A stretch of 64,000 bases of DNA from an uncultured Verrucomicrobia subdivision 3 bacterium (GTDB lineage: Bacteria > Verrucomicrobiota > Verrucomicrobiia > Limisphaerales > UBA11358), in NCBI GenBank assembly GCA_903875465.1, contig CAIQWB010000099.1:62001-126000 (forward strand), in the 5' to 3' direction. Within the stretch, counting starts at the first letter, position 1; every line of letters starts with the position of its first letter. A program made the translations under genes and the position numbers. Positions 1 through 64,000 of this stretch are shown here, one piece after another. The notes under the pieces were generated by a model. The model did not search any database. It saw only the letters and a list, made by a program, of their open reading frames with translations, and was not told the origin of the DNA.

Positions 1-882
1 GTGCTCGAACTCCCCGGCCGCCGCCTCGCCTTCACCACCGATTCCTATGTGGTCCGCCCATTATTTTTTCCGGGTGGCGACATTGGCTCCATGGCTGTCC
101 ATGGCACGGTGAACGACCTGGCCATGGCCGGCGCCCGGCCGCTCTACCTCAGCAGCGCCTTCATCCTCGAAGAAGGCCTGCCCATGGACACCCTCTGGCG
201 GGTCGTTTGTTCCATGCGCGATGCTGCCCGCGCCTGCGGCGTGGCCATTGTCACTGGCGATACCAAAGTTGTGGACCGCGGCAAAGGCGACGGCGTGTTC
301 ATCAACACCGCCGGTGTCGGGGCGGTCGAACACGCTCAAGTCATCGGTCCGCGCCAGGTCCAGGCCGGGGATGTCATCCTCGTGAATGGCGACGTCGGCC
401 GGCACGGCATGGCCATCATGGCCGTGCGTGAGGGGCTGGCCTTTGAAAGCCAGATCACCAGTGATTCCGCCCCGGTCCATGCCAGTGTGCTGGCGCTGCT
501 GGCGGCCGGCATTGAAATTCATTGTCTGCGGGATTTGACGCGTGGCGGTCTCACCAGTGCTCTGCACGAAATTGCCAGCGTGGCCAGCCTCGCCTTGCAA
601 GTGGAGGAAAAACTCATCCCCGTGCGCGAGGACGTGCATGCCGCCTGCGAAATTCTTGGGTTGGATCCTTATCAGTCCGCCTGTGAGGGGCGCTTTGCCG
701 CCTTTGTGGCCCCCCGGCATGCCCGGCGGGCTCTGGAAATTCTGCAGACCCAGGCACCCGGCGCCGCCTTGATCGGGCAGGTGGGCAGCGAATCCATCCC
801 GCAGGTGTACCTCAAAAGTGCCATTGGGGCCCGGCGCATCCTGGACCTGGCCAGTGGCGAACAGTTGCCCCGCATTTGTTAA
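1..882 (+). CDS. hypE: HypE, [NiFe]-hydrogenase maturation protein (5' truncated by window)
   Basis: HypE dehydrates the thiocarboxamide it receives from HypF on its C-terminal cysteine, making the cyanide ligand of the [NiFe] hydrogenase iron. The protein ends in PRIC, the canonical HypE C-terminus with the carbamoylated Cys. The AIR-synthase-type body is visible: [37 protein letters not shown]-like VTGDTKVVD, and the second-domain LRDLTRGGL. HypE proteins are usually about 330-350 residues and 293 are present, so the reading frame enters from the left and only a few dozen N-terminal residues are missing; the GTG at base 1 is probably an internal Val codon. The rest of the hyp operon should lie to the left. 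Identification is firm. Confidence 0.95.
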
Positions 883-1007
883 GTTTCCGCGCCGGGTTCC
901 TTGAACTTTTCTGGCCGGCCCCGGTCAAAAAACGCCTGGAACAAAATTTGGCTTTTTTTTGCCAAGGCTTGTGTAGAGCATTCTTTGCTCCCCCGGTAAG
1001 TTCTAGC

Positions 1008-1931
1008 TTGAAAGTTGTGCAAGCCATAAATGAGAAACCAATCCTGACCCGGGTGCGCGTGGAACCCAAGCGCCGCGCTCCCATCGCCCCGCGTGAAACC
1101 GCCTTCGGGCGCCCGCGCGACTTTCTTAATAATCAATTTGTCTACGCTGTCATCTCCTCCCGGGCGCGTGGACTCTCCCTCGGCATCAACGTCAATCCGG
1201 ACAAGCAATGCAATTTTGACTGCGTTTATTGCGAAGTCGACCGCCGCCAGACTCCGCCCACCACCCGTTTGGATGTGGACGCCATGACCGCCGAATTGCG
1301 CCGCACCATCGCCTTTGTGCAAGCGGGGCGCTTGCGCGAACAACCCGCCTTCCGCGCCCTGCCGCCGGAACTCCTCGAATTACGCCATGTGGCCCTCAGC
1401 GGCGACGGAGAGCCCACCCTGGCTCCGAATTTTGCCCAGGTCGTCGAAGCCGCCATCGGCGTCCGTGCCCTCGGGGGGTTTCCCTTCTTCAAAATGGTGC
1501 TCATCACCAACGGCACCGGCCTCGATCAGCCCCAAGTGCAAGCCGGCTTGGAACATTTCACCAATTCCGACGAAATCTGGATCAAACTCGATGGTGGCAC
1601 CCAGGAATTTGTCGATCGCATCAACCGGCCGAAAATCACCCTGGCGAAAACTCTGGCCAACATTCTCTCCCTGGCGCGCCAGCGGCCCATCGTGATCCAA
1701 AGCCTCTTTGCCACCTGCCATGGGGAGGAACCCTCCTATGGCGAAATCCGCCAGTATGCTGAACGCCTCAAAGAATTAAAACAGGCCGGCGCGCAGATTT
1801 CCGTCGTCCAAATCTATTCTGCCACCCGTCCCGTTTCCCAAAACGATTGTAGCCACCTGCCGCTCAAGACCCTCTCCTTCATCGCCCAAACCGTCCGCAA
1901 CGTCTCCGGGCTCAAAGCCGAAGTGTTTTAA
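1008..1931 (+). CDS. Radical SAM protein, COG0731-like
   Basis: The radical SAM iron-sulfur cluster motif is CNFDCVYC (C-x3-C-x2-C), preceded by LGINVNPDKQ and followed by ALSGDGEPTL, LITNGT and WIKLDGG. This order is typical of the COG0731 group (wyosine-synthase-like radical SAM proteins). Members bind SAM and a [4Fe-4S] cluster, but the substrate of bacterial members is generally not known. The start is uncertain. The frame is open back to a TTG overlapping the end of hypE, and the conserved region begins near base 1110. I chose the TTG at 1008 because an ATG is lacking; GTG codons at 1017 and 1053 are alternatives. It sits about 125 bases after hypE, on the same strand, but a link to hydrogenase maturation is not shown. 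Confidence 0.85.
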   Translation: MKVVQAINEKPILTRVRVEPKRRAPIAPRETAFGRPRDFLNNQFVYAVISSRARGLSLGINVNPDKQCNFDCVYCEVDRRQTPPTTRLDVDAMTAELRRTIAFVQAGRLREQPAFRALPPELLELRHVALSGDGEPTLAPNFAQVVEAAIGVRALGGFPFFKMVLITNGTGLDQPQVQAGLEHFTNSDEIWIKLDGGTQEFVDRINRPKITLAKTLANILSLARQRPIVIQSLFATCHGEEPSYGEIRQYAERLKELKQAGAQISVVQIYSATRPVSQNDCSHLPLKTLSFIAQTVRNVSGLKAEVF

Positions 1932-2154
1932 CCCGAATTCGGTGGTGCTAATCCGCGGGGGAGCTCTGAATTCACCTCGTCCTCCCGCATATTGGGCACT
2001 CGGCTATCGCCAGCCCCATCGGCCCGCCCCATCAGTAATCAACTTCCTTCGCACCGCAAAATAAAATGTGCTAAAAACCCCCCTTGCGCCGGTTTCCCGG
2101 GCCGGCGGTCACTAAAACGCTTGAATGTCCTGCGGCGGTGGTTAGTTTGACACC

Positions 2155-4269
2155 ATGTACTGGAAATCAAGTGCAATAATTATTATGGCCACCAGCCTGA
2201 CCGCCTGCGTCTGCCTCAAACACCCCGCTTCTCCCTCGGACGCTCTGGCGGCCTTTCAAGCTCGTGCCGCCGCTTATCACTCCGTGGTGACGGTCCCCAC
2301 CTTCGAAACCACGTCCAACGAAGTCCAGGCTACCGTGACGCGCGCCATCGCCGAAGGGAATGCCGCGCTGGACCGCATCGGCAAGTTAACCCCCGCCGAG
2401 GCCAATTTTACCAACACCGTCCTGGCTTTGGACGACATGGCCTACCAGATGGGCCAGGCCGCCAACCGGCTCGGATTGATCGAGCAAACCAGCACCAACG
2501 CCGCCGTGCGCGACGCCGCCACCGACGCGCAGAAAGCGTTATCTGACTGGGCCGTCGGTATTGATTATCGCGACGACGTTTATCAGGTCCTTAAAACCTG
2601 GTCCGCCACCGCCCCCGTCCTGACCGGCGAGGATCAAAAGTTATTCGCTGAAACCATGCGGGATTACCGTCGCGCCGGCCTCGAATTGCCCAAAGACCAG
2701 CGTGACCAGGTGGAAAAATTGCGCAAAGAGCTGAGCGCCAAGGAAACCGATTTTGAAAACAACGTCACCAAAGCCCAGCAATCCCTGAAATTCACCAAGG
2801 CCGAGTTGGCGGGCGTGCCGGACGATTTCCTCGCGCAAAAAGGCATTCAGACCGGGCCGGATGAATACACGGTCAAGGCGAACATTACCTTCCACTACAT
2901 CATGATCGAAGATAATGCGAAGCTCGAGGAGACGCGCAAACGCATGGTTGTGGCCCAGTGCAATCTGGCGCGCGAAGACAATATTCCATTGCTTGAAAAA
3001 ATCTTGGTCCTGCGGGATGAGATCGCCCACCGCCTCGGCTACGCCACCTACGCGGATTACGCCACCGAAACGCGCATGGTCAAAAACGGCGGCACCGCCA
3101 TCAAATTTCTGGAGGACCTGAAAACCGGACTGCAACCGAAGTATGCCGCCGAGTTGGAGGCGTTCCGCCAGTTGAAAATGAAGGAAACCGGTGATGCCAG
3201 CACCACCATCCATGTCTGGGACTGGCGCTATTTTGCAAACGTGCTGCGCAAGACCAAATACAACGTCGATGCCGAGCAATTGCGGGTCTACTTCCCGTAT
3301 CAACGCGTGCTGGACGGAATGTTTGCGATTTACCAGCGGATTTTTGGTTTGAAGTTTGAACGCCTGGATCCGCCCTATAAATGGGTTGGCGATTTGCAGA
3401 TGTACGCGGTGAGCGATGCGAAGACTGGCGAGCCGCTCGGGATTTTCTACCTGGATATGTTTCCGCGCGAGGGCAAGTATAATCACTTTGCCCAGTTTGG
3501 GATCATTGAGGGCAAGCGCCTGGCCGACGGCACCTACCAGCGGCCCGTGTGCGCATTGATTTGCAATTTCCCCCCTCCGCAACCGGACAAACCGTCCCTG
3601 CTGTCGCACGACGAAGTGACCACGATTTTTCATGAGTTCGGCCACGCCATGCACACCATTTTGACCCGCGCGCAATATTCCCGTTTCTCCGGCACCAGTG
3701 TGCCGCGTGATTTTGTCGAAGCCCCGTCCCAGATGCTCGAGAATTGGGTGTGGGACAAAAAGGTCCTGGATAGTTTTGCCGCGGATTATCGGGATCCCGG
3801 CAAAAAAATTCCCCCGGCCATCCTCGACCAGCTCAAAGCCTCGCGCCTGGCCACCGAAGCCACCTACTACCGCCGGCAACTTTCTTTTGGCCTGATGGAC
3901 CTCACCCTGCACACGCAAATCCATGCCACCAACGCCGACGAAACGCTGCCGCTTTCCAATCTGGTCTTGAGCGACGTCTCGCTGCCCGTGGCACCGGACA
4001 CCGCCTTTGTGGCCTACTTCGGCCACATCATCGGCTATGGTGCGGGGTATTACGGCTATGCCTGGGCCGATGCCATCGCCGCGGATATGGCCACCGTGTT
4101 TGAGCAATCACCGGATGGCTTTTTTGACCGTACTGCGGGCATGCGCATGCGCCAGGAAATCTACGAAGTGGGCGATTCGCGCGACATCAATGTATCCATC
4201 GAAAAATTTCTGGGCCGCCCCCGTTCCATCAACCCCTTCTTGAAAAAGATCGGGATTGATGCGCCGTGA
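2155..4269 (+). CDS. M3 family zinc metallopeptidase, lipoprotein
   Basis: The zinc-binding motif HEFGHAMH lies near residues 493-500, with the third ligand glutamate expected in EAPSQMLENW about 30 residues later. This is the hallmark of M3 oligopeptidases (thimet oligopeptidase, oligopeptidase A and Dcp relatives), which cut short peptides inside a closed chamber. At 704 residues it matches the family length. The N-terminus has a short hydrophobic stretch and a lipobox, LTAC, around residue 18, so it is probably an envelope-anchored lipoprotein, unlike the cytosolic Escherichia coli enzymes. The ATG is the first in-frame start. The gene stands alone, with a convergent neighbour 47 bases downstream. 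Confidence 0.93.
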   Translation: MYWKSSAIIIMATSLTACVCLKHPASPSDALAAFQARAAAYHSVVTVPTFETTSNEVQATVTRAIAEGNAALDRIGKLTPAEANFTNTVLALDDMAYQMGQAANRLGLIEQTSTNAAVRDAATDAQKALSDWAVGIDYRDDVYQVLKTWSATAPVLTGEDQKLFAETMRDYRRAGLELPKDQRDQVEKLRKELSAKETDFENNVTKAQQSLKFTKAELAGVPDDFLAQKGIQTGPDEYTVKANITFHYIMIEDNAKLEETRKRMVVAQCNLAREDNIPLLEKILVLRDEIAHRLGYATYADYATETRMVKNGGTAIKFLEDLKTGLQPKYAAELEAFRQLKMKETGDASTTIHVWDWRYFANVLRKTKYNVDAEQLRVYFPYQRVLDGMFAIYQRIFGLKFERLDPPYKWVGDLQMYAVSDAKTGEPLGIFYLDMFPREGKYNHFAQFGIIEGKRLADGTYQRPVCALICNFPPPQPDKPSLLSHDEVTTIFHEFGHAMHTILTRAQYSRFSGTSVPRDFVEAPSQMLENWVWDKKVLDSFAADYRDPGKKIPPAILDQLKASRLATEATYYRRQLSFGLMDLTLHTQIHATNADETLPLSNLVLSDVSLPVAPDTAFVAYFGHIIGYGAGYYGYAWADAIAADMATVFEQSPDGFFDRTAGMRMRQEIYEVGDSRDINVSIEKFLGRPRSINPFLKKIGIDAP

Positions 4270-4316
4270 GCGATTGTTCAATGTTCCAATGAACATGTCG
4301 CAGTAGCGGTCCCGCT

Positions 4317-5909
4317 TCAAGGGTTAAGAGTGGGCGCGTCCGTGCGAAATTGCGGTGCGGGCAGGCCGGCGGCGTTGAATAGATTGGCACCCTCGGGATA
4401 ATTTACCCAGGCGTAACGCACCGCAGTCGGGGCGGTGACCATGTTGCTGTGAACCACCACCGTGTCGCCCTCAATCGTGGCCTCCGCTGGCACAAACTTG
4501 CCGTCCGTGCCGGCGATGCCAAACCATTTGAGCGGACCGCCCCGGGCCACCAGGCCACCGCCGAGATGCGAAAATGTCAGCCGGATTTTTTCGCCCTCCA
4601 CCCGCAAGGATTGATATTGCGGGCCGGAATATTCAATCGATCGTCCATAAACATGAGCCAGCGCGATGCGCGCCAGGCGGTCGCCAACATCCTGTTTGTT
4701 TTTCGGATGCACATTTTTCCGCTCCCCAATGTCTGTGGTCACCGCCATGCCGGTGTTCGGCAGGCTTAAAATCGTGGCCTGGGCTTCGCGCACCAATGGG
4801 TTGTTGCTCTCCGCTTCCTGGCCGGCGAGTTGAACAATATAGAATGGGAAAGCACCCTCGGCCCAAAGGGCGCGCCAGTCCCGCACCAGCGTCGCCTGCA
4901 CATGTGGGTACAGCGCCCGCCCGGCCGGCCCGCCCACGATGGATTCTCCCTGATACCAGATGGCCCCCCGGATGGCGTAGGGAATGATGGGCGCGATCAT
5001 GCCGTTATAAAGTACCGTGGCGTTATGCTGGTCCTGAATGGGATCCCGCACCGCCGGCGCCCGGCGGCGGCGGGCAGTCACCTTGTTCGTGGAACTGCCC
5101 ACCGAGTTGGTATCGCGCGCCGAAACGTCCTCGGAGCGCGGGGCCGCCACCACCGGCGGCGGATTGGTGCGGAACGCCTCCACCTTGGCGTCGAAACTGT
5201 CCAGCATCGGCTTAAGCTGCGGGTCGGCTGCCAGCGCGTCGCGGCGGATCCACGCCTCCGCCGTGCTGGCGCCAAAGGCTTCCGTGATAATGCCCACCGG
5301 CACCTGGATGTCCCGTTGCAAATCCCGCGCAAAGAAATAGCCGACGGCGGAAAACCCGGGCACAGTTTCCGGGGAGCAGACGAGCCAGTGCCCGCCCACG
5401 CGGTTGGTGGGGGCATAAGTTTTGGCGAAGGCCCCGGTGAACATGCGAATGAGCGGGTAATGCGCGGCCGCGATTTCCACCTCCTCATTGGTAACACCGG
5501 CAAAATATTTTACCTTTTTGGAAACGCTAAAATCCATGTTGGACTGGCCCGAAGCCAGCCAGACTTCTCCCACCAGCACGTCCTCAAGCTGGATGGGTTG
5601 CGCGGTCAGCGATCCGGTTACGGTCAAATTACGGCTCTCGGCCGAGGCTGTGAGCGGGGTCAGGTCCACGCGCCAATGGCCGTCCGTTCCGGCGGTGGTG
5701 GTGGCCTTTTGGCCGGCGAATGCCACCGTGATGAGTTCACCGGGTTCGGCCCAGCCCCATACCGGCACTTTTAGGTCACGCTGCAATACCATGTGACTGG
5801 TGAAGGGACTGGCGAGCTCCACCGTGGCCCGGGCGGAGACAGCTGCGAACATCAGGGCCGTCAACCAGACGGTCGCTTGCCATGGGACGGTCCAAAAACG
5901 TAGTTTCAT
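4317..5909 (-). CDS. Secreted sialate O-acetylesterase (SASA/SGNH family)
   Basis: The catalytic serine is in LASGQSNMDF (Ser about residue 123), the block I motif of sialate 9-O-acetylesterase-like SGNH hydrolases. Later blocks include AIRGAIWYQGES and the VHPKNKQDVGDRLA region that supplies the catalytic His. A hydrophobic N-terminus ending in SARA is a signal peptide, so the enzyme is exported. In this family the substrate may be acetylated sialic acid or acetylated plant polysaccharide. The gene starts 14 bases after the upstream GH29 fucosidase stop, so the two are very likely co-transcribed and work on decorated fucosylated glycans. Full-length at 530 residues. Confidence 0.92.
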   Translation of the reverse strand: MKLRFWTVPWQATVWLTALMFAAVSARATVELASPFTSHMVLQRDLKVPVWGWAEPGELITVAFAGQKATTTAGTDGHWRVDLTPLTASAESRNLTVTGSLTAQPIQLEDVLVGEVWLASGQSNMDFSVSKKVKYFAGVTNEEVEIAAAHYPLIRMFTGAFAKTYAPTNRVGGHWLVCSPETVPGFSAVGYFFARDLQRDIQVPVGIITEAFGASTAEAWIRRDALAADPQLKPMLDSFDAKVEAFRTNPPPVVAAPRSEDVSARDTNSVGSSTNKVTARRRRAPAVRDPIQDQHNATVLYNGMIAPIIPYAIRGAIWYQGESIVGGPAGRALYPHVQATLVRDWRALWAEGAFPFYIVQLAGQEAESNNPLVREAQATILSLPNTGMAVTTDIGERKNVHPKNKQDVGDRLARIALAHVYGRSIEYSGPQYQSLRVEGEKIRLTFSHLGGGLVARGGPLKWFGIAGTDGKFVPAEATIEGDTVVVHSNMVTAPTAVRYAWVNYPEGANLFNAAGLPAPQFRTDAPTLNP

Positions 5910-5923
5910 TGGGTGTGGTGATA

Positions 5924-7591
5924 TTATATCGGATTACCCGAGGGACTGGCTGCCACCGGGTTCATTTTTAACCCGGTGATTTTTAACGTGTAGGCGTACT
6001 TACCCGGGGCCATGGCCGGTAGTTTAACCTTCAATCCCGTCCCGTCCCGGGTGAATTCACAGTTGCCCGTGCTGCCTAGCAACTGGACGGTTTGCACCTC
6101 GCCGTCAATGGGTCCCCCTGCGTTCAGGGAGGTGATCGTCACCTCACCCGCCGGCCAGTTGCCAATCATGATGGCAAAAAGCGCATCGCCCTTGACCGTG
6201 AACCGTATATTCTCACCTTTGGCCCCACGACCACCACCTTCGCCGAAGGTCACCCAGTTGTGCGTGTCATAAATTGCCTCGCCGTTGACCCGCAGCCATT
6301 CGCCAATGGCCAGCAGCGTCGTGTGAATTTCCGGCGCAAACGTGCCGTCGGCTTTGGGCGAGAGATTCAAGAGCAACGTTCCGTTTTTACTAACGGTGTC
6401 TGCCAGTTTACTAATGATGGGAGCGGGCCCGCTCACCCGCATATTGCTCGTGTAGCCCCAAGTGCTGCCGATCGGTTCATCCACCTGCCAAACGCCCGTG
6501 CGGATGCCCGCCGGGGAACGCGCCCCAATTTTTTCAAAATCAATAATGGAACCAATCGTTTCTGTATTTTTTCCAGTCGGCGCGTAAGCCGCTTTCTTCG
6601 TGCTAAGGGACACTTCCTTGCCCCATTCGTGAGCGCGATTGTAATAATAGGCCGCAATCCGCAGCTTCAGCGGATCCAGATAACGGATGTCCACGCCGTT
6701 GTCGAACCACAGCATGTCGGGCTGGTACTTGTCGATGAGTTCCACATTGCGGGCGTACCAATCTTCGAGGAATTTTTCGCACGCGGCCTCGCTGCGGTCC
6801 GCCACGTGGTAGAAATCGGCCCATTGAGGATCATACAGGTCAGCCTGCTCACTTTTAAGTTGATCGGCCAGTTCCGGGGCCGGATTGATAAATTGAAAAT
6901 TTTCGATTCCGTGGTTGGACACACCGAATTTCAAGCCCTGTTTTCGCACCGCCACGCCCAGTTCACCGATCAAATCGCGCTTGGGCCCCATTTTCTTCGC
7001 ATTCACCGGGTTGACGTCGCTGTCCCACAGGGAAAACCCGTCATGATGCTGGGCGGTGGGAATGACAAAGCGCGCGCCGGATTGCTTGAAAAGTTCTGCC
7101 CAGGCGTCGGCATCGAATTTCTCACAGGTAAACTGGGGAATGAAATCCTTGTAGCCAAACTTGTCTTGCGGACCAAAATGCTCGGCATGCCACTGCCGGT
7201 CGGCGGCATACATGTGCTTTTCATACCATTCATTGTGGTGTGCCGGGACCGAATAAAGGCCCCAGTGCATGAACAGGCCGAATTTCGCCCCCACGAACCA
7301 TTGCGGTACTTGGTAATTGGCCTGGAGCGATTCCCAAGTGGGCTGGAATGGCCCCGGCGGCAGCGGAGTTTTGATGGCCGCCACCGCGGCCTGAACGACT
7401 TCCAACCGCGTCTCCGGGGCCATGTCATAGCCGGTGGCGGCGTTGCCACCCTCGGCCAGGAGATTATTGTTCTGGGCCGGGAGCGGCGATGGCAGCAGGG
7501 CGCCTACCAAGCTTAGTGTCAGCGCAGTTCTCGGCCAATCGTTAAATATCACGTCGGGTTTCAATAGATTTCCCCCTTTGAGACGTTGCAT
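5924..7591 (-). CDS. Alpha-L-fucosidase, GH29, secreted
   Basis: The N-terminal barrel opens with KFGLFMHWGLYSVPAHHNEW, the GH29 signature. The nucleophile Asp is expected in DMLWFDNG near residue 295. YAKQHHDGFSLWDS-like sequence (PTAQHHDGFSLWDSDVNP) is also typical. A hydrophobic stretch followed by PLPAQ near residue 40 indicates export. The C-terminal 90 residues look like the beta-sandwich of the family. It removes alpha-linked fucose from glycans. It is first in a two-gene operon with the sialate esterase-type gene. Its 555 residues are normal for the family. Confidence 0.95.
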   Translation of the reverse strand: MQRLKGGNLLKPDVIFNDWPRTALTLSLVGALLPSPLPAQNNNLLAEGGNAATGYDMAPETRLEVVQAAVAAIKTPLPPGPFQPTWESLQANYQVPQWFVGAKFGLFMHWGLYSVPAHHNEWYEKHMYAADRQWHAEHFGPQDKFGYKDFIPQFTCEKFDADAWAELFKQSGARFVIPTAQHHDGFSLWDSDVNPVNAKKMGPKRDLIGELGVAVRKQGLKFGVSNHGIENFQFINPAPELADQLKSEQADLYDPQWADFYHVADRSEAACEKFLEDWYARNVELIDKYQPDMLWFDNGVDIRYLDPLKLRIAAYYYNRAHEWGKEVSLSTKKAAYAPTGKNTETIGSIIDFEKIGARSPAGIRTGVWQVDEPIGSTWGYTSNMRVSGPAPIISKLADTVSKNGTLLLNLSPKADGTFAPEIHTTLLAIGEWLRVNGEAIYDTHNWVTFGEGGGRGAKGENIRFTVKGDALFAIMIGNWPAGEVTITSLNAGGPIDGEVQTVQLLGSTGNCEFTRDGTGLKVKLPAMAPGKYAYTLKITGLKMNPVAASPSGNPI

Positions 7592-7790
7592 AACTGACCA
7601 AGGTCACAGTCAAAATGAACCGGCCAATATCCGGGTCGCACCCTTAATTTTCCGTCCTGGCTGGCGCTCGTAAAAGAAATATCTGCCAAGGTGTTTGCCC
7701 TTGCGCTCTTCCAATTCCGCTCATGTGCGGGTTGTGGATGAGGGGAAAACACCCCATGGCAACTACCCCGCGATACGTTAATCTGCCAGT

Positions 7791-7946
7791 ATGAATCTAT
7801 TACTCATCTTGGTCGTCCTCCTCTTGTTGTTCGGTGGCGGCGGTTATTATTATGGCGGGCCCGCGATTGGCGGCGGCGGCGTGGGCCTGCTGCTCTTGGT
7901 TTGCCTTGTGATCTTTTTTGCCGGCGGATTCCGCACCAAAAGTTAA
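7791..7946 (+). CDS. 51-aa Gly/Leu-rich small membrane protein (DUF3309-like)
   Basis: A short frame begins with ATG and encodes MNLLLILVVLLLLFGGGG, then YYYGG, then a second hydrophobic stretch (VGLLLLVCLVIFFAGG) and ends FRTKS. Two short membrane segments separated by a glycine/tyrosine linker resemble the DUF3309-type mini-proteins seen in many proteobacteria and verrucomicrobia, whose role is unknown. The stop overlaps the stop of the convergent debranching-enzyme gene by 4 bases. The only support is composition and pattern, so the call is moderate. Confidence 0.6.
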   Translation: MNLLLILVVLLLLFGGGGYYYGGPAIGGGGVGLLLLVCLVIFFAGGFRTKS

Positions 7947-10900
7947 CTTCCAGCTTTGCCTTTCAGCAATTCCCACACCCGCAGGGATTCAGTAACCCCC
8001 CAGGCTTGGGCGTCGCAGCCGCGCTGGGTGTGCGGAGCGTCGCCATCGAGAATTTCCGGGAGTTGGCCAATGCAACCAGTGTCTAGAATGGTTTCTGCGC
8101 TGCCGAGATACGCTTTCGCGGCGGCCACGGCGACCGGCGAAAAGTCCCAGGCCACCGCCAGTGCTTCGCAGAAGACCGGGAAGGTCCAGGTCCATGCGGT
8201 CCCATTATGATAGGCGGGTTTGCGGCGGGTGTCCTCGTCCCCTTCGTAGCGCGGCCAGTAGGGGTTTTTCGGGTCGTTCAAGGGCCGCCAGTCGTTGGCA
8301 TAAATGGGCAGGGGCGTCTGCACCGGCAGCGGGGCGAGGGTGCGCAATGCCCCGGGCACCACCAGATATTTTTGCGCGGCGGCCACGCAGCGTTTGGCGC
8401 GTTCGCCGGTTACAAGACCAAGACTAACGAGGAATAGACAATTATTGCGCAAGGCATCGCTCACCACGGCATCGCGTGCGATCACGCGGGAACCGCCCAT
8501 CAAAACATCGGCAAACCAGCCCGGCCCTTCCAGCCAGAATAATTTGTCCAGCGACAGCATCGCCCGGTCGGCCAAATCCCGCCATTTTTTTTGTTCCGCC
8601 GCCGGACTGATTTTCGCCACCTGCTGGAGCAGGCGGATCCACAAGGCCTGGATCTCCACCGGGTAACCCTCCCGCGGCGTGCCCGCGGGATAGTTTGTGT
8701 CCATCCAGGTAAAGTGGCTGGGACTCCAAACCAAGGCCGAGTCCGGGTCGGCATGGATGCCGTTGGGAGTTCCCGTCAGGTAATATTTGGCAATGCTTTG
8801 CAGCACATCGGCCACGGTCCGCTTCGCATCATCCACCGGCGTCTGGTAAAATTTCGGGTCCAGCTCGGCGAGCATTTCGCAGACCATGCCAAACCACAAG
8901 GGCGCGTCGGAGGTGTCGCGATTGGACACATCGTTGCCGTGGATGGTATTGGGCAGGGTGCCCTTGTCCTCAAAGCGGGCAAAGGTGAGCAGCAGTTGTT
9001 TGACTTCGGTCACCAGACCGGCGGCGAGCAGTCCCCGGGCGCAGATCAACGAATCCCTGCCCCAATCCAAAAACCACGGATAACCGGCAATGACCGTTTT
9101 GCCACTATCGCGACGCACGACATACGCTCCCGCCGCGCGCTTGAGCCGTTCGCCCCAATCCTCGGCCGTGGCCTTGCCCCGCTTGGCATGGGTTTTCAGC
9201 CGGATTTCCGTGGCCGTGGGCTCGCCCAGTTCCGCCGTCACAACCAGCGCCACGTCCGCGCCCTTGACCAGGGGCAGTTCAAACCAGCCGGGACTATAGG
9301 CATCCCCGCTGCCAGTCTGGCCGCGTGTTTGCTCCACCGGATGCGGAATATTCTCGCACCATTCCGGCGCCGCATGGTAAGTGCCGCTGCTCGCGGCAAT
9401 GCGCAATTGCCGGTCCGGTGCGGGCGTGAAGGCGAATCCCGGTTTGTTATCCAGGGCATGCGTGCGGCTGGCAAAATGATAATCAGCCCCGGCATTGCGC
9501 TTGGTTTCGCTATGGAAGTTCCGGTCCTCAATATCAAACCGCACGGTCAACCGTACATCCTTGTCCGCTGGCAGCTGCTTGCCCACGGCTTTAAATTCGC
9601 TGGGCCGGTGGAAATGAAAAACGGTCGTATTACGCCCGGGCACCATGTCGGCGAGTAATTCAATTTCCACCGTCCGGCCGTTGCCGGCCTGGGCGACAAA
9701 ATGCCAGGCGGCGGGTGGGCCCGCTTCAAAACCGGCGAGATTTTTTAAATCCAGCGCGGAGATAAAACCATCGGCGTTGATCCAGACGCGCATGCGTTTG
9801 ACCAGCACATGCCGGTCCACCGGTACGGTGGGGTTCAGGTTGGCCCCCAGCACACAATCATATTTGGATTGGACGCGGCCCAAATCGATCCCGAGACGGG
9901 CCATGCCGCCGATGCCGTTGGTTAAGAGCACCAGATCGTTGGCATGGGCGGCGGGCTCGATGGTGGCGGGCCAGGGTTCCGGGGCCAGGAAGCGAATCGC
10001 CGCCCGCACGGGTTGGGCAATCACATCCTGGCGCTGCACCACCAGCGTGGTCTCCGCCGGCGTTTGGCGGGGGGCAAAAAATGCCAGATGGCGGCCCCCG
10101 GCTGCAATGGACTGCACATGTTCCCGCAGCGGACCGGATTCCAAACGCGCCCGGAAGGGGCTGGTATCGGCAATCAACAGCCAGTGACCGGGGGGCACCG
10201 GGGTGATGCGCCGCGCGTCCACCAACGACCAGGTGATGACCGGGCAAAAGATTCGATTTTCCAGCGCGGCGGTCAGGGCTTCTGCCAGGGAACCCGGGTT
10301 TGTCGAATTGGCGAGGTGACTGGCGGCGGCCAGCAAATCCTCCGCGCTGCGCTCCACCTGGCCGGCCAGCCAGCGCCAGTCGGGTTCTTGGATCGCTTCG
10401 ATGGGCAGGACGCATTGTAGCGCGGTCAGCGCCCAGGCGGCCTGGGCACGGGTGCGCCGGTACGTTTCGCCATTCAGCCCGGCCGGAATGGGTCCGGCAG
10501 CCAGACAGTGGCACGCGCCCGGCAGGAGATTAAACGTGATTTGCTGATCGTCACGCGTGCCTGCTGGCAGTGGTTGGCCGAGCAGATCCACATTGAAAGC
10601 CGCCATTTTTTCTGGCAGCTGCGCCAGCGGCAGGGCCAGCGAGTGCGCCTGGGTGGTGTCGGTATTCACCAGCACCAGCACCTGGTCCAATCCCTCGGCG
10701 GAGGTGCGCAGCAATGTGTAAACCGGGGAGTTCGCCGGGCTCAGCCGGGTCAGTGTGGCCCCGTCAAAAAAAGCGGGATGGTCGGTCAGGAGCTGGTTGA
10801 GCTGGGCCAGCTCCAGCACGATGTTATCCGCACTGCCCCAATTCAGGCCGGTGTTGCCGTGCACCCGGATTTTTTCCGCCGCCAGCCATTCCACACCGCA

Positions 10901-12271
10901 CGTGAACCCAAAACCGCCGCTCGGGCTCGTCAGTCCACACAAACGGTTGCGCATTAGCGACCAGAGTCGGCCGCGCTCTGCCAGCCGGCTGTTATCATGC
11001 GTTTCACTGTAATGCACGTACGCCCCAATGTGCGCGCTCTGCTGATTGGCATAATCCAGGTAGCCGGCCACTTCGGCCCCGGAGTAATTTTGGAACAACT
11101 CGGAGTAGGCCCATTGCATCCCGCCCTCGGTGAGCAATGCTTCCGTCGCGGACCAGGCCCCACCGAGACCTTCCAGCAAGAAAATCGCCTCCGGAAATTC
11201 ATTGCGCACCCGGGCAATAATGTATTGCCAGGCCGGCACCGGAATTTTGTAGCCGGCATCGCAACGGAACCCGTCCACCCCGCGCCGGCAGCACACCAGG
11301 AGCGCGTCGGCGATGATGTCCCACAACGCCACGCTATGCTGCTCCAATTCCACCAAATCCTCCCAAACGGTGCCCCACGCACCGGGGCTGGCAAATTCGC
11401 CGTTCGGTTGCTTGAGGAAAAATTCGGGGTGGGTTTCCTGCAAAACGGAACCCCAGCCGGTATGGTTGATGACAATGTCAATGAACACCCGGGCCCCCAG
11501 CGCGTGGGCGGCATGGGTCAATTCCACAAACTGGTCCACCCCCGTCGTGCGCTTGTCAAATTCCACCAGGGCGGGGTCAATCGCCGTGAGGTCCAAAGCC
11601 GCGTACGGACTGCCCAACCGCCCGAAGCGCGCATACGTGGTGGGCGTGGGATGAATGGGCAGCAGATGAATGATGCGGCACCCGAGGCGCTGAATGATAT
11701 GCGGCAACTGGCGCGGGAGGTCGCGTAATGTGCCCGAGGGCGGCAGGGTGGCATAACCTTTGGCCTCCAGCGCGGTGAGCTCGGCCTCCAGCCGGTCATC
11801 CTTGGTCGAGGCCAGGGATTTGGTCTCGCCAAAGAGCCGCGTGAAGGCGCAATAGATGGTGTTGGCCGTGCGGCAAAAATCCGGGTGGACACTCAGGCCC
11901 AGGTCCGGGCCGGCGGGCCAGTACTGCCAGCCCTGCGGGTCGAGCAAATAGGCTTTGGCTTTGAAATAACCGGTTTCCGTCACGGGCAGCACCAGTTCCC
12001 AGCCGTCGGCGGTGGGAATCATGGGCAAATCCTGCCAGGAAGCACCGGCCCCTTGCGCGCCTCCGGCATGGGCGGCGATGATTTCCTGGCGGACCACGGC
12101 AGCTCGGCCAAGGTTGGTCCGCAAGCGGGCTTGCCAGCCCGCCTGGCGGCCTGGTTTTTTACCGTCGATTAATTGAAAACGGACCGAGTCCCCCACGAAA
12201 CGCACAAGGCGTTCGCCCGGGGCCGGAGTCATTACTGGTATGGGTTGCTCCACGAACAAACCTTGTACCAT
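7943..12271 (-). CDS. Glycogen debranching enzyme, GH13-type plus amylo-alpha-1,6-glucosidase domain
   Basis: Two catalytic modules are visible in about 1442 residues. The N-terminal half is a GH13-type barrel: VFIDIVINHTGW near 270, GVDGFRCDAG near 335 (nucleophile Asp), FLLEGLGG near 370 (acid/base Glu) and SETHDNSRL near 428. The C-terminal half is the GDE (GH133) domain, with GYPWFLDWGRDSL near 1070 and THWRSPSHFTWMDT-like WSPSHFTWMDTNYPAG, followed by EIQALW and NGTAWTW. This is the order of the bifunctional transferase/glucosidase debranchers of eukaryotes and some bacteria. I prefer the ATG at 12271 to a TTG 18 bases upstream. It is the last gene of an osmC-CBM48-debranching run, 34 bases after the CBM48 gene. 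Confidence 0.92.
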   Translation of the reverse strand: MVQGLFVEQPIPVMTPAPGERLVRFVGDSVRFQLIDGKKPGRQAGWQARLRTNLGRAAVVRQEIIAAHAGGAQGAGASWQDLPMIPTADGWELVLPVTETGYFKAKAYLLDPQGWQYWPAGPDLGLSVHPDFCRTANTIYCAFTRLFGETKSLASTKDDRLEAELTALEAKGYATLPPSGTLRDLPRQLPHIIQRLGCRIIHLLPIHPTPTTYARFGRLGSPYAALDLTAIDPALVEFDKRTTGVDQFVELTHAAHALGARVFIDIVINHTGWGSVLQETHPEFFLKQPNGEFASPGAWGTVWEDLVELEQHSVALWDIIADALLVCCRRGVDGFRCDAGYKIPVPAWQYIIARVRNEFPEAIFLLEGLGGAWSATEALLTEGGMQWAYSELFQNYSGAEVAGYLDYANQQSAHIGAYVHYSETHDNSRLAERGRLWSLMRNRLCGLTSPSGGFGFTCGVEWLAAEKIRVHGNTGLNWGSADNIVLELAQLNQLLTDHPAFFDGATLTRLSPANSPVYTLLRTSAEGLDQVLVLVNTDTTQAHSLALPLAQLPEKMAAFNVDLLGQPLPAGTRDDQQITFNLLPGACHCLAAGPIPAGLNGETYRRTRAQAAWALTALQCVLPIEAIQEPDWRWLAGQVERSAEDLLAAASHLANSTNPGSLAEALTAALENRIFCPVITWSLVDARRITPVPPGHWLLIADTSPFRARLESGPLREHVQSIAAGGRHLAFFAPRQTPAETTLVVQRQDVIAQPVRAAIRFLAPEPWPATIEPAAHANDLVLLTNGIGGMARLGIDLGRVQSKYDCVLGANLNPTVPVDRHVLVKRMRVWINADGFISALDLKNLAGFEAGPPAAWHFVAQAGNGRTVEIELLADMVPGRNTTVFHFHRPSEFKAVGKQLPADKDVRLTVRFDIEDRNFHSETKRNAGADYHFASRTHALDNKPGFAFTPAPDRQLRIAASSGTYHAAPEWCENIPHPVEQTRGQTGSGDAYSPGWFELPLVKGADVALVVTAELGEPTATEIRLKTHAKRGKATAEDWGERLKRAAGAYVVRRDSGKTVIAGYPWFLDWGRDSLICARGLLAAGLVTEVKQLLLTFARFEDKGTLPNTIHGNDVSNRDTSDAPLWFGMVCEMLAELDPKFYQTPVDDAKRTVADVLQSIAKYYLTGTPNGIHADPDSALVWSPSHFTWMDTNYPAGTPREGYPVEIQALWIRLLQQVAKISPAAEQKKWRDLADRAMLSLDKLFWLEGPGWFADVLMGGSRVIARDAVVSDALRNNCLFLVSLGLVTGERAKRCVAAAQKYLVVPGALRTLAPLPVQTPLPIYANDWRPLNDPKNPYWPRYEGDEDTRRKPAYHNGTAWTWTFPVFCEALAVAWDFSPVAVAAAKAYLGSAETILDTGCIGQLPEILDGDAPHTQRGCDAQAWGVTESLRVWELLKGKAGS

Positions 12272-12305
12272 GAACCCGTCCGGAGACAAAGCAAAAGCGG
12301 AATTT

Positions 12306-12677
12306 TTACTTTGTCTGGCTGAATAACATGAACAAGCGCGGACCGCGCGGGGTGCTCAGTGCCCAGGCCTTTTCCTGCTCCGTGGTGGGAATGGCCAGGC
12401 CATCGGCGTGCGCGTCTTTGGCCGGCTGGCCATCCACCAGCAGCATATAATGATGTGTGCAATTGCCCGGCAGGTTGTTGAGGGTCAGTTGCCAGACCTT
12501 GCCGCTCGCGTCCAGTTCCAGGGGCACGGCCTGCCAGTCGCTGAAGGTGCCAATGACCGCCACTGACTGCGGCGGCGGCGTGTTGGGGTCCGCCGGTTCC
12601 CAGCGGAACACTTTGCTGAAGGTCAGGGATTTTTTCGGCACCGGAGCAGCGCCGTTATAAGCATTCAGGGGAGGCAT
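12306..12677 (-). CDS. Glycogen-binding (CBM48/AMPK-type) domain protein
   Basis: This 123-residue protein is almost only one domain. VAVIGTFSDWQAVPLELD, followed by VWQLTLNNLPGN and YMLLVDGQPAKD, is the beta-sandwich pattern of AMPK beta/CBM48 glycogen-binding modules, including the GxFSDW and tryptophan surface. No catalytic domain follows. Next to a debranching enzyme it may target or regulate that enzyme on glycogen; this is inference from context. The start ATG gives MPPLNAYNG; a GTG seven codons upstream is possible but falls within 1 base of the osmC stop. Confidence 0.85.
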   Translation of the reverse strand: MPPLNAYNGAAPVPKKSLTFSKVFRWEPADPNTPPPQSVAVIGTFSDWQAVPLELDASGKVWQLTLNNLPGNCTHHYMLLVDGQPAKDAHADGLAIPTTEQEKAWALSTPRGPRLFMLFSQTK

Positions 12678-12698
12678 TTTATTGAAACTTAAAACCAC

Positions 12699-13124
12699 TT
12701 ACAGTTCAAAGGTGGCATCCAAAGTGACTGTGGCATTCAGCAGCCGGGAGATCGGGCAGCCCGCCTTGGCGGCCGCCGCGATGTCACGCACTTTGCCCTC
12801 ATCGGCACCGGGGATTTTCGCAGTCATCGTGAGATGCGATTCGGTGACGGTAAACCCGGCGTCCGTTTTTTCCAGGGTGATGGCGGCCCTGGTATGAATG
12901 GCGGCCGGCGTAATCCCCGCTTTGCCCAGCTCGGCGGCAAAGGCCATGGAGAAACAGCCGGCGTGCGCGGCCGCGATGAGTTCCTCGGGATTGGTGCCCA
13001 CGCCATTTTCAAAGCGCGTGTCAAAGGAGTACTGCGTTTCCTTGAGCACCCCGCTCTCCGTGGAAATGCTGCCCTTGCCGTCTTTCAAACCACCCTGCCA
13101 GATTGCCGATGCCGTGCGTTTCAT
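12699..13124 (-). CDS. OsmC family peroxiredoxin
   Basis: OsmC/Ohr proteins reduce organic hydroperoxides with two cysteines. The peroxidatic Cys is in AAHAGCFSMAFAAEL and the second in AAAKAGCPISRLL, both with family context. MKRTASAIWQGGLKDGKG is a typical OsmC N-terminus, so I use the ATG at 13124; the frame is open further upstream but that extension has no family resemblance. 141 residues is the normal length. It lies 21 bases upstream of the CBM48 gene and is divergent from the SPATA20-like gene, with a shared upstream region of about 170 bases. Confidence 0.93.
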   Translation of the reverse strand: MKRTASAIWQGGLKDGKGSISTESGVLKETQYSFDTRFENGVGTNPEELIAAAHAGCFSMAFAAELGKAGITPAAIHTRAAITLEKTDAGFTVTESHLTMTAKIPGADEGKVRDIAAAAKAGCPISRLLNATVTLDATFEL

Positions 13125-13293
13125 AAATCGTTCAATTCGTTCGTTTTGTCCCGGCGGGAATTCACCCGGACCCGAGCCACAGTAACGCGGCCGCGCGAAT
13201 TTCTCAAGGGGCCACACAAAAATAGCCGGGCACTCCCTTCCCGCCCACCCTTTCAATTTGAAAGCGCTTCCCTCACTCGTTACCTTGTCCCGC

Positions 13294-15366
13294 ATGTCTG
13301 TTCGCCCCACCAATTTGCTGGCCCTGGAAAAATCACCCTACCTGTTGCAGCACGCCCACAATCCCGTGGACTGGCATGCGTGGAATGCCCCCTCCTTCGC
13401 CCGCGCCCGCGCCGAGAACAAACCCATTTTTTTGAGCATCGGTTATTCCACCTGCCACTGGTGCCATGTCATGGAGCGCGAAACCTTCGAGAGCGTGGCG
13501 GTGGGCAACTACCTCAAGGACCATTTTATCAGCATCAAGGTGGACCGCGAGGAACGGCCGGATGTGGATAAAATTTACATGACCTTCGTTCAGTCCACCA
13601 CCGGCTCCGGCGGCTGGCCTTTGACGGTATTTTTGACACCTGAACTCAAGCCGTTTTACGGCGGCACCTACTTTCCGCCGGAAAATCGCCACGGCCGGCC
13701 CGGATTTTTACAAATTTTAACGCAAATTAATGAAGTCTGGCAATCCCGCCAGGGTGAGGTGATCGCCTCGGCCGAAGAAATGCATGCCCGCTTGGAACTG
13801 GCCACCCAGACGGTCTCGGGTTCCGGCCTGCTTACCGCCGGTCTGCTGCAGCAGGCCGGCCGGGGTTTTAAAGGCCTGTATGACCCCGAATTCGGCGGCT
13901 TTGGGGATGCCCCTAAATTTCCCCAGCCCAGTATTCCCTCCGCGATGCTGCGGTATGGCCGGCGCTTTCAAGACCCGGAGGCCACCCGGATGGTTTTAAA
14001 CACCTGCCGGCACATGGCCGCCGGCGGAATTAATGACCAGCTCGGCGGTGGCTTTGCCCGCTACTCCGTGGATGCCCAATGGCTCGTGCCGCATTTCGAG
14101 AAGATGCTCTATGACAATGCCCAACTGGTGCAGCTGTATTTGGATGCCCACTTGCTCAATCCGGTCGCCCAAGACCAGCCCGGCCCCCCGCACGCCGACG
14201 TGGCGCGCGCCATCCTCGATTACGTGTTGCGCGACATGACCCATCCCGCGGGCGGTTTTTATTCCGCCGAGGATGCCGATAGCGAAGGGCAGGAGGGCAA
14301 GTTTTATTGCTGGACCCGCACTGAATTGGCGGGACTGCTGAGCCTGGACGAATTTAAAGTGGTGGCCCGCCACTACAACATTACGGAGCCGGGTAATTTC
14401 GTGGATCATAGTCATCCCTCGCCTTTGCCAAATTTGAATGTGCTGAGTGTCGTGGACGCCGTTTTATCCCCGGCGGAACACGCCACCCTGGCGGCGGCAA
14501 AAGCCAAAATGTTCGCCGCCCGCACCAAACGCGTGCGTCCGCATTTGGATGATAAAGTCCTCTCGTCTTGGAACGGCCTGATGCTCGGCGCCTTCGCCCG
14601 GGCCTGCGCGGTTTTGGGCGACGAAAAATACCGTCACGCCGCCGAAAGAAATCTGGCCTTTATTCAGGCGAATTTATGGTCCCCACCGGGTGTTACCGGC
14701 ACTGGCACCTTATTCCACCGCTGGCGCGCCGGCGAGCACGACCAGGTGCAATTATTGGAGGCCTATGCCTTCCAGCTTGCCGGCGTGCTCGAATTGTACG
14801 AGGCCACCTTGGTGCCAGCGCACCTGGACTTTGCCATTGCCCTGGCTGAGGCCCTGTTGGAGAAGTTTTTTGACCCGGAGCACGGCGGGTTCTGGCAAAG
14901 CGGGGCGGGGGCCAGTGATTTGATTTTGCGGGTGAAGGACGATTACGATGGCGCGGAACCCTCCGGCAATTCCGTGGCCACCTTGGCCCTGCTCAAGCTG
15001 GCGGCGATCACCGGGCGCGATAAATTTCGCTTTCCGGCCGTGGCCACCCTCCATTGTTTTGCCGCGCGCCTGACCAAGGTGCCCCAGGCGGTCCCGTTTC
15101 TCCTGCATGCCCTTGATTTTTGGCTGGATGAACCCCGCCGCGTGGTGATCGCCGGCGATCCGCAAACGCCCGCCGGTCAGGCGCTCATCCGCGCCGCTCA
15201 TGCCGTGTACCAACCCAACAAAGTGGTGCTGGGCAACCAGGGGGCCGTGGAACCGTTCGCCTTGACCCTGCCCGCCCCGGCTGGTTCGCTCGCATATGTG
15301 TGCACGGGAACTGCCTGCCAGCCGCCCACGAATGAACCAAGGGTGGTGGCCGCTAGCTTGGCGTGA
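13294..15366 (+). CDS. Thioredoxin domain protein, DUF255/SPATA20 (YyaL) family
   Basis: The N-terminal DUF255 thioredoxin-like domain starts [19 protein letters not shown] and has the redox-type motif [10 protein letters not shown] (Cys54, Cys57), followed by [10 protein letters not shown]. The rest is an (alpha/alpha) barrel resembling N-acylglucosamine epimerase folds ([35 protein letters not shown]). Family members are widespread, but their biochemical role is not settled. 690 residues is full length. The ATG at 13294 fits the family N-terminus; an upstream TTG adds 12 unrelated residues. Confidence 0.93.
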
Positions 15367-15615
15367 AATGGGCGATCTCCTCAAATGGAGCGTTCGGTTC
15401 GGGAAATGTCCCATTCTAGGCAGGTTGGGCAAAAAAGGCGGTTTGCCCGGGCGTTAGGTGCTCGAAAGTGCCGGTTTTGGCTGTTTTAAAACATGGCACG
15501 CGGGTTGCGTCCTATTTTCCAAAATCGTTGACCTACCGGCCTGGTTGCAAGGGAACACCCACGGTGGCCCGTGGGCTTTTGACCCTGGCCGGTCAGCGTT
15601 TTTGCATTATTCGAC

Positions 15616-17013
15616 ATGAAACGGATCGGCATTCTCACGGCGGGCGGGGATACCCCCGCTCTTAACGCCACTATTCACGGGGTGGTCACCCGGGCCAATC
15701 AGCTCAAAGTGGAGGTGATTGGGCTTATCAAGGGCTTCAACTGCCTGTTCAATCCCCGCGTGCCGCACGTGCAATTGAATCCCCTTTTTCAAGCCATTCC
15801 TGAGCTCGATCCCACCAAAGGCGGCACGCTGATTGGTTCCTCGCGCGATTTTGTGGACCCCGAGAAAACGGAGGATCTGGATATGGTGGTGTCCCGGCTT
15901 AAGCAGCTGGGGATTGAGGGACTGATTTGTGTGGGCGGCGACGGCACTTTGAACGGCCTGCAACCGCTCGCCGAGCGTCTGCCGGTGGTTTTGGCACCCA
16001 AGACCATTGATAATGATTTGGGTTTGAATTACGCGAGTGAACCCGATGAATGGGTCCGCGCGGCCGATCCCACGTCCCGCGCCGGCTATCGCTACAAACA
16101 ATCGGAGTCGCGCGCGGTGTTTGATCTGAACCACATCATTAATTACGTGACCCCGGGGTATGCCACCTCAGTGTTTGTCTCTGCGGGCGGTGTGGAGCGC
16201 ATTCGCACCACTGCCGAAAGCCATCGCCGGATTGCCATCATTGAGGTCATGGGACGCCATTCCGGCTACATCGCCCTGGGGTCGGCTTACGGTCAGCCGG
16301 ATATTATTCTCGTGCCGGAGATCGCGCCTGACCTGGAGTTGCTCGTGGCCCAGGTGAAACATTTGTATGACTTGCAGAAAAACGTCGTGATTGTTTGCGG
16401 CGAGGGCATTGTCGATGAGCAAGGCCGGGAATTAGGCGCGGAATCCAAGTCCACCGACCCGGCGGGTAATTTGATTTTGAGCGGGGCGGCGGAAGCCTTG
16501 CGCGCCAAGCTCATCCAGATGATCGGGGACAAATATTTTCAACTCTATCGCCGGGGCGATTCCGCCAAGGAGGCGATCTTCACCCGTAAAGTGGGCCATA
16601 CCCAGCGCGGCGGCCGGCCAATTCTATTTGACCGCTTTTATGCCGCCATGCAAGGCGCCAAGGCGGTCGATCTGCTGGTGGAGGGGCGCAATAACGCGGT
16701 TTCCATCTTGCAGTACCATTCTTCCCGGGGCTTTTATGTGGAGGGTTACGATGCCAACCGGTTCCGCGACCGCTGGGGTTTGATTCACGCCCGGAAAATG
16801 CATCCCTCGCTTTACGATCCCAAGCTGATGAAGCCATCCAAACTGGGGATAGAGTATCTCCTGCCCATCTTCACCGACGCCATTGGCTTGGACGATATGG
16901 AACATATGCGCCGCACCCTGTTTGCCGCCGGCAACCTGTCGCAACCGTATCATTCCATCAATACGGATGTCCACAAACGCATCCGTTACCTGACTGGGGA
17001 ATTGGCCAAATAA
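15616..17013 (+). CDS. 6-phosphofructokinase
   Basis: Phosphorylates fructose 6-phosphate in glycolysis. GGDTPALN (residues 10-17), GGDGTLNG (107-114), PKTIDND (128-134) and the substrate-binding EVMGRHSGYIAL are all present. Gly after GGD favours ATP as donor, while Lys in PKTIDND is shared with PPi-dependent and plant-type ATP enzymes. The protein therefore belongs to the mixed Gly/Lys group, where ATP use is the better guess. At 465 residues it is longer than the 320-residue E. coli enzyme, as usual for this group. It stands alone, with a 250-base region upstream holding no gene. Confidence 0.93.
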   Translation: MKRIGILTAGGDTPALNATIHGVVTRANQLKVEVIGLIKGFNCLFNPRVPHVQLNPLFQAIPELDPTKGGTLIGSSRDFVDPEKTEDLDMVVSRLKQLGIEGLICVGGDGTLNGLQPLAERLPVVLAPKTIDNDLGLNYASEPDEWVRAADPTSRAGYRYKQSESRAVFDLNHIINYVTPGYATSVFVSAGGVERIRTTAESHRRIAIIEVMGRHSGYIALGSAYGQPDIILVPEIAPDLELLVAQVKHLYDLQKNVVIVCGEGIVDEQGRELGAESKSTDPAGNLILSGAAEALRAKLIQMIGDKYFQLYRRGDSAKEAIFTRKVGHTQRGGRPILFDRFYAAMQGAKAVDLLVEGRNNAVSILQYHSSRGFYVEGYDANRFRDRWGLIHARKMHPSLYDPKLMKPSKLGIEYLLPIFTDAIGLDDMEHMRRTLFAAGNLSQPYHSINTDVHKRIRYLTGELAK

Positions 17014-17157
17014 TCCACCCCGTGTTCGAACCGCTCCCCAAGGGTTGAGGCTCATGAATGGGCCGTGAAAGTTTCACCGAACCCTGACTCCACCGGTTGA
17101 CGCGTTTTCCAACGGGATGGCGGCAATCTGTTTGCTGCCATCCCCTTGGCCGCCCGG

Positions 17158-18327
17158 TCAATCGATATAAGTGCGGGGTTCCTGCTCGTGGTGCGTCTCG
17201 TTTTCCGTATGACCAGTTTCTGAATGCACTGGTTCGTGGGCCGTGGAGTCGCACGGAACCGTTTCAACTGCTTCGTGGGCCACCGGTTCGGGGGGCAGGG
17301 GTTCGCGGAAATTTTGATCGCGTTGCCCGGGTTGGCTGGCTTCCCGCGGCGGTTGCTCCCGCTGGATTTGGTCGCGGTGCGACTGCTCCCGTTGCTCCCG
17401 CGGTTCTCGTTGGTCGCGCTGTCCGCCCTGTTGGCGGTTGCCCTGGTCACGATTACCTTGAAAACGATTGCCTTGTTCCCGGCCACCTTGCTGGCGGTTG
17501 CCTTGGTCCCGATTCCCCTGATCGCGGTTGCCCTGATCACGTGAGTCCCGTTGGTCCCGTTGATTGTATTCGCGGGGACCATTCTCCCGCGGAGCGTTTT
17601 CCCGGGGATCATCCCGGCGAGTGCGTGGCGCCAGATTCTGAAACTGCCGCAAAGCCCGGCGGAGCGATTCAATTTCCCGTTCGTCCGTCAACTTCTGGCG
17701 TTCCGCTATTTCCACCAGTTCCAAAACCTCATCCATCTGGTCCAGCGCATCGCGCAAGGCATCCACGATTTTGGTGATTTCCTCAATGGCTTGGGTAACC
17801 GCCGAGGCCGCGGCCGGGCGGAAAGCCGGCCGGGGCGCCACATAAGGCGCGGGCGCGGGGCGCGCCGGGGCGGGCGGAATAAAAGCGGGCTTGATCGGCG
17901 GGGGGCGTGATTCGACCGGTTGCGGAGCGGAAGCTTCGACCGGTTCCTGCGCCACGGCCACCATCGGCGCCTCCGCTTCGGGTGCTCCGGGGGCTTCTAC
18001 AAAATTGTCTTGCGGCTCCGGGGCGGTCGCTTCCGCCGGGGTGGGGTTTGCTTCCACCGCTGGGCCATTCGCTTCGTGGCCGGTTGGAGATTCTTCCATA
18101 TCCTGGGGGGTTTCGGTGAACTCAGCCTCCTCGTGCGGTTGTCCGGCATCGGGTTCGGGCTCACCTCCGGCCGCGTGAACGGGCGGGATATTGGTGGTCA
18201 AGGGTGTGGCGCGCCGTGGACCGCGGGACCGACCGCGACCACCACGACGACCACGACGGCGATTGGCTCCCAAACTTTTGGGAGCATCGGTCCGTTTGCT
18301 TTCAACTGGTTGTTCCTCTGGAGACAT
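17158..18327 (-). CDS. Disordered Arg/Gln/Asn/Pro-rich protein with central coiled coil
   Basis: No family was recognised. The N-terminus carries a strongly basic patch (NRRRGRRGGRGRSRGPRR, about residues 22-39), reminiscent of RNA-binding RGG/arginine-rich tails. Then come an acidic, Ala/Pro/Glu-rich stretch and a proline-rich run. A predicted helical segment near residues 172-235 (ITKIVDALRDALDQMDEVLE and following) is followed by about 60 residues of RDQGN/RQQGG/REQRE repeats. The tail is acidic and His/Glu-rich. The whole looks intrinsically disordered except for the helix. It is convergent with pfk and 44 bases downstream of the FIST gene, so it may be part of the lysA transcript. Real coding is likely, because the frame is open with consistent composition. 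Confidence 0.7.
   Translation of the reverse strand: MSPEEQPVESKRTDAPKSLGANRRRGRRGGRGRSRGPRRATPLTTNIPPVHAAGGEPEPDAGQPHEEAEFTETPQDMEESPTGHEANGPAVEANPTPAEATAPEPQDNFVEAPGAPEAEAPMVAVAQEPVEASAPQPVESRPPPIKPAFIPPAPARPAPAPYVAPRPAFRPAAASAVTQAIEEITKIVDALRDALDQMDEVLELVEIAERQKLTDEREIESLRRALRQFQNLAPRTRRDDPRENAPRENGPREYNQRDQRDSRDQGNRDQGNRDQGNRQQGGREQGNRFQGNRDQGNRQQGGQRDQREPREQREQSHRDQIQREQPPREASQPGQRDQNFREPLPPEPVAHEAVETVPCDSTAHEPVHSETGHTENETHHEQEPRTYID
17395..17565 (-). repeat. Short in-gene tandem repeats encoding RDQGN-type pentapeptides
   Basis: Imperfect 15-base units (plus-strand core ttgccctggtcacga and variants such as ttgccttggtcccga) are repeated about ten times within the disordered protein gene. 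They encode RDQGN, RQQGG and REQGN. Such arrays change length by slippage. Confidence 0.7.
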
Positions 18328-18371
18328 TCCGGAGAGAGAATGGCTTGCCCGCGCGCAAAAGCAAAGGCCAA

Positions 18372-19589
18372 TTATTTGGCGGGGGCCGTCACTTTGGGTT
18401 TTTGCACGAACAAAGCCAGCGAGGCCGTAAAGCCGTGCAGGTAGTTTTTCTCACCGACCGGGCCAATTTCGCCATTGCAGAAAAAGCCCGCCAATCCCAG
18501 CGGCCCGAGGCACCGCTGGATGATTTCCGCGTCATGATTGGCCCGTCCAAACAAATGCTGCCCCCGGCCATTGCAGCAGCACAGGCAGCCACCATAAACG
18601 GTGGCCCCGGCTAATTTTTCCTTCGAATGCCCGAGCAATTCGGTCATGTCCTCCGTGGCCGCCGCCGCGTCGCGCCGCTGAAACTGCATGGTCTGGCCGG
18701 TCCGGGGCATGGCCCCCACCGCCAGCACCCCGGACTTGGGGTCGCCGCCGATTAAATTACGTACCAAAAAATCCCCGCGATGAAACTCCTCCAAATATTC
18801 ATTCACCACCAGCCCGATGAACAAATTGCCCTGCGCTTTGCGCTGTTCATCCGGGGGGAGCTTTTGAAACGTTTCCGCCAGCACCGCGTAAGCCGGCCGG
18901 TTGCCAATGTTGTGGATCAAGTTTTGTTCCACCCGGGTTAGCGTCCACGTTTCGCCGATCGGCGTACAGCCCTGGGAAATCACGCCGGTGAGCGCAACCT
19001 CCCCACCCACCGCAATCGCCACGCCACCTTCTTCAAACACCTCGCCATTCAGGTAAACCTGGGCCAGTGGCTCAGGGAAATTACCGCTGGCCAGCCCGCC
19101 AAACACCGGTCGTCCGGCAAACGCCTGGTTCCATGTACGAATCCAGCTTTCCGAATCCATGTGGAACGGATCCACAAAGGCCAGCCAGCCATTAATGTTC
19201 GGGGAACTCACGCCCGTTTCGGTGGCCCAATAATCCGCCTTGCCCCCGCTGGCCTCCTCCACTTGCTTTTGAGAAAAATAAATGCCCTTCAACTCCGCAC
19301 CCGGAAGTGAATAGAGGGCTAACACCAGGCCGGAGGAGTTTTCCAGCTCCTCTTCACCCGAAATCAAACCGTGGCTGGAACAGCCCGCCAATAGCGGGAT
19401 CCGGGCATGCACCCGCAATACTTCCAAGGCTTCGGCGGCATGCGGGAAAAAATTGGGACACATGAATACCAGCCCCAGCGACACCTCGGGAGCCAGGAGT
19501 TGCGCCCGCAGGTTTTCCGCCCATTTGCGCAGACCGTCATCGTCAAACTCCCCGGTCCAGTGCGCCACGACTGAGTATTCAGTTTTCAC
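18372..19589 (-). CDS. FIST N/FIST C domain protein
   Basis: FIST domains are ligand-sensing modules found in signal transduction proteins and in stand-alone proteins of unknown role. The FIST N region includes FMCPNFFPHAAEALEVLR, LLAGCSSHGLISGEEE and the GGLASGNFPEPLAQVYLNG block. The FIST C region covers about residues 230-375 (PADEQRKA-like PPDEQRKAQGNLFIGL, FLVRNLIGGDPKSGVLAVG). The C-terminus has several cysteines (GGCLCCCNGRG). 405 residues is normal for a stand-alone protein. It starts 4 bases after the lysA stop, so it is co-transcribed with lysA. Confidence 0.9.
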   Translation of the reverse strand: MKTEYSVVAHWTGEFDDDGLRKWAENLRAQLLAPEVSLGLVFMCPNFFPHAAEALEVLRVHARIPLLAGCSSHGLISGEEELENSSGLVLALYSLPGAELKGIYFSQKQVEEASGGKADYWATETGVSSPNINGWLAFVDPFHMDSESWIRTWNQAFAGRPVFGGLASGNFPEPLAQVYLNGEVFEEGGVAIAVGGEVALTGVISQGCTPIGETWTLTRVEQNLIHNIGNRPAYAVLAETFQKLPPDEQRKAQGNLFIGLVVNEYLEEFHRGDFLVRNLIGGDPKSGVLAVGAMPRTGQTMQFQRRDAAAATEDMTELLGHSKEKLAGATVYGGCLCCCNGRGQHLFGRANHDAEIIQRCLGPLGLAGFFCNGEIGPVGEKNYLHGFTASLALFVQKPKVTAPAK

Positions 19590-19593
19590 AATG

Positions 19594-20892
19594 CTATTTT
19601 AACCATGCCACAACTTTCTCGCCGGACCAAATATCTTCCACTTTCTGCCGCTCGCGGGCGGCGGCAAATTGGGTTCCCCGCACCAATATTTCGGGGATGA
19701 GCGGCCGCGTGTTATAGTTGGAAGCCATCACAAAGCCATAGGCCCCCGCACTCAAGAGCGCCAGATAATCGCCCTCGCCCACCCGGGGCAGGGGCCGGTC
19801 CTTGCAGAAATAATCGCCGGACTCGCAAATGGGACCCACCACATCGGAACTGATCCGCGCCCCGCCTTTTTTCGCCAGCGGCACAATTTCGTGAAACGCG
19901 TCGTAAAAGGCCGGCCGGATCAAATCATTCATGGCCGCATCCACAATCACAAAATTTTTCTGCCCCGTGCGCTTCACGTACTCGACCCGGGTTACCAAAA
20001 CACCCGCATTGCCCACAATAAAGCGACCGGGTTCAATCAGGATGCGCAGGCCCAGCGGTTGCAGCAAGGGCAGCAGCTTGTCCGCATAAAGTGCCGGGGT
20101 TAAAATCCCCTTGGCCGCCGGCGAGGACCACCATTGGCGCGGTCCGCTGTCCAGCGCGGTGTTATAGACAATACCCAATCCACCTCCCGGACTGAAAAAT
20201 TCCAGTTTGTGTTTGGCCGCCAGTTTTTGCACCAGGGGCGTAACCTTGGTCACGGCCTGTTCGTACGGCTCCACATGGGTCAGTTGCGACCCGATGTGCA
20301 TTTGCACGCCGCGCAACCAGATGTTCGGCAGTTTGCTGGCGCGGGCGTACACCGCCTCCACCTGCTCAAATTGAATGCCGAATTTGTTTTCATAAGTGCC
20401 GGTGGTGATCTTGGCGTGGGTGTCCGCCGCAATGTTGGGGTTCACCCGCACCGCGATGGGGGCCCGCTTCTTCAACCGCCCCGCCACCCGGTTAATGCGC
20501 ACAATTTCCGGCTCGCTCTCCACGTTGAACGAGTAAATGCCTTTGCGCAACGCAAACTCGATTTCGGCCTCGGTCTTGGCCACGCCGGCAAAAACACATT
20601 TCCGCGGATCGCCGCCCGCCGCAATCACGCGCTGGAGTTCCCCGCTGCTGACCACATCAAACCCGCTGCCCAAATTGGCCAGCACCCGCATGACCGAGAG
20701 GTTGGAATTCGCCTTCATGGCGAAACAAACCAAATGATCCAGCGGCGCCAGGGCCTGATCCAACTTTTGAAAATGATCCGTCAGGGTGTTTTGGGAATAG
20801 ACATAGAATGGCGTGCCAAATTTTTCGGCGAGTGCCGCCAGTTCCACACCTTCGCAAAACAGTTGTTTGCCGACATATCGAAAATCATGCAT
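19594..20892 (-). CDS. lysA: Diaminopimelate decarboxylase
   Basis: LysA converts meso-diaminopimelate to lysine using PLP. The PLP lysine is in CFAMKANSNLSV (Lys60). HIGSQLTHVEPY, the phosphate-binding SPGGGLGI, EPGRFIVGNAGVL and the active-site CESGDYFCKDRPLP follow in family order. 432 residues is full length. It is the first gene of a short operon with the FIST gene. The upstream side is a long gene-free region, where its promoter should lie. Confidence 0.97.
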   Translation of the reverse strand: MHDFRYVGKQLFCEGVELAALAEKFGTPFYVYSQNTLTDHFQKLDQALAPLDHLVCFAMKANSNLSVMRVLANLGSGFDVVSSGELQRVIAAGGDPRKCVFAGVAKTEAEIEFALRKGIYSFNVESEPEIVRINRVAGRLKKRAPIAVRVNPNIAADTHAKITTGTYENKFGIQFEQVEAVYARASKLPNIWLRGVQMHIGSQLTHVEPYEQAVTKVTPLVQKLAAKHKLEFFSPGGGLGIVYNTALDSGPRQWWSSPAAKGILTPALYADKLLPLLQPLGLRILIEPGRFIVGNAGVLVTRVEYVKRTGQKNFVIVDAAMNDLIRPAFYDAFHEIVPLAKKGGARISSDVVGPICESGDYFCKDRPLPRVGEGDYLALLSAGAYGFVMASNYNTRPLIPEILVRGTQFAAARERQKVEDIWSGEKVVAWLK

Positions 20893-22701
20893 TGCTTTGG
20901 CAGTGTAAGGATTTCCGGGCGAAATTCAATGGTTTATCCGCAGGAACGAAGGCCGCCTTGGCCATGCGCCAAACTCTTTCCCACCCCTGGCTTGGCCCCT
21001 GAAAAGTACTGGAACTTCCCAACTCGCGACCGATGCTTCCCCGACCCCCTTCGGGAGTTGGGCAAAGCGGCCGTTTTGGGACGCACTCAAATTTTTTGGT
21101 CGGACCGATTCGGACTTAGTCGCAACGTGGGGTGGGACCAGCGGCTGGGTTCTCGGGTCTGGGCCGGGGAAAGGGTCTGATTTACCTTGGGGAGCTTCAT
21201 TCATACTTTCTATGGGTGGATATAGTGGGATAGAGGGGGAGAGAGGCGCAAGGTGCGGGGCGCGGGGCGCGGGGCCAAAAGGCTGGCTCCGGGCTCCGCG
21301 TCGGAAATGGCGCGGTAACCGGCAGGCGAAGTCGCCTGCCCCACGCTTTGCGACCGGCCGCGCCACCCATGATATCCACCGGATCTTCATCCCGGCCGAA
21401 TGTAACCGGGGAAGGTGGACATCCGCTGTCCAGGGTTCCAAAAAAGTCAAAATACTTTTAAACAGCCAAGGGGCGCCTGGGGGAGAATTTATGGCCGGAT
21501 AAGTGGGCAAAACATTGAGAAGAATTACCCGCCAATCGCACAAATTCCACGAATAACCCCACCCGGACCACTTCCCCATTCGTGTCATTCTTGCGATTCG
21601 TCGGCAAACTCCGCCTCACCGGGAGCTCAGCCCAACATGCTAAAGTTTGGGGTGAAGCCCCGGGAAGAGCGCCCCCACCTCTTCACTGCCGTGAAAGGGA
21701 GGGGCACATCCAAGGCGACATCCCTCCGAATAACCAACGCCGCTCAAGATTTGGCATGAAACGTCCGCCGTCGTTCCAACCCGGCTTGGTATCCCAGGTG
21801 CATTTTTGGCATAAACCGCTCCTGCCGGACCCCGTCTGCACTGTCCGCTTCGTTACAGAATTAACCAAAAACAAGCAATTCCTGATGGTTGCGCTTTTTT
21901 TAGTGATATTGCGCAGCGCCAATGGGAAAAATCGGCAATGCGGAAAACAAGGCTCCGCACCATGGCGTGCTTTCGACTCAATCGCCTTCCCAATGGCTCT
22001 GTTTGACAAAATCCTGCCGCCAACCTATGCTCATCAGAAGAGTGGTTTTGCCTGGGGGCTTTTTCCGATCGCCCCTGCCGGGCCGGCGGGGACGCCTGGG
22101 CGCGTTGGGCCGCCGCCGGATCTTTGACATCTCCATTCGCCCCCAGGCGAATCCGGATTAAACCAGGTTAATCCGGGCTATTCCGGGTTTGAAAAAAAAT
22201 AACAAAGGCCAGCCCGCCAGCAGACTGAGAACACCAACCCGCGCCCCCATCCGCCATAACTGCATGCGAAGCCGCCACCACCCCGGCGGGGTGACGGTTA
22301 ACTTCAGCCAAATCCAAGTGAATCGCACCTAATCGTGCCTTTGCCAAGGTTTGCCATCGCCCTGGCCGGTGGACTTGGTAGGTCCCCTGCCGTCTAGCGC
22401 TGTAAAGCCCCTCCCTAACCAGTAAAACCATAGCCAGTCATTGAAAATTTATCGACTGCATCATATCCCAGAAAAATCCCGTCAAGTCCCGTCAAGCCCC
22501 CCCACGGCCTTACGCCCGGTTCGGCTCCCGCTCCCACGAAATATTGCAAAATCCTTCATGTGCAACGTTTTGGTTAAATTGCATTGCGGCTGCAATGGCC
22601 TCCTTTTTGGCTGCGAGATTTAGCAGAATTTAATTCTCCCCAAATTAACCAAAATTGGTCAAAATCAACCATGTTTTAGAAAAGTGCCGCAAAATTGGTT
22701 G
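20893..22701. other. Gene-free region of about 1.8 kb with hairpin-forming repeats
   Basis: No supported gene. The open frames here have no family resemblance and implausible composition. Visible structures are the perfect palindrome GGCAGGCGAAGTCGCCTGCC at 21321-21340, a smaller GGACA/TGTCC hairpin at 21417-21431, GC-rich simple sequence near 21250-21290 (repeated gcggggcgc), and the stem CCGGATTAA/TTAATCCGG with a 6-base loop at 22153-22176. The part nearest 20893 presumably holds the lysA promoter. Confidence 0.6.
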
Positions 22702-22717
22702 TGGCATGTAACCTGCT
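22702..22717 (+). promoter_or_regulatory. Sigma-54 (-24/-12) promoter of the PEP-CTERM gene
   Basis: TGGCATGTAACCTGCT matches the RpoN consensus TGGCACG-N4-TTGCW at all but two positions. The invariant GG and GC have the correct spacing, and the -12 GC lies about 32 bases before the ATG, giving a short leader. Just upstream, AT-rich sequence contains ACCAAAATTGGT-like inverted repeats (22644-22700) that could be activator sites. Sigma-54 control of PEP-CTERM genes by the PrsK/PrsR system is known in other bacteria. Confidence 0.65.
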
Positions 22718-22747
22718 TTGGATTTAACGGATTTGAGACAAGCCCTA

Positions 22748-23818
22748 ATGCAATTGAGAGTGGTCCGGATAAAAGCTCTGCGCAAGTGCTGGCGGATCGC
22801 TGTGTCTTGGTCGTGTTTGCTCGCTTGTTTGTTTTGCACCACTTCGGCCTTGGCCGCCTCTACCGCTCCCCAAACACCGGGCGACTCACGATTGGCCACT
22901 CTGGCGAATCTTGGTTCCACCCTCCAGGTAAATTCCGCAAATGACTTTGGCGTGGCCATAAGTTCCCGCGAAAGTTGGGGGAAATTCGCCGTAAAGGTAA
23001 TGCCTTCCGGAGATCAAGTTCCTCCGCCGGCCGCTGTGGCGCCAGCCGCCCTTGGCTCCGCATTAAATTTGAACCTGCATTTGGCAGGCATTTCGGCACC
23101 GCCCGTCTTGAACTATTCCCAGCCAGTAATCGCCCCGAATGCCCTTGACTTGAGCTTGGCCACCACGCCCGCCTCAACCGGCCAGGAACGGGTTTCCAAG
23201 CGGAGTTTGGCTCCTGGCAACCCGCTCAAGTGCCTCAGTCTTGGCCGTTTCTGCAACCAATTGTTCGACCCGGCTCAGTTGGAAACGTCGACTCGCAACC
23301 TCCAAAATCAGCAATGGACCCAAGCACTTGATAGCGCTGATGGTGCTTTTGCATTAAACCACATCGCCGCGAGTATCAACTTGGCCAAAGGGCCGGCCGG
23401 CATCAATCAATTTTGCAATCAGCCTGGCTCCAGCTCGATTACGTCTGCGGATTTGATGGATTTAGGAAATCTCAGTCCGTCATTGGCCTTGAAGTTCTGG
23501 CAGCTCGCCCAGGTCGTCAATGGGAGCAAATTGGTTCCAAATCAAGATGGCTCTGGCGGTGAACGGCTGAGCGCCAGCGTCGTCGTCTGCAAGAATCTGA
23601 ACAGCCCATACCTGTTCCTGAATATTCTGGATCAATGGGGTGATGGCGGACAGAATTATGAAACCGCCGTGCTGGCGGTCGATATTGGCAAGGCTCTCCA
23701 GCAGGCATTAATCACCACCCCGGAGCCCTCCCTTTACTTGACTTTGGGTGGTTTTTTACTTTTAGCCGTAGGCGCCAAACGGCGGATGGATCGCCTTGCA
23801 TCTGCGATTCTTGAATAA
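22748..23818 (+). CDS. PEP-CTERM sorting domain protein
   Basis: The C-terminus has the full sorting signal: TTPEPSLYLTLGGFLLLAVG followed by the basic tail AKRRMDR, a target for an exosortase that cuts and anchors or releases proteins in exopolysaccharide-producing Gram-negative bacteria. The N-terminus has a signal peptide (CWRIAVSWSCLLACLFC, then SALA). The 300-residue passenger is Asn/Leu/Ala-rich and was not recognised. I use the ATG at 22748; a TTG 30 bases upstream would overlap the sigma-54 promoter. No exosortase gene is in the window, so it must act in trans. Confidence 0.85.
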   Translation: MQLRVVRIKALRKCWRIAVSWSCLLACLFCTTSALAASTAPQTPGDSRLATLANLGSTLQVNSANDFGVAISSRESWGKFAVKVMPSGDQVPPPAAVAPAALGSALNLNLHLAGISAPPVLNYSQPVIAPNALDLSLATTPASTGQERVSKRSLAPGNPLKCLSLGRFCNQLFDPAQLETSTRNLQNQQWTQALDSADGAFALNHIAASINLAKGPAGINQFCNQPGSSSITSADLMDLGNLSPSLALKFWQLAQVVNGSKLVPNQDGSGGERLSASVVVCKNLNSPYLFLNILDQWGDGGQNYETAVLAVDIGKALQQALITTPEPSLYLTLGGFLLLAVGAKRRMDRLASAILE

Positions 23819-23898
23819 CCCGTAATTTACCCGTCAAGGACCTCTTCAATTGGATCCTTTAAGCCAGGTCCCATATGTTTTTGTTCTGGGCGCGTGAA

Positions 23899-24579
23899 TT
23901 AGCCCTGGCAAATTTCCCGGGCCGTAATGTGGGTCAAGTCCGGCACCGCCCAGTCAGGTTGTTGCGCCTGTAGCTCGGCCAGCGTTGACCCGCCGGTAGC
24001 CACCGCCAGCACTTTGGCGTTGATGAACCGTCCACAGCGAATGTCAAAGGGTGTGTCGCCAATCACCACCACTTCCGCAGGTTTCAGTTGGGGATCCAGC
24101 ACCCGGCGAGCCCGGTCGAAAGCGGCGGCGGCGATGTGGTTGCGATCCTCACTGTCATCCGCAAACCCACCGAATGCAAAATAATCCCACAGCCCAAAGC
24201 GGCGCAGTTTGATTTCCGCACCCAATTGAATGTTACCCGTGAGCAGGCCCAGGCAGGGCGGTTGGGGCAGGGCCATTAGGTCTTGCAACAGTTCGAACAC
24301 CCCGCGACACGCCTCCCCCGCACTTTTAGCCACGATATGATCCAGCCAGAAGACGTAACGGTCAAAAAACTGCCGGAAATGTTCCGGCGATTCATTGAGG
24401 CCGTGCAATTTGAAAAATTCCCGGACCAGGCTGACATCGGTGCGGCCGGCAAACTTCATTTTTTCGGTGCCGTGGTGGAGATTGAACTCCGTGGCAAAAG
24501 TACGGTTAAACGCCAGCGTCCCCGCCCCACCGGTGTGGACGAGGGTGCCATCAATATCAAATAATACGAGCCGAACCAT
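23899..24579 (-). CDS. HAD-superfamily hydrolase, phosphoglycolate phosphatase-like
   Basis: Motif I is VLFDIDGTLVHTGG with the nucleophile and acid/base aspartates. A helical cap follows, then motif II as GLLTGN and motif III with EVVVIGDTPFDIRCG. This is the Gph/PhnX-like subclass with an alpha-helical cap, which hydrolyses small phosphate esters; the exact substrate cannot be read from sequence. The frame is open about 80 codons upstream, but MVRLVLFDIDGT is a standard start and the upstream part has no HAD character, so I use the ATG at 24579 (226 residues). Confidence 0.9.
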   Translation of the reverse strand: MVRLVLFDIDGTLVHTGGAGTLAFNRTFATEFNLHHGTEKMKFAGRTDVSLVREFFKLHGLNESPEHFRQFFDRYVFWLDHIVAKSAGEACRGVFELLQDLMALPQPPCLGLLTGNIQLGAEIKLRRFGLWDYFAFGGFADDSEDRNHIAAAAFDRARRVLDPQLKPAEVVVIGDTPFDIRCGRFINAKVLAVATGGSTLAELQAQQPDWAVPDLTHITAREICQG

Positions 24580-24927
24580 GAGCAAATACCTTACTGGCCG
24601 GGCGGTACGGAGGCAATCATGTTCCATCTCGCACCCAGGGCGGTGGCCACCCGGTGCCAATTCTATATGCGAACCCGCCTTGGAAAAAAGGGCGGAGACA
24701 AACATTAAATCCGCCTCCCCCCAGTTTCGGCACTGACCACTGGCCCCGGTCCTGGCGGACCCGACCCGCAAAAATGCGCGGTGCAGGCTTGCTGCGGCGG
24801 GGCAATTTAGGAACATTTCCCCAGGCTTGCATCATGATGAACACTTTTTGGTGGTTTTTGTCTGTTGGTTGAAGCGTTTTGGCATTGACGATGGCGATGA
24901 ACCCTTAACAATTTTGACGGTTTGGCT
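24580..24927. other. Intergenic region between divergent HAD and BatD genes
   Basis: About 350 bases with no supported gene, expected to carry the divergent promoters for the phosphatase gene and the Bat operon. No clear -35/-10 or -24/-12 pair was seen. Confidence 0.5.
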
Positions 24928-26742
24928 ATGAAATTAAACATGCCGGGTCTCTGGACCCGTGGACAACCCTGGCGCACGCTTTTGGGGGCGCTGGTGGCCG
25001 GCCTTTTTCTTTGGACCAACTTGGTTTCGGCCACGACATTTACCACGTCGTTGGACCGGGATACGATTGACTTGGGGGAAAGGGCCACTTTGGATTTGAC
25101 GTTTGAGGGTGGCGGCCCGCAAGGTACCCCCGCATTGCCCAATATTCCCGGGTTGAACCTGGCCTATGTGGGACCCTCCAGCCAGTTTAGTTTTGTCAAT
25201 GGCCAGACCAGTTCGACCATTACACACCATTTTAGTGTTACCCCCCAGCGGCTCGGAGTTTACACGATTCCCACCCTGAGTGTGGAAATTGATGGCACCG
25301 TTTATAACAGCCAGCCTTTAAAACTGACGGTTTCCCAACCCAATACCCCCAGCCAGGCGGACATGAATTCGGGTTCGGAGGTGGCCTTTGCCAAAGTGGT
25401 GATGCCCACCGCAGATCATCTTTACGTGGGCCAGGCCACCTCTGCCGAATTGCAGATCTGGTTGCGCGATGATGTGCAAAACTTTGGCAACCTGCAAATG
25501 ACGGGGCTGCCAGCCGATGGATTTAATGTGGGTAAACTAACCGAGCGCCCCCGGCATCGGACCCAAGCAGGCAACCGGGTTTACACAATTATCCCCATTG
25601 CCATCCCCCTCACGGCCATTAAAAGTGGCACGCTCACCCTGGGACCGCTGACTGCGCAAATGGTGATTGTTCTCCCGGGCCGGTCCGGTCAGGGTGGCGA
25701 TCCATTCTTCCGGCAATTTTTCAACACGGGCGAACAAAAGCAAATCACGCTGACCACGGACACCAATAGTATTGAAGCCCTGCGGTTGCCGGCGAACCCC
25801 CCCGCCGGTTTCACCGGAGCCATTGGCCGCTTCAAAATGACTGTGACCGAGGGGCCCACGAATGTTGCCGCCGGCGATCCGATCACCTTGCGAGTGCGGC
25901 TGGAAGGCCAGGGTGCCTTGGATACCATCAGCCTCCCCGACTTTTCCACTTGGAATGGCTTTAAGAGTTACCCGGCCACCTCGAAAACGGAATATTCCGA
26001 CCAGCAGGCGCAAGCTGGGGTCAAGACCTTCGAGCAAATCGTCACTCCCCAAAACCCGGAGGTGAAGGAATTGCCCGCCTTTTCCCTGAGCTATTTTGAT
26101 CCGGAATTAAGGGCCTATCAGACGCTCAACCAGCCAGCCCTGCCGATCAGTGTGCGTTCCGCCGGCGCGGCCCCGGTTCCGAGCATCGTCGCATCCAAGC
26201 CCGCCGGCGCGGAAAATACGGCCGCGCAATCGGATGTTTTGCCGATCAAACAGGGATTGGGGGCACTGGTGGCCACGCGCGCCCCGCTCCTGGTTCAACC
26301 CGGATTTCTGGCCCTCCAGTGCGTGCCGGTGCTGGCATTTTTAAGCGCCTTGATCTGGCGCCGACGCGTGGAAAATCTGGCCAACAATCCCCGGCTGCGC
26401 CGGCAGCGGGCCGTGGCCCAATTGGTGCAGGCTGGCTTGTTGGATTTACGCAAACTGGCGGCGGAAAATAATTCCGAGCAATTTTTTGCCACCCTGTTCC
26501 GCTTGTTGCAGGAACAATTGGGTGAACGCCTCGATTGTCCGGCCACTGCCATCACGGAGTCCGTGGTCGATGACCGGTTGAGCGCCCTCAAATTGCCCGC
26601 CAGCGTCCTCACCGGCCTGCGTGATTTGTTTCAATTATGCAACCAGGCACGGTACGCGCCTGTGCGGGATCCGCAGGAACTGGCTGCCGTGGCGGCCAAA
26701 TTCGAAGCCAGCATCCGTGAACTTCAATCGGTGAAAGCATGA
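24928..26742 (+). CDS. batD: BatD family protein (oxygen tolerance)
   Basis: BatD is a periplasmic/inner-membrane protein of the Bacteroides aerotolerance (Bat) locus. The protein has a signal sequence (LGALVAGLFLWTNLVSA), repeated beta-sandwich regions typical of BatD (DRDTIDLGERATLDLTFEGG; QATSAELQIWLRDD; AGDPITLRVRLEGQGALD), one C-terminal membrane span near residues 465-485, and a cytoplasmic helical tail of about 120 residues. The start is the ATG giving MKLNMPGLW. It is the first gene of an eight-gene cluster and overlaps the next gene by 4 bases (ATGA). Confidence 0.88.
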   Translation: MKLNMPGLWTRGQPWRTLLGALVAGLFLWTNLVSATTFTTSLDRDTIDLGERATLDLTFEGGGPQGTPALPNIPGLNLAYVGPSSQFSFVNGQTSSTITHHFSVTPQRLGVYTIPTLSVEIDGTVYNSQPLKLTVSQPNTPSQADMNSGSEVAFAKVVMPTADHLYVGQATSAELQIWLRDDVQNFGNLQMTGLPADGFNVGKLTERPRHRTQAGNRVYTIIPIAIPLTAIKSGTLTLGPLTAQMVIVLPGRSGQGGDPFFRQFFNTGEQKQITLTTDTNSIEALRLPANPPAGFTGAIGRFKMTVTEGPTNVAAGDPITLRVRLEGQGALDTISLPDFSTWNGFKSYPATSKTEYSDQQAQAGVKTFEQIVTPQNPEVKELPAFSLSYFDPELRAYQTLNQPALPISVRSAGAAPVPSIVASKPAGAENTAAQSDVLPIKQGLGALVATRAPLLVQPGFLALQCVPVLAFLSALIWRRRVENLANNPRLRRQRAVAQLVQAGLLDLRKLAAENNSEQFFATLFRLLQEQLGERLDCPATAITESVVDDRLSALKLPASVLTGLRDLFQLCNQARYAPVRDPQELAAVAAKFEASIRELQSVKA

Positions 26743-27512
26743 AAGCCAGACCTTTTATTTTGCTTCTTTCCCTGACCGTTTGGTCGTGGGTTGCCCCGGT
26801 GCTCCAGGCGGCCGGGCCGGAATTGTCGGCGGGTTTTGACGCGGCTAACAAACTTTATGCCCAGGGCAAATTTGCCGAAGCTGCCCGGGCATATGATCAA
26901 ACCCTGCAACAGGCCGCGTCCAGCGGCACGGCCTCGGCCGCTTTATTCTTCAACGCAGGCAACGCGGAGTTCAAACTTGGCCAGCTCGGTCGCGCCATTG
27001 CCAGCTACCGGCACGCAGCACTGCTCAATCCCCGGGACAGCGAGATTCAGGGGAACCTCGATTTTGTACGCAACCAGGTCCAGGGGGCTTCGGTGCGGCC
27101 CGCGCGCTGGCAAAACTGGATAAGCATACTCACCCTCAATGAAGGTACCCTGCTCACCGCGGCCGCATTTTGGCTTTGCCTGGGTTTGTGGACCGCCCGT
27201 CAGCTCCGGCCGGCACTGGCTCCGCGCTTGCGGGGATTCTCCCTCGCCGCCTTGCTGGCCGCTGTGCTCTGCGGGGGCATCCTGGCCGTGCAAGCCACCG
27301 CGCATTTTAATCCCCCAACCGCTGTGGTGATCGCCGCCAACAGCCTCGCGCGCAGTGGGCCGTTTGACGATGCGCAAACCGTCTTTGCCCCGCATGATGG
27401 CGCCGAGTTGTCTGTGATCGATTACCACGACGACTGGGTACAAGTCACGGATGGTTCTGGCAAAATCGGCTGGCTGCCCCGCAAGCTGGTGGCCCTGTTG
27501 CCGGGGGCCTGA
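26739..27512 (+). CDS. BatE-like TPR/SH3 membrane protein
   Basis: A signal peptide is followed by tetratricopeptide-type helices (FDAANKLYAQGKFAEAARAY, FFNAGNAEFKLGQLGRAIAS), two membrane spans (about 125-145 and 160-185), and an SH3-like C-terminus with VTDGSGKIGWLPRKLVALLP. This is the architecture of BatE proteins, which are thought to scaffold the Bat complex in the periplasm. The start codon overlaps the batD stop. Assignment rests on architecture and position in the operon. Confidence 0.82.
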   Translation: MKARPFILLLSLTVWSWVAPVLQAAGPELSAGFDAANKLYAQGKFAEAARAYDQTLQQAASSGTASAALFFNAGNAEFKLGQLGRAIASYRHAALLNPRDSEIQGNLDFVRNQVQGASVRPARWQNWISILTLNEGTLLTAAAFWLCLGLWTARQLRPALAPRLRGFSLAALLAAVLCGGILAVQATAHFNPPTAVVIAANSLARSGPFDDAQTVFAPHDGAELSVIDYHDDWVQVTDGSGKIGWLPRKLVALLPGA

Positions 27513-27583
27513 CCGGCTGGGCTTGAAAATTTTGAACAACCGCCCCATTCTCCTGTCCATCAGTCTGTAAAATCTGAATCCAA

Positions 27584-28573
27584 ATGAATACCGGAATCTC
27601 CGCCATCAATGAAGCGGTCAAGGACGCCAGTGCGTTCACCCAACCGCTGTTTAATGAACTCGGCAAGGTCGTCGTCGGGCAGCAATACCTCGTCGAACGG
27701 CTCGTCATTGGTCTCTTGGCTAATGGCCACGTGCTCCTCGAAGGCGTGCCCGGCCTGGCCAAAACCTTGTCCGTCAAATCCCTGGCCGCGACCCTGTCCG
27801 TCAAGTTCTCCCGCCTGCAATTCACCCCGGACATGCTGCCGGCCGATGTCGTGGGCACCCAGATCTACAATCCGCAGTCCGGCGGCTTCACCACGCGCAA
27901 AGGCCCGGTGTTTGCCAACCTGGTACTGGCCGATGAAATCAACCGCGCACCCGCCAAGGTGCAAAGCGCCCTGCTTGAGGCCATGCAGGAAAAACAAGTC
28001 ACCATTGGCGACCAGACTTACAAACTGGAGGAGCCATTCCTGGTCCTGGCCACGCAAAACCCCATTGAGCAGGAGGGCACCTATCCACTGCCCGAGGCTC
28101 AGGTGGACCGCTTCATGCTCAAACTGAAGATCGGGTATCCCTCCCGAGCGGAAGAACGGCAGATTCTGGACATGATGGCGAGAACCGCCGGCACGCCCAC
28201 GTGCAAACCCGTGGTGGACACCCAGCAGATCCTGCGGGCCCGCGAGGTGATCAACGACATCTATGTGGATGACAAGGTCAAGGATTACATCGTGGACCTG
28301 GTCTGCGCCACCCGCGATCCCGACCATTACAAAATCGCCGTGAAAGAATTTATCCAACTCGGCGCCTCGCCCCGCGCCACCATCGCCCTCACCCTGGCCG
28401 CCAAGGCGTACGCCTTCCTGAAAGGCCGTGGTTACGTGACCCCGCAGGATGTGAAGAGCATCGGCATGGATGTGCTCCGCCACCGCGTGGCCATCACCTA
28501 CGAGGCCGAGGCCGAGGAAAAAACCAGCGAAATCGTCATCCAGAAAATTTTTGATGAACTGCCCGTGCCGTGA
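27584..28573 (+). CDS. MoxR family AAA+ ATPase
   Basis: MoxR ATPases act as chaperones that load cofactors or remodel VWA-domain partners. Walker A is GVPGLAKT (54-61) and Walker B VLADEINRAPAKVQSALLEA. VLATQNPIEQEGTYPLPEAQ supplies sensor 1 and the arginine region; the C-terminal lid has SPRATIALTLAAKA. 329 residues is normal. The encoded partners (DUF58 and two VWA proteins) follow directly, as in other MoxR/Bat loci. It lies 71 bases after the BatE-like gene. Confidence 0.96.
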   Translation: MNTGISAINEAVKDASAFTQPLFNELGKVVVGQQYLVERLVIGLLANGHVLLEGVPGLAKTLSVKSLAATLSVKFSRLQFTPDMLPADVVGTQIYNPQSGGFTTRKGPVFANLVLADEINRAPAKVQSALLEAMQEKQVTIGDQTYKLEEPFLVLATQNPIEQEGTYPLPEAQVDRFMLKLKIGYPSRAEERQILDMMARTAGTPTCKPVVDTQQILRAREVINDIYVDDKVKDYIVDLVCATRDPDHYKIAVKEFIQLGASPRATIALTLAAKAYAFLKGRGYVTPQDVKSIGMDVLRHRVAITYEAEAEEKTSEIVIQKIFDELPVP

Positions 28574-28821
28574 CGATTAGGTGGCAGCTGGCCGTCAATT
28601 GACCGCCATCGCCCGCCTCAACGTGTTATTTGGCGAACGTTTTCAATGGTTTTGCAAGTAATGATAAAAAACATGCATCCGGGCCAGCCCTGCTGGATTT
28701 TCCGCGCGGCGGTAGCTCATTCGACGCGGTTGGGCCAAGGCGGGGTGCGACCATTGCCAGGCCCGGCTATGCGCCCCTCCCTTGCCTCATTCCTCATACA
28801 TAATTCAGCCTTCGTCCTCCC

Positions 28822-29760
28822 ATGATTCCCCGCGAAATCCTGAAAAAAATCCGGCAGATCGAACTGCGCACCAACCGCGTGGTCACCGAGACTCTTGCCG
28901 GCGCTTATCACAGCGTTTTCAAGGGGCAGGGCATGAACTTCGACGAGGTGCGCGAATATCAGGCCGGAGACGATGTGCGCGCCATTGACTGGAATGTCAC
29001 CGCGCGGATGAACCATCCGTTCATTAAAAAATTCGTCGAGGAACGCGAGCTGACCCTCATGCTGGTGGTGGATGTGAGTGGTTCGGGCCTCTTCGGCTCA
29101 CGCGGGCAGTCCAAGCGCGAGTTGGCGGCGGAAATTGCCTCGGTGCTCGCCTTCTCCGCCATTCGTAACAACGACAAGGTTGGCCTTTTATTGTACACCG
29201 ATGATGTGGAAAAGTATATTCCTCCGCGCAAGGGCCGCGGCCACGTGCTGCGGGTGATTCGCGAGGTGCTGTTTTACGAGCCCCGCCGGCGCGGTACTGA
29301 TTTGGTAAAAGCCTTGGAATTCATGGGGCGGGTGCTTCCCCATAAGGCCATCTGTGCGGTGATCTCGGATTTCTTGACCAATGCCGCCCTGGACCCGGAC
29401 GGCACAGCGCACCGGGATGTCAGCCTGCTCCCGCGTGCCACCCAAACCGCTCTGCGCATGGCTAATCGCCGGCACGATGTGGTGGCGGTCCAGGTCAGTG
29501 ATTATTACGAACTCCAATTGCCCGCCCTTGGCCGGCTCGTTTTGGAGGATGCCGAAACCGGGGAAGTCCTGGAGATTAATACGGGCAATCCCACCCGCCG
29601 CGCGGCCTTCGCCTTGCGGCAGGAACGCAATCAGGAAACGCTGGCCCGCCAGTTGCGCGGTGCCGGGGTGGATACCATTCAATTGCGCACCGACCAGCCT
29701 TATGGCGCGGCTCTGGGCCGGTTTTTTCAGAGCCGGGAAAAACGGAGGCTCCGCGGATGA
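28822..29760 (+). CDS. DUF58 domain protein (VWA-like)
   Basis: The DUF58 signature FDEVREYQAGDDVRAIDWNV is present near residues 40-59. A MIDAS-type metal site follows in VVDVSGSGLFGS (Asp84). DUF58 proteins are the usual partner encoded just after MoxR ATPases. The N-terminus lacks the membrane segments seen in longer DUF58 proteins, so this 312-residue form is cytoplasmic. The gene is separated from moxR by 248 bases without a gene and overlaps the next gene by 4 bases. Confidence 0.93.
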   Translation: MIPREILKKIRQIELRTNRVVTETLAGAYHSVFKGQGMNFDEVREYQAGDDVRAIDWNVTARMNHPFIKKFVEERELTLMLVVDVSGSGLFGSRGQSKRELAAEIASVLAFSAIRNNDKVGLLLYTDDVEKYIPPRKGRGHVLRVIREVLFYEPRRRGTDLVKALEFMGRVLPHKAICAVISDFLTNAALDPDGTAHRDVSLLPRATQTALRMANRRHDVVAVQVSDYYELQLPALGRLVLEDAETGEVLEINTGNPTRRAAFALRQERNQETLARQLRGAGVDTIQLRTDQPYGAALGRFFQSREKRRLRG

Positions 29761-30317
29761 TTACCAACACCACTCCCGCCCCGGCCGCTGTCGTCAGCGA
29801 TATTCACGACATCAAACCGCCCCTGGACATTCCGTCCGGGCTGGCCTGGCTTTGGTGGACGCTGGGTACTCTGGCGGTACTGGTGGCACTCTACGCGCTC
29901 TGGCGCTGGTGGCGCCGGCGTGCCGAGCAGGTCCCCGTGGTTCCCCCGGTGCCCGCTCATGTCCGCGCCTGCCAAAAACTTGCGGCGGCCCTCGCCTTGC
30001 TAGACCAGCCCAAACCCTTTTGCATTGAAGTCTCCGATGTCACCCGGGTCTATCTCGAGGAACGTTTCAATTTTCACGCCCCCGAACGAACCACCGAGGA
30101 ATTTCTCCGCGAACTCGCGGGTACCAACCGACTGAGTCGCGAGCAAAAGGACAGCCTCGGCCGCTTTCTGGAAAGTTGCGACCTGGTTAAGTTCGCCAAA
30201 TACGAGCCGGGCGAGGCCGAATTGCGCGCGCTGCATCAATCCGCCGCCTGCTTGATCGATGAAACTGTGCCCCTGCCGCAAACCGACGCCGATGCCGCCG
30301 GCCCCAGTTTGAAGTAA
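29757..30317 (+). CDS. Small membrane protein of the Bat operon (DUF4381-like)
   Basis: The protein has a 45-residue periplasmic N-terminus (Pro-rich, DIKPPLDIPSG), one membrane span (LAWLWWTLGTLAVLVALYAL), a basic stop-transfer WRWWRRR, and a cytoplasmic helical domain with VTRVYLEERFNFHAPERTTE. This layout and position between DUF58 and BatA match DUF4381-type proteins of MoxR/Bat clusters; the function is unknown. 186 residues. Confidence 0.75.
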   Translation: MITNTTPAPAAVVSDIHDIKPPLDIPSGLAWLWWTLGTLAVLVALYALWRWWRRRAEQVPVVPPVPAHVRACQKLAAALALLDQPKPFCIEVSDVTRVYLEERFNFHAPERTTEEFLRELAGTNRLSREQKDSLGRFLESCDLVKFAKYEPGEAELRALHQSAACLIDETVPLPQTDADAAGPSLK

Positions 30318-30321
30318 CGTC

Positions 30322-31320
30322 ATGATTTTCGCTCATCCCTATTTTTTGCTTGGCCTGCTGCTGCTGCCGGCCTTTGCCTGGCTGAAGGGCCGGCGCGGTC
30401 GCCCGGCCGCATTCGTATACTCCTCGGTGGGGTTGCTGGCCGGCCTGACCCGTTCCCGGCGTTCCCAGGCGGGTGCCTTGCTGTCTGCGCTGCGCTGGCT
30501 CGCCCTCGTCCTCTTCATCATCGCCCTGGCCCAGCCGCGCCTGATCAGAAGCGAGACCAAGGTCACCGCCAGCGGCGTGGATATTGCCGTGGCTCTGGAT
30601 ATGTCCGGCAGCATGGTTTCCGAGGACTTCGTGGTCCGCGGCGAGCGCGTCAACCGCTTCAATATGGCCCGCACTTGTTTTCGTAGCTTCATCGACAAGC
30701 GGCCCAACGACCGCATAGGCCTCGTGGTTTTTGCCGTGCAGGCTTTCATCGCCACCCCCCTGACCCTGGACCACGAATTCCTGCAAGACACGCTCGCCCG
30801 GCTGGAGATTGGTGTGATTGATGACAACCAGACCGCCATTGGCGACGCTCTCAGCACCGCAGTCAACCGGCTGCGCGAGGTCAAATCCAAAAGTAAAATC
30901 GTGATCCTGATGACCGATGGCGAAAACAATTCTGGCGCCATTGCCCCGCTCACCGCCGCGCAGGCCGCCCACGCCCTTGGCATCAAAGTCTACACCATCG
31001 GCATTGGTAAGCAGGGCACCGCGCCCATGCCCGTGTTCAGTAATGGCCAGAAGGTCGGTTACCAAGAAGTGCCAGTGGATGTGGATGAGCCCACGCTCCA
31101 AAAAATCGCCGGTATGACTGGTGGCAAATATTACCGGGCGGATAACGCCGAACACTTTAAGGAACTGTACAACGAAATCGACAAACTCGAAAAAACCGAG
31201 ATGGAAATCAAAAAATATTCCCAGTTCCGCGAACTCTTTCCCTGGCTGGTCACCGGCGGACTGGTGGTGTTGCTGCTGGAAATTATACTCGGCCAGACCA
31301 TCCTCCGGAGGTTGCCATGA
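30322..31320 (+). CDS. batA: BatA, VWA domain membrane protein
   Basis: Two N-terminal membrane segments (residues 5-22, 55-72) and one near the C-terminus flank a von Willebrand factor A domain. The MIDAS motif is ALDMSGSMVSED (DxSxS, Asp93), with ATPLTLDHEF and LMTDGENNSG completing the metal site. This is the BatA arrangement in which the VWA domain faces the periplasm. 332 residues. The stop overlaps the start of the next gene by 4 bases. Confidence 0.93.
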   Translation: MIFAHPYFLLGLLLLPAFAWLKGRRGRPAAFVYSSVGLLAGLTRSRRSQAGALLSALRWLALVLFIIALAQPRLIRSETKVTASGVDIAVALDMSGSMVSEDFVVRGERVNRFNMARTCFRSFIDKRPNDRIGLVVFAVQAFIATPLTLDHEFLQDTLARLEIGVIDDNQTAIGDALSTAVNRLREVKSKSKIVILMTDGENNSGAIAPLTAAQAAHALGIKVYTIGIGKQGTAPMPVFSNGQKVGYQEVPVDVDEPTLQKIAGMTGGKYYRADNAEHFKELYNEIDKLEKTEMEIKKYSQFRELFPWLVTGGLVVLLLEIILGQTILRRLP

Positions 31321-33011
31321 ACTTTGCGAACCCTCAAATCCTCTGGCTGCTCCTCGTTGTGCCCCCCTTGCTGGCGGGCTTCCTCTGGTGGTCGTGGCGC
31401 GTGCGCCAGCGCTTGCTCGCCGCCTTCATCGATGCCCGCCTGCTGGCCCAGCTCACCAGCGGCCTGTCTCCCGTGCGCTTGAAAATCCGCTTCGCCCTGC
31501 TCGTCTTCGTGGTCATCGCCCTCCTGCTGGCCCTCGCCCGGCCCCAATGGGGGTTTGACTGGGATAAAATCGAACAGCGCGGCCTCGACATCGTTGTGGC
31601 CATCGACGCTTCCAAAAGCATGCTCGCCGCCGACATCGCGCCAAACCGCCTCGCCCGCGCCAAACTTGCCGCCCTCGACTTGATGCAGCAAGCCCGCGCC
31701 GATCGCCTTGGCCTCGTCGCTTTTGCCGGTGATGCCTTTCTCACCTGCCCGCTCACCATTGATGACACCGCCTTCCGCCAAAGCGTTGACTCCCTGGATG
31801 TGAGCACCATCCCCGAGGGCGGCACCGCCCTCGCCACCGCGATCAAGACCGCACTTTCTGCTTTCAAAGAAGGCGATCACTTCAAGGCCATGATCCTGTT
31901 CACTGATGGCGAGGATAACGATGACGAGGCCGGCGCGCTGGCCGCCTCGCAAGCCGCCGCCAAGGAGGGCTTGAAAATTTTCACCGTCGGCATTGGCACC
32001 GCCGCCGGCGAAATCCTCCGCGCCACTGATGCGAATGGTAATACCGACTATGTTCGCGACCCCGCTGGCAACGTGGTCAAATCGCATCTGAACGAAACGC
32101 TCTTGAAGCAGATCGCCGGTGCCACCGGCGGCTTTTACCTGCCCTTGGGACCCCAAACCGTGGACACGTTGTATGAGCGTGGTCTGGCCACTCTGCCAAA
32201 ATCTGAGGCCCAGGAAAAAATGGTCCGCCGCTACCACGAACAATTTCACTGGCCCCTTGCCCTCGCCATCGCTCTGTTACTCTTGGAAATGCTCCTGCCC
32301 GAACGCACCCGGTCCGCGCGGCTCGCCCCGGCGGGAGCGCTGAAGGCCCTCGCCCTTCTGGCGATTTTGAGTCTCAATGCCCGTTCCGCCACCGCGTCCC
32401 CGGCCTCGGCCTGGCATGATTACCAAACTGGCCATTACACCAACGCCCTCCAAGAGTACCAACGACTGTCCCTCATCGACACCAACGACCTGCGCCTCGT
32501 CTTCAATGCCGGTGCCGCCGCCTATCGCGCCACCAATTTCGATGCCGCCGCGCGCCTGTTCCAAACCGTGACCGTGGCCCCGGATGTTAAATTGCAGCAG
32601 CAAGCCTGGTACAACCTCGGCAACACCCAGTATCGCGTCGGGCTCCAGCTCGCCGCCAAGCTCATGGAAAAACCCGCCACCCTCGACGATATTCAAAAAT
32701 CCTGGGAGGCCGCCACGAATAGTTATGGGCGCGCCGTGGGGTTGGACAAACAGGATCCCGATGCCGCGTACAATCTCGCCTTTGTCGCCCGCAACCTCGC
32801 CCTCATCGCCGAGTTTCGCCTCATGGCCAGCCAGGCCAAGGTCGCTGCCGATCAAGCCACCCGCGACCGCAACTACCACCGGGCTGTGGAGATCATGACC
32901 ACCCTGTTGCAGCACAACCCCCTCGGCAAACAATTTGAAGACTACACCAAAAAATTGCAGGCCATCGATGCGATTGTCACCCCTCCAACTCAAGCCCAGC
33001 CCCAGCCTTAG
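31317..33011 (+). CDS. batB: BatB-type VWA protein fused to TPR region
   Basis: The first 340 residues are BatB-like: membrane segments at both ends of a VWA domain whose MIDAS is AIDASKSMLAAD (Asp97) with CPLTIDDTAF and FTDGEDNDDE. A hydrophobic stretch near residue 345 is followed by about 200 residues of TPR-like helices (AWHDYQTGHYTNALQEYQRL, FNAGAAAYRATNFDAAARLF, AWYNLGNTQYRVG), which in most Bat operons are encoded separately as BatC. The fusion gives 564 residues. The tail ends in Pro/Gln and overlaps the next gene by 44 bases in another frame. Confidence 0.9.
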   Translation: MNFANPQILWLLLVVPPLLAGFLWWSWRVRQRLLAAFIDARLLAQLTSGLSPVRLKIRFALLVFVVIALLLALARPQWGFDWDKIEQRGLDIVVAIDASKSMLAADIAPNRLARAKLAALDLMQQARADRLGLVAFAGDAFLTCPLTIDDTAFRQSVDSLDVSTIPEGGTALATAIKTALSAFKEGDHFKAMILFTDGEDNDDEAGALAASQAAAKEGLKIFTVGIGTAAGEILRATDANGNTDYVRDPAGNVVKSHLNETLLKQIAGATGGFYLPLGPQTVDTLYERGLATLPKSEAQEKMVRRYHEQFHWPLALAIALLLLEMLLPERTRSARLAPAGALKALALLAILSLNARSATASPASAWHDYQTGHYTNALQEYQRLSLIDTNDLRLVFNAGAAAYRATNFDAAARLFQTVTVAPDVKLQQQAWYNLGNTQYRVGLQLAAKLMEKPATLDDIQKSWEAATNSYGRAVGLDKQDPDAAYNLAFVARNLALIAEFRLMASQAKVAADQATRDRNYHRAVEIMTTLLQHNPLGKQFEDYTKKLQAIDAIVTPPTQAQPQP

Positions 33012-33615
33012 TCATTTCCTGGGCACGCTGTTGTTGCTGCTCGCCGGGCTCAGTGCCCGGGCTCAGTTCCTGACCGCTGAGGATTTCTTCCACAGCGGCG
33101 CGCAATTCTTTATCTCCAACAATATTCCCCTCGCGAAGGAACGAGTCAAATCAGGCCTCCAAATCTATCCGAAGGACGACAAATTGCAAAAGCTGCAGCA
33201 ATTGCTTGATCAGCAGCAAAACCAGAACAGCCAGTCCCAATCGCAAGATCAGCAACAACAGGACCAGCAAAAGAGCCAGTCCGATCAAAAAAATCAGCAG
33301 CAGCAACAGCAACAGCAACAACCGTCCAAGGCTGATCAAGAAAAGCAAAAGGAACCGGAGCAGCAGGCACAAAAAGCCGCTGAGCAGAAAAAGGATCAGG
33401 ACAAGCCAGATAAATCCGAAGCGCAAAAAGCCGCCGAAGCCGCCGAAAAGCAGGGCAGTGAAACCAATGACCTGGCTGATGCCAAAGGGGCCCACCCCAT
33501 GACCCCCCAGGAGGCCGAGCGACTGCTCAATGCCCGCAAAGGGAGCGAACAATATCTCGCCCAAAAGCCCAATGCCAAGCCTCCGAATACTCGGCATCCC
33601 GTCAAAGACTGGTAG
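32968..33615 (+). CDS. BatC-like Gln-rich secreted protein
   Basis: A signal peptide (SHFLGTLLLLLAGLSARA) is followed by a short helical unit (FFHSGAQFFISNNIPLAKER), then a long Gln/Asp/Lys/Ser-rich low-complexity stretch (about residues 75-160) and a conserved-looking end with LADAKGAHPMTPQEAERLLN and HPVKDW. The last motif resembles the C-terminal end of BatC proteins. The gene begins inside the 3' end of batB; I use the ATG at 32968 because it leads directly into the signal sequence. It closes the Bat operon. Confidence 0.75.
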   Translation: MRLSPLQLKPSPSLSHFLGTLLLLLAGLSARAQFLTAEDFFHSGAQFFISNNIPLAKERVKSGLQIYPKDDKLQKLQQLLDQQQNQNSQSQSQDQQQQDQQKSQSDQKNQQQQQQQQQPSKADQEKQKEPEQQAQKAAEQKKDQDKPDKSEAQKAAEAAEKQGSETNDLADAKGAHPMTPQEAERLLNARKGSEQYLAQKPNAKPPNTRHPVKDW

Positions 33616-33724
33616 GGCCGGCAGTCCTGGCCCTACCATTTCCCTGCCAGCGCATCCGCCCACCGGGTGGGTTTGAATGACTTTGACCCCGTTGCTCCAG
33701 CGGGGCCGGTTTCCTTCAACCAGC

Positions 33725-35701
33725 CTATTTGCCTTTGAGCCGCAGAACCGTCATGGAATGCGGCGGAAACGTCCGGGTAAATGTGCCCATCACGTCGTGG
33801 ATGGCCGAATCCACCGGCGCAATCGCCGTCGGATGGACCATGGAATTGATCCCGTCCAGGCGGTCGCCAGCCAAGGTGGTGACCTTGCCCTCGGGCCGAA
33901 TTTCGGTCAGGCCGCTCAGGGTGATTTCCACATTTTGCGGGTCGCCGCCTGGATTCACAGCCTTAAGAATTACTTCCCCCGTCGCATCATCGTGCGTGGC
34001 GCTCGCATAAAAATTTTGCCCGCCCTCCGGGGTGGTGGTGATACCGTCCAGTTTCACAGGCAGGACGGTGTCACCCCGGTTGCAACTATACAATTGCTGC
34101 ACATAATAATTCGGCGTGGCAAAAATATGGAGGCTGTCCACCCAGATCAAATTGGGTTTCCATTGCCAGGCGTCCACATTGCCAAACAAGGGTGCATACG
34201 AGGCCATGCGCACCACCGCGGCATTGCGTTCCAAACCTGTCAGATAGGCCGCCTCCGAGAGGGCGCATTCCAAGTTGTTCTGATTTTTAGTGCTGATGAT
34301 GGCCACGCTCTGCGCGGCGTATTCGCCCATGAACACTTTCGGACCCGTGGGATCGTAACTGTCATAGCGATGCGAATTGTTGAAAAACCAGGAGGGATTG
34401 GCATAGCAATGCTCGTCCACGATGTCCGCGTGCAGTTCCCGGAACTGGTTCCAGGCATATTTGAAACGTTCATCCCCGGGATCCGGTCCGGCCGCTGAAA
34501 CGAGTTGAATGTCCGGATATTTGGACTTTAACGCAATCTGGAACGGGATGAAATGGGCAATGTAATTTGAGCCCCATTGTTCATTGCCCACCCCCAGCAT
34601 TTTAAGGTGAAACGGTTCGGGATGGCCCAGGGCCGCGCGTTTGGCCCCCCAAACGCTATTCACCGGTCCATTGGCGAATTCGACCAAGTCCAGGGCGTCC
34701 TGAATATAATTGGTCAGATCTTCCGGCGCGCACAGTTGACTGGAATTAAACTGGCAGGCCATGCCGCAATTGAGAATGGGCAGCGGCGCGGCCCCAATAT
34801 CCTCGCAGAGTTGAAAGAATTCAAAGAAACCCAGGCCAAAAGACTGGTAATAGTCCGGTGTGGGCCGGTGCAGAAATTCATAGTTCCAGCGGTTGATTAG
34901 CAACTCCCGTTCTTCAATCGGTCCGAGGGTTTTCTTCCACTGATAACGTTTGGCGAGGTCATAGCCTTCCACGATGCACCCGCCCGGGAACCGCAGGAAA
35001 CCCGGTTTCAGATCCGCCAGCTTTTGCACCATGTCCGCCCGCAGACCGCCCGGTCGGTTTTTCCAAGTGTGCTCCGGGAAAAGCGACACCATGTCCACGT
35101 CCAGCGTGCCGTGGCCCTCCACCAGCACGACCAGCCGGGCCTTCGGATCCGTGTCCTTTGGATGCAGCACGGCAGTGTATTTGGCCCAATTGGTGCTCAA
35201 GCCCTGAATTAGCACGGAATCCAGCAGGGTGCCATCACTGCCATAAAGCTGCACCCGCAGATTTGGCACCTCCGCCACCCCGCGCACTTGGGCGGAGAAG
35301 TTGTAACTCTCCTCCTTGCTCAAACCAATGCCGCGAAAGCCTTCATTTGAAATTCCCAGCGGGGCGGTGCCGTGCGATGCGATGCGCACATAATGCGGGT
35401 TGGTTGCATTAAAAGGTGCATCGTCGCGTACCGTCACCTCCCCCTGCGAGTGGCTCGGATTCATTTTGAACCAACCCATCAAGTGATCAGGAAACTCAAA
35501 GGAACGGTTTTTGACCAGCTCCGCATACAGGCCGCCGTCGGCCCCAAAATTAATGTCCTCAAAGAAAATCCCCCACATGGCGGAATTGATTTTGGCACCA
35601 GGCGAGCCGGCTTGGATTTCCAAGGTGATGGCGGGGGCGGAAACGGCACTGGCCAGCAGGCCGGACAGCACCACCGCTTTTAGGGGATTGATGGTCCTCA
35701 T
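33725..35701 (-). CDS. Alpha-L-arabinofuranosidase, GH51, secreted
   Basis: Releases terminal arabinofuranose from arabinan or arabinoxylan. MWGIFFEDINFGADGGLYAE is the GH51 N-terminal pattern. The acid/base Glu is in LGVGNEQWGSNY (about 374) and the nucleophile Glu in VFMGEYAAQS (about 457). A signal peptide (PLKAVVLSGLLASAVSA) indicates export. A CBM-like beta-sandwich lies between residues 60 and 175. I use the ATG at 35701; upstream codons in frame would overlap the GH43 stop. It is 13 bases downstream of the GH43 gene, so both form an arabinan-utilisation operon. Confidence 0.95.
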   Translation of the reverse strand: MRTINPLKAVVLSGLLASAVSAPAITLEIQAGSPGAKINSAMWGIFFEDINFGADGGLYAELVKNRSFEFPDHLMGWFKMNPSHSQGEVTVRDDAPFNATNPHYVRIASHGTAPLGISNEGFRGIGLSKEESYNFSAQVRGVAEVPNLRVQLYGSDGTLLDSVLIQGLSTNWAKYTAVLHPKDTDPKARLVVLVEGHGTLDVDMVSLFPEHTWKNRPGGLRADMVQKLADLKPGFLRFPGGCIVEGYDLAKRYQWKKTLGPIEERELLINRWNYEFLHRPTPDYYQSFGLGFFEFFQLCEDIGAAPLPILNCGMACQFNSSQLCAPEDLTNYIQDALDLVEFANGPVNSVWGAKRAALGHPEPFHLKMLGVGNEQWGSNYIAHFIPFQIALKSKYPDIQLVSAAGPDPGDERFKYAWNQFRELHADIVDEHCYANPSWFFNNSHRYDSYDPTGPKVFMGEYAAQSVAIISTKNQNNLECALSEAAYLTGLERNAAVVRMASYAPLFGNVDAWQWKPNLIWVDSLHIFATPNYYVQQLYSCNRGDTVLPVKLDGITTTPEGGQNFYASATHDDATGEVILKAVNPGGDPQNVEITLSGLTEIRPEGKVTTLAGDRLDGINSMVHPTAIAPVDSAIHDVMGTFTRTFPPHSMTVLRLKGK

Positions 35702-35714
35702 GATATGAAATGGT

Positions 35715-38156
35715 TTATCGGCGCAATCGGTAAAATTGAGCATTGTTCGTGTTTAGGTTGTTCAGCTTCCAGAGATTATTGGTTAGTGTGGCGGTTTGCG
35801 TTACGGTCGTCCAGTTTGTTCCCACCAACAGGCTGGACTTGGTTTCCGGTGCGAAACCCACCGCATACGCTGGCCATGTGAGGGTAATGCCCGCGGGCGA
35901 GTTGGACGCCCCCAGGGTCACCGGCAGCGCCAGTTGGTCCGGGCCGTACTGGTAATCTACCGCAATTTCCTGCGGCGAGAGGCGTCCGTCGTAAATCCTA
36001 AATTCGTCGATGGTACCATTTAGCCCCGGATCCGCGCTGAATAGGGAATGGCCGAGGAAGCACCATGCCGGATTGATGCTGGCCAATGCCGGCAGGGTCC
36101 CCGTGCGCGCCTGCGCCAGCACCCCATTGGTGTAAATGGCGCAGTAATTATTCGTTGGGTCCACGATGCACGTTACACACACCGTTCGGTTGTCGAGCGT
36201 ACCGGGGATATCAAGGTCAACGGTGGTGTTCGTGGAAATTTCCAGTCGTTGCGTGCCCGCCCCGCTGTGGGGCGAGAAAAACAGATATTGATTGCCGCTC
36301 CCGCCGGTAAAGTTGCCAAAATCAAACACCCGCGCCCAATTGGCATTCACCCCCAAGGTGGCCCAAAACTCAATGCTCACCGCCGTGCAGCCGGAGATCA
36401 GGCCGCCCGGCAGCATCACATAATCGCCGGGCGCACTCCCCAGCACCAGCGCTCCATTCGTGATGGTGGCATTACCCATGAGCAGGCCGTGCGCATAGCC
36501 GGCGGAATCCCAGACCGTCGGGCCGTTGGTGCTGAAGCCGTAGCGATGCGCCAGCAAGGGGTGTTCATAGGCCACCGACTGGATTTCGGGGGCCGACAAG
36601 GCCCGGCCAAAAATGCGAAACGCATCTAGCTTGCCGTTGAAATAAGGATCCGCCGGGAACTGGCTTTTGCCAAAATAATTACTCCGGGCAAGGGTCTGCC
36701 ACGGGCGGTACGTCAGACTCGCATTGGTCGCCACCGGCACGCCGTCCAAGTAAAGGCGGCCCGTGAGGCCATCCAGGGTTACCGCCACATGCACCCAGGA
36801 GTTGCTGGGCAGGGCGGTGGGGGCGTCAATGGTCTGCTCCCCGCTGCCAGTGTTGATGGCAAACCGCCATTTGCCACTGGCGGCCAGCGGAGTAAGAAAG
36901 AAGTAATTGTTCGTGCTGGTGCCAAAATCAAAAATACGCTGCCAGGCTGGCCCGCCGTGCCAATTCACCCAGGCGGCAAAGGTGCTGGCATTGGCCACCG
37001 GATCGGGCAGGACGGCGTACTGGTTGGTGCCATTCAAGCTGAGCACCCGGCCACGGCCCGGCTCGGTCACCACGGCGGGGTTGTTGCTGAGCGCCCCATT
37101 ATACCGGCCGAGTTGTTCCCGCGCGTCCACATTCAAGGAATACTGGGCACTCCAGTCATTGGTCAGCACCGGCCAGCCATCCGCACTCCAGACCAACCGC
37201 GTCAGGCCGAGCGTGGCCGTACCCCCGTTGTTGCCATCGTAATAGTGATACGTGAACCAATTAGTGCCGTTATCCGCCATAATCCCCGCCTGCCCTGGTC
37301 CGATGAAGCGCGCCGTGCTCTCCAGCAACACCGTGCCACCGCCGTTCACCAAGCTGATGTTTTGGCGGTCCCGAAACGGACCCGTCACACTCGTGGCCCG
37401 CCCATAACGGATGTTGTAAGTGCTGTCGATTCCCGCGCAGCAGCCGCCAAAATTAATAAACAAATAATAATACCCGCCATGCTGGTACAGGAACGAGGCC
37501 TCCGTCGTGTTGCTGAAAAAATTCGGACTGTTGTCCGCCACCTTGGTCAGGGGCGAATTCGTCGTGATGCGTTTGCCCGTCACCGGGTCCAGTTGCGTCA
37601 CGAAAATGCCGTCGGAATAAGAGCCAAAGGACATCCACAGCATGCCGTTCGTGTCTTGGAGTATGCTGGGATCAATGCAATTATAACTGATCCCCGGCTG
37701 GTATTGGATTACCGGCCCTTGATCGGACCACATCGGCGTTTGCAGCGAGGGACTGGTGACCAGGCCAATGCCCGAGGTGATCGTCCCAAATTGCGAGGCG
37801 ACATAATACAGGTAATATTTGCCATTCTGGTAAATGAGATCCGGTGCCCAGAAATCGCCCGTGAAACCCGGCACCGCATTCGTAGTCCACGCCGGCGGAT
37901 TCGCTGGAAACACTTGCCCGCTGTAAGTCCAGTTGCGTAAATCTGTCGAATACTTCCCCATGATCCCCTGGCTGGTGCGGAAAATATAATAGCGATTCCC
38001 CTCCTTGATCATCCGGGAAGGATCGTGGGCGTAATAATCCCCCAAAACCGGCATTTGCGCCCGGCCGGGAGTGTCACCGAGCAGGCCTAATACCAGCCCC
38101 CGCAACACCGCCGCGGTGGCCCACCGCCACCGCTTGCTTTGAAATTCAATCATCAT
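35715..38156 (-). CDS. GH43 arabinanase with two LamG domains, secreted
   Basis: Endo-acting arabinan hydrolases of GH43 have a five-bladed propeller. Here HDPSRMIKEGNRYYIFR (Asp near 40), NCIDPSILQDTNGMLWMSFG (Asp near 155) and NTTEASFLYQHGGYYYLF (Glu near 215) supply the three carboxylates. Two concanavalin-like LamG modules follow (VNWHGGPAWQRIFDFGTSTN and WATLGVNANWARVFDFG), each with LDGVPVA or YTNGVLA turns and GKLDAFRIFGRAL or GTIDEFRIYDGRL ends. A short C-terminal extension ends FYRLRR. The start follows an AGAGAG ribosome site (ATGATG at 38156). Length 813 residues. Confidence 0.93.
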   Translation of the reverse strand: MMIEFQSKRWRWATAAVLRGLVLGLLGDTPGRAQMPVLGDYYAHDPSRMIKEGNRYYIFRTSQGIMGKYSTDLRNWTYSGQVFPANPPAWTTNAVPGFTGDFWAPDLIYQNGKYYLYYVASQFGTITSGIGLVTSPSLQTPMWSDQGPVIQYQPGISYNCIDPSILQDTNGMLWMSFGSYSDGIFVTQLDPVTGKRITTNSPLTKVADNSPNFFSNTTEASFLYQHGGYYYLFINFGGCCAGIDSTYNIRYGRATSVTGPFRDRQNISLVNGGGTVLLESTARFIGPGQAGIMADNGTNWFTYHYYDGNNGGTATLGLTRLVWSADGWPVLTNDWSAQYSLNVDAREQLGRYNGALSNNPAVVTEPGRGRVLSLNGTNQYAVLPDPVANASTFAAWVNWHGGPAWQRIFDFGTSTNNYFFLTPLAASGKWRFAINTGSGEQTIDAPTALPSNSWVHVAVTLDGLTGRLYLDGVPVATNASLTYRPWQTLARSNYFGKSQFPADPYFNGKLDAFRIFGRALSAPEIQSVAYEHPLLAHRYGFSTNGPTVWDSAGYAHGLLMGNATITNGALVLGSAPGDYVMLPGGLISGCTAVSIEFWATLGVNANWARVFDFGNFTGGSGNQYLFFSPHSGAGTQRLEISTNTTVDLDIPGTLDNRTVCVTCIVDPTNNYCAIYTNGVLAQARTGTLPALASINPAWCFLGHSLFSADPGLNGTIDEFRIYDGRLSPQEIAVDYQYGPDQLALPVTLGASNSPAGITLTWPAYAVGFAPETKSSLLVGTNWTTVTQTATLTNNLWKLNNLNTNNAQFYRLRR

Positions 38157-38693
38157 CTCTCTAATAAAAACGGCGGCATTGTCCGCCGGCTTTTTGATTC
38201 TGCATTCAGCCCTCGTCCGGGAGTTGGGTGCTTTAAGTTTTCCCCGGCTCCTCACTTTCATTTTAAAGGTCACCGGCAGGCATTCACACGGGGCATGGCG
38301 GCCCATCACCTGTTCAATATGCCCCATCGGCCCCTCGAGTCAGTCTTTTATTACCGGCGGAAGAAGTTCGTCTTCGCCGACGCGGACGCCGGCGGCGTAA
38401 CTTCATGGTTGATCCCCGCCACCGTAAGGGCATTGGGCACAAAGGTCCACACCGCCCCGGCCCCAACCGCAACCATTGTGGCCGATGGACCCCCTGGTCA
38501 TTGATGCCAAACCGCTGCGGGCGATTCTCAAAATCGTAAAATAGCGGCAAAGATCATAAAATGGGCCGGTTTCGAATGGTTTTTCGACGAAGCAGGCCGT
38601 GGAGGCGCGGCGGGCGGGGGGTGGGAGATTCCCATGGGCAAACCAGGGGGACGGCATCCAAAGGGCCAATCATTTAGGCGCAAATGGGGGGAG
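38157..38693. other. Region between GH43 and toxin-antitoxin genes
   Basis: About 540 bases without a supported gene. The minus-strand side near 38157-38300 should hold the promoter of the GH43-GH51 operon. A minus-strand frame at about 38353-38500 ends in TNFFRR, like the tails of exported proteins here, and could be the decayed end of a gene, but I see no domain. Confidence 0.4.
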
Positions 38694-38723
38694 TTGACAA
38701 GCCGGACCCAATTGGGCTACATT
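38694..38723 (+). promoter_or_regulatory. Promoter with palindromic operator for the toxin-antitoxin pair
   Basis: TTGACA (38694-38699) and TACATT (38718-38723) are spaced by 18 bases, a good sigma-70-type match. Between them lies the perfect 10-base palindrome CCCAATTGGG (38707-38716), a natural site for autoregulation by a ribbon-helix-helix antitoxin. The predicted transcription start falls at or next to the antitoxin ATG, so the mRNA may be leaderless. Confidence 0.55.
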
Positions 38724-38729
38724 GGGGCC

Positions 38730-38948
38730 ATGAGTGCCGTCGCCAAAAGCCGGATTGATCCCGAGTTGAAACGCCAGGCGGAAGCCGTTTTGGCAGAAAT
38801 AGGATTGAAACCACGGGCCGCGTTGGAACTGTTTTACAAACAAATCATCAAGCGCCGGGCCATTCCGTTTCCGGTGCAGGCAGACAGCGCGGAAGAGGAA
38901 GTGCTGAGCCCCGCCGCCCGCCGCAATCAATTGGCGGATGAGTTTTAA
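38730..38948 (+). CDS. RelB/DinJ-type antitoxin
   Basis: This 72-residue protein starts MSAVAKSRIDPELKRQAEAV, then LAEIGLKPRAALELFYKQII. These are the ribbon-helix-helix N-terminal pattern of DinJ/RelB antitoxins (x-R-I-D-x-x-L-K and an AhAhxLFYxQI-type helix). The C-terminal half, acidic and Ala/Glu-rich, would be the toxin-neutralising tail. It represses its own promoter through the palindrome just upstream. Two bases separate its stop from the toxin start. Confidence 0.88.
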   Translation: MSAVAKSRIDPELKRQAEAVLAEIGLKPRAALELFYKQIIKRRAIPFPVQADSAEEEVLSPAARRNQLADEF

Positions 38949-38950
38949 GC

Positions 38951-39274
38951 ATGCGCACGGTCCCCCAACCCGGCGACCTTTGGTTCATTGATTTGGGCGT
39001 GGTGGGCAAGCCGCGTTATGCGCTGGTACTGGCAGCGCAAACCGACGCCCGCCTGGCGCTGGCCAGCGTGGTGTTGATCACCACCCAGTTTGCGGCCACG
39101 CCTTACGAAGTCACCCTGCCGCGCGTGCCTTGGCTGGCGGAGCAAAGTTACATCAATGTCCAGAGTCTCCAACCCGTAAAATTCACCGAATTCGTCCGGA
39201 AAGCTCCGGGCCGATTCGATGCGGGCGTCCTCAGCGAGGTGCAAACCGCGCTCAAGGCCTGGTTGCGGATTTAA
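38951..39274 (+). CDS. MazF/PemK-like toxin
   Basis: MazF-type toxins are sequence-specific ribonucleases with an SH3-like barrel. The family pattern PGDLWFIDLG near residue 7, then KPRYALVLAAQ, VVLITTQ and YINVQSLQPV, fits a PemK/MazF fold (107 residues, as expected). Usual MazF partners are MazE or PemI types; here the partner is DinJ-like. RelE-family assignment is less likely because the RelE helical N-terminus is absent. Confidence 0.8.
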   Translation: MRTVPQPGDLWFIDLGVVGKPRYALVLAAQTDARLALASVVLITTQFAATPYEVTLPRVPWLAEQSYINVQSLQPVKFTEFVRKAPGRFDAGVLSEVQTALKAWLRI

Positions 39275-39747
39275 CTCCGGCAGGGTGAAAGGTGAGCGCC
39301 CCAGACCTGGTCTGGTACTGGTCTGCGGAATGGGGAAATCCAGTGCCTTCTCCGGCCGGCGCTCGCGCAGCGAGGGCGGCCGCGTCCCGAGGCCAGCCCC
39401 TCGCCACACCTTATGAACCCGCTCGTGGCTCACAGCCTGAACGTGGCCCGATCTGGCTGGGCTCAGGCCCAACAGGCCGAAATTCCCTGGCCCTTAATCA
39501 TATATGATCAAGGAAGTGTTTATTTGGGCATTTTGCTTAAGAAATGCGACGGGAAGCGCTGCCAGACCGGTAAAGGATGGGCTACGCGCCGCCCGCCACC
39601 GACCCAGGGCAGGACGTTTCGCAATTTGTCATGGGCGGCTTCCTTTACGCGGAGCCCAGACGGGGTGTTTTCGACGAAAAGTGTCAATGGTGAGACTTGT
39701 TCCGAAAATCTCCGCCGTTTCAAAAAAGCGGAGTTTCCGGCCAGAAA
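39275..39747. other. Region between MazF-like and Fic genes
   Basis: About 470 bases with no supported gene. A CTCCGC/GCGGAG stem with a 12-base loop near 39713-39738 lies next to the convergent Fic gene end and could act as a weak terminator. Nothing else was recognised. Confidence 0.4.
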
Positions 39748-41277
39748 CTATTTAGGTTTCTGCGCGAAAGCCTCGGCCACCGCCGCCTCCAGTCCGGTAA
39801 TTTCCTTGCTGGTGAGCCTGGAGTATTCTGGCATCCGCCGTTTGGCCTCGGAGAGTATGCCGTTATTCTGCAGGCAAAGCCGGACAAACAGGTCCGCGTG
39901 CCGATTGGGCAAATCCACCACCTCGCGCATTCGCCGCCGGGCGGTGTCGTATTGCTGAAGGAATAGGATTTCAGCGGGCAGTTCTTTTTCGATGGTTTCC
40001 TTCACGAAACTGAACACCGTTTCGGCAATGAAGGTGCAATCTACATAACGATAATAGTCGCGGGTATCGTTGAGCACCGTCATCCGGCCACGGCCATCCA
40101 ACTCATATTCCACCAGTGGCAGCAGCGGCTTGGAAAATGATTCGAGGCTGGCGTCGTAATCCTGCGGCCGATGCAGCATCGTTGCCGAGATGGGAAACAC
40201 CACCCCGTCGGGGGCGAAGCGGCGGAATGAAAGGACGTAGTGAATGAGAAAACGGTGCAGGCGTCCGTTGCCATCCGAGAACGGATGAAGTAAGACAAAC
40301 GGGTAGGCGATCAGCGCGGCGGCAATGACTGGATGCAGATCGGAATTCAGGATGCGCCGCGAGGCCTCCAAATAATCAGGCATCAAGCCGGCCAGATCTT
40401 GCGGCCGGGGCGCGATGAAATGAACCTCCTCCTCGTTCATGCCCACGCTGCGGCCGACATAATTCTGTTCTTTGATGGTGTCGCGCCAGCCAGTGTTGGC
40501 AAAGCGTGGATCAACAATGGTTTGTTGAAGTGCAACCAATGTTTCCTTCAGCAGATAATCGCGCTGGGAGGCTTCCCGCAGTGCGTCGGCAAATTTTTGG
40601 GAACGCTTTTGATCTGGCGTCTCGCGCTCGATGGCGTAGGAGGATTTGGTTTCCTTCGTGTAGAGAAATTGCAGGGCGCGGGCGTAGAGTTCAGGGGGAA
40701 TGGCGGCAATCACCTTGCGGCAACTTTGTTCGAGCTTGCGCGCTTCGGCGGTTTTTAGCGTCTTCGTTCGGCGCACCAGCGGGCTAAATGCCAGATTGCC
40801 GAGCAGGTTGACATTGACCCGTTGACGCGGGCTGCGGATGGCCGGCCCGGTGTAGTAATCGCGTGGATCGAGCAAATCCACATAGTTGCCTTGCGTGACG
40901 TCGGGCAGGTTCAGCCGTTGGCCGGAAAATTCCTCGTAGAGATACCAGATGCGGCGGGCGAAAATACTGGTGGGTTTTGATTGGATGTAAGCGCCCAATT
41001 GATCCGCCGGCAATTGTGGCAGCAAGGCGCGCAGCAGTTGCAGATGCAGCCCTTCATGTTTGAGGGCAAATTCCAAATGTGCAAATTCATCCTCGCCCGG
41101 CCAGTAGGATTTCGGATAGGTTTCCGCCAGCTTCAGCGGCGTGGTGTGCGTATGGCGGGTGCCGGTGGTGACAAAGGATTCGACCGGGTGGGGCAGACAG
41201 TTGAGCGCATACCGCTCGCGCAACCAGAGGTATCCGGCGGGCCGGCGGGAGTCGCTTGGATCAGGTTGAGTCGCCAT
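39748..41277 (-). CDS. Fic domain protein
   Basis: The Fic catalytic motif is complete: HPFSDGNGRLHR near residues 327-338, matching HPFx(D/E)GNGRxxR. Fic enzymes transfer AMP or related groups to hydroxyl side chains. An N-terminal region of about 250 residues precedes the Fic fold, and the C-terminal 120 residues are helical. No clear inhibitory (S/T)xxxE(G/N) helix was seen, so regulation is open. 509 residues. The ATG giving MATQPD is used; the TTG six bases upstream is possible. The gene faces the toxin-antitoxin pair, so this is a small stress/defence cluster. Confidence 0.93.
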   Translation of the reverse strand: MATQPDPSDSRRPAGYLWLRERYALNCLPHPVESFVTTGTRHTHTTPLKLAETYPKSYWPGEDEFAHLEFALKHEGLHLQLLRALLPQLPADQLGAYIQSKPTSIFARRIWYLYEEFSGQRLNLPDVTQGNYVDLLDPRDYYTGPAIRSPRQRVNVNLLGNLAFSPLVRRTKTLKTAEARKLEQSCRKVIAAIPPELYARALQFLYTKETKSSYAIERETPDQKRSQKFADALREASQRDYLLKETLVALQQTIVDPRFANTGWRDTIKEQNYVGRSVGMNEEEVHFIAPRPQDLAGLMPDYLEASRRILNSDLHPVIAAALIAYPFVLLHPFSDGNGRLHRFLIHYVLSFRRFAPDGVVFPISATMLHRPQDYDASLESFSKPLLPLVEYELDGRGRMTVLNDTRDYYRYVDCTFIAETVFSFVKETIEKELPAEILFLQQYDTARRRMREVVDLPNRHADLFVRLCLQNNGILSEAKRRMPEYSRLTSKEITGLEAAVAEAFAQKPK

Positions 41278-41605
41278 TGTCAAAAATTAAATTCGTTACC
41301 GGATCACAAAATTCATTATTTTCAGGTGGTTGGCCAGAAAAATCATTACCAGTCGATGTGCGGTTTTAGCCTCGGTTTGCTGTCTGGCCCGGTAATTTGC
41401 CCGCGTTTTGATCATTTGTGCTTTGTTTGCCATGCGTGCCACAGGCAACCAGCACCGGCGAACTGCCTGGGTTTGGGCTTTGGGCTCTGGGCGGGTAAGG
41501 ACGAAGCATGGACAGGCGAAAGGGCGCAACCCCGGTGAGGGTTGGAACGTATTGTGGCGCGGTTACCCAGGGTAGTCCCACTGACGGGACAACCGTTGCC
41601 GGGCT
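41278..41605. other. Intergenic region upstream of Fic, left of the large repeat
   Basis: About 330 bases without a supported gene. AT-rich sequence next to 41278-41340 should hold the Fic promoter. The rest blends into the start of the 0.6-kb repeat. Confidence 0.4.
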
Positions 41606-42247
41606 GGGTGGCGCAATCCCTTGGGGATGCAAGCAGTTGGAGGGAAAATGCCGGGGCGTATTCAACGGGGCCCGAGCGTGCCAGGCGGTTGGGATTTGGG
41701 GCGAACAAGCTCTCGCGCTGATGAGTGGGAGTCACGCGGCGTGGGTATCTGGCACCCCTGCCGGGGTGCGCGGCGGTTTGGGGGTGTTTTCCGGTGGTGT
41801 CGTCGCGGTGCTCCGCAACCACCGGCTACTGGCGGGCAACCCTCCGGGTTGACCAAGCGGTGATGTCGCCCCGGCCACGGGCCAAGGCGGGATCGGCCGC
41901 ACCGCCATCACAAATCGAATAATCCCAAACTCCGCAATTAAAACGGCCGGCCGGCATCAATCTATTGGGCATAAACGGTTTGGAAAATTGGCTTCCCAAG
42001 GCGCTGCCAATCAGTTGCCCATTTAAGGGTGTGCGCTGCGCGCCGAGGCAGTCTTACCAGACCGCTGCGGGTAGGCGGCGATTTTTCCAAAGTGTTTCTG
42101 CTCCAATATCCTGACGCATCCCAGCCATTTTAATTTCGTAGTTCGGGATAATTTCTTCCATCAAGGTCACATGTTGCCAAGCCATATAGCGCGGTATTGT
42201 AACCCATCACTCCGGTTTGTTTGTTACCTATCACTCCGGTTCGCACC
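41606..42247 (+). repeat. Large direct repeat, copy A (left of the sheath gene)
   Basis: The segment beginning gctgggtggcgcaatccctt and ending tcactccggttcgcacc is repeated at 44269-44883 in the same orientation with scattered differences. It contains a complete small inverted-repeat element (41924-42147). Its last 17 bases (42231-42247) are inside the 3' end of the sheath gene and encode that protein's last residues. A 25-base internal duplication near 42208-42245 is unique to this copy. Confidence 0.9.
41924..42147. mobile_element. MITE-like element, copy A
   Basis: Inverted ends are CCCAAACTCCGCAATTAAAA (a mutated form of CCCGAACTCCGAAATTAAAA) and the complement of GTTCGGG-ending sequence. 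ATAAT flanks both ends, giving a 5-bp target duplication. The internal frame is broken by a one-base deletion. It shares its flanks with copy B because both sit inside the large repeat. Confidence 0.85.
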
Positions 42248-44036
42248 GTCCTGTCATCTGCTGCACCTGGATGACCACGAATTCCGCCGGCTTGAGCGGC
42301 GCGAACCCGACGATGATGTTCACGATGCCGAGATGGATCTGATCCTGGGGCGTGGTCTCGCTGCCGCACTTCACAAAGTAAGCCTCCTTGGGGGTCTGCC
42401 CCTGGAACGCGCCCTTGCGGAACAAATCGTACATGAAGGCGCCTGCATTGAGGCGAATCTGCGCCCACAACGGTTCGTCATTCGGCTCGAACACCGCCCA
42501 TTGCATGCCGCGATACAGGCTTTCCTCGATGTAAAGGGCCGTGCGGCGGACGGGGACGTACATGTAATCATCCCCGAGTTGATCGGAGCCGCGAAGCGTG
42601 CGGGCACCCCAAATCACGCGGCCACGGCGTGGGAAAAATCTCAGGCAATTTATTCCCAAGGGATTGAGCTGTCCGTTTTCTCCGTCATTGAGGTTCACTT
42701 CAAGGGCTTGTATCCCGTTCAAGGCGGCATCCAATCCCGCCGGGGCTTTCCAGACGCCCCGCGAGGTGTCGGTGCTGGCATACAAACCGGCTATGATGCC
42801 GCAGGGAACAAATGTGTCCAATTGCCCTCCCCTTATGGGGTCGGATGCTATCACCCTGGGAAAATATATTGCGGCATTGCGCGCTGGTTCGCCTGACAGG
42901 CCCAAACTCGGAAGTCCGTTCTTTGCCGCAGCTGCAGCGGTGTTTTTGTTCAAGCTCCATGCGGCAGGTGAATCCACAAGGAGCATGGCCCGGCGCAGTT
43001 GGCAATACGCCAGCGCTTTTTGATAGACGGGTGAGCTCGTATCACCACCCCGGGTGTCAGCGGGAATGCAAAGAATGTTGAACAGATCGGCTTTTTCCAG
43101 CGCGTAAATTCCCGTTTTGAGAGCTTGATCGCCTTCGTAGGTTTTATCATCAAGAGCTTGGCCGTCGTCACCTTTGAATGCCGCCACGGCAGTGTCCACT
43201 GCGGCCCGGGCAGCTTGAATGGCGGAAGGAACCTGCGGATTGGCCTGCTGAGCGGTTGCCAGCACCGCTTTAGCCGTGGAAGCGGGGTCGGCAAGTTTTG
43301 CGACGGCCGTGTCATAGGCCGTTTGGGCGTTGGCCAGGTTTGCCTGCGCGGTGGCGATATCCGCGGTCACTTGCGGGTTTGCGGCGTTCGCAGCAGCCAA
43401 AGCGGCGGTTTTCGCTGCCAAATCAAAAGAAGCGCTCTGCACTGCTGTTGCGAGAGGCATCGCCGGCAGGCTTGACGGATAAGTTGACTTCCATTGGATC
43501 AGATTCGATTGACTGGCAAGCACCCGGTCAATCCTCCGAGCGCTGTCAACAAGAGTCAGGTTCAGAAAACTCTCAGTAGTGATTCCGTCGCTGGCATAAA
43601 GATTGAAAAGCAGGTCGGCGGGCTTCAGATTCAGCTGCGCCCGTACCTCGTCAGATACCTTAAGATCCATTGAAACCCTGAGATTTTGCCCCCATGTGCC
43701 GGGACTGGCCGCTTGAAGACTCAAACCATCGACCGCAAACAAAGCGGATGCGTCCGTAGCTGTGGCGGAATCCTTGTATAGTCGGACAATGATCGCGGTG
43801 CTGCCTCCGTTCAGATAAAAATCACGGACGGCGTAGCTCATGGGATAATTCACCCCGAGGCCGCAGAATTGCCGGTCAAAATCGGCGTAGCTGTTGATGG
43901 TGACCGGTTCGTTGACATCACCTTTGATCGCCCGCCCCAGAAACGCCGTGATGGACGTGGCCACACCCGGGATGGTGCGCACCCCGCTGGGGATTTCCGC
44001 GATATAGACACCCGGATCAGTCAATGGACTGGGCAT
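42231..44036 (-). CDS. Orphan contractile tail sheath protein
   Basis: The N-terminus PGVYIAEIPSGVRTIPGVAT, ITAFLGRAIKGDVNEPVTI and the C-terminal FAPLKPAEFVVIQVQQMTG are the classic pattern of tail sheath proteins of Myoviridae-like phages and phage-derived contractile injection systems. ALYIEESLYRGMQWAVFEPN is also family-specific. An unusual Ala/Asn/Gln-rich insertion at about residues 205-285 carries an internal duplication (ANPQVTADIATAQ... and ANPQVPSAIQAAR...). The last residues (RCEPE) come partly from the adjacent repeat. No tube, baseplate or ATPase gene is next to it. 601 residues using the ATG at 44036. Confidence 0.93.
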   Translation of the reverse strand: MPSPLTDPGVYIAEIPSGVRTIPGVATSITAFLGRAIKGDVNEPVTINSYADFDRQFCGLGVNYPMSYAVRDFYLNGGSTAIIVRLYKDSATATDASALFAVDGLSLQAASPGTWGQNLRVSMDLKVSDEVRAQLNLKPADLLFNLYASDGITTESFLNLTLVDSARRIDRVLASQSNLIQWKSTYPSSLPAMPLATAVQSASFDLAAKTAALAAANAANPQVTADIATAQANLANAQTAYDTAVAKLADPASTAKAVLATAQQANPQVPSAIQAARAAVDTAVAAFKGDDGQALDDKTYEGDQALKTGIYALEKADLFNILCIPADTRGGDTSSPVYQKALAYCQLRRAMLLVDSPAAWSLNKNTAAAAAKNGLPSLGLSGEPARNAAIYFPRVIASDPIRGGQLDTFVPCGIIAGLYASTDTSRGVWKAPAGLDAALNGIQALEVNLNDGENGQLNPLGINCLRFFPRRGRVIWGARTLRGSDQLGDDYMYVPVRRTALYIEESLYRGMQWAVFEPNDEPLWAQIRLNAGAFMYDLFRKGAFQGQTPKEAYFVKCGSETTPQDQIHLGIVNIIVGFAPLKPAEFVVIQVQQMTGRCEPE

Positions 44037-44268
44037 AATCAAATGTTTCAGTTTGTTAAACTTCCGTCACCGACCGGCGCCGGTCTCCGCAGAAACGTGT
44101 GCAACTGTCAGGCCTCAATATTGACACATTTCGTTGAAACACCATTGGCGGGGATCCGCTGGCTGCCCTTGGTATCCCGGCTAATCGGTTGGTTCCAGTG
44201 CTCACACCTCACACATAAAGCCAAAGATCCCGCCAAAGCAACTCCGGACTTGGCCGGGATGGGTTCGG
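44037..44268. other. Upstream region of the sheath gene
   Basis: This stretch between the sheath ATG and repeat copy B should hold the sheath promoter. AT-rich sequence with tgtttcagtttgttaaac lies just upstream of the ATG. No clear promoter pair was found. Confidence 0.35.
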
Positions 44269-44883
44269 CTGGGTGGCGCAATCCCTTGGGGATGGAAGCA
44301 GTTGGCGGGGAAATGCCGGGGCGTATTCAACGGGGGCAGAGCATGCGCGGCGGTTGGGATTTGGGGCGCACAAGCTCTCGCGCTGATGAGTGGGAGTCAG
44401 GCGGCGTGGGTATGTGGCACCCCTGCCGGGGTGCGAGGCGGTTTTGGGGGGTGTTTTCCGGTGGTGTCGTCGCGGTGCTCCGCAACCACCGGTTACTGGC
44501 TGGCAACCCTCCGGGTTGACCAAGCGGTGATGTCGCCCCGGTCACGGGCCAAGGCGGGATCGGCCGCATCGCCATCACAAATCGAATAATCCCGAACTCC
44601 GAAATTAAAACGGCCGGTCGGCATCCATCGCTTGGGCATCAACGGTTTGGAACATTGGCTTCCCAAGCCGCTGCCCATCCGTTGCCCATTTAAGGGTGTG
44701 CGCTGCGCGCAGAGGCAGTCTTACCAGACCGCGGCGGGTAGGCCGGCGATTTTTCCAAAGTGTTTCTGCTGACGCATCCCGGCCATTTTAATTTCGGAGT
44801 TCGGGATAATTTCTTCCATCGAGGTCACATGTTGCCACGCCATATAGCGCGGTAGTGTTACCGATCACGCCGGTTCGCACCCA
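44269..44883 (+). repeat. Large direct repeat, copy B (right of the sheath gene)
   Basis: It matches 41606-42247 along its length, including the MITE-like element and the tail with gatcacgccggttcgcacc. With copy A it brackets the sheath gene, so recombination between them could excise or duplicate the gene. Confidence 0.9.
44591..44805. mobile_element. MITE-like element, copy B
   Basis: Starts CCCGAACTCCGAAATTAAAA and ends with the inverted counterpart. The flanking 5 bases on both sides are ATAAT. A 10-base deletion near the right end relative to copy C breaks the internal frame. Confidence 0.88.
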
Positions 44884-44897
44884 GGTGCATGGGGAAT

Positions 44898-45044
44898 TGG
44901 CCAGGGGTGATGGATGGCGCGGTGTCTGGTGATTTCAGGCGTCGCTCCGCGACGCGGGTGCGGTTGGGGCGCTCATGCGTGGGTTGAAACCCACGCCTAC
45001 CATCGCAATGTCGCTACGCGACCAGGCAGCGGGCCGGTGGCGGC
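44898..45044 (+). repeat. Palindrome-rich repeat, first unit
   Basis: The unit beginning ttggccaggg contains three palindromes: GCGTCGCTCCGCGACGC, GCGTGGGTTGAAACCCACGC (44977-44996) and a TCGC/GCGA hairpin around tcgctacgcga. The whole unit is repeated at 45088-45237. It looks like a REP/BIME-style extragenic repeat. Confidence 0.8.
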
Positions 45045-45087
45045 GGGTGGGTGCCCACGAAGCTTGCGAATGAGGCGTGTGGGTAAG

Positions 45088-45237
45088 TGGCCAGGGTGGG
45101 CGATGGCTGGCGCGGTGTCTGATGATTTCAGGCGTCGCTCCGCGACGTGGGTGCGGTTGGGGCGCTCATGCGTGGGTTGAAACCCACGCCGACCATCGCA
45201 ATGTCGCTACGCGACCAGGCAGCGGGCCGGTGGCGGG
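45088..45237 (+). repeat. Palindrome-rich repeat, second unit
   Basis: Near-identical to 44898-45044, again with the 20-base palindrome (45170-45189). Only two units are present, 190 bases apart, so this is not a CRISPR array. The NtrC-type gene begins about 130 bases downstream. Confidence 0.8.
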
Positions 45238-45369
45238 CCGCGAAGCGGCGTTGAGGCGGCACGGTGGAGCGGAACCGTGCGGGGCCGGGGGCAAGCTGGG
45301 GTGGGGCGCAAATCAGGCGTGGAAAATCACTATCCGTCTGGCAAAAATTGATTATAATCTCATGAAACG

Positions 45370-46827
45370 ATGAGTAAATTGCTGTTAATTGACGATGAAG
45401 AGGATGTGCGCTATTCCTTTCAGCGCATTTTTGATTCGCCGGAGATCGAATTCGCCACGGCTGCCAGTGGCGAGGAGGGCCTGAAACTCATTCCGAAATT
45501 CAAGCCGGACCTGGTGCTGATGGACGTGCGCATGGGGGGGATGAACGGGTTGGAGACGCTCCGGCGCATCCGTACTTCGAATCCCAAGTTGCTGGTCATT
45601 TTGATGACGGCGTATGGCACGACCCAGACCACGATCGAGGCGATGAAGCTGGGGGCTTATGATTATTTGCTCAAGCCCTTCGATGCGGTGAAGATCAAGG
45701 AGATCATCGCCAACGCGCTCAAGGCGGCGCGCGACATGAAGCAGGTGGTCTCTTACCAGCCCTTGCTGGAATCGGAGGATTACGAGTTGGGGATTGTGGG
45801 CCGCAGCCAGATCATGCAGCAGGTATTCAAACTGATCGGCCAGGTGGCGGCCACCGATGCCACGGCCCTGGTCACGGGCGAGAGCGGCACGGGCAAGGAA
45901 CTGGTCGCCCGGGCGATTTATCACCACAGCGACCGCAATCAGCAGCCGTTTCTGGCGGTGAATTGCGCGGCCATTCCCGAGCAATTGCTGGAGAGCGAAC
46001 TGTTTGGGCATGAACGCGGCGCTTTCACCGGGGCCACGAACCAGCGGATTGGCAAATTTGAGCAGTGCAATCACGGGACGATTTTTCTGGATGAAATCGG
46101 GGACATGACTCCGGCGACCCAGACGAAGATTTTGCGGGTGCTGCAATCCGGCACGTTTGAGCGGGTGGGCGGCAACCAGCCCCTGCAAGCGGATGTGCGG
46201 GTGATTGCGGCGACGAACAAGCCGCTGGAGGCGGCGGTGGCGGCCAAGCAGTTTCGCGAAGATTTGTTTTACCGGCTGAACGTGGTGCGGATTCCGGTGC
46301 CCCCCTTGCGCGAGCGGGCGGACGATATTCCGCTCTTGGTGAATTATTTCCTGGAGAAAAACGGCCGGGAACTGCAAAAACCCCCGAAATCGGTGGCCGC
46401 GAATGCGCTGCGAGCCCTGGAACGCTATCACTGGCCCGGCAATGTGCGGGAACTGGAGAATGCGGTTCGCCGTGCGCATGTGATGGCCAAGAGCGACGCG
46501 ATTTTGCTGAGCGATTTGCCGCCGGAAATCAACGGTCAACCCGGCTTGGGCATGGGGTCCACGGCCACCCCCCTGCCGGTCACCGGACCGGCGGGTGAAC
46601 CCGTCGCCACGGATGCCGGCTCGCTGGCCCGGCAGCTTTATCAATGGGCGCGGCGGGATCCCAAACTGAAGGTCATTCCGGCCGTGGAACGTGAACTGGT
46701 GATCCAGGCGCTGAAGGAGACCAACAACAACCAGGTGCATGCGGCCAAGTTATTGGGCATCACCCGGGCGACCCTGCGCAAACGGATCGACAAGTTTGGA
46801 ATTCAACGCGAGTTGAATGTGAAGTGA
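45370..46827 (+). CDS. Sigma-54-dependent response regulator, NtrC type
   Basis: Full REC-AAA-HTH architecture in 485 residues. The receiver has the phospho-acceptor Asp52 in [10 protein letters not shown] and Lys in YLLKPF. The AAA domain has Walker [11 protein letters not shown] (about 168-177), GAFTGA (about 217-222), FLDEIGDM (Walker B) and the arginine region RELENAVRR. The HTH end is a Fis-type helix ([20 protein letters not shown]). It activates sigma-54 promoters such as the -24/-12 site found before the PEP-CTERM gene, but a regulatory link is inference. No kinase gene is adjacent; a cryptic one may be elsewhere. Confidence 0.96.
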
Positions 46828-46835
46828 CCTTTCAG

Positions 46836-47060
46836 CCCGAACTCCGAAATTAAAACGGCCGGTCGGCATCAATCTCTTGGGCATAAGCGCTTTGGAAAAA
46901 TGGCTTCCCAAGCCGCTGCCAAGCAGTTGCCCATTTAAGGATGCGCGCTGCGCGCAGAGGCAGTCTCACCAGACGACTGCGGGTATGCCGGCGATTTTTC
47001 CAACGTGTTTCTGCTCCAACATCTTGACGCATCCCAGCCATTTTACTTTCGGAGTTCGGG
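46836..47060. mobile_element. MITE-like element, copy C (open frame)
   Basis: Starts CCCGAACTCCGAAATTAAAA and ends in the inverted counterpart, with TTCAG on both sides as the 5-bp target duplication. At 225 bases it is the fullest copy. It begins 8 bases after the NtrC stop. A minus-strand frame spans it from one terminal repeat to the other. Confidence 0.9.
46850..47041 (-). CDS. 63-aa reading frame inside MITE copy C
   Basis: The ATG lies in one terminal repeat (AAGTAAAATGG) and the TAA in the other. The peptide starts MAGMRQDVGAETRWKNRRHT and ends YAQEIDADRPF; it is basic in the middle. No family was recognised. Copy D has the same frame minus 21 internal residues. There is no ribosome-binding site next to the ATG. 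It is either coding or a by-product of the repeat structure. Confidence 0.35.
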   Translation of the reverse strand: MAGMRQDVGAETRWKNRRHTRSRLVRLPLRAARILKWATAWQRLGKPFFQSAYAQEIDADRPF

Positions 47061-47159
47061 TTCAGAAAAACTGCAAATTCCAACATCCAAACACCAGGGA
47101 ATATTCAATTTCCAAACTTCCATTAGCGGTTCGGCGGTGGGTGGGGGATGAATGTGGGC

Positions 47160-47576
47160 TCAGGGTGGGGTGAGGAAGCGGGCCAGCCGGCGGACGAGGC
47201 GGGCGGTATTTTTCCGGGTCAGTTCATGTTCCCAGATGCGGAGGACGCGCCAGCCGCGCTGGCGCAGGGTGCGGGTGACCAGGCGGTCCCGGGCCTGATT
47301 GCGGGCGAGTTTCTGCTGCCAAAAGCGGCGGTTGCCGGTCGGCATTCGGCAATGCCGGGGGCACCCATGCCAGAAACAGCCATCGACAAACACGGCGACT
47401 TTGCGGGGGCGGAACACGAAGTCGGGTTTGCCAAACAGGGCCTGTCGCCGCCGCCAGCCGGTAAATCGATTGGCGCGGAACATTTTGATCAGGGCCAGTT
47501 CCGTGTCCCGGTTGCCCGAGGAGCGGATGCGGGCCATGACGGCGGAGCGTCTACTTTTGGTAAACACATCAGCCAT
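47160..47576 (-). CDS. vsr: Very short patch repair (Vsr) endonuclease
   Basis: Vsr nicks next to T:G mismatches that arise from deamination of 5-methylcytosine. The family pattern is intact: ALFGKPDFVFRPRKVAVFVD with the metal Asp, GCFWHGCPRHC with two catalytic histidines, and WRVLRIWEHEL at the end. 138 residues is normal. The usual partner, a cytosine-5 methyltransferase, is not in the window, so it is an orphan here. The start follows family alignment. Confidence 0.93.
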   Translation of the reverse strand: MADVFTKSRRSAVMARIRSSGNRDTELALIKMFRANRFTGWRRRQALFGKPDFVFRPRKVAVFVDGCFWHGCPRHCRMPTGNRRFWQQKLARNQARDRLVTRTLRQRGWRVLRIWEHELTRKNTARLVRRLARFLTPP

Positions 47577-47671
47577 ACCTCAGTCCTTGGGCCATCGGTT
47601 TTGAATGCGGACACGCACAGCCGGGAAAATGGCGGCCCCGCTGGCCGGGCCGCCAAGGGGCAGGCGGTTAT

Positions 47672-49460
<1,789 letters not shown>

Positions 49461-49598
49461 GCGTCTGCATAAGGGAACAAACCGGGGCGCTGGCGTCAAT
49501 ATTACATTTTCTATTTCCAAAATGGGCGTGCCCGGGTTGTCACCCGATTGTAACCGGGGGAGGCGGGGATTGTAACAATCGCCGGCTATTCCTATGGC

Positions 49599-50813
49599 TT
49601 GGAATTTGATCCTTTCAACTTGGGTGGCAGTGGCTGGCGGCGGTGGGTGGCCGGACTGGGGTTGCTGGGCTGGCTTTTTGCCGGGAGCACCGGGCGGGCG
49701 GCCCGGCCGGATTCAGCCGAAGGGACCGGGCTCAAGGCGGCGGTGGTGGCGCATTATGCGGACTTAATGCAGGCCGAATATGACGATGCCCTCGCACTTG
49801 CCGGCCAGTTGCAGACGAACATTGAAATAATGCTGGCCCGGCCCAGTGCGGAACATCTGGCCGCGGCCCGCACGGCCTGGATTCGCTGCCGGACACCCTA
49901 TTCCCAGAGCGAGGTGGGGCGTTTCTATGGCGGGCCGATGGATGGCATTGAGGGCTATATCAATGCCTGGCCGATTGACGAGAATTACCTGGATTACACC
50001 GTGGGGATGCCGGACGTGGGCATTATCAATGAGGTGCGGGCATTTCCGGTGATTTCCAGTGAAGTGCTGCTGGGGGCCAATGAACGGGAAGGCGCGAAGA
50101 CGGTGAGCACGGGATTTCATGCCATCGAATTTCTCTTGTGGGGGCAGGATTTGTATGCGGATGGTCCGGGCCGGCGGGAATACACAGATTACGTGGACGG
50201 TCCCACCGGGCCCGGCCGGACGGCGGCCCGCCGCCGCCAGTATTTGCATTTGCTGGCTGAGTTGCTGGTGAATCAACTGCGCACGGTGGCCTTGGAGTGG
50301 GCCCCCAATAATCCGCATAATTACCGCGCCCGGCTGCTGGCCCAGGACCCGGACGCGGCCTTGACGGCCATCATCACCGGCCTGGGCAATCTGGGCAGTG
50401 CGGAACTGTACGGGGAACGTTTGCTGGTGCCCTACACGACCCGCAGCCAGGAGAATGAGGAATCGTGTTTTAGCGACACCACGCATCTGGATTTGTTGAA
50501 TAATGAGCTGGGCTTCCAAAATATTTGCGAGGGTGGCTATCAACGGGCCGACGGCACAACGCTGAGCGGGCCGGGTTTGCTGGCGTTGCTGGAACCGGGG
50601 GAGCCGCGGCTGGCAAAGGCGTTGCGGGCGCGGGTGGCGGCGGCGGTGGTGGCGGTGCGGGCCATTCCGGCACCGTTTGACCAGGCGATGCTGGGCCGCG
50701 ACCAGGATCGCGGGCGGGTGGCCATCAAACGCGCGTTGGGCGCGTTGCAGGCGCAAACTGCGGCGCTGGTCCAAGCAGGGGACAAGCTGGGGTGGCACGT
50801 TAATCTGAAATGA
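49599..50813 (+). CDS. Imelysin-like (M75) lipid/iron-associated protein
   Basis: Imelysin-like proteins (M75) bind or process iron- or haem-related ligands and have a GxHxxE motif. Here TGFHAIEFLLWGQD is near residue 172. WIRCRTPYSQSEVGRFYGGP and EGYINAWPIDENYLD are typical of the family, as are the repeated four-helix halves. A signal-like stretch (WVAGLGLLGWLFAG) follows the start. The start is uncertain: no ATG is in frame, and I use the TTG at 49599. The stop overlaps the next gene by 4 bases, so the two genes form an operon. Confidence 0.88.
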   Translation: MEFDPFNLGGSGWRRWVAGLGLLGWLFAGSTGRAARPDSAEGTGLKAAVVAHYADLMQAEYDDALALAGQLQTNIEIMLARPSAEHLAAARTAWIRCRTPYSQSEVGRFYGGPMDGIEGYINAWPIDENYLDYTVGMPDVGIINEVRAFPVISSEVLLGANEREGAKTVSTGFHAIEFLLWGQDLYADGPGRREYTDYVDGPTGPGRTAARRRQYLHLLAELLVNQLRTVALEWAPNNPHNYRARLLAQDPDAALTAIITGLGNLGSAELYGERLLVPYTTRSQENEESCFSDTTHLDLLNNELGFQNICEGGYQRADGTTLSGPGLLALLEPGEPRLAKALRARVAAAVVAVRAIPAPFDQAMLGRDQDRGRVAIKRALGALQAQTAALVQAGDKLGWHVNLK

Positions 50814-52183
50814 AGGCCGTTGGTTTGACCAGTTTACTGGCAGTGCTGGGCGCGCTCGCGGGCGGGGCCGCGCTGGCCCCGGCCCCCGAGGAGTTAGCGG
50901 GTGGGGAGACGACGGTATTTGACACTTCCCCCAATGCCTTTTCCCTCTCGGCCCGCAACCTGGGGGAGTCGCACCGGGCGGCATTTTATGTGGGGCATTC
51001 GTTTTTCAACGAGAACTGGCTGGCGGCCACGGCCACGGTGAGTTCACGGGATGGTTTGGGGCCGCTGTTTGTGGCGCGCTCGTGCTCGGCCTGCCATGTC
51101 CGGGACGGGCGGGGGGCGCCGCCGGATGACAACCTGCCGCCGGAGATGATGGCCATTCGGATTAGCATACCCGGCCGGGGCCCGGATGGCGGGCCCAAGC
51201 CGGATCCGGTTTACGGCGGGCAGATCCAGACGCACGCGCTGCCGGAGGTCAAGCCGGAGGCGGTGGTGTTGCCGACCTACGAGGAAATCAGCGGGGCTTT
51301 CGGTGACGGTTCCAGGTATACGTTGCGGCAGCCGCGTTATTTGATCACGGAGCCGGGCTATGGTCCCATGGCCAGCAACGTGGTGGTTTCCCCGCTGGTG
51401 GCCCCGGCGGTGATTGGCCTGGGGTTGCTGGAGGCGGTTCCCGAAAAAACCTTGCGGGCGCTGGCCCGGCAACCGGCCAAGCCCGATGGCATTGGCGGCA
51501 AAGTCAATCTGGTTGCGGAAGCCGGCGCGCGGCGGAAAGTCGTGGGCCGTTTCGGCTGGAAAGCGGAGCAACCCAGTGTGCGGCAGCAATCGGCGATGGC
51601 CTTTAACGGCGACATGGGGCTGACCACCGCGCTGCTCCCCCAGGAAAATTACACGGCGGCCGAAAGCCTTGGCCGGACCCTGCCCAGCGGCGGCCACCCG
51701 GAAGTGAGTGACGAGATTTTTGAGGCCGTGGTGGTGTACGCCAGCACCCTGGCGGTGCCGGCCCGGCGGAATGTCACGAATGAAATGGTGGTGCGCGGGG
51801 AGCGGTTGTTCGCCCAATTGAATTGCGCCGCCTGTCATTTGCCCCGGCTGGAGACGGGCAAAGTCCGGGAATTTCCCGAGTTGTCCCATCAGGTGATACG
51901 TCCGTATACGGATTTGCTGCTGCATGACCTGGGGGAGGGGTTGTCGGATCATCGCCAGGTCTTTGAGGCGACGGGACGCGAATGGCGGACGGCCCCGCTG
52001 TGGGGGATTGGGCTGGTCGCGACGGTGAATGAGCATACCTTTTTCCTGCATGACGGCCGGGCGCGGGATTTAGCCGAGGCAATTTTATGGCATGGCGGCG
52101 AGGCCGAGGCGGCGAAAGAGCGGTTTCGGAATTTGCCGGTGTTAGACCGCGGGGCTTTGCTCGCTTTTTTAAATTCCCTCTAA
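50810..52183 (+). CDS. Di-heme oxidoreductase (DHOR/thiol oxidoreductase family)
   Basis: Two c-type haem-binding motifs are present: SCSACHVRDGRGAPP near residue 97 and LNCAACHLPRLETG near residue 342. The protein also has GYGPMASNVVVSPLVAPAVIG and LHDGRARDLAEAILWHGGE at the end, typical of the DHOR family. An N-terminal hydrophobic stretch directs export, where c-type haems are attached. It is translationally coupled to the imelysin-like gene, a pairing known in iron-uptake loci of other bacteria. The role in iron handling is inference. Confidence 0.92.
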   Translation: MKAVGLTSLLAVLGALAGGAALAPAPEELAGGETTVFDTSPNAFSLSARNLGESHRAAFYVGHSFFNENWLAATATVSSRDGLGPLFVARSCSACHVRDGRGAPPDDNLPPEMMAIRISIPGRGPDGGPKPDPVYGGQIQTHALPEVKPEAVVLPTYEEISGAFGDGSRYTLRQPRYLITEPGYGPMASNVVVSPLVAPAVIGLGLLEAVPEKTLRALARQPAKPDGIGGKVNLVAEAGARRKVVGRFGWKAEQPSVRQQSAMAFNGDMGLTTALLPQENYTAAESLGRTLPSGGHPEVSDEIFEAVVVYASTLAVPARRNVTNEMVVRGERLFAQLNCAACHLPRLETGKVREFPELSHQVIRPYTDLLLHDLGEGLSDHRQVFEATGREWRTAPLWGIGLVATVNEHTFFLHDGRARDLAEAILWHGGEAEAAKERFRNLPVLDRGALLAFLNSL

Positions 52184-52217
52184 CCCCCCGACCGCCCCGC
52201 CGCAACCGGCGACCGCT

Positions 52218-52877
52218 TCAAGCCCGGCGGCGGAAGCGGCTCAGGAACAGATGGCTGGGGAGCATGATGACCAGCGGCAAGGCCACCAACAACAGGGCGA
52301 ACCACAGCTAACCGGGCATCCAGGTCTGGGCAACGGTGTCACTGAGGCCATACACATAATTCACATTCACGGGAGCCAGGGGGTTGGCCAGTCTGGCGCC
52401 CGGGGCGGGGAGGCAGCAGAAACTGATCGTCATGGCGGTCCAGGCAGTCAGGACCCAGGCGGGGAAGGCGCGGCGGTCGTAACCCAGACGGGCCACCAGA
52501 AACAGCAGTAGGAACGGGAGCCAGCCATGGAAGAAGGACAGGCCGCGCAAGAAAAGCGGGCGATGGGCATCGAACATGTAATCCGTCATGCCGGTAAGTT
52601 TCAGGCCGGCGAGGTGCGCCACAAAATCAGCGCACCAGAGCAGTTGAGGCAGAATGATGCCCACGGCGGCCATGCTGGCCAGCAGGGCATTTTCCAGCCA
52701 CACGGCGGCCAGGGTGACCAAGAGTGCCAGATCACAGAAATAAAGGAAATTGGTGGGCCCGTATTTTGCCCAGTAGACGGGGATCAGCACGGCCAGGAAG
52801 GCGGTGTAGGCGAGCTTGATCGCGCGGGGGATGCGAGGTGACGGTTTCGTGAGCGTTGGATTTGCCGGTGTCTTCAT
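52218..52877 (-). pseudogene. Multi-span membrane protein with premature amber stop
   Basis: The frame opens with MKTPANPTLTKPSPRIPRAI and has about five membrane segments (AYTAFLAVLIPVYW, FLYFCDLALLVTLAAVWLE, ASMAAVGIILPQLLW, FLRGLSFFHGWLPFLLLFLV and others). It stops at TAG (52308-52310) after QTWMPG. Past the stop, the same frame continues LWFALLLVALPLVIMLPSHL and ends RFRRRA at 52218, adding a further membrane span. That suggests an ancestral Trp codon mutated to TAG or a base error. The truncated form would have 189 residues, the full one 219. Function unknown. The MITE copy D lies just upstream. Confidence 0.75.
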
Positions 52878-52960
52878 CTGTTTGCTTTCGTTACCGGTGA
52901 TATTGGCAGCAAACGCGCCGAGGGCGTGAATCGATAAAACCGTTTGGGAGGTTGAATAAA

Positions 52961-53122
52961 CCCGAACTCGGAAATTAAAATGGCCGGTCTGCATCAATCT
53001 CTTGGGCATAAACGCTTTGGAAAAATCTCACCAGACCGCTGCGGGTATGCCTGCGATTTTTCCAAAGTGTTTCTGCTCCAACATCTTGACACATCCCAGC
53101 CATTTTAATTTCGGAGTTCGGG
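52961..53122. mobile_element. MITE-like element, copy D (short, open frame)
   Basis: Starts CCCGAACTCGGAAATTAAAA and ends with the inverted counterpart. ATAAA flanks both sides as a 5-bp target duplication. Compared with copy C, 63 bases are missing internally, a multiple of three. A 42-codon minus-strand frame (52975-53103) runs from one terminal repeat to the other. Confidence 0.9.
52975..53103 (-). CDS. 42-aa reading frame inside MITE copy D
   Basis: Starts MAGMCQDVGAETLWKNRRHT and ends YAQEIDADRPF, as in copy C but without 21 internal residues. The deletion keeps the frame. Coding is unproven: no ribosome-binding site is visible and the frame may reflect the repeat structure alone. Confidence 0.3.
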   Translation of the reverse strand: MAGMCQDVGAETLWKNRRHTRSGLVRFFQSVYAQEIDADRPF

Positions 53123-53157
53123 ATAAATCAATGGGGTGGCGCGACCCGGTCTGGCAA

Positions 53158-53194
53158 TAAAAAACCCCGCCCGCCAGAAATCTGGCGGGCGGGG
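53158..53194 (-). terminator. Rho-independent terminator of the PhoD/phosphoesterase gene
   Basis: A perfect 13-bp stem (CCCCGCCCGCCAG with CTGGCGGGCGGGG) with an AAAT loop is followed on the minus strand by a run of T. It lies 20 bases beyond the stop of the gene. Confidence 0.92.
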
Positions 53195-53214
53195 TGCGGG
53201 TGGAAACGAGGCGC

Positions 53215-56200
53215 TTAGTTCGCGACTTTGGCGAGGCGGTAGAAGACCGCGGGCTGGCTATTGTCAATGCTGATGCTGGCGGCGTTGTTGCTCACGCCGG
53301 TCACATTCACCCAGTTGTTGCTCAGGCCGACTTCCGGGGCGTTGGTCTGCACTTGCAGCACATAGCTGGTGTAGGCGGCCGGCCAGGACAGGGTCAGTGC
53401 ACTGGCGGTTTTGCCAAACGTGATTTGCGGCGGGGTGGTGGGTTCGGGTTCGGCCGCCGCGGCGGTGAAGGAGTTGGCCAGGGTGGGGGAGGCCGCGTCC
53501 AAGGCGTTCAAGGGTGACACCCCAAAGCGCTTCTCAATGGTCGTCAGGATGGCGGTGGTGTCGTACTGGGTGTGGTCGACATAGTTGGTTTTCGCCAGGG
53601 GCGAAATCACGATGGCGGGCACGCGAGCGCCCGGACCCCAGATGTCGCGGGCAGGGGGCGCCACATGGTCCCAACGACCGCCGTGTTCGTCATAGGTGAT
53701 GATGATGGCGGTGTGCGCCCACAGGGCGGGGTTGGCCTTTACGGCGGCCACGATGGCGGCGACATGCTGCTGGCCTTGCAGCAGGGAAGCATATCCGGGA
53801 TGTTCGTTGTCCGGGCCGAAGGGCTTGATGAAGCTCACCGAGGGCAGGGTGCTGTTGCTCACGTCGGCGAAGAAGTTGTTTTCATCCTGGAGGTGCGCGG
53901 CCGAGCGGGCATTGCGCACGCCGTTGGTCCAGGGCGCGTAGTTGTCATAGAAGGCCAGCGCCTGGTGATGCCATTGGAACAGGCTGATCGCCGGGGTGTT
54001 GGTGTCCACGCCGGTGACGCCGTAATGCGCCGGATTGATGGAGGTGTAGTTCAGCGCGCGATCCCAGCCACCGGAGTACCACTTCCAGCTTACACCCGAG
54101 TTGTCCAAGGCATCCCCAATGGTAGGAGTATAGGGCCGGTTGGTGTCACCGGGGTTGCTGTCATTGAGCGACGGCAGGTAAGTGGCCGCCAGCGGGCTGC
54201 CGCTGGAGGGCAGGTTTTGCGATTGGATGGTGTTGACGGCGTAGTTCTTATCGAACTTCTGACCGGGGAAGGAATAAACCGTGCCACCGATGGGGGTGAT
54301 GTTGCCGTCGCGGACCAACCGGTAGGTGGACGGATTCAGGGAGAGCAGGCCGCTGGCATCAAGCGCAGCGACGTTGTTGGGAATGAGGCTGGCGGCGTTG
54401 GGATACACCGGCGCGGCAGCGGCCACGAGGAACTGGTGGTTCAAGAAGGAACCGCCGAAGGCCGAGTGGAAGAAATCGTCGCACATGGTGTATTGCTGGG
54501 CGAGCAAGCCTTCGGGCAGGGAGGAGGCATCGAAATGGCTCATGACCAGGCCGGGATTGTCGCTCCAGGTGACGAACTTGTCCATGTTCCCGCCGTCAAT
54601 CTGGAACTGTTCCTGCCAGTAACGGTGAACGATGTCGCCGGTCAAGTTGGTGGCACTGATGTAGGCAGACAGGTCATACGGGGCCAGGGTATTGACGATG
54701 GCGGTGATGTTGCCATTCACCGAATTCGTCGCGAGGAAGTGAGGGTCCAGGGTGCCATTGAGCGGCACGGGCGGATTGTTGGTGGGAATGACATTGGAGG
54801 CAGGATCATAAACCGGGAGGGAGGCGATCGAATTGCCGGAAACGCGGTCCAACTGATTGAGGGAGGTCGCGGAGGCATTGGCAATGCCATTGGCCCCGGG
54901 GAAGCTGCCGTAGAGGGAGTCGAAGCTCCAGTTTTCCTGATAAACCACGATGAAGTGATTGATGCCGGCAAAGTCGTTCACCGCATCCACTTGGAAGCCG
55001 AACACCTGGCGCGCGGGATTGTAAGTCGGATCATATTCGGTGAAGGCATTGACCGCCGTGGAATTGACACCGATGCTCTTCACGGTCAGCGTTTTGCCAT
55101 CCGCGCTCACATCGAGGGTGTTGTAGTTGTAGGTGTCGGGGCTGTAGAAATCCGCCGGCTGGCGGAGGGTGTTCGCCAGGGGGTCGCTTTCCCGGACCAC
55201 GTCGTGCAAGCCAGGGAAGTTGGGGCTCAGGCCGACGGGATCAATGCCATTGGCACTTTGGGCCGAGGCGAGGCTGTCGACGATGGATTTAATGTCCACA
55301 AAGGTGTGGTTGGTGACCAGGTTCGGGCCGGTGGCACCGAGCGGACCGTCCACAATTTCAAAGCAATGGGGAACCGGAGCATAGGTGCCCTGAGCCTCGG
55401 TCTGGGAATTGGTGGAGTACAACAATTCATTGACACGGTTCTGGTGATCGTCGGTGGTGAGGAAGACCACGTTATTGATGTGGTTGTCGGCGATGAACTT
55501 GAGGAACTTATTGCGTTCAGCGCGATAGCCGCCCATCCAGGATTTGCCACCATCGGAAGCCACGGCAGCGTAGCCATTGTTGCCACCGTTGGTGACGTTC
55601 AAGGCACCGCCAATGGGACCGAGCTGGTCAATCGGGTCGGAGATGACCACAAATTTCCAGGGCGTGCCCGCTTGTTGAGCGGCCAGCAGGGTTTGTTCCA
55701 CCCAGGCGAGCTGAGTGGCCCCGAAGAGCGTGCGGTTGGGATTGGCGGCGCGCGCACCGGTGTCATCATTGCCGGACACTTTCAAGCGAATGTCCCGGTA
55801 GGTGCGGGTATCCGTATTGACGAGGATCACGTTCTTGCCCCATTGGGTGGCGGAGTACAGTTGCGGGGTGCCATCGGTATTAAGATCCGTCGGGGCGCTG
55901 ATCAGACCGCGGTCGCGGATGGGCTGGTAGTTCAGAAACACGCGTTCCAAGGTCTGGAAGCCCAGGGACTTGTTCATGAAGGTGCCGGTGGCATTCACGT
56001 CGTATTGCGTGGCGGTGCCATCATAACCGGCGCCAGAGGGCATCCCGCCCACCGCCGGACCCGCCGGTGCGCCGCCGTTAATATACTGCTTGTTGCCCAG
56101 CTCGTGATTGTCATACAAGGTGTAGTTGACCTGCGAGGCGAAGAAGGGCTGGAGGCCGGGCTGGCCACCCGCGTTGACGGGGATGAACTGTTCGCGATAT

Positions 56201-56820
56201 TTGCGGGAGAAGTCATTGAACAACTGGGTTTGGGTGGCCGAGGCGGTGCTGGTCACGGCCGGCGAGTTGTTGTGGCCCACGGAACCGCTGGCGGTTTCAT
56301 AAATGGTATCGCCCACGAAGGCGAAGAAATCGAAGTTTTGGCGGGGGAAATCCTGCGCCAGCACATAGGGGCGCATCAGGCCGTCCACGTCGCCACTGAA
56401 GCCAAAATGGACCGCTACGGGTGCCGTCGGGGAGGGCACGGTTTTGAAAGTGCCGACATTGCTATAATTGGTGCCATCGGTGAAACGATAATAGTAACGG
56501 GTGTTGGCGGTCAGGCCGGTGGCATCCACTTTGGCGGTATAATCATTGGTCACCACGGTGGAAACCGGGAAGGAGCCAGCCAGGCTGGCGAAGCCATTGT
56601 CGAGGGCCACTTGGGCCGTCAGGGCGGTGGCGGCGGGATTATTGGTGTCTTGAGCGCGGGTCCACAGAATGACGTCCGTGCTGGTGGCATCCCCGGCGGC
56701 CACGCCGGAAAAGACCACATTGTCATCCGCCTGGGCAGACCAGGCAGCCAAGGACAGGCCGGCCGCGCCGAAGACGAGGCGGGCGAGCCCGGCAAAGCGG
56801 GATCGAGGGTTGGGATTCAT
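53215..56820 (-). CDS. Secreted fusion of PhoD-like phosphatase and phosphoesterase (PF04185-type)
   Basis: A signal peptide ending SAQA leads to a PhoD-like metallophosphatase: VVFSGVAAGDATSTDVILWT, FDFFAFVGDTIYE (about 170), YTLYDNHELGN (about 237) and LTTDDHQNRV (about 458). From about residue 620 a second enzyme begins: HFIVVYQENWSFDSLYGSFP, DDFFHSAFGGSF, and IIITYDEHGGRWDHV near 1042. This is the pattern of the PF04185 acid phosphatase/phospholipase C family. The last 80 residues are a beta-sandwich tail ending FYRLAKVAN. At 1201 residues it is much longer than either family. Substrates are phosphomono- or diesters. A terminator follows. The role in phosphate scavenging is inference. Confidence 0.9.
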   Translation of the reverse strand: MNPNPRSRFAGLARLVFGAAGLSLAAWSAQADDNVVFSGVAAGDATSTDVILWTRAQDTNNPAATALTAQVALDNGFASLAGSFPVSTVVTNDYTAKVDATGLTANTRYYYRFTDGTNYSNVGTFKTVPSPTAPVAVHFGFSGDVDGLMRPYVLAQDFPRQNFDFFAFVGDTIYETASGSVGHNNSPAVTSTASATQTQLFNDFSRKYREQFIPVNAGGQPGLQPFFASQVNYTLYDNHELGNKQYINGGAPAGPAVGGMPSGAGYDGTATQYDVNATGTFMNKSLGFQTLERVFLNYQPIRDRGLISAPTDLNTDGTPQLYSATQWGKNVILVNTDTRTYRDIRLKVSGNDDTGARAANPNRTLFGATQLAWVEQTLLAAQQAGTPWKFVVISDPIDQLGPIGGALNVTNGGNNGYAAVASDGGKSWMGGYRAERNKFLKFIADNHINNVVFLTTDDHQNRVNELLYSTNSQTEAQGTYAPVPHCFEIVDGPLGATGPNLVTNHTFVDIKSIVDSLASAQSANGIDPVGLSPNFPGLHDVVRESDPLANTLRQPADFYSPDTYNYNTLDVSADGKTLTVKSIGVNSTAVNAFTEYDPTYNPARQVFGFQVDAVNDFAGINHFIVVYQENWSFDSLYGSFPGANGIANASATSLNQLDRVSGNSIASLPVYDPASNVIPTNNPPVPLNGTLDPHFLATNSVNGNITAIVNTLAPYDLSAYISATNLTGDIVHRYWQEQFQIDGGNMDKFVTWSDNPGLVMSHFDASSLPEGLLAQQYTMCDDFFHSAFGGSFLNHQFLVAAAAPVYPNAASLIPNNVAALDASGLLSLNPSTYRLVRDGNITPIGGTVYSFPGQKFDKNYAVNTIQSQNLPSSGSPLAATYLPSLNDSNPGDTNRPYTPTIGDALDNSGVSWKWYSGGWDRALNYTSINPAHYGVTGVDTNTPAISLFQWHHQALAFYDNYAPWTNGVRNARSAAHLQDENNFFADVSNSTLPSVSFIKPFGPDNEHPGYASLLQGQQHVAAIVAAVKANPALWAHTAIIITYDEHGGRWDHVAPPARDIWGPGARVPAIVISPLAKTNYVDHTQYDTTAILTTIEKRFGVSPLNALDAASPTLANSFTAAAAEPEPTTPPQITFGKTASALTLSWPAAYTSYVLQVQTNAPEVGLSNNWVNVTGVSNNAASISIDNSQPAVFYRLAKVAN

Positions 56821-57150
56821 GGCAATTTGTTTCAAGGATTCGGTTGTTGGTTGGTTTTTAATCGATGCATGCAATGCTCAATGCTCCCACCAGACGACGA
56901 TACCGACTCCCCAGTGGAGACGGTCCTCACCCGGCGCGGGCAACAAGCAATTAACCTGCTAATTAAATCACCGGCGTTTGACAATTTGATGGCAATTTTA
57001 TGAATTCTGGGCGAAATGAATATGCCGGCTTGTCCGTTTTGTGCCACGGCTTTGGCCGGGAAACCAGGTCTGGCGCGAAGCATTGTATGGGTATATCGTT
57101 CCATCATTGATCGCCGGGACGCAAAATGTCACCATCACTATTTGGACATC
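56821..57150. other. Divergent intergenic region
   Basis: About 330 bases between the PhoD/phosphoesterase gene and the MEKHLA gene. It should carry both promoters. No PHO-box-type direct repeats were identified. No supported gene. Confidence 0.4.
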
Positions 57151-57615
57151 ATGAATGAGATCATCACGGCCGAAATGGCCAGCCGGCATGCGGCGGTCCT
57201 GGCGCGCAGTTACCAACACTGGACCGGCCGACCATTGATGCCGGAGAACCTGGCCCGTTGCGAGCTGGCGGCCGGGCTGTTTAACGCGCCGTTTGTGCTG
57301 GTATCCCATGGCACGGAGGCGGATCCGGTTTTGAATTACGGCAACCAAGCCGCGTTGACCTTGTGGGAAATGACCTGGGATGAACTGACCAGCACCCCTT
57401 CGCGCCTGACTGCGGAGGCGCCCAACCGGGAGGAGCGCGCGCGTTTGCTCGACCAGGTAACGCGCCAGGGATTTATCGACAACTATTCGGGGGTGCGTAT
57501 TTCAAAAAGTGGCCGGCGGTTTCGCATTGAACGCGCCATCGTCTGGAATCTGCTGGCGGACACCGGCCAGGTGTGCGGGCAGGCGGCCACGTTTGCGCAG
57601 TGGGAATTTCTCTGA
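57151..57615 (+). CDS. MEKHLA domain protein
   Basis: MEKHLA domains are PAS-like modules found alone in bacteria and in plant HD-ZIP III proteins. Key features here are PFVLVSHGTEADPVLNYGNQ, LWEMTWDELTSTPSRLTAEA, DNYSGVRISKSGRRFRIERA and WNL near the end. 154 residues is the normal stand-alone length. The ATG at 57151 matches the family start; in-frame codons further upstream have no support. The function is unknown. Confidence 0.9.
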   Translation: MNEIITAEMASRHAAVLARSYQHWTGRPLMPENLARCELAAGLFNAPFVLVSHGTEADPVLNYGNQAALTLWEMTWDELTSTPSRLTAEAPNREERARLLDQVTRQGFIDNYSGVRISKSGRRFRIERAIVWNLLADTGQVCGQAATFAQWEFL

Positions 57616-57661
57616 GCCCCAAGCTTGTGCATTATTGGGGGTGCATTAATTTAATGGTTTG

Positions 57662-58891
57662 ATGATTTCACGACGCATCGTGGTGGTGGGTGGGGGCGCG
57701 GCGGGGTTTTTCGCGGCGATCGCCGTGGCGGAAAGCGCGCCCGGAGCAGAGGTGCTCCTGTTGGAACGCACGGCGAATTTTCTGGCCAAGGTCAAAATCT
57801 CGGGCGGCGGGCGCTGCAATGTCACACACGCCTGTTTTAATGGGCGTGAATTCACCACCCGTTACCCGCGCGGGGAGCGCGCGCTGATCGCGCCGTTTCA
57901 ACAATTTCAGGCGAGCGATACGGTGGCCTGGTTTGCGGCGCGGGGCGTGGAACTGAAAACCGAGCCGGATGGCCGGATGTTTCCGATCACGGATGACTCG
58001 CAGACGATCATTGATTGTCTGGTGACGGCGGCGTTGAAAGCGGGGGTTAAGTTGCACGCGCAGTGCGGTGTGGAAGGGATCACGCGAACGGCGGCGGGCG
58101 GGTTTGCGCTGACGCTGTCCACGGGCAAGATTTTGGAGTGTGACGGGGTGTTGCTGGCCACGGGGGGGTGCCGCACGCCGGCGTTGGGGCAACTGGCGGT
58201 TTCGCTGGGGCACACGCTGGAAGCGCCGGTGCCTTCGTTGTTCACCTTCCAAATTGCGATTCCGTGGTTGCGCGCCCTAGCGGGGGTTTCCGTGGAGACG
58301 GTCGAGCTGACGGTCCCGGGGGCCAAGTTGCGGGAGCGCGGGCCGTTGCTGGTGACGCACTGGGGGCTGAGCGGTCCGGCGGTGCTGCGGCTTTCGGCGT
58401 GGGGGGCGCGGAGTTTGCAGGCGTGTAATTACCAGTTTCCGCTACTGGTCAACTGGCTGCCGGCTTGGAACGAGGAAACGCTGGCAGCAGAATTGCAGCG
58501 GCGGCGGCTGGCGCATCCGGCCAAGATGGTGACCAATGCCCCGGTGGCTCCGCTTTCGGCGCGGTTGTGGGAGCAACTGGTGGCCGCCTCGGGTCTGGCA
58601 CCGGACACGCGCTGGACCGCGCTCGGCCGGGCGGGGCAGCATCAATTGATTCAGCAATTGCTGCGCACCGCGTTTCTGGTGACGGGCAAGAGTTTGAACA
58701 AGGATGAGTTTGTCACCTGCGGCGGGGTGCGCTTGAGCGAGGTGAGTTTCAAGACCATGGAGAGCAAGGTGTGTCCCGGACTCTATTTCGCCGGCGAGGT
58801 GCTGGACGTGGACGGCATTACGGGCGGCTTCAATTTTCAAGCGGCCTGGACGACTGGCTGGCTGGCGGGGCGGGCGATGGCGGGGGCTTGA
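57662..58891 (+). CDS. NAD(P)/FAD-dependent oxidoreductase, YhiN/HI0933 family
   Basis: The FAD Rossmann motif VVVGGGAAGFFAAIAVAE is at the N-terminus, followed by LAKVKISGGGRCNVTHAC, the YhiN/HI0933 signature. KTEPDGRMFPITDDSQTII and LLATGG (second GG motif) follow; the end has GGVRLSEVSFKTMESKVCPG and EVLDVDGITGGFNFQAAW. 409 residues is full length. The family is flavin-binding with no settled substrate. It is separated by 46 bases from the MEKHLA gene. Confidence 0.94.
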   Translation: MISRRIVVVGGGAAGFFAAIAVAESAPGAEVLLLERTANFLAKVKISGGGRCNVTHACFNGREFTTRYPRGERALIAPFQQFQASDTVAWFAARGVELKTEPDGRMFPITDDSQTIIDCLVTAALKAGVKLHAQCGVEGITRTAAGGFALTLSTGKILECDGVLLATGGCRTPALGQLAVSLGHTLEAPVPSLFTFQIAIPWLRALAGVSVETVELTVPGAKLRERGPLLVTHWGLSGPAVLRLSAWGARSLQACNYQFPLLVNWLPAWNEETLAAELQRRRLAHPAKMVTNAPVAPLSARLWEQLVAASGLAPDTRWTALGRAGQHQLIQQLLRTAFLVTGKSLNKDEFVTCGGVRLSEVSFKTMESKVCPGLYFAGEVLDVDGITGGFNFQAAWTTGWLAGRAMAGA

Positions 58892-58928
58892 ACCGGCTGG
58901 AAATTAGCTGTCCACCTGGGATGGTAAA

Positions 58929-59183
58929 TCACGGCTTTTTGTGGCTAATTATTTCGTTCATCCGTTTGGCTGCGCCCGCTGACGCGCCAGCCAGCCAGTC
59001 TTGCGAGCGAGCCAGGTCACTTGATTCCGGGAGGTGAAACAGCACGTTGAAAGATGCCAAACCACTGCGATATTCATCACAATATGCCTCAAGGTATGCA
59101 ATCTTTGATTCGGGCTGGGAATCAAATGGGGTCAAGGAGGGAACTGTTATTTCCCCATGCCGAGCGGCTTCAAGCGGCTGCAT
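58929..59183 (-). CDS. Hypothetical 84-aa protein
   Basis: A short frame with reasonable composition, including SKIAYLEAYCDEYRSGLASF and WLAGASAGAAKRMNEIISHK. No family was recognised. The same frame is open further upstream towards the decayed hicB locus, so it could be a fragment fused to that region by rearrangement. Coding is uncertain. Confidence 0.3.
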   Translation of the reverse strand: MQPLEAARHGEITVPSLTPFDSQPESKIAYLEAYCDEYRSGLASFNVLFHLPESSDLARSQDWLAGASAGAAKRMNEIISHKKP

Positions 59184-59287
59184 CCAGCGTAATTGCTGAC
59201 CCGGGTTTTCGACTGGCAGGCTGAAAAAGCCCGGGCCATTGCCGGGAATATGATAAATGGAATAACACGCATTGAAAATATACGTAA

Positions 59288-59317
59288 AATTTGGCGGATG
59301 AGTTCCCGCCGTTTCAC
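59288..59317 (-). pseudogene. HicA-like stub downstream of hicB
   Basis: Ten codons starting GTG encode VKRRELIRQI, which resembles the start of HicA-type toxins, 26 bases after the hicB stop. The frame then continues with sequence unlike HicA, so the toxin gene would be lost. The match is short. Confidence 0.3.
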
Positions 59318-59343
59318 ACCCGAAGCGTTGCCGCTTCGCAGTC

Positions 59344-59526
59344 CTATTGGGCGGCGGTCAAGGCTGCTTCGCGGTTAAATTCCAAAGCCTCTTTGAGGGC
59401 AGAACGCAAGTGCTTCAACAGTTCCACCCGGGTTTTTCCCTGGGAATTGACACCAGGAATTTCCTGCACTCAGCCAATCCACCAGCCGTCGTCCTGCTTA
59501 ATGATGGCATTGAAGGTTCTTTTCAT
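59344..59526 (-). pseudogene. HicB-type antitoxin gene interrupted by TGA
   Basis: The sequence reads MKRTFNAIIKQDDGWWIG, then TGA (59470-59472), then VQEIPGVNSQGKTRVELLKH and LRSALKEALEFNREAA to a TAG. This is the HicB pattern: N-terminal partially degraded RNase-H-like fold, EIPGVNSQGKT core, then the helix. Trp is expected at the stop codon, so it is a nonsense mutation or a base error. Intact length would be 60 residues. An upstream in-frame ATG two codons earlier is also possible. Confidence 0.75.
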
Positions 59527-59648
59527 GCGCATAATCTAATCACACTTTTCTGAATTAGCAAACCGGCCTTGGTCAAGGTTCCGGCAATGACCTGCAGGCC
59601 AAGGCGCCCCATTGACTTGCGGTGGCAGTTGGCCGCAGCCAAGTTGCC

Positions 59649-60563
59649 TCACATCCGCAAAAACACCCAACCGGAGAAGGAGACGGCGATCAAGCCGGCG
59701 GCGGCGGCGAGGGACCAGAGCAGACTCTTTTGCCGGGCAGCCAGGGCGAAGGTGGAAATGACCACGCCCATTTGCGCCGCGAGCATGCCGTAGAAAAACC
59801 GGGCGCTGCGTTTGTGATGGCGTTCGGCGGAGGCGTTGGACTTGCGCACTTGTAATTCGAAAACGTTGCCCACGACCTGGTTTAGCCGGGCCTCATTATC
59901 ATAGCGGGCGGTGCCGAAGCGCAGTCGGGCGGCGGTGAAGCCTTGCAAGGTGGCGCGATCGGCGCCCGGTTTGGTGAGGAGTTTTTCCACGTGGTCCAGG
60001 TTGGCGGTGACGGGTTTGATTACGCCATCAAAGGCCAGGGCCTGAGCTTTGGCCGCGCTCATGGCGGCACTCAAATCGTCCTCGGTGACCTTGGTGAGCA
60101 GGTCGGCGACATCGGTTTCCGGCCGGGCGGCGGCGAGGGCATCCAGCGCGGTTTGCACGTTGGGGGCGATGACCGGTCCGGGAGGGGCCGTCGGCAGTTC
60201 GGTCTTTTCCAAGGCGGCCAGGGTGGCAGCGATCGCCGGGGCTTTGAGGGTGGTCAGGGCGGCGGTGACCTCCGCGCTGTTTAACGGCGGCACGGGCAGG
60301 GTGGCTTGCAGCAATTCAAGGGTGTTTTGCTGGAGGGCACCCCGCAATTTTTTGGCTTGGAAATAGCTCCATTGATCGCCGGCTTTGGACTGGAGCTGGG
60401 CGGCCAGCGAGCGGTCGTACTGGGCGTGGGTCATTTCGCTGGAGGCAATCCCCGCGAGCAGGGTGGCAATGACGGTCATGATGATGGGCGTGGTACCCAG
60501 CACCTTGCCCCAAGTGTTCTGGGGCAGCTCGGCTTTTAAATTATCGGGGATTTTGGTCTTCAT
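59649..60563 (-). CDS. DUF4337 domain protein
   Basis: Two membrane segments at the ends (TTPIIMTVIATLLAGIAS near residue 30 and GMLAAQMGVVISTFALAA plus SLLWSLAAAAGLIAVSF near 260-300) flank a long helical region of about 190 residues. The signature HAQYDRSLAAQLQSKAGDQW and WSYFQAKKLRG identifies DUF4337. The helical part has an Ala/Leu/Thr-rich composition typical of an elongated periplasmic or cytosolic coiled coil. Function unknown. It lies 18 bases downstream of the YebC gene, so it is likely co-transcribed. Confidence 0.88.
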   Translation of the reverse strand: MKTKIPDNLKAELPQNTWGKVLGTTPIIMTVIATLLAGIASSEMTHAQYDRSLAAQLQSKAGDQWSYFQAKKLRGALQQNTLELLQATLPVPPLNSAEVTAALTTLKAPAIAATLAALEKTELPTAPPGPVIAPNVQTALDALAAARPETDVADLLTKVTEDDLSAAMSAAKAQALAFDGVIKPVTANLDHVEKLLTKPGADRATLQGFTAARLRFGTARYDNEARLNQVVGNVFELQVRKSNASAERHHKRSARFFYGMLAAQMGVVISTFALAARQKSLLWSLAAAAGLIAVSFSGWVFLRM

Positions 60564-60581
60564 CGCGCGGCGGGCAACCCA

Positions 60582-61304
60582 TTACTTCAGGGCAGCGTAC
60601 ACGCGGTGCACATCGTCATGGTCATCCAGCTCGTGGAGGAAGGCGGTAACGTCTTTGCGGTCGGCATCGGACAGCTCGGTGAAGCTTTTGGCGACGTAAC
60701 GGATTTCGGAGGCAATAATATTCCAGCCGGCGGCTTTCAAGGCTTTGGAGACATGGTCGAGATCCTTGATTTCAGTAAGAAACCGGGCGCCTTTCTGGCC
60801 TTCGGGGGTTTCATCGGCTTCCAAGGCTTCGTATTCCTGGGCACCGGCCTCGATGGCGTCGCCCTCGGCGTCGCGATTGATATCGGTGTGGGTGGCTTCG
60901 ACCACGCCGAGGTGGTTGAAGAAAAAGCCGACGCTGCCGGGCTGGCCGAGGGAGCCGGCCTTGAAAATGTTCCGGATATCCGGGGCGGTGCGGTTGCGGT
61001 TGTCGGTGAGGCATTCCACGACCACGGGGACTTTGTGGGGGGCGAAGCCTTCGTACACGACAGTCTCGAACTCGACTTTGTCCTCGCCGATGCCGGCGCC
61101 TTTTTTGATGGCGCGCTCGATGGTGTCCTTGTAGACGGACGCTTTTTTGGCTTTTTCAATGGCGGCAGCGAGGCGCGCGTTGAGGTCCGGGTCAGGGCCG
61201 CCGAGTTTGGCTGCGACCATGATTTCGCGGACCAGTTTGACGACCATCTGGCCTTTTTTCTGCGCGTTGATTTCGCGCCCGGCTTGTTTCCATTGTGCAC
61301 CCAA
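60582..61304 (-). CDS. YebC/PmpR family protein
   Basis: YebC/PmpR proteins bind DNA or act at the ribosome on difficult peptide sequences. The N-terminus has the family Lys/Arg-rich start AQWKQAGREINAQKKGQMVV and LVREIMVAAKLGGPDPDLN. ASVYKDTIERAIKKGAGIGE and YEGFAPHKVPVVVECLTDN follow. The C-terminus ends VHRVYAALK. 240 residues is standard. The ATG at 61304 starts the usual MGAQWK sequence. First in a likely operon with the DUF4337 gene. Confidence 0.95.
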   Translation of the reverse strand: MGAQWKQAGREINAQKKGQMVVKLVREIMVAAKLGGPDPDLNARLAAAIEKAKKASVYKDTIERAIKKGAGIGEDKVEFETVVYEGFAPHKVPVVVECLTDNRNRTAPDIRNIFKAGSLGQPGSVGFFFNHLGVVEATHTDINRDAEGDAIEAGAQEYEALEADETPEGQKGARFLTEIKDLDHVSKALKAAGWNIIASEIRYVAKSFTELSDADRKDVTAFLHELDDHDDVHRVYAALK

Positions 61305-61574
61305 GCGATTAGTCTCCCGATAACGTTGTTATTGTTTTAGCTATGGGCGATTGTGCATTTTTCCCGGGCGGGCGTCAAGGGAAGCTGGGGCAAGTGGAGG
61401 CTTTGGGCGCCAGGCTCTGGGCTGTGGGCGGGCTTGAGGTGTGGGGCGCGAGTTGGGGAATCCCCGGTGGGAGGAGGGGGCAAACTGGGAACAGGGCAAA
61501 GCGGTTTTGGTCCCAAAAGGGCGCCAAGAGCGCAGCGATTGGGCAGGCCGGCATGGGTGTCCGATAGCCGATGG

Positions 61575-62774
61575 TCAAGGCGATGAAGGAACTGGGGTGG
61601 GGCGGGGGAGCCAGATTTGGAATTGGAGGCCGGTGGGGGTGCGGTTGGTGGCTTCGACGCCGCCGCCGATAAATTTGAGGATTTGGCCGGCCAGGGCGGG
61701 GGCGAGGCCGAGGTCGCCGCCCGGGAAGGGCTGGCTGGCGGAGAGCACTTCAAAAAAGCGGGGCAAATCGCCGGAGGGAATGGTGTGGTGGTTGCTGGTG
61801 AGGGTGAGCACGACGGAATCCGGCCAGGCGTCGGCGGACCAGCGAACAGATTCACCGCCGGTGGCAGGTGTTTCCGGGCGCTGACATTTGAAGCAGATTT
61901 CCACGAGGCAAAGGAGGGCTTTGGCCAGCAGGGCGGCCTGGCCGCGGACGGTGCCAAGTCCGGCCGGGAGGGGCGGGAGTTGCAGGTGCCAAGGCTCGCC
62001 CAAGTTAATGGTGGCCCATTGCACGGTGGCGAGGACTTCATCCAAAGCCACGGAGGAAGTATCGCCGGCTGGCTGATTGAGCCGGAGGCGGGCGAGGAGC
62101 AGGGTATCGTCCAGTAGTTCCAGCAAACGCGTGCGGGAGATTTCAAACATTTGCTGCAACTCAGTGGCGAGCGCGCCGGAAGGCACTTCGCGAAAGGCGA
62201 GGTCGGCGGCGCCGAGCAAACCATTGAGGGGGGTGCGCACCTGATGGGCCACGAGGGTTAGGAATTCGTTTTTGGTTTGGTTGAGGAGGGCGAGTTCATC
62301 GTTGGCCTCGACCAGTTGCTGGCTGCGGAAGCGGATGGCTTCCTCCAGCAGGCGGCTGCGCAAGGCCCGGGTCTGTTCCTGCCGGTGATGGGCCAAATGG
62401 GTTTTGACCCGGGCCAGCACCTCGACTGCTTGAAAGGGCTTGGTAATGTAATCCAGGCCCCCGGCGGTGAAGGCCTTGAGTTTGGCATCCGTCTCATGCT
62501 GGCCGCTAATGAAAATGACGGGAATGTCCCGCGTATGGGCACCGGCCTTGAGCGTTTCGCACACTTGATAACCATCCATTTCGGGCATTTGGACATCCAG
62601 TAAAACCAGATCGGGCAGGGCCCGGTCGATTTCCAGCAAGGCGCCCCGGCCGCTGCTGGCGGTGCGCACGGGATAGGCGTGATGGTGCAGGATATCCGAC
62701 AGCACGCGCAGGTTGCCGGGAGTGTCATCCACCACCAGGATATCCTGGCAGGAAACGGGAAATTGGTCGGTCAT
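61575..62774 (-). CDS. Receiver/HisKA hybrid with degenerate ATPase domain
   Basis: The N-terminal receiver has the DD pair (ILVVDDTPG), Asp60 in LVLLDVQMPEMDGY and Lys112 in YITKPF. A helical linker follows, then HisKA with FLTLVAHQVRTPLNG (His177). The C-terminal HATPase-like domain has a G2-like GGDLGLAPALAGQILKFIGG. Its N-box (ALLCLVEICFKC) lacks the Asn and its G1 box lacks the expected Asp-x-Gly, so ATP binding is doubtful. 399 residues. The start is the ATG at 62774; a TTG 9 bases earlier is possible. It could be a phospho-accepting scaffold or pseudo-kinase. Confidence 0.85.
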   Translation of the reverse strand: MTDQFPVSCQDILVVDDTPGNLRVLSDILHHHAYPVRTASSGRGALLEIDRALPDLVLLDVQMPEMDGYQVCETLKAGAHTRDIPVIFISGQHETDAKLKAFTAGGLDYITKPFQAVEVLARVKTHLAHHRQEQTRALRSRLLEEAIRFRSQQLVEANDELALLNQTKNEFLTLVAHQVRTPLNGLLGAADLAFREVPSGALATELQQMFEISRTRLLELLDDTLLLARLRLNQPAGDTSSVALDEVLATVQWATINLGEPWHLQLPPLPAGLGTVRGQAALLAKALLCLVEICFKCQRPETPATGGESVRWSADAWPDSVVLTLTSNHHTIPSGDLPRFFEVLSASQPFPGGDLGLAPALAGQILKFIGGGVEATNRTPTGLQFQIWLPRPTPVPSSP

Positions 62775-63056
62775 AAAAATCAAGGTTTAAGGTTGGCGGC
62801 CAGCAGCCGCTGGCTCATGCAGAGACAGTGCGTCCGGGGGGCAGACAACGCCAAAAATAATCAGCAAGCGTGGCTAAAATAGCAACAAGCGCAGGTTGGT
62901 GGAGGGCTGGGCCTGGAGGCGCGCCAACGTTAGCCGGCTGTCTGCCAGGCAGTGGGTGCAACTTGTCAATTGTTTGTAACGGAATCGTCACGGTGCTGTC
63001 GTTGAATGCAACGCAAGGGGGGGGCAAACTCAACCGCTGGTCAAAAGCGCTGAACT

Positions 63057-63893
63057 GTGGAAGTCAATCGCACAAATCAAAACCCCGGGAAACTGGCGGT
63101 GGGAAACCCCGCCGATGGCGTGCCCACGCTGGCGGAGCTCTGGCAGCGGCCGCTGCCGGGGTTTGCGGGTCAGCCGGTGCGGCGGGGCTGTTGTCGCGCG
63201 CTGGCCGCGCTGGGGCAGGGATGGTTGCGGGAGGCCACGGGCTGGGAACATATTCTAACGGGCAACGATCCGTTTATTCTCGCCCCCAATCACAGCAGCC
63301 GCGCCGAAGCCCTGCTCTTGCCGGCGTTGCTGGCGGTGCAACGCGGGGGGCGGCAGGTGCATTTTTTGGCCGACTGGAATTTTTTATTGTGGCCGCTGGT
63401 GGGCTGGCTGATCCAGATGAATGATCCGATCATTGTGACGCGCAAACCGGCGCGGCCGAAGTTTTTGAATGCCTTGAAGCCGTGGTTCAAGCCGGTGGCA
63501 TCGCCCTTCAAGGAAGCCCGGCGCCGTCTGCTGGCGGGCCAGTCGCTCGGGATTTTTCCTGAGGGCACGGTGAACACGCAGGCCGACCGCCTGCTGCGCG
63601 GACAGAGTGGCGTGGCGCGGCTTTCGCTGGAGACCGGCGCCCCGGTGATTCCCCTGGGGCTCCAATTCGCCGGGCCAGCCAAACGCTGGCTGGGAGCGGA
63701 AGTGATGACTTTGCACATTGGCCGGCCCATGCGGCCGATGAAGAATTATATTGGCACCACTGCCCCGGCGGCCGCGGTGCGCGAGTGGCACGAGCAAACC
63801 ATGCAGGCCATCGCTGAACTTTCCGGTAAAACGTGGCACCCACACAACCCCAAAACCAAATATGCCCCCGCTGATTCAAGTATTGCGAATTGA
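63057..63893 (+). CDS. PlsC-type acyltransferase
   Basis: 1-acyl-glycerol-3-phosphate acyltransferase-like. The first motif is NHSSRAEALLL (His79, Glu84), an HX4E in place of the usual HX4D. The second, GIFPEGTVNTQADRLLRG, has FPEGT, followed by TGAPVIPLG. 278 residues is normal. The start is uncertain: the frame has a GTG at 63057 and another at 63120 just before PTLAELWQ. The stop lies inside the next gene's 5' end. Membrane phospholipid or glycolipid synthesis is the expected role. Confidence 0.85.
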   Translation: MEVNRTNQNPGKLAVGNPADGVPTLAELWQRPLPGFAGQPVRRGCCRALAALGQGWLREATGWEHILTGNDPFILAPNHSSRAEALLLPALLAVQRGGRQVHFLADWNFLLWPLVGWLIQMNDPIIVTRKPARPKFLNALKPWFKPVASPFKEARRRLLAGQSLGIFPEGTVNTQADRLLRGQSGVARLSLETGAPVIPLGLQFAGPAKRWLGAEVMTLHIGRPMRPMKNYIGTTAPAAAVREWHEQTMQAIAELSGKTWHPHNPKTKYAPADSSIAN

Positions 63894-64000
63894 AAACGAA
63901 AACGGCCGTCAACTGGCGCTCGAAGTCATGCGCGCCATTTACCGGGACGAAAAAAACTGGGTGCAGGCGGATGAAAAGCTCGTCGCCCGCGAAGAAATCA
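63862..64000 (+). CDS. Unknown protein, 3' truncated by window
   Basis: An ATG begins MPPLIQVLRIENENGRQLAL and continues AIYRDEKNWVQADEKLVARE to the window end. It overlaps the acyltransferase end by 32 bases. The pattern xIYRDEKNWV faintly resembles the start of GNAT-type acyl/acetyltransferases, but too little is visible to name it. Confidence 0.5.
   Translation, partial: MPPLIQVLRIENENGRQLALEVMRAIYRDEKNWVQADEKLVAREEI

Follow-up and report, generated by a model that had tools for sequence, protein, structure and literature searches.

A decayed hicBA locus with two premature stops in its hicB remnant in a genome of Verrucomicrobia subdivision 3

Class 2 hicBA modules are described in PMC10865869 as pairs with a small HicB that lacks a DNA-binding domain, and the review PMC7167474 describes how toxin-antitoxin (TA) systems decay through deletions and nonsense mutations. 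The locus reported here is a decayed hicBA pair that has undergone ordinary decay, and it illustrates clearly, on a small scale, how chromosomal TA systems usually end, with loss of the toxin and nonsense changes in the antitoxin. It lies in a window of 64,000 nucleotides, which is the whole stretch of DNA analysed and forms part of a 200,950-base contig; the draft genome totals 5.3 Mb and comprises 153 contigs. The closest named relative loci of its hicB in a contig pattern search were from Verrucomicrobia MAGs, several of them belonging to subdivision 3, and the host is accordingly most likely an uncultured bacterium of this group.

The hicB remnant, assigned by homology and frame reading, covers codons 1 to 61 on the minus strand (59344-59526), and its frame, starting at 59526, translates as MKRTFNAIIKQDDGWWIG*VQEIPGVNSQGKTRVELLKHLRSALKEALEFNREAALTAAQ*. 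The initial annotation had recognized here a HicB-type frame with an internal TGA, and both are present: the frame runs from 59526 to 59344 and the TGA, at codon 19 (59472-59470, minus strand), replaces the third Trp of a WWIGW motif. The read-through frame, P0001, matches relatives at 85% (E 3.9e-31), 68% (E 2.1e-24) and 77% (E 1.0e-23), a homology to hicB that, at the level of sequence, exceeds chance. Trp does fit at the TGA, as had been proposed, because codon 19 is Trp in 24 of the 25 other loci compared and Ser in one (L047); hicB from G036 has a TAA at this same position. Likewise, Trp stands opposite the TGA in 28/28 other rows of alignment A2, which were hand-picked from 80 loci and retrieved with two search patterns, one of them containing that same Trp.

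What did not hold is that the frame is complete except for the TGA. The TAG at 59346-59344 (codon 61), where the gene had been taken to end, is likewise premature and thus the second such stop, because hicB from intact relatives has around 70 codons and ends near codon 71, ten codons past this TAG, with its stop TGA overlapping the GTG start of hicA. Codon 61 is T, Q, S, D, K or N in nine aligned relatives, and this stop is not a Trp change. The 26 bases reported between the TAG and the hicA GTG at 59317 are indeed there and correspond to the former end of hicB, since the relatives run on and the old TGA (59316-59314) overlaps the hicA GTG; the former last hicB codons, closing with this ancestral TGA, span 59314-59343 on the minus strand. 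In a model of the relative L055, the TGA lies within strand 2 of the predicted HicB fold, and the TAG by itself would remove no more than the tail, past a helix whose last residue is 59. The TGA would truncate the product to 18 residues, inside that strand, and the remnant would yield no working HicB.

The HicA-like stub VKRRELIRQI, after which similarity had been described as lost, was also found as claimed. It occupies 59292-59317 on the minus strand and starts at 59317, exactly where the overlap of its GTG with the old hicB stop predicts, and it is alike to the intact hicA of L026 at 23 of its 26 bases, the count being 26/45 by base 45 and 31/60 by base 60. A tblastn search of the contig with hicA retrieved nothing convincing for the rest of the gene (best E 0.47). 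The next 119 codons on the minus strand, in a different frame from hicA, are all open and form P0002 (58929-59288, 119 amino acids plus stop), which is unrelated to hicA and may be what is left of the 3' part of some other gene that became joined to the stub. P0002 matched 1/59 genomes, the window's own, and 4/384 genomes at E up to 0.01, the own included; a weak relative occurs in G543 (L224; 34% over 71 residues, E 1.3e-6), and searches of Pfam, NCBIfam, plasmids and phages returned nothing for it.

We assessed Class 2 membership by the position of hicB upstream of hicA and closely linked to or overlapping it, by a HicB of 63-103 codons without a DNA-binding domain, and by a complete HicA domain. 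As judged from sequence, the intact relatives fit Class 2 hicBA. In the window, hicB precedes hicA, the GTG of the stub overlapping the former hicB stop; no DNA-binding family appeared among the Pfam matches of 29 HicB members at E 0.01, the window's frame being cut at codons 19 and 61; and only about 26 bases of hicA are left. HicA from the relative L004 passes Pfam PF07927 (39.1 bits for a cut-off of 27, E 8e-10). The UPF0150 family was matched at E 0.01 or better by 25 of the 29 HicB members, with P0001, L004 and L055 scoring 22-23 bits, below the Pfam cut-off of 27.3. A genome search with PF15919 (HicB_lk_antitox) gave matches at two other places and none at the locus, and PADLOC and NCBIfam gave no match. 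A PDB search with one protein retrieved HicB of Burkholderia at E 0.074, and a PDB profile search with A2, followed to E 0.1, retrieved only CutA and TTHA1756 (best E 0.023), HicB being absent. The AlphaFold2 model, which is of L055 and not of the window's frame, has a pLDDT of 92, and its two best Foldseek matches are solved HicB structures with probability 1.00, the best E value being 4e-3 and none reaching 0.001. On this model, HicB would have a partial RNase H fold like that of solved HicB. The window's genome contains a further HicB-like antitoxin match with an internal TAA (L001, G000:C26:5266-5541).

The remnant lies between an HI0933-like flavoprotein gene (57659-58891, plus strand) and a DUF4337 gene (59649-60563, minus strand). 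The nearest genome of the genus is G012, as estimated from the identities for DUF4337 (76%) and for a membrane-protein gene discussed below (81%), and its YebC, DUF4337 and HI0933-like genes keep the same order (91, 76 and 88% identical). The matches to the flanking DNA are 68 bases apart in G012 versus 769 in the window (58882-59650, no strand assigned); this stretch, whose edges reach a few bases into the flanking genes, is without counterpart at the same place in G012. Its GC content is ca. 0.50-0.56 in the middle versus 0.61-0.67 outside. The HI0933-like gene is next to DUF4337 in two of twelve loci (L134-L145), those of the window and of G012, and it is absent from the sequence stretch covered in the other ten. 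Based on these comparisons, the stretch of ca. 770 bases was likely gained in the window's lineage; alternatively, it is possible that it was lost in G012, the comparison resting on one genome.

When 320 genomes of the order were searched with a profile, 37 of them gave matches at E 1e-10; these number 43, counting the window, and six of the 43 carry internal stops. Five of these six were read, leaving out the one in G238: besides the window and G036, they are G016 (TGA at codon 16), G090 (TAA at codon 3) and G166 (TGA near codon 60). A contig pattern scan found a stop within the match in 2/80 kept loci, the same G016 and G166 loci. We scored hicA by eye in 26 loci, comprising 24 of the best 25 profile matches, from which a second G114 copy is absent, plus the hand-picked L055 and L061. 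It was full-length or nearly so in 16 of them and broken in the other ten (L005, L029, L037, L039, L040, L041, L045, L047, L055 and the window, L036). At least five of these ten have an open hicB beside the broken hicA (L055, L029, L040, L041 and L047); in L055, the second-best relative in the contig pattern search, the adjoining hicA is cut at codon 15, and in L037 hicB has a foreign tail. Premature hicB stops occur in three of the ten loci with broken hicA (L005, L036 and L039) versus one of the 16 others (L035), an association that is not significant in these 26 loci (Fisher P = 0.26).

The L005 locus (G016:C117) is a second hicBA copy that is decaying independently; beside its hicB with the TGA at codon 16, hicA has a TGA where the relatives have Cys (KICRDLG). 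A separate observation concerns L054, whose intact hicBA sits between two direct copies of 84 bases that are 85% alike (1874-1957 and 2398-2481). We take these copies to be like the 3' end of trpB, and they may reflect the way in which the pair came to be inserted. Plasmids gave no match to the read-through HicB, and 1/46 pattern matches in viral contigs encodes a relative.

Over codons 20-60, the window and L026 differ with a dN of 0.085 and a dS of 1.9, which is saturated, and intact pairs with L026 show a dN of 0.061-0.18, indicating no relaxation of this part of hicB relative to intact pairs. The frame was therefore constrained for most of the divergence, so that the TGA is recent or, in principle, tolerated, and the decay is too recent to be told from continued selection. 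The tail (codons 61-70) is uninformative, because the dN of the window, 0.29-0.61, overlaps that of intact pairs, 0.14-0.56.

The second Trp-to-stop change of the window lies in a membrane-protein-like frame on the minus strand (52877-52221), otherwise open, where the amber stop claimed at 52308 was confirmed as a TAG at 52310-52308 after which 29 codons continue. Trp is opposite this TAG in all five homologues read in register (L201-L205). The gene has matches in 16/49 genomes of a genus search, the window's genome (G000) included. The G012 copy (L201, G012:C105; 81% identical) has Trp at the site of the window's TAG and one TAG at another Trp (FFHG*LPF), and G021 has pieces of the gene on both strands, one with a TGA. 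Between the window and G012, dN is 0.125 and dS 0.755 for the gene, with values of 0.19 and 0.64 over the 29 codons after the TAG. From these sequences, the gene looks dispensable and appears to have been lost more than once. In a tblastn stop scan of the G012 contigs, swamped by wrong-frame matches, it was the one case placed in a real gene among the matches listed; a sulfatase control gave six matches, none with stops, which are too few to weigh.

The genome appears to use the standard stop signals. The prfB gene (RF2) is present, with 463 bits against its model (cut-off 370), and, of the 91 long open frames of the contig, 39 end in TGA, 39 in TAA and 13 in TAG. Rfam found 42 tRNAs in the genome, all of them read by ARAGORN, and none of the 42 has a UCA or CUA anticodon; this set has gaps, with no tRNA-Asn or tRNA-Ile called, so that a tRNA may have been missed or may lie outside the assembly. 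The presence of RF2, the anticodons of the 42 tRNAs and the use of TGA as an ordinary stop agree with the initial annotation in that recoding of UGA is unlikely, and the standard code stands. Two candidates were rejected. The sole above-threshold match for tRNA-Sec is a tRNA-Ser(TGA) gene, and a degenerate tRNA (G000:C65:43377-43451, L187), called 'Stop (tta)' by ARAGORN, has the loop TTTACAC, presumably from a decayed tRNA-Val(TAC). A scan for internal stops based on codon usage, run over the whole 200,950-base contig, separated coding from non-coding frames poorly and needed 30 open codons on each side, and is therefore no test of either the hicB TGA (codon 19) or the TAG at 52308 (29 codons after), neither of which is among the scan matches listed.

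Several readings would leave a functional hicB, or a special cause, at the TGA. A sequencing or consensus error, or a G-to-A change from DNA damage, affecting an otherwise retained orphan hicB would agree with the well conserved frame around the TGA, which was under constraint, and with L055, which keeps an open hicB beside its truncated hicA; we consider it improbable, given a second stop where relatives do not have Trp, the loss of most of hicA, and the stops in the same Trp motif in G016 and G036. Nor is the base-calling or consensus bias formerly offered as an alternative needed; a base-calling error could account for the hicB TGA at most. In the intact hicB of L026, six of the eight transitions that create a stop hit a Trp codon, as do 22-51% of the single-base nonsense changes with transition weights of 1-5, so that Trp nonsense needs no special cause; likewise, 16/18 transitions to stop fall on Trp in the window's copy of the membrane-protein gene, whose Trp codons are many. 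The description of two Trp-to-stop changes in otherwise intact genes was thus right about both changes and wrong about hicB being intact, because of its second stop and the lost hicA.

The conservation downstream of the TGA would also be expected if UGA were read as Trp at the site, producing a 60-residue HicB whose folded part, ending with the helix at residue 59, is spared by the TAG at codon 61. The only tRNA-Trp found (CCA, L151:1498-1573) has an anticodon stem of five pairs (G27-U43, C28-G42, G29-C41, G30-C40 and U31-A39) and G at position 24, as numbered by hand. Its top pair is thus a G-U wobble, and a G24A change or loss of the top anticodon-stem pair in tRNA-Trp is described to raise UGA reading (PMC13092985). 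Against such readthrough, which we regard as very improbable, stand the five pairs and the G24 that the stem keeps, the release factor, anticodons and stops detailed above, the loss of hicA, which leaves nothing here to neutralise, and an RNA around the TGA that folds no better than shuffles (z -0.32). An equally doubtful variant is that a leaky tRNA-Trp, through its weak top stem pair, permits a low level of UGA readthrough that softens selection against Trp-to-stop changes in the genus; the cases cited are hicB in G000 and G016 and the membrane-protein gene in G000 and G012, and this reading does not cover the TAG cases and relies on a tRNA-Trp seen from the window's genome only. Least probable of all is termination and reinitiation at TGAGTG, where the GTG directly after the TGA opens a 41-residue frame and would give a split HicB of 18 + 41 residues: the cut falls within strand 2 of the predicted fold, at a codon that, as noted, is almost always Trp, and the partner toxin is gone.

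We thus consider it highly probable that a Class 2-type hicBA was acquired, probably horizontally, in the interval separating DUF4337 from the HI0933-like gene, and later decayed there. Points against this reading are the lack of relaxation in codons 20-60, the non-significant link of broken hicA with stopped hicB, and the poor recognition of the family by HicB sequence models. Decay, proposed at the outset as the simplest explanation, is a firmer reading than first claimed because there are three separate lesions: the TGA, the TAG and the loss of most of hicA. The pair would have entered between the two genes, probably by horizontal transfer, and the toxin was probably lost first, when a rearrangement joined the first 26 bases of hicA to other DNA. 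With no toxin left to neutralise, hicB would be free to take nonsense changes. The hicB TGA would be recent relative to the split from the nearest intact relative, and this TGA and the TAG at 52308 would be independent nonsense events. Two Trp-to-stop changes in one window require neither recoding nor base-calling bias, and the chief value of the locus is as a caution for annotation.

A verrucomicrobial genome with UGA where Trp is expected recalls Ca. Organicella (Verrucomicrobia, UGA-to-Trp code 4); however, its 158 kb endosymbiont genome is described in PMC8204192 as lacking PrfB and as having a tRNA with a TCA anticodon, whereas prfB is present in the window's genome and such a tRNA was not found among its 42. 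The intact relatives resemble Class 2 hicBA, as outlined in PMC10865869, in that hicB comes first, with ca. 70 codons, and overlaps a hicA of 61 codons; the window differs from that class in that only a stub of hicA is left and two premature stops interrupt hicB. Lastly, the E. coli case in PMC7167474, the ccd of E. coli O157, cited there by title, belongs to another TA family and another phylum, although the window's locus shares with the decaying chromosomal TA systems of E. coli that deletions and nonsense mutations bring about their loss.
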